A DNA stretch of 35,725 nt, from assembly GCA_021790455.1 (NCBI GenBank), contig JAJYDY010000006.1:1-35725 (forward strand), written 5' to 3'. Of this stretch, positions 1 to 35,725 are shown in pieces. Source of the DNA: Microcaldota archaeon (GTDB taxonomy: Archaea > Micrarchaeota > Micrarchaeia > Micrarchaeales > Micrarchaeaceae). The notes under the pieces are model-generated. The model was not told where the DNA came from. It saw nothing but the letters and a program-made list of their open reading frames with translations, and did no database searches. Both the position numbers and the translations under genes were made by a program. Every line of letters starts with the position of its first letter. Positions within the stretch are counted from its first letter, which is position 1.

Positions 1-552
1 CTCCGGACTGACTGTCTGCTGCTTGCTCTCAAGGTTCTTGACGTACTCAAAGAAAGGCGGAAGTTTTTCTGTATTTATGTACCACGCGAAGGAGAGCCAA
101 CCATTCACATTCTTCGCTATGTAATAGTTTGTTACTCCCTGGCCCTGCATAAGGTTGAGTATCCTCCTAACTGCGTTTATCTTCATATCTAGCTCCAGCG
201 CAAGCGCCTCATCAGTCTTCGGTGTTGAAAGCGCATTCAGAACATCAATCGCCCTCTTGCTTACATTCTTCTTGAGGTAAGAGATTGCAGCCTCGTTCCT
301 CGCAAGCGTTGCGATTGCGTTCTGCATCTTCTGCGGGTCATGGCGCGGTGCAGCGCTCTCTCTCCTGCTTCTTGTCCTTACCTCTTTGGCCTCCGCAGGC
401 ACTCTTTTTGTCTGCTTCAGCTGTGCATGCGTTCTTGTTCCTGCACTAACCTCTCTCGCGGTCCTTACAATCGCTTTCTCTACATGCCTTGGCTTCGCCT
501 TCTTTGATGCATGCATGATCTTTTTCGTCGATTTTTTAGCATGATTCTTCAT
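1..552 (-). CDS. tfe: Transcription factor TFE (TFIIE-alpha-like), partial; C-terminus lies beyond the left edge
   Basis: Hand translation of the minus strand is open from ATG at 552 to the window edge: MKNHAKKSTKKIMHASKKAKPRH...MQNAIATLARNEAAISYLKKNVSKRAIDVLNALSTPKTDEALALELDMKINAVRRILNLMQGQGVTNYYIAKNVNGWLSFAWYINTEKLPPFFEYVKNLESKQQ. The winged helix followed by a 'W...W' segment is typical of archaeal TFE. Absent from the ORF track because it is truncated. Confidence 0.75.
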   Translation of the reverse strand, partial: MKNHAKKSTKKIMHASKKAKPRHVEKAIVRTAREVSAGTRTHAQLKQTKRVPAEAKEVRTRSRRESAAPRHDPQKMQNAIATLARNEAAISYLKKNVSKRAIDVLNALSTPKTDEALALELDMKINAVRRILNLMQGQGVTNYYIAKNVNGWLSFAWYINTEKLPPFFEYVKNLESKQQTVSPE

Positions 553-606
553 AAAAAACACTTGACTCAATATAAAATAGGTGTTTTTCAGTATTTATAC
601 CTTCAC

Positions 607-1260
607 TTATCGCAAATTTTTTGCCTGATTTGTTTCGTTTTTGTCCTGTTGTTTTTCATCACTTTTTGCCGTGCTCATACTACTTCTCTCAAACTGCTCC
701 CTCGTCTGCCTGTTCACCAGCTCTCCAGGCCTGTAAGGCCTGTTGAGCACCAATACGTCGAAGGTAGCGCCGGTTTTAAGGTCTACTGCAACATGCCGCT
801 GCTCATTGCCAAACAAATCTATCTCAAAGACGCCGATCCTCCTGCTGAAAGTAAGGGAATAGGCCTTTTCAACAGCGCTGAACTGCTGTCCATTCTGCAG
901 TCCAATCAACCTTGCCTCGCTGTCCGCACCGAAATCCTTCATATACTTCGACAACATAGCGTCATCTTCCTTCCCAAATTCACCAAACCTATATACGAGC
1001 GCACGCCTGCTGCTCTGATTGAAGACTACCAACATCGCATCGTACACGAGGTCTGTGCAGGCAACATACCGTTTCCCCAGCGCATCGTAGCTCCCGACAT
1101 AAATCCCCTGTGCGTTCAGGTACTCGCATCCAGAATCGGAATCAAGGCGCAGCCTTGACAGGTTCTGGCGCTCCTTGAAGTTCCTTATGTACCTCTCCTT
1201 CCCAAAACCTTCCTTGCTGGCATCTTCGTCAAGAAACTTCTCGAAACTCAAAAGCACCAC
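607..1260 (-). CDS. Hypothetical protein (217 aa), GTG start
   Basis: ORF with a TATA-like AT-rich element (atatatttatatatg) just upstream on the minus strand; family not recognised. Confidence 0.6.
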   Translation of the reverse strand: MVLLSFEKFLDEDASKEGFGKERYIRNFKERQNLSRLRLDSDSGCEYLNAQGIYVGSYDALGKRYVACTDLVYDAMLVVFNQSSRRALVYRFGEFGKEDDAMLSKYMKDFGADSEARLIGLQNGQQFSAVEKAYSLTFSRRIGVFEIDLFGNEQRHVAVDLKTGATFDVLVLNRPYRPGELVNRQTREQFERSSMSTAKSDEKQQDKNETNQAKNLR

Positions 1261-1380
1261 CTACATATATAAATATATCCCTGTCTAAATGTATCAGAAA
1301 GGCAGGCGCTAATCTTTAGCATTTAAGCTTATTATAGCTATTTGAGCGCCTTACGAAAAGCTTGATTTTCACGTGAATAC

Positions 1381-1953
1381 ATGAAGATAGATGCAATAGA
1401 GGCAACAGGCAACGCGCTTAAGTTTACTCTCAAGGATGCAATACCAGGATATGCGAATGCGGTGAGGAGGGCAGGAGCGCTGGTTCCGACGTTCGCCATC
1501 GACAAGGTAACTGTGTACGAGAACACGAGCGCGATGTTCGACGAGTACATTGCTCATAGGATAGGCATGGTCCCAATTAAAACACCAACGAAGGGTTACT
1601 CAGAGGAGGATGAAGTCATTTTCAACCTCGACGCGACAGGCCCCAAGGTTGTTTACTCAAGGGAGCTAGAGACAAGCGACAAGGACATCAGGGTCGCGAA
1701 TGAGGAGATTCCACTGATAAAGCTCGGAGAAGGCCAGCGAGTGAGGCTCGAAGGCAAGGCACTTCTTGGAACAGCGAGCAGGCACGCAAAATTCCAGGCA
1801 GGCCTCGTGACTTACGAGCAGAAGAACGACACCACATATGACTTTTACGTTGAAGGTTTTGGCCAGATGCCACCCAAAGAAATAGTTAATAAGGCTTTTG
1901 AGGTAATAAAAGAGGAGCTCAAGGAGCTGGAGAAGGAAGCAAAGAAACTATAA
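1381..1953 (+). CDS. rpoD: DNA-directed RNA polymerase subunit D (Rpo3)
   Basis: Sequence resembles archaeal Rpo3 (NAVRRAGALVPTFAIDKVTVYENTSAMFDEYIAHRIGMVPI); sits upstream of L18e-L13-S9-RpoN as in other archaea. Confidence 0.95.
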   Translation: MKIDAIEATGNALKFTLKDAIPGYANAVRRAGALVPTFAIDKVTVYENTSAMFDEYIAHRIGMVPIKTPTKGYSEEDEVIFNLDATGPKVVYSRELETSDKDIRVANEEIPLIKLGEGQRVRLEGKALLGTASRHAKFQAGLVTYEQKNDTTYDFYVEGFGQMPPKEIVNKAFEVIKEELKELEKEAKKL

Positions 1954-1962
1954 CCTTTACAG

Positions 1963-2047
1963 GCGGGGATGGCAGAGTTTGGCCAAATGCGCTGGGTTGA
2001 GGGCTCAGTGTCGTAGGACTGCGTGAGTTCAAATCTCACTCCCCGCA
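1963..2047 (+). tRNA. tRNA-Leu(GAG)
   Basis: Acceptor GCGGGGA/TCCCCGC, anticodon arm CTGGG-TTGAGGG-CTCAG with GAG anticodon, long variable arm, T-arm GTGAG-TTCAAAT-CTCAC, discriminator A; no intron. Confidence 0.93.
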
Positions 2048-2070
2048 TATAATATTAAATAAGTGAAAAG

Positions 2071-2415
2071 ATGGCAAACGAAAAGAGGAATGTAAGCGAA
2101 TGGCTCGCTGTGCTCAGCGAGGCATCGAGAGGGAAGCACTACCCTGCGCTCTACAAGAGAGTCTACATCCTCCTCTCGGCCCCGTCGAGACGCAGGAATG
2201 CGGTCAGCCTCGAGAAGCTGAGAAAGCACACGAGCGCAGACGAGAACGTCATAGTGCCAAGGAAGATTCTCGGCACGGGGAAGATAGACCACAAAGTGCG
2301 GATTGCAGCACTCGAGTTCTCCTCAAGCGCCAAGGCGTCGCTGCAGGCTGCGGGATGTGAGTTCGTTGACATAAAGGAGATGGTGAAGAGGGACAAGGTG
2401 CGCCTTATAGTGTGA
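2071..2415 (+). CDS. rpl18e: 50S ribosomal protein L18e
   Basis: Protein sequence (RRRNAVSLEKLRKHTSADENVIVPRKILGTGKIDHKVRIAALEFSSSAK) and synteny. Confidence 0.93.
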   Translation: MANEKRNVSEWLAVLSEASRGKHYPALYKRVYILLSAPSRRRNAVSLEKLRKHTSADENVIVPRKILGTGKIDHKVRIAALEFSSSAKASLQAAGCEFVDIKEMVKRDKVRLIV

Positions 2416-2867
2416 TGCTCATGAAGGACATGAAAATGGATATTGTATACGATGGGAAGGGCAAGATCCTCGGCAGGCTTGCAAGCACTGTTGCGAAGCA
2501 GCTCCTGCTCGGGAAGAACGTCGCAGTCGTAAACGCGGAGCAGTGCATAATAAGTGGAGATAGGAAGGGCATAGTTGCCAAGTACAAAGTCAGGGTTGAC
2601 ATAATAGAGAAGGCGAACCCGGAGCACTCTCCCTACTGGCCGAGAAGGTCAGACCTGCTTGTCAAGAGGGTGATAAGGGGCATGCTCCCATACCACAAGA
2701 AAGCTACGGGAAAAGTGGCTTACAAGAAGCTGCGCGTATACATAGGGATTCCAGACTCGCTAAAGGATGCAAAGCCTGTGGAGATAGAATCGAAGAACCC
2801 CAAGGAGCTCTACGTAAGCTACATGACTGTTTCAGAGGTTTCAAAACTATTGGGATACAACAAGTGA
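2412..2867 (+). CDS. rpl13: 50S ribosomal protein L13 (uL13); the start may be an internal ATG
   Basis: GKGKILGRLASTVAKQLLLGKNVAVVNAEQCIISGDR...RGMLPYHKKATGKVAYKKLRVYIGIPD. Confidence 0.93.
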   Translation: MMLMKDMKMDIVYDGKGKILGRLASTVAKQLLLGKNVAVVNAEQCIISGDRKGIVAKYKVRVDIIEKANPEHSPYWPRRSDLLVKRVIRGMLPYHKKATGKVAYKKLRVYIGIPDSLKDAKPVEIESKNPKELYVSYMTVSEVSKLLGYNK

Positions 2868-2871
2868 TGTT

Positions 2872-3390
2872 ATGACGGAAGCACAGCAGCAGGCGCAGGC
2901 AATTACACAAACATCAGCGCAAGCAGCACCGGCAGACGAGAAGAAGAGGGCTCCTGCGAAGAGGAAGGCGCAGAAGAAAGGGGAGAAGATAATCATAGCC
3001 AAGAGCAAGAGGAAGACCTCCATCGCAAGAGCCTACATAAAAAAAGGGAAGGGAATAATCAGGATAAACGGGAAGAGCATAGACGCGCTCGAATTCAGCG
3101 TGATAAGAGACATGATTATGGAGCCGCTCGCGATTTCAAACACAGCAAGGGACATCTCAAAGAGAGTTGACATACGCGTAAATGTCCATGGAGGAGGGGT
3201 CAGCTCGCAGATGCAGGCCATTCGGGGCGCTATAGCCCGCGGATTTGTGGAATATTCCGGCAGCGAGGCGCTAAAGACAGAGCTGATGGATTATGACAGG
3301 ACGCTTATAGTTGACGATCCGAGAAGGGTCGAGCCAAAGAAATTCAAGGGACCAAAGGCAAGGGCGAGATTCCAGACCTCATACAGATAA
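2872..3390 (+). CDS. rps9: 30S ribosomal protein S9 (uS9) with an Ala/Gln/Lys-rich N-terminal extension
   Basis: C-terminal KFKGPKARARFQTSYR, core KRKTSIARAYIKKGKGIIRINGKSID. Confidence 0.95.
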   Translation: MTEAQQQAQAITQTSAQAAPADEKKRAPAKRKAQKKGEKIIIAKSKRKTSIARAYIKKGKGIIRINGKSIDALEFSVIRDMIMEPLAISNTARDISKRVDIRVNVHGGGVSSQMQAIRGAIARGFVEYSGSEALKTELMDYDRTLIVDDPRRVEPKKFKGPKARARFQTSYR

Positions 3391-3401
3391 TAGTGATATA
3401 A

Positions 3402-3602
3402 ATGATGATGCCTGTGCGATGTTTCACGTGCGGAAAGGTAGTCGCAGACAAGTGGGAGGAGTACGACAAGCGCGTCAACAAGGACAAGGAAGATGCGGCG
3501 AAGGTCCTCGACGAGCTCGGCTTCACTCGCTACTGCTGCAGGCGCATGTTCGTAAGCAATATAGAGCTCATAGACGAATTCATAACCCTCAACAGAAAGT
3601 GA
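3402..3602 (+). CDS. rpoN: DNA-directed RNA polymerase subunit N (Rpo10)
   Basis: [19 protein letters not shown]...[25 protein letters not shown] with CxxC and CC zinc ligands. Confidence 0.97.
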
Positions 3603-3635
3603 TGTTTTAATAATATGATAGAAAAAGATAAGGCA

Positions 3636-3723
3636 GGGGCCATCTGCTAGTCTGGTAGGCTTCGGGCATGGGGTGCCTGAGACCCGAGTTCAAAAGCAAT
3701 GGCTGAAAATCTCGGTGGCCCCA
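3636..3723 (+). tRNA. tRNA-Pro(GGG) with a 15-nt intron in the T-loop (3695..3709)
   Basis: Acceptor GGGGCCA/TGGCCCC, anticodon loop ATGGGGT in stem CGGGC/GCCTG, T-stem CCGAG/CTCGG; T-loop reads TTCAAA[AGCAATGGCTGAAAA]T; discriminator A. Confidence 0.9.
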
Positions 3724-3748
3724 AATTTAAAGATGCACCGAAAAGGAA

Positions 3749-4483
3749 GTGAAGCTAATGGAAGAGGAGATCAAGGAAAATGAAGGAAACGAACTGGCAC
3801 AGGATGCCGACATCGAGAGCGCAGAAGCTCCAGAAAAGGGAAGCAGCGCAGGAGAGAACGGCCTTCTGGCCGGGCAGAACGATTATCTGGAAGTGGGAGT
3901 GCACATCGCGACAAAAGTTAAGAGTGCAGGAATGAAGCGATTCATCTACAAAGTCAGGGAAGACGGGCTCTATCTGCTGGACCTGAAGACCATAGATCAG
4001 AAGATAAGGGTAGCCGCTTCGATGATCGCAAGGTACGACCCAAAGGACGTAGTAGTGACGGCTTCTAGGATATACGCGATAGTCGCCGCGGAGAAGTTCG
4101 CGAACATAATAGGCGCGAAGTTCATAAAGGGAAGAGTCACTCCAGGTACGTTCACAAACCCGCACAGGACCGACTACATGGAGTCGAAGCTGATAATGAT
4201 TAGCGATTCAAGGAACGAGAAGCAGGCGATAAAGGAGGCAAGCATGAAGAACATACCGATAGTCGCGCTAAGCGACACCGATAATTCGACAAAGTTTGTG
4301 GACCTGATAGTTCCGGCGAATAACAGGGGAAGAAGATCGCTAGCATTCATCTATTACCTCATCGCAAGGGAGGTGCTCAAGGCGAGGGGCGACATAAAAG
4401 AAAACTCTGAATTCAAATACAGCCTTGATGAGTTCGAGGCGAAGAGCGAAGGAAGACCTGCAGTGCAGCAGATGCAGCAATAA
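3749..4483 (+). CDS. rps2: 30S ribosomal protein S2 (uS2) with an acidic N-terminal extension
   Basis: GTFTNPHRTDYMESKLIMISDSRNEKQAIKEASMKNIPIVALSDTDNSTKFVDLIVPANNRGRRSLAFIYYLIAREVLKARG. Confidence 0.96.
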   Translation: MKLMEEEIKENEGNELAQDADIESAEAPEKGSSAGENGLLAGQNDYLEVGVHIATKVKSAGMKRFIYKVREDGLYLLDLKTIDQKIRVAASMIARYDPKDVVVTASRIYAIVAAEKFANIIGAKFIKGRVTPGTFTNPHRTDYMESKLIMISDSRNEKQAIKEASMKNIPIVALSDTDNSTKFVDLIVPANNRGRRSLAFIYYLIAREVLKARGDIKENSEFKYSLDEFEAKSEGRPAVQQMQQ

Positions 4484-4692
4484 CACTGCACCCTATTTTA
4501 ATCCTAAAACCTCGCAACGGAGCGCCGATGAAATTTGTGGGTGAAAGCCTCGACAGAGGCGTCCGCGTCTCGTTGCGATGCAGCGCACCTTTCACTGCGC
4601 TACAATACTATATGGCAGCCGGAAATACTTATGCTTTCTCCAAGTATATACGCATTTCTGGCCAGTTGCACTGCTGTCAAACATCTCATCAG

Positions 4693-5565
4693 CTAGATTC
4701 CGACGTAGAATATTGGTGCCGCGAGGAACGCGATGAGAGCTATCCCCATTCCAGCAAGGCTCAGGTTCCTGGAAAGATCAAAGAACTTCCTGTTATCCCT
4801 CCCGCCAAGGTAGCCAAAAGCCACGAATGCGAACATTAGGTTGGCAATCGTGACGAGAGCGAGGTATAAGAAATTATACTTGAAAGGGAAGTCATAGAAA
4901 AATAGGAAGATGCCCATCCCTATCGCCTCAACGTAGAGGATCAGTGCGATAGTCGCAGATTTCTTTACACCAATGTACCTTATCAAGTTCCTTGCACCCC
5001 TCACCTTCATATCTCCAGACCTGTCCCGTATCATTCCATGTATCTCTCGCGCGAGCCCGCTGGAGAATACCACGAATGAGATTAGCACTATGCTTATGCT
5101 TATCGTGCTGGATACGACTATGTTCCCGAAGATGAATGGGATGACCATGGAGAAGGCGACATAGACATTGCCGACAAGCAGCATGTCCTTCATCTTCTGT
5201 GCGTACAGATAAGCGAGGCCTGCGAAGACGAGCGCGATGATAAACACATACCTGTTGATGAACGCACTCGCGGCTATTCCGATTGCAAAGCTTGCTATGG
5301 CGACGTAATATGCGCTCCTCCTGCTTATTGCGCCTGACACTATCGGCCTATCCGTGCGCTTGTTCGCCTTGTCGGTCTCAACGTCAAAGTAGTCGTTGAT
5401 TGCAAATGCGCCCATGCTGACAAAGAAGGGCGTGATCAGCGACAGCGCGAATACAGGAAGCTGCGGTATGCCGCCGCTTATCAACTCTGCGGCAACCACA
5501 GCTATTATCAGAAGCAGCGAATGCTCTATGCGCGTCAACTTTGCCACTGCGCTCAAAAAGCTCAT
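4693..5565 (-). CDS. UbiA-family prenyltransferase, likely digeranylgeranylglyceryl phosphate synthase
   Basis: Polytopic; motifs NDYFDVETDKANKRTDRPIVSGAISRR and a second Asp-rich region typical of archaeal UbiA lipid enzymes. Confidence 0.85.
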   Translation of the reverse strand: MSFLSAVAKLTRIEHSLLLIIAVVAAELISGGIPQLPVFALSLITPFFVSMGAFAINDYFDVETDKANKRTDRPIVSGAISRRSAYYVAIASFAIGIAASAFINRYVFIIALVFAGLAYLYAQKMKDMLLVGNVYVAFSMVIPFIFGNIVVSSTISISIVLISFVVFSSGLAREIHGMIRDRSGDMKVRGARNLIRYIGVKKSATIALILYVEAIGMGIFLFFYDFPFKYNFLYLALVTIANLMFAFVAFGYLGGRDNRKFFDLSRNLSLAGMGIALIAFLAAPIFYVGI

Positions 5566-5572
5566 GGTAGAC

Positions 5573-7405
5573 TTATACAGAGTCCGCTTTAAAATTGTTG
5601 TGCTTGGCAGGAATAATTAGCCCCGATGAGGTGAAAATCCTGGCGAGCGTGTCCAGTTCTCCGAATTTTAGTATATGAATGTTGCCTCTGCTGAAGTTTC
5701 TTACATATCTCTCATAGTGCTCGTCCGCGACGAACACATAGACCTCCCTGTAGGCGATAGCCCTCCTATCTAGCATCTCGCGAGTGCTATCGTCCGACTT
5801 GCTTCCGGTTTCGTATTCGACCGCCGCTTTCCAGCCGCACCCGAACCCGATTATGTCGGGCTTGTTGGTGCCATTCACGGTTATCACATTCGGCATGCCT
5901 AGGTTCCTCAGCCCGTCGGATATCTTCCTCACATAAACCTCGTGCTGAACCGAGAGGTTTCCCCTGCTTGCCATGCACCAGAGCTCGTCCCTTCCCTCTT
6001 CCTTCCACTGCAATGTGTCAATTCTCTTATCAGAAATAAGCTCGTCAAGCCGCCCACCAGCTTCCTTCCCTAATTTCCCGATGAGCGCCTCCCTGGTTGT
6101 AGGCCTGTACGCGAACGAAAGGATGTTGTCGACAAGCTCCCTCTCCTTTTCATCCTTCACTGATCCAAGTTCCGAAAGTTTTGATATGACCTCCGCCGCA
6201 GTCTCAGTTTTTACCAGCGCAGGCGCGGAGAAGCCAGCCTTCATCATTAGCGCCTCGTGCTTTCCAAGGCCCATCATCCTCTGCCGCACCCTATCCATTA
6301 TCTCTCTATGGCCTCCGCCGAGCAGACCAGCGACATAATCAACCTCGTCCGGCTCCCTCGAGTAAAAACTTATGAATGTTGATGCGTTTGCAACTATTTG
6401 CCTGTCAAGGTTGTTTGCCGAGTGGGTGGCCACTATAAGGCCTACGCCATATTTCCTGCCCTCCTCTATAAGCCGCCTTATCAACTCCCCCGCTCCATTC
6501 CCGCTGCCTATCAGGAACTGTGCTTCATCTATCATTATGTAGTGGCGCACCCCCTTCTCCTTCTCGTTATCTTTCATCGACGCGTAGAGCCTTTTCAGCA
6601 GTTCGCTGATATATATCGTGCGCGCCTCCTTGTTCTTCAGCTTCGCAAGGGAAAAGGAGAGAATGGAGTTCTTCAGATCTTCAATAGAGATAAAGTCACC
6701 ATTGAATGCAGGGCAGTTCAAAGGAAGGAACTTGCTGCGCATGCTGCGCAGGCCCTGGCGTTCCGTGGCGCTTTTCGAGAGTTTTAGGAAGACCGTAAGC
6801 TCGTCAACAAGGTCCGAGATTGTAGGCGTGTGTTTTATCACCTTTGCCGTCTTGCTCGGCGCGCCCATTTTTCGGTAGGTGTACCAAAGGCATATCGCAA
6901 GAAGCGCCGATTGAAGGTTTCCAAGGTTGTAGACATCGGTGAACAGGTTCGTGAGGTCGTTTATCCTGTCTGCAACGCTCATCCCGTCTAGCGCGAATAC
7001 GTTTATTCCGGCATGGACTGCACTGAGCACTTTCCCGCCCGCACTTTTTATTACATCACCATGCTCGTTGTGAACATCGAATACCATCATCTTCCTTCCT
7101 GCCCCGCAGATCTCGAATATCAACGACTTGCAGAGGGTGCTCTTTCCATAGCCGCTCATCCCTACTATCAGGATATGGGGATTCGGCTCCTTCTCAAGGT
7201 CGAGCACGGCCTCTCCAGAATGCGGCTTCCAGCACCATTCGCGCATGGAATTCGCCGTCGCGAAACCGCTCCCGGCGCGTCTCATTGCCTGCACTCTCTT
7301 TTCTACGAGCCTTTCAGCAAACCTTCCTACTGTTATCGTGCCTGCGTCAGCAGGCTTTTCCCTATTGCCCATCATTAGTTTTACAAATTTTTGTATATCA
7401 AACAT
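5573..7405 (-). CDS. HerA/VirB4-like P-loop ATPase with a C-terminal restriction-endonuclease-like region
   Basis: Walker A GMSGYGKST, Walker B YIMIDEAQ, sensor-like IVATHSANNLDRQI; C-terminal PDIIGFGCGWKAAVEYETGSK...REVYVFVADEHYERYV resembles a PD-(D/E)XK fold. Start reassigned from 7522 to ATG 7405 (MFDIQKF), preceded by AGGTGAT and a TATA box. Confidence 0.75.
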   Translation of the reverse strand: MFDIQKFVKLMMGNREKPADAGTITVGRFAERLVEKRVQAMRRAGSGFATANSMREWCWKPHSGEAVLDLEKEPNPHILIVGMSGYGKSTLCKSLIFEICGAGRKMMVFDVHNEHGDVIKSAGGKVLSAVHAGINVFALDGMSVADRINDLTNLFTDVYNLGNLQSALLAICLWYTYRKMGAPSKTAKVIKHTPTISDLVDELTVFLKLSKSATERQGLRSMRSKFLPLNCPAFNGDFISIEDLKNSILSFSLAKLKNKEARTIYISELLKRLYASMKDNEKEKGVRHYIMIDEAQFLIGSGNGAGELIRRLIEEGRKYGVGLIVATHSANNLDRQIVANASTFISFYSREPDEVDYVAGLLGGGHREIMDRVRQRMMGLGKHEALMMKAGFSAPALVKTETAAEVISKLSELGSVKDEKERELVDNILSFAYRPTTREALIGKLGKEAGGRLDELISDKRIDTLQWKEEGRDELWCMASRGNLSVQHEVYVRKISDGLRNLGMPNVITVNGTNKPDIIGFGCGWKAAVEYETGSKSDDSTREMLDRRAIAYREVYVFVADEHYERYVRNFSRGNIHILKFGELDTLARIFTSSGLIIPAKHNNFKADSV

Positions 7406-7445
7406 AAAATCACCTGTTAAAAGGAAAGTGCGCGAACTGCCAAGC

Positions 7446-7457
7446 CTTATAAATATT
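7446..7457. promoter_or_regulatory. TATA-like element between divergent tRNA-Ser (+) and HerA-like gene (-)
   Basis: ccttataaatatt lies about 25 nt upstream of the tRNA-Ser 5' end and reads aatatttataagg on the minus strand about 45 nt upstream of ATG 7405. Confidence 0.5.
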
Positions 7458-7477
7458 GGTCGGTAAATCATTAGCGT

Positions 7478-7620
7478 GCCAGGGTGGCAGAATCCGGTAA
7501 TGCGCCGGTCTTGAGTTTTCAAAACATCAAGAGCTGATTAGTGATGCAAAAAGAAAACCGGCGCCCCTCGGGGCTTTAGGGTTCAAAAGCAGAAACCTGC
7601 TGAAATTCCCTACCCTGGCG
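7478..7620 (+). tRNA. tRNA-Ser(UGA) with two introns: anticodon loop 37/38 (about 7516..7555, 40 nt) and T-loop 59/60 (7588..7606, 19 nt)
   Basis: Acceptor GCCAGGG/CCCTGGC, discriminator G, anticodon stem CCGGT/ACCGG with CTTGAG + intron + A, variable arm CGCCCCTCGGGGC, T-stem TAGGG/CCCTA, T-loop TTCAAA[AGCAGAAACCTGCTGAAAT]T. Confidence 0.9.
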
Positions 7621-7686
7621 TACGACGTTTGCGATAGCTGTAGCTATCTACAAATATCCGGAAAGGCGAGTTGATCTATCGAGAAA

Positions 7687-8068
7687 ATGTCCTCACCAAA
7701 CCTGGTTACCACCCAGCGTAGGGGAGTCCCCAGCAGAATGGGAGAATAGCGCCCCGCACACAGGCGCCAGAGCAAGTAGCGCATGGCTGGATTATGGGGC
7801 AGCAGGGGCGCCAACACCTTGGTTCGAAGAGCTCAAAAGCGGATTTCAGGACCTTGCGGGCAGGCTTGGCAGGATAGCCGCATGCGCGAGCGCACTGCAG
7901 AGCGCAAAGCAGAAGATAGGGCAGTATCTCGAAGAGGAGAAGTCGCGTGCGAAGCTGGGGGCAGGGACCGGGGAGAGCACCGATGACTATTTCAAGGGAG
8001 CAATGGCCAGGCTAGACTCTATACTCAGAAAAGCGCCAACATCGTCGCAAAATGGCGACAAGAGTTAA
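7687..8068 (+). CDS. Hypothetical helical protein; reading frame uncertain (possible frameshift near 7720-7746)
   Basis: The frame ending at TAA 8066-8068 is open for over 130 codons and reads protein-like (...SSAWLDYGAAGAPTPWFEELKSGFQDLAGRLGRIAACASALQSAKQKIGQYLEEEKSRAKLGAGTGESTDDYFKGAMARLDSILRKAPTSSQNGDKS*). It has no good start codon. ATG at 7687 is in another frame that ends at TAG near 7746. Confidence 0.4.
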
Positions 8069-8192
8069 CCTGTTTGTATTGCGCCGGTAAACGCACTTTC
8101 AGCATTCTTGTGAACATTCCCCTTTAAATATCTTCCATTCAAGGGTGCAAAGAATATTATTAGGAGCAAAAGATATCAGCCCTTTCCCTGCT

Positions 8193-8210
8193 GTTTGACA
8201 AGTGTCAAAC
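8193..8210. promoter_or_regulatory. Perfect inverted repeat GTTTGACA-AG-TGTCAAAC, candidate operator
   Basis: 8-bp arms with a 2-nt spacer, about 25 bp upstream of a TATA-like ttataaatattaag and about 50 bp upstream of ATG 8262. Confidence 0.45.
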
Positions 8211-8261
8211 CTCACTTCCGCTTTTTCCTTTGTTATAAATATTAAGTGAGCGAATTAGGTT

Positions 8262-8723
8262 ATGGGGGCTGCAATGACACACATGATACGCGATGAACCA
8301 TGTCCCTGGGCCGCGACAGCACCGGCGGTGAGCGCCAGGAATACCGCACTTTCCAGAATTGACTTCGTGGTACTTGCGTATCTGAGAGTCCACGATGACG
8401 CGGTGCATCGCGCTGAATTGAATGGGCACAAGATTCCAGACCAGCATGCGGAAGTCCTGAGGCTGCTGCGTGCAGCAGCGATGCAGGTTAGCAAGGATCA
8501 CCTTTTCCCTCTCGAAGCCGCAAACTCCGCCGCTATTTTCGACAGCAGGAACAGAGGCCTCGCGCGCGTTCAGATAACCATAAACAAGTTAGCCGCAAGA
8601 TTCAGGGAACTTTGGTCAAAGCCAGAACCAAGCGTGAGCGAGGTAGCAATCGCATTCAGGGCTATTTCCACAGAGATATTCAATCAGCACTACAACACAA
8701 ACAGAAGGATGTGGAGCGATTAG
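8262..8723 (+). CDS. Hypothetical protein (153 aa)
   Basis: ORF with a TATA-like element and a palindrome upstream; no recognised family. Confidence 0.65.
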   Translation: MGAAMTHMIRDEPCPWAATAPAVSARNTALSRIDFVVLAYLRVHDDAVHRAELNGHKIPDQHAEVLRLLRAAAMQVSKDHLFPLEAANSAAIFDSRNRGLARVQITINKLAARFRELWSKPEPSVSEVAIAFRAISTEIFNQHYNTNRRMWSD

Positions 8724-9439
8724 ATAAGGACGACCAGCGCGAACCCTACGAGCGCACCAGCTACGCTGCAGATGAAGTTCGAGGTGTACTTGTTCCCTAT
8801 TCCCTTCTCCTCAAAGTATCCCAGATAGGAGTCTGATATCGTCCCTACGAAACCGCCGACTATCGCCGATGCGATAAGGAGCAGGAGAAGAGGTGGGACG
8901 CTGCTGCATCCGCCAACAGAGCAGTTGAAGAGGGTTGGGTTGAAGAAGAAGAAAACAAGCGCGGAAACTATTGCGATGAGGAATGCACCGAAGACCCCCA
9001 TGCCGATGCCGAAGAGCGTAACGCCGCCAGACGTGCCCTTCTCGACTTTCTTAAACGTGACTATGGATGTAGGCTCCCCATCGAGGACCCCTATCTCGCT
9101 GCTGAACTTGTCTGCTGTGACTGCGGCAACGCTAGCCATGAAGGTGAAGGTGTAGACAGTACCGGACAGGCCGAAGGCCTGGAAGTGTGCGAGGAGCACG
9201 AAGATAAGGGGGCCCAAGCCGTTCGCAACAACGTTCTTTATTCCCCTGGTCTTCTGGTACTGCCTTATCTTCTTCTTGTATTTAGTGCCAAGGTGGGTGA
9301 CCATTGCGGATAGCACAAGGAAGTAGATCATGACGAAGATGTAGAAGCTGCCAAGGAGTGGACCTCCAAGATAGAGCATAACCAGAGCGATGAGCAGAGC
9401 TAGCAAAACGCCCTTGATATCGAGGGTAAGTATATCCAC
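8720..9439 (-). CDS. DUF92-family integral membrane protein
   Basis: DKFSSEIGVLDGEPTSIVTFKKVEKGTSGGVTLFGIG...GFVGTISDSYLGYFEEKGIGNKYTSNFICSVAGAL is typical of the DUF92/TMEM19/VTE6 family. Confidence 0.88.
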   Translation of the reverse strand: MDILTLDIKGVLLALLIALVMLYLGGPLLGSFYIFVMIYFLVLSAMVTHLGTKYKKKIRQYQKTRGIKNVVANGLGPLIFVLLAHFQAFGLSGTVYTFTFMASVAAVTADKFSSEIGVLDGEPTSIVTFKKVEKGTSGGVTLFGIGMGVFGAFLIAIVSALVFFFFNPTLFNCSVGGCSSVPPLLLLLIASAIVGGFVGTISDSYLGYFEEKGIGNKYTSNFICSVAGALVGFALVVLI

Positions 9440-9498
9440 AGCATCAATCCATAACTATGAAAGCAGACTGGAACGTCCGAAGTTATACATCTCGTGAG

Positions 9499-9660
9499 AA
9501 GCTTTTTAAAGCTTCTTTTTCCATATTTTATTACGGGTTCTCTAAAGGAAGGTCGTGAAAGAACTGGTCGCCTTGCCGGTGTGGCTTAAAAACCCGCCGG
9601 CACTTGTTCTTTTTGAAACAAGTGCGTAGTTTTCTTCTCCTGCAGTTGCATTTTTCCCTC
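9499..9660 (+). ncRNA. Candidate structured RNA of unknown class downstream of a palindromic TATA-like element
   Basis: gaagctttttaaagcttc inverted repeat followed by GCCGG...CCGGC and the 9-bp hairpin GCACTTGTT-ctttttga-AACAAGTGC, then ttttcttctcc. Confidence 0.3.
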
Positions 9661-9733
9661 GAAGAGTGTGCTGTGTTCCAACCTTTAAATATCTTCTCCT
9701 TCATAATTAAGGTGTCAAAATAGTCGTGTTTTA

Positions 9734-10684
9734 ATGGCAAAGGAAAAAGCGATAAGGGAGCTGGAGGACCTGCCTGGCATCGGGGAAACCACAGCCGAGA
9801 AGCTCAGGGCCCTGGGCATAGCATCCCTCGAACAGGTTGCTGTAAAGTCCCCCCACGAGCTTGCGGAGATAACTGGCATCAGTGTAGAGGCCGCGAAGAA
9901 GGCTGTCCAGGCAGCTCAGGAATCCACGACCATAAACTATGAGACTGGAGAAGCCATCCTCGAGAAGAGGAAGGAGATAGGCAAGATAACCACAGGCAGC
10001 AAGGACCTCGACGAACTCATAGGTGGCGGAGTGGAGACGAACGCCATCACTGAGGCATATGGCAAGTTTTCCTCAGGGAAATCGCAGATAGCGTTCCAGC
10101 TGGCCGTCAACGTGCAGCTGCCGAAGAAGGACGGCGGGATGGATGGCGCTGCGCTGTTCATAGACACAGAAGGCACGTTCAGGCCTGAGAGGATAGCCAG
10201 CATGGCCGCGGCGGCAGGCATGGACCAGAAGAAGGTGCTCGAGAACATAATAGTGGTCAGGGCAATCACGACAGACCAGCAGATTCTCACTGCGGAAAGG
10301 GCTGACAAGCTAATTCAGGAAAAGAACATCAAGCTCATTATCGTCGATTCGATGACCTCCCTATTCAGGAGCGAGTTCCTGGGAAGGGGTGCACTCGGAG
10401 AGAGACAGCAGAAGCTCAACAGTCATGTGCACAGGCTGCAGACCCTTGCCGATAAATACAACATCGCGGTCTACATAACCAACCAGGTGATGGACAATCC
10501 AGGGATAATGTTCGGCGATCCGACTACGCCGATAGGGGGCAACGTGCTGGCTCACGCCGCCACGACAAGGCTTTACCTGAGGAAGAGCAAGGAGGAGAAG
10601 AGGATAGTCAGGCTTGTGGACTCGCCGAGCCAGCCAGAGGGGGAATGCGTGATAAAAGTCACGCCGAATGGCATAAAGGACTAA
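9734..10684 (+). CDS. radA: DNA repair and recombination protein RadA
   Basis: N-terminal HhH (LEDLPGIGETTAEKLRALGI), Walker A-like GKFSSGKSQ, ITNQVMDNPGIMFGDPTTPIGGNVLAHAATTRLYLRKSK; no intein. Confidence 0.97.
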   Translation: MAKEKAIRELEDLPGIGETTAEKLRALGIASLEQVAVKSPHELAEITGISVEAAKKAVQAAQESTTINYETGEAILEKRKEIGKITTGSKDLDELIGGGVETNAITEAYGKFSSGKSQIAFQLAVNVQLPKKDGGMDGAALFIDTEGTFRPERIASMAAAAGMDQKKVLENIIVVRAITTDQQILTAERADKLIQEKNIKLIIVDSMTSLFRSEFLGRGALGERQQKLNSHVHRLQTLADKYNIAVYITNQVMDNPGIMFGDPTTPIGGNVLAHAATTRLYLRKSKEEKRIVRLVDSPSQPEGECVIKVTPNGIKD

Positions 10685-10689
10685 GAGCG

Positions 10690-11457
10690 GTGCGTGATAA
10701 TGTGCTTTATCTAATAGGAATAGGGTTGAACAAGAAGGACTTCCCTATAGGCGCAGTAGCTCTCTGCGAGAAGTGCGACGTCTACATAGACAGGTACACA
10801 ACATTCGTCGACGAAGAGAAGATGTCGTATATAACAGGGCTGCTTGGAAAGAGGCCCGTGGAGCTTGGGAGGGCGCAGATGGAAGAGGAACTGCCAGAGC
10901 TGCTCGAAGAGGCAAAGGGGAAGGATGTAGCGTTGCTGATAGGCGGCGACCCGCTTGTTGCCACTACGCACAAGATAATATTTATAGAGGCGAAGAAAGC
11001 AGGAGTGAAGGTCGAGGTGAGGCATGCTTCGTCAATCCTCTCAGCGATAATAGGCGAGAGCGGACTGGACTTCTACAGGTTCGGCGCGATATGCACGGTG
11101 TCGAGGTGGACAACCAACTACACACCCACCTCTTTCTACGAGACGATAAAGAGGAACATCGACAGCAACTTACACAGCATTGTGCTCTTGGACTACGACC
11201 CAGTGAGGAACTCATCGCTCGAGACGAAGGAGGCGATAAGGATAATGGAGGCTGCCGAGTCGAAGTATGGGAACGGCATAATTACAGATTACAGTACCGT
11301 CTTCATAATGCACAAGATAGCGCTTGACGACCAGCAGAAGCTCCTCACAACGATAGGCGAGGCGAAGAGGCTCACCTTCCCGAGCGGCCCTACGGCCATG
11401 GTCATCCCGGCGAACCTAAGCGACATAGAGAAGGAGACGATCGAAAGCATGTACTAG
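10690..11457 (+). CDS. dphB: Diphthine synthase; ORF opens at 10645 but a GTG at 10690 or 10702 after radA is more likely
   Basis: LYLIGIGLNKKDFPIGAVALCEKCDVYIDRYT...GDPLVATTH...GLDFYRFGAICTVSRWTTNYTPTSFYETIKRN. Confidence 0.92.
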   Translation: MRDNVLYLIGIGLNKKDFPIGAVALCEKCDVYIDRYTTFVDEEKMSYITGLLGKRPVELGRAQMEEELPELLEEAKGKDVALLIGGDPLVATTHKIIFIEAKKAGVKVEVRHASSILSAIIGESGLDFYRFGAICTVSRWTTNYTPTSFYETIKRNIDSNLHSIVLLDYDPVRNSSLETKEAIRIMEAAESKYGNGIITDYSTVFIMHKIALDDQQKLLTTIGEAKRLTFPSGPTAMVIPANLSDIEKETIESMY

Positions 11458-11464
11458 TGGGTAA

Positions 11465-12619
11465 ATGGCACTTCTACTGGAGCTTGTTGACGGGAAGAGC
11501 GCGATAGCCTCAGACCAGTCTACGAAAGACATACTTGCGAAGGGCCACTTCGGCGAGATAAAAGGCAACATCCTATACCTGCAGCCAGAGGAGGTGCTCT
11601 ACCTGGTCGACGTGAGGAACGCAGAGCTGAAGAAAGATGGAAGGGCGCTGGACTTCAACGAAGCGGCAAGGGCCTTCGGGATAAAGGGGAAGATGCTGGC
11701 AAGGTACCTCACTTACAAGGACTGGAGGGACAGGGGGCTTGTCATAAAGGGGCCGGAGTTCCTGAAAAGGGAGAGCACGAAGACGCCGATAAAGAGGTAT
11801 CCCCCTGGAACCCTGAAGATGAAGCCCTACAAGCTCGAGGGTGTATTCTACCCTGAAGACCTTACAACGATAGTCAGCAGCAGAGAGGACGCCAGGGAAA
11901 TATACCTGCAGCACTGGTTCGGGCAGTATGGGACCTACAAGGTGAGCAACAGGGGGTCGCTGAACAAGCTCGACGTCTACGAGACAATATTCCTCCTCGA
12001 CAACGGGAACCTGAAGGTATCCAACTTCACGAGAGCAGAGATTTTCGCGCATGCAGCCAAGAGGAGGAAGGATTTCCCAAAGCTGTATGATGTCTACGCA
12101 GACTGGAGGAGCAAAGGGTACGTAGTAAAGACCGGATTCAAGTTCGGGACGCATTTCAGGATTTACTTCCCGGGCGCGAGGCCGGACAACAATGAGGAAT
12201 GGTCGCACTCGAAGCACGTAGTCCATGTATTCCCTAGGGACGTGAAGCTGCTGATATCAGAGTGGGCGAGGGCGATAAGGGTTGCGCATTCTGTCAGGAA
12301 GACGTTCATACTTGCAATCCCTGGAAAGAGCAGGGAGAAGAAGCTCGCGATCGACTTTATCCTCTACCACAGGAAGAAAGGCAACATCGAGGTTCCAGAG
12401 GAGGACGCGCCAAGGTTCGGCATGCTCTCCTTGAGCGAGGACGAATACATAGGGGGAGCAGAGCTGTCAGCGATAATAAGCCAGGCGAAGGCGCACAAGC
12501 TGGAACTCGTAATTGCGATAGCAGACAGGGAGACGGCTGTGACTTACTACAAGGTGAGAAGGATAGAGCTTCCAAGAAGCGACTACGAATACTACGAGAT
12601 AGACTGGATGCAGCCCTAG
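11465..12619 (+). CDS. endA: tRNA-splicing endonuclease, three-unit (epsilon2-like) architecture
   Basis: Central catalytic unit GYVVKTGFKFGTHFRIYFPG...EEWSHSKHVVHVFPRD...RVAHSVRKTFILAI carries the EndA Tyr/His/Lys triad context; an extra N-terminal EndA-like unit and a C-terminal beta-like unit bring it to 384 aa. Confidence 0.88.
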   Translation: MALLLELVDGKSAIASDQSTKDILAKGHFGEIKGNILYLQPEEVLYLVDVRNAELKKDGRALDFNEAARAFGIKGKMLARYLTYKDWRDRGLVIKGPEFLKRESTKTPIKRYPPGTLKMKPYKLEGVFYPEDLTTIVSSREDAREIYLQHWFGQYGTYKVSNRGSLNKLDVYETIFLLDNGNLKVSNFTRAEIFAHAAKRRKDFPKLYDVYADWRSKGYVVKTGFKFGTHFRIYFPGARPDNNEEWSHSKHVVHVFPRDVKLLISEWARAIRVAHSVRKTFILAIPGKSREKKLAIDFILYHRKKGNIEVPEEDAPRFGMLSLSEDEYIGGAELSAIISQAKAHKLELVIAIADRETAVTYYKVRRIELPRSDYEYYEIDWMQP

Positions 12620-12643
12620 GCGCCTGGAGCAAAATAGATCGAC

Positions 12644-13606
12644 CTATTGGCTCTCGGTAACGAATGGCTTGCTCTCGGTCTTGCGCAGCACCTCGTTTAT
12701 CGCGCGGACGACCTTCTCCCCCGCCTCCCTGTCATTTCCAAATGCCGCCATGGTGCGCCTGTTCAAGGAGCGAATGAATCTTTTCTCAGTGTAGCTCATT
12801 ATCCTCGTCGGCAATTCAGCTCTCCTCCTGAGTTCGGCGTCGTACATCACAGCCAGGGTCGAGGCGAGCTTATCACTGTTGCCATATATGACAAGTCTGC
12901 CAGCCAGCCTGAAGAAAAGAAGCTTCGGCGTCGGCAGTATCGCAAGCCTGAAACCTTCGCTTTCGCTTTCCAAATCAAGCGCGGTCACAAGGCGGCAGTG
13001 GTGCATTTTGCTGCTTGCACTGACGAAGAACCCGCGCTTCCTGAAAGTTTCGATTACCCGCTCCTTCTCGGCTTCAATGCTCCGCATGATTGCGCTTGCG
13101 CTGCTCTCATTACGGGATTCTTTGTAGCCCTCCGGGTCATTTACGAAGCGCAGATAGGTCTCCACCGTCTTCAGAGTGAGCTCATGCCTGGCTGCAATGT
13201 CCTTGTTGCTATATCCTGCAAGCTTCATGATCAGGCATTTCCTCACGTGCGGAGGCGCCTCCTGCAATAAGCCGTTCCCATCTGAGCGCAGGATCCATCC
13301 GTATGGGTGCATGAATTTTTCCCTCAGGAATTGCAGCAGCTCCCTCCTTTCTATCTGCGATGCAGGCGATAGCCTGAGCATGCGCCCGGATCCAACCGGC
13401 GACCTCTCAATCAGGTCTGCTTTCGCCAGCTCAAGAACAAGGCGTTTTCCTCCATCCTTGCTCAATCCAGAAATCTTGTGGAACTCTCTCTGCAACGGAT
13501 TTTCATAAAGCGCATTGCACACGCTCTCCGCTAGCCTGAATGCCTTGCTTTGCCCATCGGCATAGGCTGAGCCGCCCATTGCGCTAACGCTGAAAGGCCG
13601 TTCCAT
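12644..13606 (-). CDS. Hypothetical HTH protein (N-terminal winged-helix-like plus LuxR/sigma-like HTH)
   Basis: CLIMKLAGYSNKDIAARHELTLKTVETYLRFVND is HTH-like; start trimmed to MERPF. Confidence 0.6.
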   Translation of the reverse strand: MERPFSVSAMGGSAYADGQSKAFRLAESVCNALYENPLQREFHKISGLSKDGGKRLVLELAKADLIERSPVGSGRMLRLSPASQIERRELLQFLREKFMHPYGWILRSDGNGLLQEAPPHVRKCLIMKLAGYSNKDIAARHELTLKTVETYLRFVNDPEGYKESRNESSASAIMRSIEAEKERVIETFRKRGFFVSASSKMHHCRLVTALDLESESEGFRLAILPTPKLLFFRLAGRLVIYGNSDKLASTLAVMYDAELRRRAELPTRIMSYTEKRFIRSLNRRTMAAFGNDREAGEKVVRAINEVLRKTESKPFVTESQ

Positions 13607-13689
13607 GAGTCTCAACTCTTAACGAACAGATATTTAAGTTTTTCGAAAAGAGGCTGGAATAAGGGAACTGAGGGATAGAGTACTGCGCA

Positions 13690-13977
13690 TCAGCCCTGGC
13701 TGTGCCTCATTACCTCCCTTCTCCCGGATGTCCTGCACATCGTACATATCCCTATGTTCGGGTCGTAGTGCGAACCGCAGACCATCTGGCCACACAGCTT
13801 GCACCTGTGCTCAGCCGGGCTGTAACACACAGCGCAGACGGCCCTCCCCCTGCCCTTGCAAGAGAGGCAGATTCCTGTAGAAATGTCGAAGTGCTCGCTG
13901 CACACCTTCTTGTGGCAGATAGTGCACGTATGGCGTGGCGCCCCACCGCAATAGGCACAGGTGTCCTTGTTCTCCAT
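13690..13977 (-). CDS. Small double zinc-finger protein with an internal duplication
   Basis: Two tandem modules CAYCGGAPRHTCTICHKKVCSEHFDISTGICLSC and CAVCYSPAEHRCKLCGQMVCGSHYDPNIGICTMC; start at MENKDTC. Confidence 0.75.
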   Translation of the reverse strand: MENKDTCAYCGGAPRHTCTICHKKVCSEHFDISTGICLSCKGRGRAVCAVCYSPAEHRCKLCGQMVCGSHYDPNIGICTMCRTSGRREVMRHSQG

Positions 13978-14127
13978 GATATGCATTGGCACCATGCATT
14001 TTAACACCTTCGCAGAAAGGCAAAGGTGCAGGTTTTCTTTAAGAAGGCTTTGTTTTTTGTCGTTCTCTTTCAAGCGCTTAAATAATCCAATTGAGATTCT
14101 TTTCTAGGGGGTAGTACGCAAACAGAA

Positions 14128-14745
14128 ATGAATGGCGAATACATTGCCACTCAGCAAACAAAAACAAAAGAGACAAGGACTCACAAGATATTCCGGTTGA
14201 TGAGAGCTGGGGTAAAAGAGGTACTACCCTCCACATATTCATCGAACCGCGAGAAGGAACGCAGGCGAGATGGGATGAACCAGCATCTGTTGAGGGCTGA
14301 TTCTGCCAAGGCAGCAGCCGCAAGGGAGATACCGATGCGCGGCACTGACCGGATAAGCGTGCAGGTCAAGGAATCTTTCGATGTCGGTGCTGGCTTCTGG
14401 GAAGACGAATCGCGCAAAGAGCGGAACGCCACAGCAAAGTTCAGCATACTCTACGACATAGATGATGGCGTGCACAACGTAGCAAGGCTCGGATTCCTCG
14501 CGACGGTGATTGATGCGGGAAGGTCGCTGTTCTTCGAGAACAACAGCATAATGTTCACACTAACTGACAAATGGGTCTTCATACCTGCGCTTGGAACAGC
14601 GATGTTCTTCACAACGCACTATGCACTACGCTCCTTCATAAGATTCCTTGAAGAGAGAGCGAGGAGCAAGGAGATGGAAATGCAGAGGGAGAGGAGCATG
14701 GCGCAGACGAGAATCCCTGGATCGGGCGTGCCGATGTTCGGCTGA
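14128..14745 (+). CDS. Hypothetical protein (205 aa) with possible C-terminal hydrophobic segments
   Basis: Long ORF; ...NNSIMFTLTDKWVFIPALGTAMFFTTHYALRSFIRFLEERARSKEM. Confidence 0.55.
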   Translation: MNGEYIATQQTKTKETRTHKIFRLMRAGVKEVLPSTYSSNREKERRRDGMNQHLLRADSAKAAAAREIPMRGTDRISVQVKESFDVGAGFWEDESRKERNATAKFSILYDIDDGVHNVARLGFLATVIDAGRSLFFENNSIMFTLTDKWVFIPALGTAMFFTTHYALRSFIRFLEERARSKEMEMQRERSMAQTRIPGSGVPMFG

Positions 14746-14898
14746 GAGCAAAAGAGGCGCATCTAGTAAAAAAGCAGTTTGAAGTCGAGAGTTGCGAGAT
14801 CCTGCCAGTGGAATATCACATGGCTTCCGCTTTCCACTGCCAATGCGAGCTTTTTTATATTTTTAGCATAAAGCATTATCGCTTATTCTGTGATTCAA

Positions 14899-15465
14899 AT
14901 GAGCATGTACAAGTCAATGAGAGGCACGTTCATACAGGAGTATAAGGAACGCTCGCCGCAATACAAGGAGAGGATAGTCAAGTGGAGCTCAGAGCCTCCA
15001 GTGCTCAGGATAGACGGGCCGACAAACATAGCGAGGGCAAGGACGCTCGGATACAAGGCGAAGGAAGGCGTCATAGTCGCACGTGTGCACGTCCTAGGCG
15101 GGACAAAGAAGCGCCCAGCAAACAGCGGCGGCAGGAAGCCATCGAAGTCAGGAAGGTTCTTCACAAGGAGGAAGTCAACGCAGGCAATCGCAGAGGAGAG
15201 GGCGAACAGGAAGTTCACAAACTTCGAAGTGCTTAATTCTTACTTTGTGGGCGCGGCAGGATCGGATCAGTTCTATGAGGTGATACTCCTGGAAAAGGCG
15301 AACCAGGTCATTCTGTCAGACCCGCACTACGCGCCAATAGTTTCCCAGGCCAACAGGGCAGCCCGCGGACTAACCTTCGAGGGAAGGAAGCACAGGGGAA
15401 TCTCAAGGAAGGGCTTCGGCACGATAAGGTTCAGGCCGAGCAAGAGGGCGAACGACAGAAGCTAA
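14899..15465 (+). CDS. rpl15e: 50S ribosomal protein L15e
   Basis: MYKSMRGTFIQEYKERSPQYKERIVKWSSEPPVLRIDGPTNIARARTLGYKAKEGVIVARVHVLGGTKKRP; TATA-like ttttttatattttt upstream. Confidence 0.95.
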   Translation: MSMYKSMRGTFIQEYKERSPQYKERIVKWSSEPPVLRIDGPTNIARARTLGYKAKEGVIVARVHVLGGTKKRPANSGGRKPSKSGRFFTRRKSTQAIAEERANRKFTNFEVLNSYFVGAAGSDQFYEVILLEKANQVILSDPHYAPIVSQANRAARGLTFEGRKHRGISRKGFGTIRFRPSKRANDRS

Positions 15466-15469
15466 TTCC

Positions 15470-15748
15470 ATGCCCTACATCACCTTCTCGAGGAACCTCA
15501 GGGATGTCGCCAAGATCCACAGAATTTTAAGGGAGAGCCATCCGAAGGACTCGATCGTGGAGAGGAGGGGAAGCAAGACGATTAGGAAGGTTGTTGAGAG
15601 GGCTGCGTCGAAGGGATTTAATAGCGCACTGGTAATAACAAGCAAGAAGGGAAGTGCATTCCTTGCGCAGGAGATAAGGATAAAAAGGAAAGGAAATGCG
15701 CTTGACTGGAAGTCCGGGAAGGAAAAGTCTATATCGGTGAAGAGATGA
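15470..15748 (+). CDS. Brix/IMP4-like ribosome biogenesis protein (short)
   Basis: ITFSRNLRDVAKIHRILRESHP...RRGSKTIRKVVERAASKGFNSALVITSKKGSAFLAQEI; neighbours L15e and Pcc1. Confidence 0.55.
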   Translation: MPYITFSRNLRDVAKIHRILRESHPKDSIVERRGSKTIRKVVERAASKGFNSALVITSKKGSAFLAQEIRIKRKGNALDWKSGKEKSISVKR

Positions 15749-15972
15749 AGGCCTACTCTGCAAAGATTGTCATGCCTAAGAAGGCAGGGATAGACTACAA
15801 GACAGCGCTCGGCGATATCAAGGAGCACGAGCGCAGCGGCGTCTCGATAGAGGAAACCGATAAGGCGCTCGTTGTTGAGATAGAGGCGAACGATGCTGCG
15901 TCACTCAGGGCATCTGTGAATGCAATACTCCGTGACATACAAACAATAGACGGCGCGCTCAGCGCACCGTAG
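15745..15972 (+). CDS. pcc1: KEOPS complex subunit Pcc1
   Basis: Small protein ...ALVVEIEANDAASLRASVNAILRDIQTIDGAL; overlaps the Brix-like gene by 4 nt. Confidence 0.7.
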   Translation: MKAYSAKIVMPKKAGIDYKTALGDIKEHERSGVSIEETDKALVVEIEANDAASLRASVNAILRDIQTIDGALSAP

Positions 15973-16028
15973 TAGTCAATAACCAAAGTCACAAAGTATT
16001 ATATATCAGAGCAAAGCCTTGTTGATTT

Positions 16029-16784
16029 ATGGTTATGACTGGTAGATCAAAGCCGATAACTGCGCCAGCCGGTGGCAATTCAATAGGCGAGATACAGCCA
16101 CGGAGAGATATTATCGCCACCTGGAACACGCTAAAAAGGAGTGATCCGAATTTCCAAAGGCTGCAACTCAGATTGCTCTCTATCCTGGCGCTGCTGAGGC
16201 ACGGCAATAAGATGGCCCTCAGCGAGCTCGCAGATAGGGCAGCCGAACTCACCGGAAGCCAGCGTGCGTCGATTAGAGATATGATTTACAGAAGGCAGGA
16301 GGGCTCACCAAGGGCGGGCTACTTCTCACTTGTAAAAGAAGAGGATGAGTACAAAATGGCCATCTCCCTCCGCGGTGCAAGCCTTCTATACATCGCCGGC
16401 AATCTACTGAGGCCTTTCTACTTCTGCAAAGCCGGTGAATCGCATCATAGATTCATAGCAGGGAAAAACAGCATCTCCCTCCCAGACGGCACGCGTGAAG
16501 CTATTGCGGGCTGCAATGGTTTTGAGGTTGCAGACCTTGCGTTCATCGTCTTTGCGAGCCTGCAGGGAGGGATAAATGACACGCAGGTGCGCTTCAACAT
16601 ATATACGAGTGGCCACGGCCGCAATGCTGAAGAAAAGCAGAGCTATATAAAGGGAAGAATCGGCACTCTTTTGGAGAGCGGGTTCATACTGGAATCCGGT
16701 GAGAAGAGCCCATGGATTAAAATATATTCAATAACGGACAAGGGAAAGAGATTCGCAGATGCGTTTTACCATCTCCTCTGCTGA
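16029..16784 (+). CDS. Hypothetical protein with winged-helix-like regions
   Basis: ORF; RLQLRLLSILALLRHGNKMALSELADRAAELTG and C-terminal ...RIGTLLESGFILESGEKSPWIKIYSITDKGKRFADAF. Confidence 0.6.
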   Translation: MVMTGRSKPITAPAGGNSIGEIQPRRDIIATWNTLKRSDPNFQRLQLRLLSILALLRHGNKMALSELADRAAELTGSQRASIRDMIYRRQEGSPRAGYFSLVKEEDEYKMAISLRGASLLYIAGNLLRPFYFCKAGESHHRFIAGKNSISLPDGTREAIAGCNGFEVADLAFIVFASLQGGINDTQVRFNIYTSGHGRNAEEKQSYIKGRIGTLLESGFILESGEKSPWIKIYSITDKGKRFADAFYHLLC

Positions 16785-16927
16785 AGGCAACGCATCCCCT
16801 GGGAACCCGACTTCCGTAAATCAGCAACCTTTTTAAATGCATTCCATCTAATATATTCTGCCGTAAGCAGTTCTTATTTTCCCGACGGCTGCATCTGGCA
16901 AGTTAGTATACACACTAAGTGTTCAAA

Positions 16928-17896
16928 ATGGGACGATTCGGTTCATTGCAATACTGGCAAAGAAGGAGGGCTCACAAGAGGATGCCTAGACTGAGGACTG
17001 CGCCTTCGATGAAGGAGGCGCTCCTGACAAACCTTGTCGCATACAAGGCGGGAATGACGCACCTGACTATGATAGACGACGGCGAAGGACCGGCAAAGAA
17101 TCAGGAAGTCGCCCGCGCATGCACGGTGCTCGAGGTCCCAAGGATGGAAGTATATGGCATGAGGATGTACGGAGCTGAAGGAGGAACGAAGTACCGCAAG
17201 ACGAGGACAGAGTTCTACAGCAAGGCGGCAGCGCAGAAGCTTGGGATAAAGAATCTCAAGAACGACGAGACGAAGCTTGAGCCGATGAAGGGAAAGCTCG
17301 CAGATTACACAGATGTTTCAGCCCTTGTTGTTGCATATCCTAAGGATGTAAGCAGCATCGGGCAGCACCACCCCATGAGGTTCGAATCGAGGGTCGGCGG
17401 CAGCACGGTGCAGGAAAAGTTCGATTATGTTTCAAAGCTCCTCGGCAAGGAGGTAAAGATGAATGAGATATTCAAGCCAGGTGAATTCATCGACGTCTCT
17501 ACGGTCACTACAGGAAAGGGATGGGCTGGAGTCATAAAGAGGCACGGGGTGCACAGGAACGCGCACAAGGCGACCAACAAGATAAGGCACGGCGGCCCTC
17601 TCGGTTCATTCGGGGATGGAAGGATTTTCTTCACAGTGCCCAGAGCAGGGCAGATGGGATTCAACTACAGAACGGAGCACAACAAGAGGATACTTAAGAT
17701 AGGCCAGAAGACAGACACAGAGCAGATAAACCAGAGCGGCGGATTCCAGGACTACGGGGTTGTGAGGAACGACTTCGTTGTCGTCGATGGATCCATAGGC
17801 GGAACCGCGAAGAGGCTTGTCAGGATAAGGAAATCGATAAGGGAAAGGAATGCAGCAGGCATCAAGGAGCCGCGGGTCCTTTTCATAGCAAAGTGA
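16928..17896 (+). CDS. rpl3: 50S ribosomal protein L3 (uL3)
   Basis: GRFGSLQYWQRRRAHKRMPRLRTAP...GKGWAGVIKRHGVHRNAHKATNKIRHGGPLGSFGDGRIFFTVPRAGQMGFNYRTEHNKRI. Confidence 0.96.
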   Translation: MGRFGSLQYWQRRRAHKRMPRLRTAPSMKEALLTNLVAYKAGMTHLTMIDDGEGPAKNQEVARACTVLEVPRMEVYGMRMYGAEGGTKYRKTRTEFYSKAAAQKLGIKNLKNDETKLEPMKGKLADYTDVSALVVAYPKDVSSIGQHHPMRFESRVGGSTVQEKFDYVSKLLGKEVKMNEIFKPGEFIDVSTVTTGKGWAGVIKRHGVHRNAHKATNKIRHGGPLGSFGDGRIFFTVPRAGQMGFNYRTEHNKRILKIGQKTDTEQINQSGGFQDYGVVRNDFVVVDGSIGGTAKRLVRIRKSIRERNAAGIKEPRVLFIAK

Positions 17897-17900
17897 GAGT

Positions 17901-18704
17901 ATGAACGCTAATGTATTGAGCTTGCAGGGAACGCAGAAAGGCAGCATAGAGGTGCCTGCACTCTTCAGCGAAACAGTGAGGGAAGACCTCATAAGGAGGG
18001 CTGTCATCGCGGAGCAGACCACGAAGCTGCAGCCGAAGGGGCACTACCTGCTGGCTGGAATGAACACCACAGCCAGGTACTACGGCGCGATGAGCTCGTA
18101 CAGGACCGGAAGGCACATGGGAATCGCGATAAGGCCAAGGCAGAAGCTCGGTGGAGGACAGCAGGGCCAGGTGCGAAGGATCCCGTCTTCAGTAAAGGGA
18201 AAGAGAGCCCACCCGCACAAGATAGAGAAGACGCTTATAGAGAGGATAAACAAGAAGGAGTACCAGAAAGCGGTGAGGAGCGCGATAGCTGCTACCGCCG
18301 TTGCCGATATTGTGATGAAGAAGCATGCAATCGAGAGGATGCAGCTCCCGATAATCCTCTCAAACGAGATAGAATCCATAAAAAAGACAAAGGACGTCAT
18401 TGCCATGCTCGCAGCACTAAAGCTTTCAGCAGACCTGGAGAAGAGCCGGAATCCGTCTCTTAGGAAGGGGATCAGGAGGCTCTCGCAGAGGAGGCACTTC
18501 AGGAAGTCTGCATTGATAGTCGTCGGAGAAGACAGAGGGATAGTAAGGGCTGCCCGCAACATAGCTGGGGTGGACGTTTGCACTGTCGGAGAGATAAAGG
18601 CGGACCTGCTCGCGCCCGGCGGAGTCCCTGGAAGGATTACTATCTGGAGCGAATCAGCGGTGAAGAGCATTCCTTCGGAAGTGGAGAAATTATCATTGAT
18701 GTGA
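17901..18704 (+). CDS. rpl4: 50S ribosomal protein L4 (uL4)
   Basis: RRAVIAEQTTKLQPKGHYLLAGMNTTARYYGAMSSYRTGRHMGIAIRPRQKLGGGQQGQVRRIPSSVKGKRAHPHK. Confidence 0.95.
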   Translation: MNANVLSLQGTQKGSIEVPALFSETVREDLIRRAVIAEQTTKLQPKGHYLLAGMNTTARYYGAMSSYRTGRHMGIAIRPRQKLGGGQQGQVRRIPSSVKGKRAHPHKIEKTLIERINKKEYQKAVRSAIAATAVADIVMKKHAIERMQLPIILSNEIESIKKTKDVIAMLAALKLSADLEKSRNPSLRKGIRRLSQRRHFRKSALIVVGEDRGIVRAARNIAGVDVCTVGEIKADLLAPGGVPGRITIWSESAVKSIPSEVEKLSLM

Positions 18705-18708
18705 TGTT

Positions 18709-18960
18709 ATGGCAGTTTTGAAATACCCGCTTGCTACAGAAAAGGCGATATCACTTATCGACAAAAGCAACGTAATCACCTACATAGCGGACTTCAGGGC
18801 GACGAAAACCGAGATAAAGAAGGAATTTGAGTCGCAGTTCGGCGTAAAGGTGGATTCTATAAGGGCGGTGAACACATCAACGAACCTGAAGAAGGCTTAC
18901 ATAAAGATAGCAAAGGGATTCAAGGCCAGCGATGTTGCATCGAAATTGAAGCTGGCATAA
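18709..18960 (+). CDS. rpl23: 50S ribosomal protein L23 (uL23)
   Basis: LKYPLATEKAISLIDKSNVITYIADFRATKTEIKKEFESQFGVKVDSIRAVNT. Confidence 0.95.
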   Translation: MAVLKYPLATEKAISLIDKSNVITYIADFRATKTEIKKEFESQFGVKVDSIRAVNTSTNLKKAYIKIAKGFKASDVASKLKLA

Positions 18961-18996
18961 CCGCATGACAATGAATGACCGCGTAATGGTGTAAAA

Positions 18997-19713
18997 ATGG
19001 GAAAGCGATTGAAGCAGCAGCGAAGAGGCAAAGGCTCTGTGGCATACAGAAAGGCGCCGGGGACCTTTGACATCAGCGTCAGCTACACGACAAAGCGCGA
19101 TTCCCAGCTTGTCGGGGAGGTGGTAGACATAATCCACCACACTGGCCACACTGCCCCGCTGGCCGAGGTGAGGTACGAGGACTTCACAACCGGGTATCTG
19201 ATCGCTCCCGAAGGAATAAGGATAGGGGACAGGATACACATAGGCCCGACCCCGCACTACACACCGGGAAGCGTCATGAAGCTCGGCGACATCCCTGAGG
19301 GAATTCCTATTTACAACATCGAGTCGATGCCCGGCGACGGCGGAAAGATGACAAGAAGCGCGGGGAGCGTTGCATACGTCTCCGCGCACACGGGCAAAAT
19401 GACGACCATCGCTATGCCATCCAAGAAATCAATAACCATAAGCAGCGAGTGCAGGGCGCAGCTCGGAGTAGTCGCCGGTGGCGGAATGGACGAGCAGCCG
19501 ATAGTCAAGGCCGGGAAGAACCATTACATAATGCACGCTATAAACAAGATGTGGCCAACATACAGGGGAGTCAAGTTAAACCCGGTAGACCACCCGTTCG
19601 GCGGAAAGCAGCACCACAAGGGTAAGAGCAGCATGACGAGCAGGAATGCGCCTCCAGGAAGAAAGGTTGGACACATCGCAGCCCGCAGGGTCGGGAGAAA
19701 GAAGAAAGGCTAG
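18997..19713 (+). CDS. rpl2: 50S ribosomal protein L2 (uL2)
   Basis: MGKRLKQQRRGKGS...GGGMDEQPIVKAGKNHYIMHAINKMWPTYRGVKLNPVDHPFGGKQHHKGKSSMTSRNAPPGRKVGHIAARRVGRKK. Confidence 0.97.
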   Translation: MGKRLKQQRRGKGSVAYRKAPGTFDISVSYTTKRDSQLVGEVVDIIHHTGHTAPLAEVRYEDFTTGYLIAPEGIRIGDRIHIGPTPHYTPGSVMKLGDIPEGIPIYNIESMPGDGGKMTRSAGSVAYVSAHTGKMTTIAMPSKKSITISSECRAQLGVVAGGGMDEQPIVKAGKNHYIMHAINKMWPTYRGVKLNPVDHPFGGKQHHKGKSSMTSRNAPPGRKVGHIAARRVGRKKKG

Positions 19714-19718
19714 AGTAA

Positions 19719-20111
19719 ATGGCAGAACGAATAGCATTTAGGGGAAAGACGGCGCAGGAGGCGCAGGAGATAAAGCCGGAGGAATACATTGGCCTAGTCA
19801 AGTCGCGCCAGAGGAGGGCGATGAAGAGGCAGGGCCTAGTCTACAAGAGGCTTATCCAGAAAGTGGAGATGCACAAGAAGAAGGGAATAACGAAGCCGAT
19901 AAGGACGCACGTTAGAGAGGCCGTCATCCTTCCGTCATGGATAGGGATGAGGTTTGACGTTCACAACGGAAAGGAATTCCAGATACTCGAGATAAACGCA
20001 GGAATGCTCGGCCACAGGCTCGGAGAATTCGCGTTTACCACAAAGAGGGTGCAGCACAGCGCACCTGGAATAAGGGCAACGAAGGGGAGCAAGTTCCTAG
20101 CGGTGAAGTGA
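19719..20111 (+). CDS. rps19: 30S ribosomal protein S19 (uS19)
   Basis: KPIRTHVREAVILPSWIGMRFDVHNGKEFQILEINAGMLGHRLGEFAFTTKRVQHSAPGIRATKGSKFLAVK. Confidence 0.96.
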   Translation: MAERIAFRGKTAQEAQEIKPEEYIGLVKSRQRRAMKRQGLVYKRLIQKVEMHKKKGITKPIRTHVREAVILPSWIGMRFDVHNGKEFQILEINAGMLGHRLGEFAFTTKRVQHSAPGIRATKGSKFLAVK

Positions 20112-20875
20112 TTATGCAATACTCATACAACCAGGACAAGCGCGACATCGTCTTCGCGAACGCGCAGAACCTCAACGCCAGCTTCAAGGATCTTGGGATC
20201 GTCTGCGATGCGATAAGATACAAGAGCGTGCCAAACGCAATCGACACGCTCGACGCAACGATATCCGGAGTAATGCCTATGCTCTACAGGAAGCACAACA
20301 AGCACATGGGCGCCAGGCACGAACTCGGCGGAAGGAAGGGAAGGTGGCCAATAAAGTGCGCGAAGGAGGTAAGGAGAGTGCTTGTCAATGCAATGGCGAA
20401 TGCAACGAACAAGGGATTCGACCCTGACCTGATGTATGTCGTCCATGCATCAGCGAACAAGACGCTTATTGCGCAGAGAAGACCGTCGAAAGGGGCGCTC
20501 TTCGTTACCGGGGGGCCAAGCGGTTATGTGAGCGCCAGGATGTCCAACCTCGAGTTTGCAAGAGTGGAGGTAGGCCTTTCAACGCTTGATGAGAAGAAGC
20601 TCAGCAACACCATGGTAAGGAGGATAAAGGCGATAGCCAAGATAGCTCCGAAGAGGAAGGTTGAGCAGAAGAAGGAAGCGAAGAAGGAGAAGAAGCCCCT
20701 CCTGCAGAAAGGGGAAAAGAGGGAGGAGAAGAAGGAAGAGAAGAAAGAGGAGAAGAAGGCTGCGATAGTACTGGAGAAGCAGCAGCCTGCGCAGCCTGTA
20801 GCAGAGAAGAAGGAGCAGGCGCAGCCTGTGAAGCAGGAAGCTCCAAAGGCAGCTGTAGTAGAAGAGAAGAAGTGA
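20108..20875 (+). CDS. rpl22: 50S ribosomal protein L22 (uL22) with a long Lys/Glu-rich C-terminal tail
   Basis: L22 core HKHMGARHELGGRKGRWPIKCAKEVRRVLVNAMANATNKGFDPDLMYVVHASANKT, then QKKEAKKEKK...EEKKEEKKEEKKAAIVLEKQQPAQPVAEKK. Confidence 0.93.
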   Translation: MIMQYSYNQDKRDIVFANAQNLNASFKDLGIVCDAIRYKSVPNAIDTLDATISGVMPMLYRKHNKHMGARHELGGRKGRWPIKCAKEVRRVLVNAMANATNKGFDPDLMYVVHASANKTLIAQRRPSKGALFVTGGPSGYVSARMSNLEFARVEVGLSTLDEKKLSNTMVRRIKAIAKIAPKRKVEQKKEAKKEKKPLLQKGEKREEKKEEKKEEKKAAIVLEKQQPAQPVAEKKEQAQPVKQEAPKAAVVEEKK

Positions 20876-20879
20876 AGAC

Positions 20880-21503
20880 ATGACAATAGAGAGAAAATTT
20901 ATAGACAATTCGATAATCAAGCTTAAGATATCAAGATACCTTGAGAAGGAGCTGATAAGGGCCGGCTTCTCCAGCGTGGAGATACAGAAGACTCCCGTGC
21001 TCACGAGAATTACTGTGCATGTCCTCAATCCGGGAAAGGTGATAGGGAGAGGAGGCCAGACGATTGACAGGCTCACAGAGACGATAAGGACGAAGTTCCA
21101 GGTTGAAAATCCACAGATAAACGTGGTCGAGGTGGAGAACAAAATGCTCGAGCCGATGCTTGTGGCGAGGGACATAGCTGAGAAGTTCGAAAGGGGGCTC
21201 AACGCAAGGAAGGTCCTACAGATGGCGCTCAGGATAATCATGGAGAACGGCGCACTCGGCGCCGAGGTAATCGCGGCCGGGAAGCTCGCAGCAAAGGGAG
21301 CCAGGGGAAGGACGATAAAGAAGAGCATTGGCTACATTCCAAAAGCAGGGCAGGTGACGGACCTTGTCAGGGAGGCAGAGGCAGTTGCATACCCGAAGTA
21401 CGGCGCAATCGGAGTAAAAGTGCGAATAGTGCCTCCTGGAACCCAGTTCCCCGACCGAGTGATAAAGAAGATAGAGATTCCAAAGTCCATACTCAACGCC
21501 TGA
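20880..21503 (+). CDS. rps3: 30S ribosomal protein S3 (uS3)
   Basis: ERKFIDNSIIKLKISRYLEKELIRAGFSSVEIQKTPVLTRITVHVLNPGKVIGRGGQTIDRLTETI. Confidence 0.95.
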   Translation: MTIERKFIDNSIIKLKISRYLEKELIRAGFSSVEIQKTPVLTRITVHVLNPGKVIGRGGQTIDRLTETIRTKFQVENPQINVVEVENKMLEPMLVARDIAEKFERGLNARKVLQMALRIIMENGALGAEVIAAGKLAAKGARGRTIKKSIGYIPKAGQVTDLVREAEAVAYPKYGAIGVKVRIVPPGTQFPDRVIKKIEIPKSILNA

Positions 21504-21635
21504 AGACAGTACGGCACTCCATCATAATCTGCGTTGGCGCGGCGCTAGACAAACTTAATAAACCCTTTCCTTCTAATATAATCGAAGATTTGACTTCTTT
21601 TTTGGGGTCTTTCAGATTTGTTTAGAGTGTAGTAG

Positions 21636-24600
21636 ATGTTGGGCACAATCCTAGTCGCATTCATAGCGTTTTTGACCGCGATAATACCTGGCTTCCTCCT
21701 TGCGCTTGCGCTGCTCAGGCAGACAGGCCTGCATCTGATGGAAATCATAATAATCGGGTTCATCTTCGGGTTGGTCGCAGCGCCGGTGATGACGTGGATG
21801 GAATCATATCTCATAAGCTCCATTCACTTCTTCTCCTTCTCACTCAGCCTTTACCTTATCAACACGCTGGTGCTCACGGTAATCGGGCTGGCCCTCTGCC
21901 TCTGGCAGGGAGCGTTCAAGGACTTCAGGAGCGAGTTCCTCCCGAAGAAGGGAGAGCCTCAGCAGCCGCATATGGGGAAGAAGGTATCGTGGTTGGTCTG
22001 GGCCGCGCTCATCATAATAATGCTGTCGGTGTTCGCTACAAGGATGCAGAGCATAGGAATTGCTCCGAAGTTCTTCGAGTTCGACCCGTATTTCGACATG
22101 GTAGACACGAACCAGATACTTGCCTTCGGACAGCAGCTTGCATGCGATCCATCCGCATGGCCTGTGCCTTCCACGCCGCAGCAGTGCGCGGTTGGAAGCG
22201 TCCACAGGATAGAACCGATAGTCCCTTATCTGGAAGCTTATTGGTACAGCCTGTCCAACTCCCTTGGCCCTAACCTGAATTATCTCAGCACGACGATGAT
22301 GAGCGACGTTGGCAGCCTCTATCCGCCGATCGCAGCCGCACTTCTTGTCTTTGTCATCTTCATGCTGATATACCACGAGTACGACGAAAAGCTAGCGCTC
22401 ATCGGGGCGGGGCTTGCCGCAACGATGCCGGTCCTGTTCACAACGTTCATAGCTGGCGAACAGCTCGTAGAGCCGTGGGGAATATTTGCGCTTTTCTTCT
22501 TCTTCGCGGCGTATATGCTTGCGGTTAAGAAGCCTGAGAGCAAGAGGCTTGCGATCTTCGCAGGTCTTGCATTCGTATCCAACTTCCTTGGAGCCCACTA
22601 CTATTCGGTGACTGCGGGCGTGTTTGCTGCGTACATACTCGCGCAGGGGCTCGTATCCGTGCTGCGCGGCGACCTGAAAAAGGATTTCTACAAGATGAAT
22701 GCCATAGTGATAGCAGTCATAGTCGTATTCGCAATCATATTCATACCATACGGGTCTACGCTTGGCGCATTCTCCTCCGAGATACCTATAGTGATAATAG
22801 GGTTCCCCATAATCTCGCTGCTTGCGGTGTGGGTCGTTGACTTCCTCACAAAGGCGGCAGCCGGCAAACTGCAAAAGTCCCCGCTGCTTGTCATAGCCCT
22901 TGATCTGCTGTCGATATTGCCGATAGTGCTTGTTTCGTTCATAATCCTGACCTCGCTCGGGTTGGCATTTGCAATCTGGATACCGCCGGCCATTGCCGCT
23001 GCCTTGCTTGTGGTAATGATGCTTAGGAGATCGGTTAAGGAGAACATGCCGCTGCTTTCAAGGTATGCCGTCGTCTCGGTCATCATGACAATCGCAGTGT
23101 TCGCAGTGTTCTTCACGCCACTCGGTTCGCCTGTGCAGCGCTACATACAGCTGACGCGCCACTTCACCACTCCTTCCGTCCCGCTGTTCATGACGGTGCA
23201 GGAATACGCGCTCACAGGAATAGCGTATAACTTCGGCGCAGCCGGCCTCGGACCGATTGCCTCCTCGATAGGGGGTTTCCCTCTGGTGATACTTGCAGTG
23301 ATGATGGTGGCGCTGTTCCTTGTGGAGCTTAGCATAATACTCAGGAACAGCAAAACCGGCGTTTTCTACCTTGCGGTCTCGCTAATCGCGCTCGCAGGAT
23401 TCTCCGAGGTAAAATACCTGCCCCACCTTGGCGCCGTCTATATAGTGCTATTCTGCGTTATGCTGGGAGAGCTTGCATATCTTGCGGAAAACCGCTTCAA
23501 GCTGAAGAGCGCCACCAGGGCGGAGAACGCTATCGAGCAGCAGGGCGAGCTCCTCACCAAGAATGAAGATATAAACAAGCATTACACGACAATGATATTG
23601 GGAGTAGGGCTATTCCTTCTATTCAGCGTCTTCGGGCTCGTGTACGTGCTTTACAATGCCATACAGAAGGGCATGGCTGGGAAGGCAAGGGATTACATGT
23701 TGGTGCTGTTCTTTGTCCTCGTGCTCGTAACCGGGGTATCATCCCTTGCCAAGGGAAGCTTCTTCATGGGAGAGGGCTCCTCATATGCAGACTCGATAGG
23801 ATCCGCGATGCTTGCCGGGAGCGCGGCGACGCAGACGCAGCTCTGCAACCAGATATCGGCAGCAGGCTATGCGATAGGCTCAGACTTATACTGCAACACA
23901 ATACCACAGTACTGGCTCAACGCGATGCAATGGATTAGGCAGAACATAGGACCAAGCGCACCGCGCGTGCTTTCATGGTGGGACTATGGCGACTGGATAA
24001 ACTGGTTCGGCAACAGCAATGCTGTGCTCAGGGGTGACAACAACAACCCGAAGGCCGACTATGCGGTGGCGGCGCAGTACGTTCTCGGCTCCAAACTCGG
24101 ATATACTCCGCAGACCCTCGCAAACATGATGGACCACAACCAGACCGAATATGTTCTCATGGACCAGGACCTAATACAGAAGTGGTCCGCGCTGAACTTC
24201 CTAGGCTGCGTGCACGCCAACCTAACATCTGAAGAAGCAGCCATCTCGGCCGGACAGGGAGAGAATCCTCCTGCTCCGTACGCAACCGGCGGCTCTACGT
24301 GCGAACTCACGCACATACCGCAGATGGTGCTCCTTCCGCTTGCAGCTCTAGTGCCGACGAACAGCACGCAGCAGAGCATAAACTACTACTGCCCATTCTC
24401 GAACAGCACAACCCAGTATATAGTCGGCTTCCTCAGCCCGCAGTCTAATGCGACGAACCAAAGCCAGGTCTGCGTCGACTCTACTCCGAACGCAAACGGG
24501 GTGCTGCAGGTCTATACGAGCAACCACACAAAGATGAACGCGGTGGTACAGATTGCGGCGTACCTCGGTGTGGTGTATTCGCAGAACCCGAACACCGGGC

Positions 24601-24884
24601 AGCCAGTGCCATTCGTTGAATACATGATGATATACTTCCCGAACGGCCCGAACCAGACCATAACAGATGCGCCGACGCAGTTCTACAGCTCAAACTACTA
24701 CAAGGGTTTCATGCTGGGCAACCTAACCGGATTCCATGAAGTGTATCCTGCCAACGCATCGGGAATCAACTATGTCAACGGCACGTATCCGGTGCGCATA
24801 TTTGCGCTCAACAACTACACTGGAGGCAATGCACCGGTGCCGCAGAAACCTACATGGATAACGAACAACTATTCGATGCCATGA
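21636..24884 (+). CDS. aglB: Oligosaccharyltransferase AglB/STT3
   Basis: N-terminal multi-TM region with FEFDPYFDM acidic motif; WWDYGDWINWFGNSNAVLRGDNNNP signature; 1082 aa. Confidence 0.93.
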   Translation: MLGTILVAFIAFLTAIIPGFLLALALLRQTGLHLMEIIIIGFIFGLVAAPVMTWMESYLISSIHFFSFSLSLYLINTLVLTVIGLALCLWQGAFKDFRSEFLPKKGEPQQPHMGKKVSWLVWAALIIIMLSVFATRMQSIGIAPKFFEFDPYFDMVDTNQILAFGQQLACDPSAWPVPSTPQQCAVGSVHRIEPIVPYLEAYWYSLSNSLGPNLNYLSTTMMSDVGSLYPPIAAALLVFVIFMLIYHEYDEKLALIGAGLAATMPVLFTTFIAGEQLVEPWGIFALFFFFAAYMLAVKKPESKRLAIFAGLAFVSNFLGAHYYSVTAGVFAAYILAQGLVSVLRGDLKKDFYKMNAIVIAVIVVFAIIFIPYGSTLGAFSSEIPIVIIGFPIISLLAVWVVDFLTKAAAGKLQKSPLLVIALDLLSILPIVLVSFIILTSLGLAFAIWIPPAIAAALLVVMMLRRSVKENMPLLSRYAVVSVIMTIAVFAVFFTPLGSPVQRYIQLTRHFTTPSVPLFMTVQEYALTGIAYNFGAAGLGPIASSIGGFPLVILAVMMVALFLVELSIILRNSKTGVFYLAVSLIALAGFSEVKYLPHLGAVYIVLFCVMLGELAYLAENRFKLKSATRAENAIEQQGELLTKNEDINKHYTTMILGVGLFLLFSVFGLVYVLYNAIQKGMAGKARDYMLVLFFVLVLVTGVSSLAKGSFFMGEGSSYADSIGSAMLAGSAATQTQLCNQISAAGYAIGSDLYCNTIPQYWLNAMQWIRQNIGPSAPRVLSWWDYGDWINWFGNSNAVLRGDNNNPKADYAVAAQYVLGSKLGYTPQTLANMMDHNQTEYVLMDQDLIQKWSALNFLGCVHANLTSEEAAISAGQGENPPAPYATGGSTCELTHIPQMVLLPLAALVPTNSTQQSINYYCPFSNSTTQYIVGFLSPQSNATNQSQVCVDSTPNANGVLQVYTSNHTKMNAVVQIAAYLGVVYSQNPNTGQPVPFVEYMMIYFPNGPNQTITDAPTQFYSSNYYKGFMLGNLTGFHEVYPANASGINYVNGTYPVRIFALNNYTGGNAPVPQKPTWITNNYSMP

Positions 24885-25006
24885 AAGGCCGGGATAATGG
24901 CGATGCGGTTTACGGGATAAAGGGCCCGAAGGCAGAGCCCTCCGCCTCGTTATCAAAATCCAGTAAGGATTATATATCTTGTCTCGGCAAGTCTTATGCT
25001 TTATGT

Positions 25007-25081
25007 GGGCTCGTAGCTCAGCCTGGTCAGAGCGATGGTCTTATAAGCCATAGGTCGTGAGTCCAAATCTCACCGGGCCCA
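25007..25081 (+). tRNA. tRNA-Ile(UAU)
   Basis: Acceptor GGGCTCG/CGGGCCC, anticodon arm ATGGT-CTTATAA-GCCAT (anticodon TAT), T-arm GTGAG-TCCAAAT-CTCAC, discriminator A; TATA-like ttatatatc upstream. Confidence 0.9.
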
Positions 25082-25380
25082 CTAACTCTTTATAAGCGGC
25101 GAAATTACAGGCCCTTTTTTCAGTGCACGAAGGTTTTTTAGCAATGCGAACGGGAAATCTCATATGCTTTAGCGGTGGGATGAAAGCGAAACGCGGGAAA
25201 ATCCAGCGGCAAATATCTTCTACTTTCTTCCAAACATGCCAAGGCCGGCAGCGTTGACTGGGAACCGCCTGGGATAGGCGCAATCTCTGCTGGAATCTTG
25301 CAGAGATGTATTCAAAAGGCGCGGCATGGCATCCCCCGTGCAATTTAAGTGTCTATTCGGGTGAAGGCTGCGGCGCGCAG

Positions 25381-25686
25381 TCAGTAATGCACATGGATCT
25401 CTTTTCCGCATTTGATGCATTGTGTAGCCACGTATCTCTTTGAGCTCACTATCCTAACGCTTGCGTTCAACCCCGGGACCATGACCTCATTGCAATGTTT
25501 GCATATCCCGTTCCGTATCCTCTTTGGAAGCGGCACTTTGTAGTGGCTGCTCAGGTAGCGCATCCTCTTCACGTATCTGCCGGCCTGCTCTCTGTCACTG
25601 CCAATCGTCTTCGAGGCGAAGCCGAAAAGGAGGTCTATCCGCTCTCCAGCAATTTCTTTAACAATATTCTTTTTGTTCTGATGCAT
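25381..25686 (-). CDS. rnp4: Ribonuclease P protein component 4 (Rpp21/Rpr2-like)
   Basis: AGRYVKRMRYLSSHYKVPLPKRIRNGICKHCNEVMVPGLNASVRIVSSKRYVATQCIKCGKEIHVHY, zinc ribbon CxxC...CxxC. Confidence 0.87.
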   Translation of the reverse strand: MHQNKKNIVKEIAGERIDLLFGFASKTIGSDREQAGRYVKRMRYLSSHYKVPLPKRIRNGICKHCNEVMVPGLNASVRIVSSKRYVATQCIKCGKEIHVHY

Positions 25687-25706
25687 TCAAACACGGGCAA
25701 ATAAAA

Positions 25707-26225
25707 TCAGATAGCACCTATGTGCTGGAGCAGCTCCTGCACCTGCTCTTCCAGGCTGCCGCCTTTTATGGTGACGATATTCCCTGATATTTCAACATTT
25801 TTTTCAGACGGAACTCCATGGAAAAGTAGGACAGTCCTCTTCGTTTCTATGTCTTCAGGGACTGCAACTTTCTTACCATTGATGATGTTAGCGCGCGCCA
25901 CAACCTTTATTGCATTGTTGACAGCACCAATTATCTTGTTCTGGCTGTTGAACTTTAGAAGCAGGTCCAGGAGAGGCCTGTATTCATACAGCTTGTAGTC
26001 CTCTACGCCATTCCCGTCGACGAGCACTATTCCGTCGTAGTTCGCCACCGCTGCGACATTGGTGTTGATGGATGGATTGTAGACGGCGCCGTGCGCACCG
26101 ACACACTCCTTCTTCGAATAGCTTGATATGTCATAATCGACTCCCCAGCGCTCGAAGAACACCTTTATTGTCGAAACCGTCTCATCGCGGAAATTATTCG
26201 GTGCGATAAAGACAAGGAATTTCAT
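25707..26225 (-). CDS. DJ-1/PfpI family protein
   Basis: MKFLVFIAPNNFRDETVSTIKVFFERWGVDYDISSYSKKECVGAHGAVYNPSINTNVAAVANYDGIVLVDGNGVEDY; start trimmed from 26273. Confidence 0.75.
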   Translation of the reverse strand: MKFLVFIAPNNFRDETVSTIKVFFERWGVDYDISSYSKKECVGAHGAVYNPSINTNVAAVANYDGIVLVDGNGVEDYKLYEYRPLLDLLLKFNSQNKIIGAVNNAIKVVARANIINGKKVAVPEDIETKRTVLLFHGVPSEKNVEISGNIVTIKGGSLEEQVQELLQHIGAI

Positions 26226-26229
26226 CAGA

Positions 26230-26973
26230 TCAACTTTCCATGTATGGGGCCAGGTAGTAATTGAGGGTTGCATCCCCTATCTTGTAGTCTATGCGGATCG
26301 GCTCCTCTGTCTTTAGGGAAAGCGATACCGCATTCTCAGCAGGGCATGCGCCTATTATGCGTTCAAGATACTCGAGGTTGAATGTAGCCGAAGACGCCTT
26401 GTCGACGCTTAGCTTCTTTATCGCATCTGTGTTGTTGAGGTGCTCCTCCTCAAGCTCTCCCGCATCGCCCTTCGCCAACACCATGAACGAGTTCTTATCG
26501 GTCTTGAACCCTATGTAGGTGGAGAGCAGGTTCGCGTCCTTGAGTATATCCTTGAGCGCATCGCTCCTTACCTCGATGTTGGACTCGAATGCAATCTTTG
26601 GCTCCTTGTCAGCGTCCTTTTTGACGTCTATCATCGGGAGCTTGTACCTCCTCTTCCCGTTAGGGCCTATGAACTCCATCGATAGCTTGTTTCCTGCGTC
26701 CTTCATAACGAGCTGCTCGTTCTGCCTTGCGCTCGCGAGTATCTTGCCGAGGTTATCGAGGTTCAGGCCAACACCCGCTGTTTTCTCGACCTCAAACTTG
26801 GAGAATGCCTTGTTTGGGATGAAGAAAGACACCATGCTTATTCCGGACGGGTCCATCGCCTTGAGCGATATGCCTTCCTTGCTTATGTTGAACGTACCTT
26901 CGTCGACGAGGCTGACTATCGAATCAACACAACTCTTCCAGTATCTAGCATCATCTATCTTAATTTCAAACAT
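26230..26973 (-). CDS. pcn: DNA polymerase sliding clamp (PCNA)
   Basis: FEIKIDDARYWKSCVDSIVSLVDEGTFNISKEGISLKAMDPSGISMVSFFIPNKAFSKFEV...; C-terminal NYYLAPYMES. Confidence 0.95.
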   Translation of the reverse strand: MFEIKIDDARYWKSCVDSIVSLVDEGTFNISKEGISLKAMDPSGISMVSFFIPNKAFSKFEVEKTAGVGLNLDNLGKILASARQNEQLVMKDAGNKLSMEFIGPNGKRRYKLPMIDVKKDADKEPKIAFESNIEVRSDALKDILKDANLLSTYIGFKTDKNSFMVLAKGDAGELEEEHLNNTDAIKKLSVDKASSATFNLEYLERIIGACPAENAVSLSLKTEEPIRIDYKIGDATLNYYLAPYMES

Positions 26974-27095
26974 TTTCTCACCTAGAATATAGCGATATTA
27001 TTGCACCGAAAAGGAATATAAACACATCGAAATTCTCTATAGACAAGCATGCTCTGCCCAAGGCTTTTAAAGGTTTGGAGTTGGAGCTGTGAATT

Positions 27096-27428
27096 TTACG
27101 GAGGTCCCCCGGTGAGAAAGCGCAGATGTTCTGTATACGCTCTACGCCAGGTTGGCGTGCGCAATCCGCCGTGGGTCTGGCAAGGCAGCGTCTGGCTGAA
27201 GCTATTGAATGCAATCCAATGAACCGGAAAAACCACAAAGATGAAGCCTACAATAAAAGTTATGATGGGCAATGCGCAGCATTTGCAGGCCCCGTCAGCT
27301 TGCCCTGCACCGGCGGCTGCAGTTTAGGGTTTTGGTGGTTGTGCAGCCGGTTCCGTCTCGAAGCCCTTTCTTTTCCACCCATTAGGATGCGGATGGAATA
27401 CGCCCCCTTCTTCGGCGCCCACTTTCAT
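27096..27428 (-). pseudogene. Possible interrupted small gene: 34 codons, in-frame TAA (27324-27326), then 75 further codons including a hydrophobic segment
   Basis: Same-frame translation: MKVGAEEGGVFHPHPNGWKRKGFETEPAAQPPKP*TAAGAGQADGACKCCALPIITFIVGFIFVVFPVHWIAFNSFSQTLPCQTHGGLRTPTWRRAYTEHLRFLTGGPP*. Confidence 0.25.
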
Positions 27429-27496
27429 CTGTTGGTTTCTTGTTAGCCTTTGCTATACAATCACTCCCCTTGCGGCGGCCATAATGAAAATGGAAT

Positions 27497-28168
27497 TTAC
27501 TGCTTGCTTTGTGCAAGTATGACGACCGCGAAAGGCGTCAGCAGAAATACCAATCCGAATACATAGACGCTGGCAAAGCTCAGCAGGGCAGCAAGCACTG
27601 TGATGAACAGGAATATGCCTGCATTGCTTGAGCCCTTCTGTACGTTCTGGAATACCTGGACGAAGTTCAAGTTTGGTTTGTTTATGTAAGCGCAAAGCGC
27701 GATTCCACTGTAAGCAACAGCGAACAGCGAAGCTATGAATCCAGCTCCAAAGCCCAAAATGAATGACCCGGCTATAAATCCACCTACGAAGCCAAGCCCA
27801 ACCACTGCCAAAAGGCTTGTTTTTGTGGCAAGAGCCTTTGATAAGCCAGTAGTAATCCATTTCATGTAGTCAGGGTTCTTTGAACTGGCAGCACCAACAG
27901 CCACGTTAAGTGCTCCAACATACCACAAGTAGATAAAGCCGCCGATCGCACCACCAATAGCCAATAGTATTGCATAAGTAGCGCTGAAAGCAACTCCACC
28001 TGTATAAATCCCGGTATAGATTCCTGATAGAAGTATGTTTATTGTCAACTGTGCAAATATCCAGTTGACTACAAATGCTATGATTGCAAAGATTACGAAT
28101 ACTATAACTAAGCTCATAACGTTGTCTGTAGCCCATTTCATCGCATTGGTCCAAAGATCTCCAGCCAT
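27497..28168 (-). CDS. Polytopic membrane protein of unknown function
   Basis: Multiple hydrophobic segments (LVIVFVIFAIIAFVVNWIFA, GFVGGFIAGSFILGFGAGFIASLFA); TATA-like upstream. Confidence 0.7.
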   Translation of the reverse strand: MAGDLWTNAMKWATDNVMSLVIVFVIFAIIAFVVNWIFAQLTINILLSGIYTGIYTGGVAFSATYAILLAIGGAIGGFIYLWYVGALNVAVGAASSKNPDYMKWITTGLSKALATKTSLLAVVGLGFVGGFIAGSFILGFGAGFIASLFAVAYSGIALCAYINKPNLNFVQVFQNVQKGSSNAGIFLFITVLAALLSFASVYVFGLVFLLTPFAVVILAQSKQ

Positions 28169-28401
28169 TCTTACACCTTATCTAGATTTAATTACCAACA
28201 ACAGTTTAAAAAGGTTCCTAATCCCGACCCCAATATAATTTTTTGTTTTTAGACGCCAATTCTTATCAAAGCAAATTTGGCCTCATATGCCAGAAAGAGC
28301 AGCTTAACTTCTTTCCATCAAAAGGTACAGTCCATCAACAATGATTTAAGCGTCCCCAACAGATCGAATTCTTCAAGCGCGGGAAAAAGGGTTAATTTGA
28401 G

Positions 28402-28474
28402 TGGGGCCGCCGGGATTTGAACCCAGATAACCGACTCCCGAAGCCGGCAGTCTACCAGGTTAGCATACGGCCCC
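28402..28474 (-). tRNA. tRNA-Pro(CGG)
   Basis: Minus strand GGGGCCG...CCGGC-TTCGGGA-GTCGG...CTGGG-TTCAAAT-CCCGG-CGGCCCC-A; no intron. Confidence 0.93.
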
Positions 28475-28540
28475 ATGCAGTAAGCATTGTCCTAACTAGC
28501 ATTTATTTCTAATGTTTACTGCATTTTAAGAATTAGGAGT

Positions 28541-29227
28541 TCAATTTTCTTTTTCCTTCTTCGCTACAAGCGCCCTTGCCCTCCACAATATGGATTTGCT
28601 GTCATAGTCCTTCAGCTTCCTCTCCTTTTCCGGGGCCTTTGGCCTTCTCCTCGCCGGCTCGTTCTCTTTTTCGTCGAGAATTATAGTGGAGCTGAAGGCT
28701 GGTTCAATATTTCCAGTCTTCGGGTCCCTTATGAATTTCTGGTTCAATCTTGGTACTGCTTTTATCCTCGTTGAAGGGGCGGTTATAAACTCGCTCTCCG
28801 TCTGCGCCTCAATGCTTTCTGCGCCTGAGAACTTGAACTCCATCGGCGCTATCTGCGGCGCTGTTATCATACCCGCAGGATAATCCGGCTTGTATATGCC
28901 AGCATGCTGTGCCCTCGTTTCGGTTGCAACTATTCTCTCTGCCTTTGCCTCAACCACAGGCTGCGGCGTTGCTGCTGGTTTCCATACCTCTGCCTTGCGC
29001 TCTCCAGCTTCTTTCGCAATCTGCATGGCCAGCTGCACCTCCCCCGGCGTTATTTCCTGCAGCCCTACCGCAACTGGCGGGTTCTCCTTCATCAGCTCCG
29101 TTACTTCCCTGAGGTAGCGGTTGGGCTGCCTCACTACTGCATCAACCTTGCCGTGGATGTCAAATGTCAGATTTGGCACCTTCGCAGGTCTTGTTTCCGT
29201 CTCAGAACCCATGGCCGTCACATTCAT
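28541..29227 (-). CDS. Hypothetical Pro/Glu/Lys-rich protein
   Basis: 228-aa ORF, low predicted order; no recognised family. Confidence 0.6.
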   Translation of the reverse strand: MNVTAMGSETETRPAKVPNLTFDIHGKVDAVVRQPNRYLREVTELMKENPPVAVGLQEITPGEVQLAMQIAKEAGERKAEVWKPAATPQPVVEAKAERIVATETRAQHAGIYKPDYPAGMITAPQIAPMEFKFSGAESIEAQTESEFITAPSTRIKAVPRLNQKFIRDPKTGNIEPAFSSTIILDEKENEPARRRPKAPEKERKLKDYDSKSILWRARALVAKKEKEN

Positions 29228-29400
29228 CTTCCTACTATAATAAAGTGAAATTTCTAATATTTAAACAAGGGGAAAACGGCAAAAATGAGCAGAAAAGTTT
29301 ACGTTTTTGTCTCACCTTCCTGAGAGGAGTTTTACAGGAAAAGCAAAGAAAAAGGAGGAAAATTAAAAAGAAAGGGGAGGGGGCTTTACCCTCTCGCCAG

Positions 29401-30075
29401 TCATATAACGCCCGTCCCGCCACCGAGAATAAGCGGCAGTATCCCACTGGCTATGTTGAACACAGAGGCGAAGAAGACTATCAGGGCGATGAACACTATC
29501 ACCGCTATTATGAAAGGCACGAGCCAAGTGAGGAACGCCTTTCCCTTAGTCGTCTTGTGCACAGCTGCAAACGAGAAGACGAACACTATGATCTCCCATA
29601 CAAACAATATCAGGAGTATTGCCAGGATGATGTAAGGCGCGCTTATGAGCGTACCAGTTACAAGGCTGAAAAGGATCTGCCATACGAAGAACAGCGATAC
29701 ATAAGGCATGAACGAATGCATCGTTGCGCTGACCGTATCTCCGAAATCACCCTTCGCTATAGCGCCTACCATCTCCCCAAATATATTATACACGATTGCA
29801 ATGACCAATATGCTTATCGGTATCGTTACCAGGAAGGAGAGCAGCAGGCTGGCGAGCGAGGCACCGAGAATTGACCCCATGAATGTTGGCAGAAGCGCTG
29901 CTGCCGGGCCCGACTCGACGAGCCAGATTTGGATAATAAGCGCAAGTATGAGGGGGATTATCATCCTCTTGTAATACTTGCCGAGGGCACCGCCGATGCT
30001 CCAGCTGCCTGTCGCAGTCTTCGGCATGAAGGTTTCCCTAAGTGCCTCGAACCAATCTCCAACTACGGGTATCAT
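29401..30075 (-). CDS. Yip1-like multi-spanning membrane protein
   Basis: WFEALRETFMPKTATGSWSIGGALGKYYKRMIIPLILALIIQI and four or more further hydrophobic segments. Confidence 0.65.
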   Translation of the reverse strand: MIPVVGDWFEALRETFMPKTATGSWSIGGALGKYYKRMIIPLILALIIQIWLVESGPAAALLPTFMGSILGASLASLLLSFLVTIPISILVIAIVYNIFGEMVGAIAKGDFGDTVSATMHSFMPYVSLFFVWQILFSLVTGTLISAPYIILAILLILFVWEIIVFVFSFAAVHKTTKGKAFLTWLVPFIIAVIVFIALIVFFASVFNIASGILPLILGGGTGVI

Positions 30076-30133
30076 AAAATCACGTTCTTAATTGGCAGGA
30101 AAGGAATAAAAGAGCGCGTTTTAGGACTTTCCT

Positions 30134-30673
30134 TTATTTGCTCGGGGAAACCCACGCTTTGTATGGGTCGAAGCTGCCAGAACCGCGCAGCCTTGCGTGC
30201 TGCGGTGCACTTGGCACGAAGAACGTTGCTCCTGTCGATGCGCCGTGCGTCTCTTTCTGCGTCTGCCTCAGGTACTGCACTGGCGTCGGGTATTCCGATG
30301 CTGGGATCTCAAAAGAATATCTTACCTTCAGCGCTGCTAACAGCTTCCTATACGGCTCTGAAAGCAGATTTGTGAAGCTGTCCCTGTACATCTCATGCCA
30401 GGAAGCTACCTCCTGTGGCAGCCTCTCAATATCATCAGCATACCAGAAGAATGACTCTACGTTGTTTGAAAGGAAGCAGTTGAACCTGCCTGCCTGGATC
30501 CTTTCTCCTATTGCGATTATATTGCTTATCGTGCCGTGCTTGTTGTTCCTTGCAAGGAACGAGGCCACTTTCTCGAGCTTACCGAACGCCGACCTCTCTT
30601 CGCTGTCGGTCAGCTTCCCTATGTTCATTGCCCTTACTGTCTGGTAGTCAGACTCTTTCTGTGCCATTGCCAT
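30134..30673 (-). CDS. Hypothetical protein (179 aa)
   Basis: ORF with a clear upstream AT-rich region; family not recognised. Confidence 0.6.
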   Translation of the reverse strand: MAMAQKESDYQTVRAMNIGKLTDSEERSAFGKLEKVASFLARNNKHGTISNIIAIGERIQAGRFNCFLSNNVESFFWYADDIERLPQEVASWHEMYRDSFTNLLSEPYRKLLAALKVRYSFEIPASEYPTPVQYLRQTQKETHGASTGATFFVPSAPQHARLRGSGSFDPYKAWVSPSK

Positions 30674-30868
30674 TTTATCACTTCTAGAATTTTTTATCGA
30701 AAATAGATGAGGCAGGCTACAGTATCGGGTTAGCCTGTGGAATCATCAGCTCTTGGCGCGAATCCGGGTCGTGGGCCGGAATGCGACGGAAATGATTTAC
30801 AATAGCTGCTTATTTAAACCTTCCTGCCTTCTCTTATTATCATCGGTGTTTTTCTGTCTCGAGGATGG

Positions 30869-32032
30869 ATGAACAGGGACGTGCTGCTGATTTCCTTCTC
30901 TGCGTTCTTCGCAGACTTTGGCTACCAGGCTATCCATGCCATTTTCCCGATATTCCTCGTTATAACTCTCTCTGCGCCTGCGTCCGCATTCGGGCTTGCG
31001 AATGCCATCGCTTACGGCATAGGTTCATTCTTCGGATATCTCGGCGGCATCGTCAGCGACAAGTACAGCGACAAGAAGGTCGCGATACTCGGGAACCTCT
31101 TCATACCCCTAATGTCACTTGTCGGGCTGACTGTAAGTCCAGCCGTCGCGATAGCGCTTTTCGCAGGTGGCTGGTGGGCTAGGAACTTCAGGACCCCACC
31201 CAGGCGGTCCCTGCTCGTAGGCTCGACCACAGAGCGGAACAGGGGCAGGGTGTTCGGCTTCCTCCACGCGCTGGACATAGGCGGCGGCATGCTCTCAGTT
31301 GCGATACTGCTTATACTAGTCGCTGCCGGGATTGCGTTCAGCTCGATACTTCTGCTCACGATAATACCGCTGGCCATATCAACGCTGCTGCTCCTTCCGA
31401 CGAGAGACATAAGGCGCAACGACAAAAAGTCGAAACCAGTGCAGGCCAGGACCAAGAGGGAGCGAATAAACAGGAGAACCTTCAGGGGGATAGTCCTCTC
31501 TGCAGCGCTCTTCGGCTTCAGTTATTACAGTCTCGGCTTTCCGATACTCACAATAGCGCAGAAATCGACCGACATCCTAGGCATAGCGTCTTATGGCGTG
31601 TACCTGGGGGTGTCTGCAATAACCGGCTACTGGATAGGCTCGAAGAAGCTCAACTACGTTAAGGGGCTTTCGATACTCGGATATACTCTCTCAGGAATCG
31701 GCACTGCAATTCTCGCGCTCGGCTACCTATATAACTCAAGTGTAGCAATCCTGTATGTAGGAGTTGCAATACTTGGCTTCGCGCTCGGCGTGATAGAGAC
31801 GTTCGAGCCGACTATAATATCGTTCGTGAAGGGGATAAGGAAGCTCGGGAAGGGCATGGGCACGCTCACAGCCTCGAGGAGCGTAGGCATATTCATGGGA
31901 AACCTGATAATGGGCGTGCTCTATGTGCTCAGCCCGCTCTACTCATACTCTTATGCCGCGATCGTGTCGGTCGCTGCCGGAGTGATAATGTACAGGATGG
32001 GGTCCGGCTTCAAGGATGGGGATAAAAGATAA
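30869..32032 (+). CDS. Major facilitator superfamily transporter
   Basis: Twelve-TM-like; FGYLGGIVSDKYSDKKVAILGN and WWARNFRTPPRRSLLVGSTTERNRGRVFGFLHALDIGGGMLS. Confidence 0.85.
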   Translation: MNRDVLLISFSAFFADFGYQAIHAIFPIFLVITLSAPASAFGLANAIAYGIGSFFGYLGGIVSDKYSDKKVAILGNLFIPLMSLVGLTVSPAVAIALFAGGWWARNFRTPPRRSLLVGSTTERNRGRVFGFLHALDIGGGMLSVAILLILVAAGIAFSSILLLTIIPLAISTLLLLPTRDIRRNDKKSKPVQARTKRERINRRTFRGIVLSAALFGFSYYSLGFPILTIAQKSTDILGIASYGVYLGVSAITGYWIGSKKLNYVKGLSILGYTLSGIGTAILALGYLYNSSVAILYVGVAILGFALGVIETFEPTIISFVKGIRKLGKGMGTLTASRSVGIFMGNLIMGVLYVLSPLYSYSYAAIVSVAAGVIMYRMGSGFKDGDKR

Positions 32033-32053
32033 AAGAAAGAGAAAAAAAGAAGT

Positions 32054-32728
32054 TCAGCGCCTTCCGAGCATGCTGAATCTCTCCGCAGGGTTGCTGGAAA
32101 CTTCCCCTTCCTTCTGCGTAAGCTCCTGCCCTTTCCTGATCCTGAGCTTTACCTCGAATGCGCCGCAGTTCAGGCTTCCGACAAAATCGTCCATCGCAGC
32201 AACGAAACCACGCGCTTCCTTGCTATGGTCGAATTTTATCTGTTTGGCTGGCTTTGTCTTCGATAGCGAATCGAGTGACAGTGACAGGACCTTTAGAGGG
32301 TTAACGCTTGGGTTGCACCTCATCGCGCGCTCGAACGCGTCTGTCCAATCCTCTCCATCTATCATGTAATTCTTTCCCGAAATCCTCTTCATAAATGACT
32401 TTGCAGCCTCTGGCGTTGCATGCAACTTAAGCAACAGCTCTGCGCATGCCTTTGCTTTCCCCGAACCGTCTGGAGTCGCAATCGCCATTTCTCTCAGTTT
32501 TAACATTATTGCAGCGGCCTCGTCAATATAGACAGTTCTTGTCATGGGCTTTCCCATGTTCCTGCGGTTGACCTTCGTTTCTAAAATCTTTGTGCTCGGA
32601 GCCCTGAGATAAATGTCCTCGGCGAGCGCCCTGAATGATCTTATACAGTACTTCTGAACCCGAGAAAGATCCTGTTGGCCTGTCTGTGCGGTTCCACATC
32701 CGTGCGTTTCGTTTCCCATTAGATTCAC
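32054..32728 (-). CDS. Hypothetical protein (224 aa; the start may be internal)
   Basis: Long ORF; family not recognised. Confidence 0.6.
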   Translation of the reverse strand: MNLMGNETHGCGTAQTGQQDLSRVQKYCIRSFRALAEDIYLRAPSTKILETKVNRRNMGKPMTRTVYIDEAAAIMLKLREMAIATPDGSGKAKACAELLLKLHATPEAAKSFMKRISGKNYMIDGEDWTDAFERAMRCNPSVNPLKVLSLSLDSLSKTKPAKQIKFDHSKEARGFVAAMDDFVGSLNCGAFEVKLRIRKGQELTQKEGEVSSNPAERFSMLGRR

Positions 32729-33016
32729 CTAAGCTTTATCCCGTTGCCATTGCTTCCGGTACCTCTCGGCTGGACGTCGACAACAACCATGCCCGTGCCG
32801 CCAAGTTCCTTGTTAATGAGCTTCTTTCCAAAATTCCTTACTCCCGTTATGCTGCTATTAGAAAAGTCTGCGTCTATAGGTGTCTGGATTTGCATCGAAT
32901 CACGTGAAAATACATGGTAAACTGTTTAATTTTCATATTATATAAATGTTACGTCGCCTGCCATATAAGATAAAAAAGCTTTTAAACCAAGAAACCACCA
33001 TCGAGAGAGTGCCCAA

Positions 33017-33538
33017 ATGGAAAATCAAAAAGTTTACGAGCCTGCTGAGGATTCGTTCCTTCTTGAAAAGGCAGTAGAGAGGTTCGCATTCGGCAAGGTG
33101 CTCGATATAGGCACTGGATCCGGCATACAGGGGATAGCAGCGGCGAGGAAGGGCTGCGAAGTTACCTTCTCCGATATAAGCGGAGAGGCACTCGAAGCCG
33201 CAAGGAAGAATGCGGAAATGGGCGACATCAAGGGGAGCTTCATCAAAAGCGACCTCTTCAGCAGAATAACAGGGAGGTTTAACACGATAATATTCAACCC
33301 GCCGTATCTCCCGTCTAAAGGAATTGCTGTCAGGCACCTGGACGGAGGCAGGAACGGCAGGGAAGTAATCGACAGGTTCCTCAATGAGTACGAGAACCAC
33401 GTCCTCGAAAGACACACAGTGCTCCTCCTGGAGAGCAGCCTTAACAACTATGAGGATGACGTAAAGCGGCTTAAGGCAGAGGTGGTCGGGAAGGCGCACA
33501 TCTTTTTTGAAGATCTGGTTGTGCTAAAGTTTGAATGA
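33017..33538 (+). CDS. HemK/Mtq2-like (PrmC-type) protein methyltransferase
   Basis: YEPAEDSFLLEKAVERF...VLDIGTGSGIQGIAAARKG...FNTIIFNPPYLPSKG (NPPY motif). Confidence 0.88.
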   Translation: MENQKVYEPAEDSFLLEKAVERFAFGKVLDIGTGSGIQGIAAARKGCEVTFSDISGEALEAARKNAEMGDIKGSFIKSDLFSRITGRFNTIIFNPPYLPSKGIAVRHLDGGRNGREVIDRFLNEYENHVLERHTVLLLESSLNNYEDDVKRLKAEVVGKAHIFFEDLVVLKFE

Positions 33539-33655
33539 GCTGATAACAGGTCCAAAAGCGTAAACTTTCCCCCCAAAACCGGAGCTTTCCGGCGAATTTA
33601 AATATTAGGCAAAACAGCATAGCTATTGCACTTAATTGTGCGATGGAGAGATAAA

Positions 33656-35725
33656 ATGGAGGGCAACGACAATAAGCCAAAAGAGATTACATTGCTGCAC
33701 ATAGCCGGCGTGCGATTCGAAGGCATCAAGATACTGCCTACGCTTGAGGAGCTTCCGGTTTACTCTGAGGACATGCTGCCGCCAGGGATAAAGAACAAGG
33801 ACGAGCTTCTCACCGAAGCCGCGCTTGCTATCGCAACTTACACTAAAAACCTTTTTGATTTGATATCAGCAGAGGGGCCGCAGACTCAAGAATCGCTACT
33901 AAAAATCACGCCTGGAAAATTCGATCTTCCCAGTAATGTGAAGGCGCAGATACTCGAGCAATTGGCCGCTGATGGCAAGCTGCTGCTTACCGAGGCAAGG
34001 GAATACTCGTCTCCGAGATCAAACCATAGCTTCTATCCTATAGTGCAGAACGTGAGGGAGAAGCTGGAGAGCGCTCTCCCCTTCGAAGTTGCAAGGACGA
34101 TACGCGGAAAGGTCGGCGTGGCTGGCGGGAGGATAATTAGTGAGGCAGAAGTGCCTGGAGACCCTGATGGTCTTTACAACCTGGTTCCCGCAGGGATGTT
34201 CAGGGATACATTCGGAACCAGCGGAGTTATAGACAAATTCTCTGCTTTGACAACCGCTCTCAGCAAAAGAATTCCGGAAGATGACGTGAACAAGGTCATG
34301 AGACACGTAGCTGAATTTGTGATAGGCGGCGTTGAAGAAGAGATTGTATGCAGGGCGAAGGGTGCATTGAAGTCGAGGGAATCAAACAGGCCGCTAAATG
34401 AGGCGGAGGTATCTTCCTTCTGGACCGGAAAAGTGGATGAGATAATACCCTCTTTGATAACCAACCTCGAATCACGGGAAAGGCTTGAGAAGAGCCTGCA
34501 GACCGCATTCGGAGGAAGGGAGGAGACAGGAGAGCTTCTCTCCGCACTCAATGCTGCTATTGCGGAAAGGCTTGACTTCGTCCCTAAAGGCGGAATCGAG
34601 TCTAGGCCGATAAGCCCAAAAGTGCTCAGGGAGGATTCCATATATATGTCAAAATTGGCAGAGCTAGCCAAGCAGCTCCGCACCACCATCATGCTTGATT
34701 TAGAAGTCTCGCGCACAATTTCACCAGAGCTCGGATCCGCAAGGCTAAGGATTCGCGGAAAGGAGATTGCCAGCATGTTCGGAGACCTGAATGGGTTGGA
34801 CAATGCGATAAAGACTGAGGAGGCTAAGCGCGCGCTTCAGGAAAAAGCTGATGCGAATCTAGCGGGGGCAATCACCGCATATTCAAAGTCGACAATCGCA
34901 ATAGAGAAGGACATCGTGGGGACGAACGGCCAGTCAGAAAAGATAAGGGAGGCGCTCGCTAACCCCCTTTCGAAGAGGCTCAACGAGGTAAAAGACTTTT
35001 TGCTAAGTCCTGAAACTGGTTTGGCTCTTACAATCGACAGCATTGCACAGAGGATGGAATATCTCGAGAAGCTCAACCGCTTCATAGAGAAGGTGTCCGT
35101 TGCAAAGATAGCCATATACCACGCGCTTTCTGAAAAGGAGACCGCCGCTGTCGGAGAATACCTGTTGGCTGACATAGGGAGGAATGTTACAGCGTGCCTT
35201 TCGGAAAGCACTGCAGAGTCCGTCTCGTCAGCAACAGAAAAGATTGTTGAGAACACGGAAGTTTATGGGTCAATTGCAAAGCTATCCCTCTCGATTACTG
35301 CGTCGAAGTCAGCCGTGACTGCGCGGCTCGACGACCTGAAGGAGCTGGAGAGCACTACGCAGATAATAAGGGAGAGGCTTGATGCAGGGGCATCTGGTGC
35401 TCTTGAAATAAAGGCAGGCGCAACGCTCAGGGAGGTAGAGCAGCAGCTTAGCTCCGGAAATGAGGGGATAGATGCGCTGAAGGCCCTGTCGGGCAGCCTT
35501 GCGGCCGCGCGATCCAGGATTGTTTCGCAGTTCAGGAATTACACGCCGCTCGTGGGCTTCGGCTACCATCTGCTGCAGGTGCTGCACAACAAGATAGCTG
35601 TCGATGCGGAAAAGCTCGGAACGATAGAAGGCCTGCAAGTCGAGATAAAATTCATTGATGCTGTATATTCCGAGAATGTGATGCAGAAGATTCAGGATGC
35701 TTTTACGACTCTCGCGGAGAGCGAC
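33656..35725 (+). CDS. Large helical protein of unknown function, partial (at least 690 codons, runs off the right edge)
   Basis: Hand translation from ATG 33656 (MEGNDNKPKEITLLHIAGVRFEGIKILPTLEELPVYSEDMLPPGI...) is open to the last base; absent from the ORF track because it has no stop in the window. Confidence 0.8.
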   Translation, partial: MEGNDNKPKEITLLHIAGVRFEGIKILPTLEELPVYSEDMLPPGIKNKDELLTEAALAIATYTKNLFDLISAEGPQTQESLLKITPGKFDLPSNVKAQILEQLAADGKLLLTEAREYSSPRSNHSFYPIVQNVREKLESALPFEVARTIRGKVGVAGGRIISEAEVPGDPDGLYNLVPAGMFRDTFGTSGVIDKFSALTTALSKRIPEDDVNKVMRHVAEFVIGGVEEEIVCRAKGALKSRESNRPLNEAEVSSFWTGKVDEIIPSLITNLESRERLEKSLQTAFGGREETGELLSALNAAIAERLDFVPKGGIESRPISPKVLREDSIYMSKLAELAKQLRTTIMLDLEVSRTISPELGSARLRIRGKEIASMFGDLNGLDNAIKTEEAKRALQEKADANLAGAITAYSKSTIAIEKDIVGTNGQSEKIREALANPLSKRLNEVKDFLLSPETGLALTIDSIAQRMEYLEKLNRFIEKVSVAKIAIYHALSEKETAAVGEYLLADIGRNVTACLSESTAESVSSATEKIVENTEVYGSIAKLSLSITASKSAVTARLDDLKELESTTQIIRERLDAGASGALEIKAGATLREVEQQLSSGNEGIDALKALSGSLAAARSRIVSQFRNYTPLVGFGYHLLQVLHNKIAVDAEKLGTIEGLQVEIKFIDAVYSENVMQKIQDAFTTLAESD

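Follow-up and report, generated by a model that had tools for sequence, protein, structure and literature searches.

The tRNA-Pro(GGG) gene and its surroundings

The window analysed here, a stretch of 35,725 nt, is contig C19 of a Micrarchaeota genome assembly (782 kb, 45 contigs, 84%-complete). Its closest relatives with a name are MAGs of Candidatus Micrarchaeota; the nearest of all, L031, has an EndA with 91% identity. Direct reading of the sequence reveals an 88-nt tRNA-Pro(GGG) gene, with CCA not encoded, which sits between rpoN and rpS2 downstream of rpL18e-rpL13-rpS9. The genes relevant to the analysis are as follows.

2872..3390, plus strand: rpS9 (Pfam Ribosomal_S9, 1.9e-36), first gene of the conserved rpS9-rpoN-tRNA-Pro-rpS2 arrangement, found in 93 of 100 relatives
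3402..3602, plus strand: rpoN (RNA polymerase subunit N), named by a sequence motif in its translation
3636..3723, plus strand: tRNA-Pro(GGG) gene (direct reading; model R1; syntenic orthologues in relatives)
3749..4483, plus strand: rpS2 (Pfam Ribosomal_S2, 9.8e-20), start codon maybe at 3760
11465..12619, plus strand: EndA, a three-unit epsilon-type tRNA splicing endonuclease of 384 aa (Pfam tRNA_int_endo, 8e-30; PDB 4FZ2, E=8.6e-161)

The earlier note had placed a tRNA-Pro(GGG) gene at 3636-3723, and both direct reading and the syntenic orthologues bear this out. The acceptor stem is GGGGCCA/TGGCCCC plus A73, the anticodon arm is CGGGC-ATGGGGT-GCCTG and the variable loop is AGAC; all stems are intact except for a U-U at the end of the D-stem. 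The T-loop of the gene has 22 nt, as compared with the normal seven.

Neither ARAGORN nor Rfam at the gathering score reported the tRNA-Pro(GGG) gene in the window, and a search of the whole genome with RF00005 missed it even at E<=10 because of a 15-nt insert in the T-loop. Model R1 recovers the gene at 3636-3723 (83.4 bits, E=1.3e-15). Since R1 was built partly from the GGG and CGG genes of the window, recovery of these two is by construction, and the informative result of the R1 search is the absence of a fourth Pro tRNA. Three were found in the genome: CGG (28402..28474), TGG (C9:1009-1081) and the interrupted GGG gene. A second intact tRNA-Pro(GGG), which the earlier note had named among the observations that would tell against its reading, was not found in the 84%-complete assembly.

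Two other observations concern the tRNAs of this genome. The window carries at 25007..25082 (plus strand) a tRNA-Ile with anticodon UAU; Ile UAU is listed as lost in archaea by a review (PMC8007984). Elsewhere in the genome there are six long tRNAs of 99-124 nt (L175-L180, on contigs C30, C22, C28, C23, C33 and C6), none of which is reported by ARAGORN; L176-L180 have inserts in the anticodon arm and normal T-loops.

Anatomy of the T-loop insert

The T-arm can be read as a bulge-helix-bulge (BHB) motif with the parts listed below.

3636..3694, plus strand: 5' exon, tRNA positions 1-59, ending in TTCAAA (alignment with intron-less orthologues)
3684..3715, plus strand: T-arm and BHB outer helix, CCGAG 3684-3688 / CTCGG 3711-3715 (direct reading, folding)
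3689..3692, plus strand: 5' strand of the BHB central helix, TTCA, equal to T54-A57 of the mature tRNA (4/4 pairs in 58 of 59 introns)
3693..3695, plus strand: 5' bulge AAA, with the expected cut between its second and third bases (direct reading and BHB cleavage rule)
3695..3709, plus strand: 15-nt intron AGCAATGGCTGAAAA at 59/60 (BHB register; absent in five and present in 72 of 80 orthologues)
3696..3703, plus strand: inner hairpin GC-AATG-GC, with GC at 3696..3697, AATG at 3698..3701 and GC at 3702..3703 (inner pairs covary in relatives)
3704..3707, plus strand: 3' strand of the BHB central helix, TGAA (direct reading, comparison of introns)
3708..3710, plus strand: 3' bulge AAT, with the expected cut between its second and third bases (direct reading, comparison of orthologues)
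3710..3723, plus strand: 3' exon with T60, the 3' strands of the T-stem and acceptor stem and A73 (alignment with intron-less orthologues)

Two 3-nt bulges, AAA and AAT, thus lie on opposite strands with the 4-bp helix TTCA/TGAA between them. When 3695..3709 is taken out, what is left is a normal cloverleaf with the T-loop TTCAAAT, which aligns end to end with the intron-less orthologues. The dissection of the T-arm in the earlier note, into outer, central and inner helices with bulges AAA and AAT, agrees exactly with our direct reading. The same can be said of the intron coordinates it gave, of the position 59/60 and the mature loop TTCAAAT, on which the intron-less orthologues agree, and of its use of T54-T55-C56-A57 as one strand of the central helix, TTCA at 3689..3692 being paired with TGAA.

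From the window gene alone the splice register is ambiguous: 15 nt removed after TTC, TTCA, TTCAA or TTCAAA give one and the same product. Among relatives there are inserts that end in ...AAAC^T or ...AAAG^T, or that start with T, G or C after TTCAAA, and these yield TTCAAAT only if cut at 59/60. The register was therefore set at 59/60, the only cut in which the variant insert ends of the relatives fit TTCAAAT.

Archaeal tRNA introns have been described at 53/54, 56/57 and 59/60; they are 11-129 nt long, the medians being 12-25 nt (PMC4090602), and 673 non-canonical introns were counted in 217 archaeal genomes (PMC8450103). Both the position 59/60 and the length of 15 nt fall inside the positions and lengths of PMC4090602; with position and length already documented in archaea, the insert would be a T-loop intron of a known type. 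The earlier note called the intron minimal and very short. Its length of 15 nt is right, while 'minimal' is overstated given introns of 11-14 nt in relatives and the published archaeal medians. Group I and group II self-splicing introns have a conserved ribozyme core that is itself a hundred or more nt long. The insert has 15 nt, and the window contains no Rfam match to either group.

The minimum-energy fold of the precursor (ViennaRNA, -41.2 kcal/mol) keeps the T-stem and a short 3-bp inner stem and does not form the TTCA/TGAA helix; the inner helix of the BHB motif in the window has only 2 bp. The absence of TTCA/TGAA from this fold suggests that EndA may have to capture the motif, and BHB motifs of this kind may be stabilised by the enzyme.

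The 59/60 intron in syntenic orthologues

We located the syntenic gene in 80 genomes of the order, from two families and with the window included, and parsed it in each. An insert at 59/60 is present in 72 of these orthologues and an insert at 53/54 in 33; 30 have both and five have neither. The 59/60 inserts are 11-32 nt long, mostly 13 to 17, and each of the 72, once removed, leaves TTC[A/G]AAT. All five intron-less orthologues belong to the genus of the window and have an intact TTCAAAT, while the insert is present in the eight other members of the genus that were read, among them the window. The intron-less gene in G003 has exactly the same exons as G001, G005, G007 and G012, in which the inserts measure 15, 14, 14 and 17 nt and differ in sequence.

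Of the 59 distinct introns at 59/60, all but one have every pair of the central helix formed (58 of 59), the TGGA and TGAG variants being saved by G-U pairs. The first inner pair is formed in 56 of 58 introns (35.4 +/- 2.6 expected) and the second in 44 of 58 (24.0 expected); for either pair, none of 10,000 shuffles reached as high a count, the shuffle dealing the 3' ends anew and so taking the sequences as unrelated, with the hairpins very divergent. The types of pair vary as well (GC, TA and AT for pair 1; GC, CG, AT, GT and TA for pair 2), which indicates covariation. Judging from these comparisons, the insert is not due to chance; the bulges and the central helix are retained, and the tip of the hairpin is free to drift.

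One genome outside the order (G252, L264) also has a 59/60 insert in its tRNA-Pro(GGG). In a genome of family f9 (G243, L279) the tRNA-Pro(GGG) has a longer T-loop insert with the hairpin CACTCTCTC/GAGAGAGTG, the boundaries of which are apparently shifted with respect to 59/60.

On a weakly supported tree of 70 genomes, made from rpS9, RpoN and rpS2 and lacking resolution in 31 of 67 inner branches, six changes are required for the 59/60 state, ten for the 53/54 state and one for the anticodon. The occurrence of 59/60 introns throughout two families, together with intron-less genes in one genus, points to an old intron with a few exact losses as the simplest reading. Gains at the 59/60 site may also have occurred.

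Persistence of the intron at the same sites across two families could also mean that a real BHB intron has been kept by selection, for instance because an interrupted T-arm is useless as an attachment site for integrating elements. The attachment-site idea has been discussed for archaeal tRNA introns, T-arms being known integrase targets (PMC4090602). Five members of the genus of the window do without the intron, however, and rare exact loss may explain the persistence equally; we consider such selection unlikely.

Retention of the insert, with a mature tRNA, functional or non-canonical, that has an enlarged T-arm, would agree with the stable precursor fold at -41.2 kcal/mol. Against it stand the orthologues of the same genus that lack the insert in an otherwise identical gene. 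Moreover, the length and the hairpin vary from 11 to 32 nt around constant bulges and a constant central helix, which is not expected of a constrained mature structure, and this explanation seems to us very improbable. A decaying pseudogene hit by a random insertion, with CCC/CCU read by another tRNA, is scarcely credible: ARAGORN and Rfam make no call here, but the stems are intact apart from the U-U at the end of the D-stem, the gene is held between rpoN and rpS2 across two families, and it is the sole tRNA-Pro(GGG) found in the assembly.

Splicing machinery

We return to the reading of the insert as an old intron removed by BHB splicing. In the established scheme of such splicing, EndA cuts each bulge after its second base, and the exons are joined by RtcB. 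The EndA that the earlier note located at 11465..12619 is confirmed by a full-length match to the ARMAN-2 epsilon2 endonuclease 4FZ2, and its catalytic residues Y234, H248 and K279, as well as K159 of the ARMAN-specific loop (ASL), are invariant in the 77-79 relatives that could be read. The catalytic triad and the ASL lysine of epsilon2 EndA have been described (PMC6379350). With three units in a single chain, the catalytic Y/H/K and the ASL Lys, the protein has the features of the epsilon2 type. An RtcB ligase is encoded in the same genome (G000:C13:3156-4460, E=4.8e-165).

Canonical as well as relaxed motifs, in various positions of the tRNA, are reportedly cut by the ARMAN-2 epsilon2 enzyme (PMC6379350, PMC4033280). 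The gene in the window would provide the sole detected tRNA-Pro(GGG) of the cell, with a transcript interrupted at 59/60 by a BHB intron of 15 nt. A homodimeric epsilon2 EndA, encoded 8 kb downstream, would recognise the 4-bp TTCA/TGAA helix and the two 3-nt bulges and cleave each bulge after its second base; RtcB would then join the exons into a normal tRNA with the T-loop TTCAAAT. The intron would be an old cladewide feature lost in some members of the genus of the window. Cleavage, ligation and ancestry for tRNA-Pro(GGG) are steps that we infer from sequence; the account as a whole, from the BHB intron at 59/60 of the sole tRNA-Pro(GGG) through EndA cutting and RtcB joining to old age and partial loss, we hold to be very probably correct.

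Orthologues with two T-arm introns

Thirty orthologues have, ahead of the 59/60 intron, another one at 53/54 (CCCG-AGN...CGGG-AAT); the exon that separates the two, TTCAAA, is 6 nt long. Double-intron genes include L011, L014, L018, L021-L024, L026, L030, L183, L184, L186, L189-L192, L194, L196, L200, L203, L204, L209, L212 and L217-L219, among others. In three orthologues (L016, L025 and L028) the only intron is the one at 53/54, with a length of 22, 23 and 35 nt, respectively, and the T-loop is intact. The window gene has the 59/60 intron alone.

The CCCG strand of the 53/54 motif corresponds to positions 48-51, and its 3' bulge contains T54. In the 59/60 motif, positions 49-53 are required in the outer helix and T54 in the central one. 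Since the two motifs share a T-stem strand and cannot coexist, ordered splicing is expected in the double-intron orthologues, with excision of the 53/54 intron first.

An AGG anticodon in the sister family

In the sister family of the same order, f2, the anticodon of the orthologue is AGG in all 16 genes read (L201-L215 and L220). A sequence pattern specific for f2 detects the AGG gene in 71 of 79 f2 genomes, in 0 of 86 genomes of the window's family and in 0 of 137 others. When 12 f2 genomes were searched with R1, the hits with an anticodon read had TGG, CGG or AGG, and tRNA-Pro(GGG) was not among them. One f11 genome (G245; L265/L290) has an intron-less tRNA-Pro(AGG) along with TGG and CGG, and a search of this genome did not find tRNA-Pro(GGG).

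We rejected a misplaced loop as the source of the AGG call, since each of the 16 genes read has a 7-nt loop, TTAGGGA or CTAGGGC, closed by a stem of 5 bp, and AGG is also what ARAGORN reports for the intron-less gene of another family. A TadA-like editor as the explanation of AGG gave no clear link: PF00383 was found in no more than six of the 12 f2 genomes, and f1 genomes have it too, though PF00383 is a broad deaminase family and a specific editor is still compatible with its distribution.

According to reviews, A34 tRNAs are absent from archaea. In a codon reassignment assay unmodified A34 read CCU and CCC about equally (PMC11066159); with the two codons read almost equally, a tRNA-Pro(AGG) could serve as the sole reader. 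We lean towards a wider reading for this order. The tRNA for CCU/CCC would be concealed from ordinary scanners by one T-arm intron or by two, and in the many members with two, these would have to be removed in a set order, 53/54 first. In f2 the gene would have changed from GGG to AGG, so that A34 would be the sole dedicated reader of CCU/CCC there, with one f11 genome as a second lineage that has this anticodon but no intron.

Known systems and significance

Our search of the open-access literature yielded nothing relevant on Micrarchaeota T-loop introns, on anticodon exceptions or on the tRNA-Pro(GGG) gene. The intron resembles non-canonical introns of Thermoproteales, Nanoarchaeota and other archaea (PMC4090602, PMC8450103) in its BHB motif, its position 59/60, a length in the range of 12-25 nt and the presence of EndA in the genome. 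Unlike the Thermoproteales and Nanoarchaeota cases, it belongs to Micrarchaeota and to one syntenic tRNA-Pro gene throughout an order. ARMAN-1 and -2 have been listed as having tRNAs with multiple introns (PMC4033280). In Pyrobaculum islandicum the tRNA-Pro(UGG) has introns at 25/26, 37/38 and 56/57 (PMC4090602). Relatives of the window gene likewise have several BHB introns in one tRNA-Pro gene, but theirs are two introns 6 nt apart (53/54 and 59/60) with motifs that compete for one strand, and the window gene itself has only the 59/60 intron. The EndA of the window is similar to that of the ARMAN-2 epsilon2 system (4FZ2; PMC6379350, PMC12397907), to which it is homologous over its full length, catalytic triad and ASL lysine included; we found no report of such an enzyme assayed on this tRNA-Pro(GGG) substrate.

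The gene adds one more well-supported T-loop intron, with a clear comparison of presence and absence, in a group with a known broad-specificity epsilon2 EndA. As both general tRNA finders that we used miss it, annotation made with them would wrongly call tRNA-Pro(GGG) absent. The double-intron relatives raise the question of whether overlapping BHB motifs force a splicing order, and the f2 orthologue that of whether A34 truly serves to read proline codons in some archaea. If true, the A34 tRNA-Pro of f2 would be an exception to the rule that A34 is not used in archaea.
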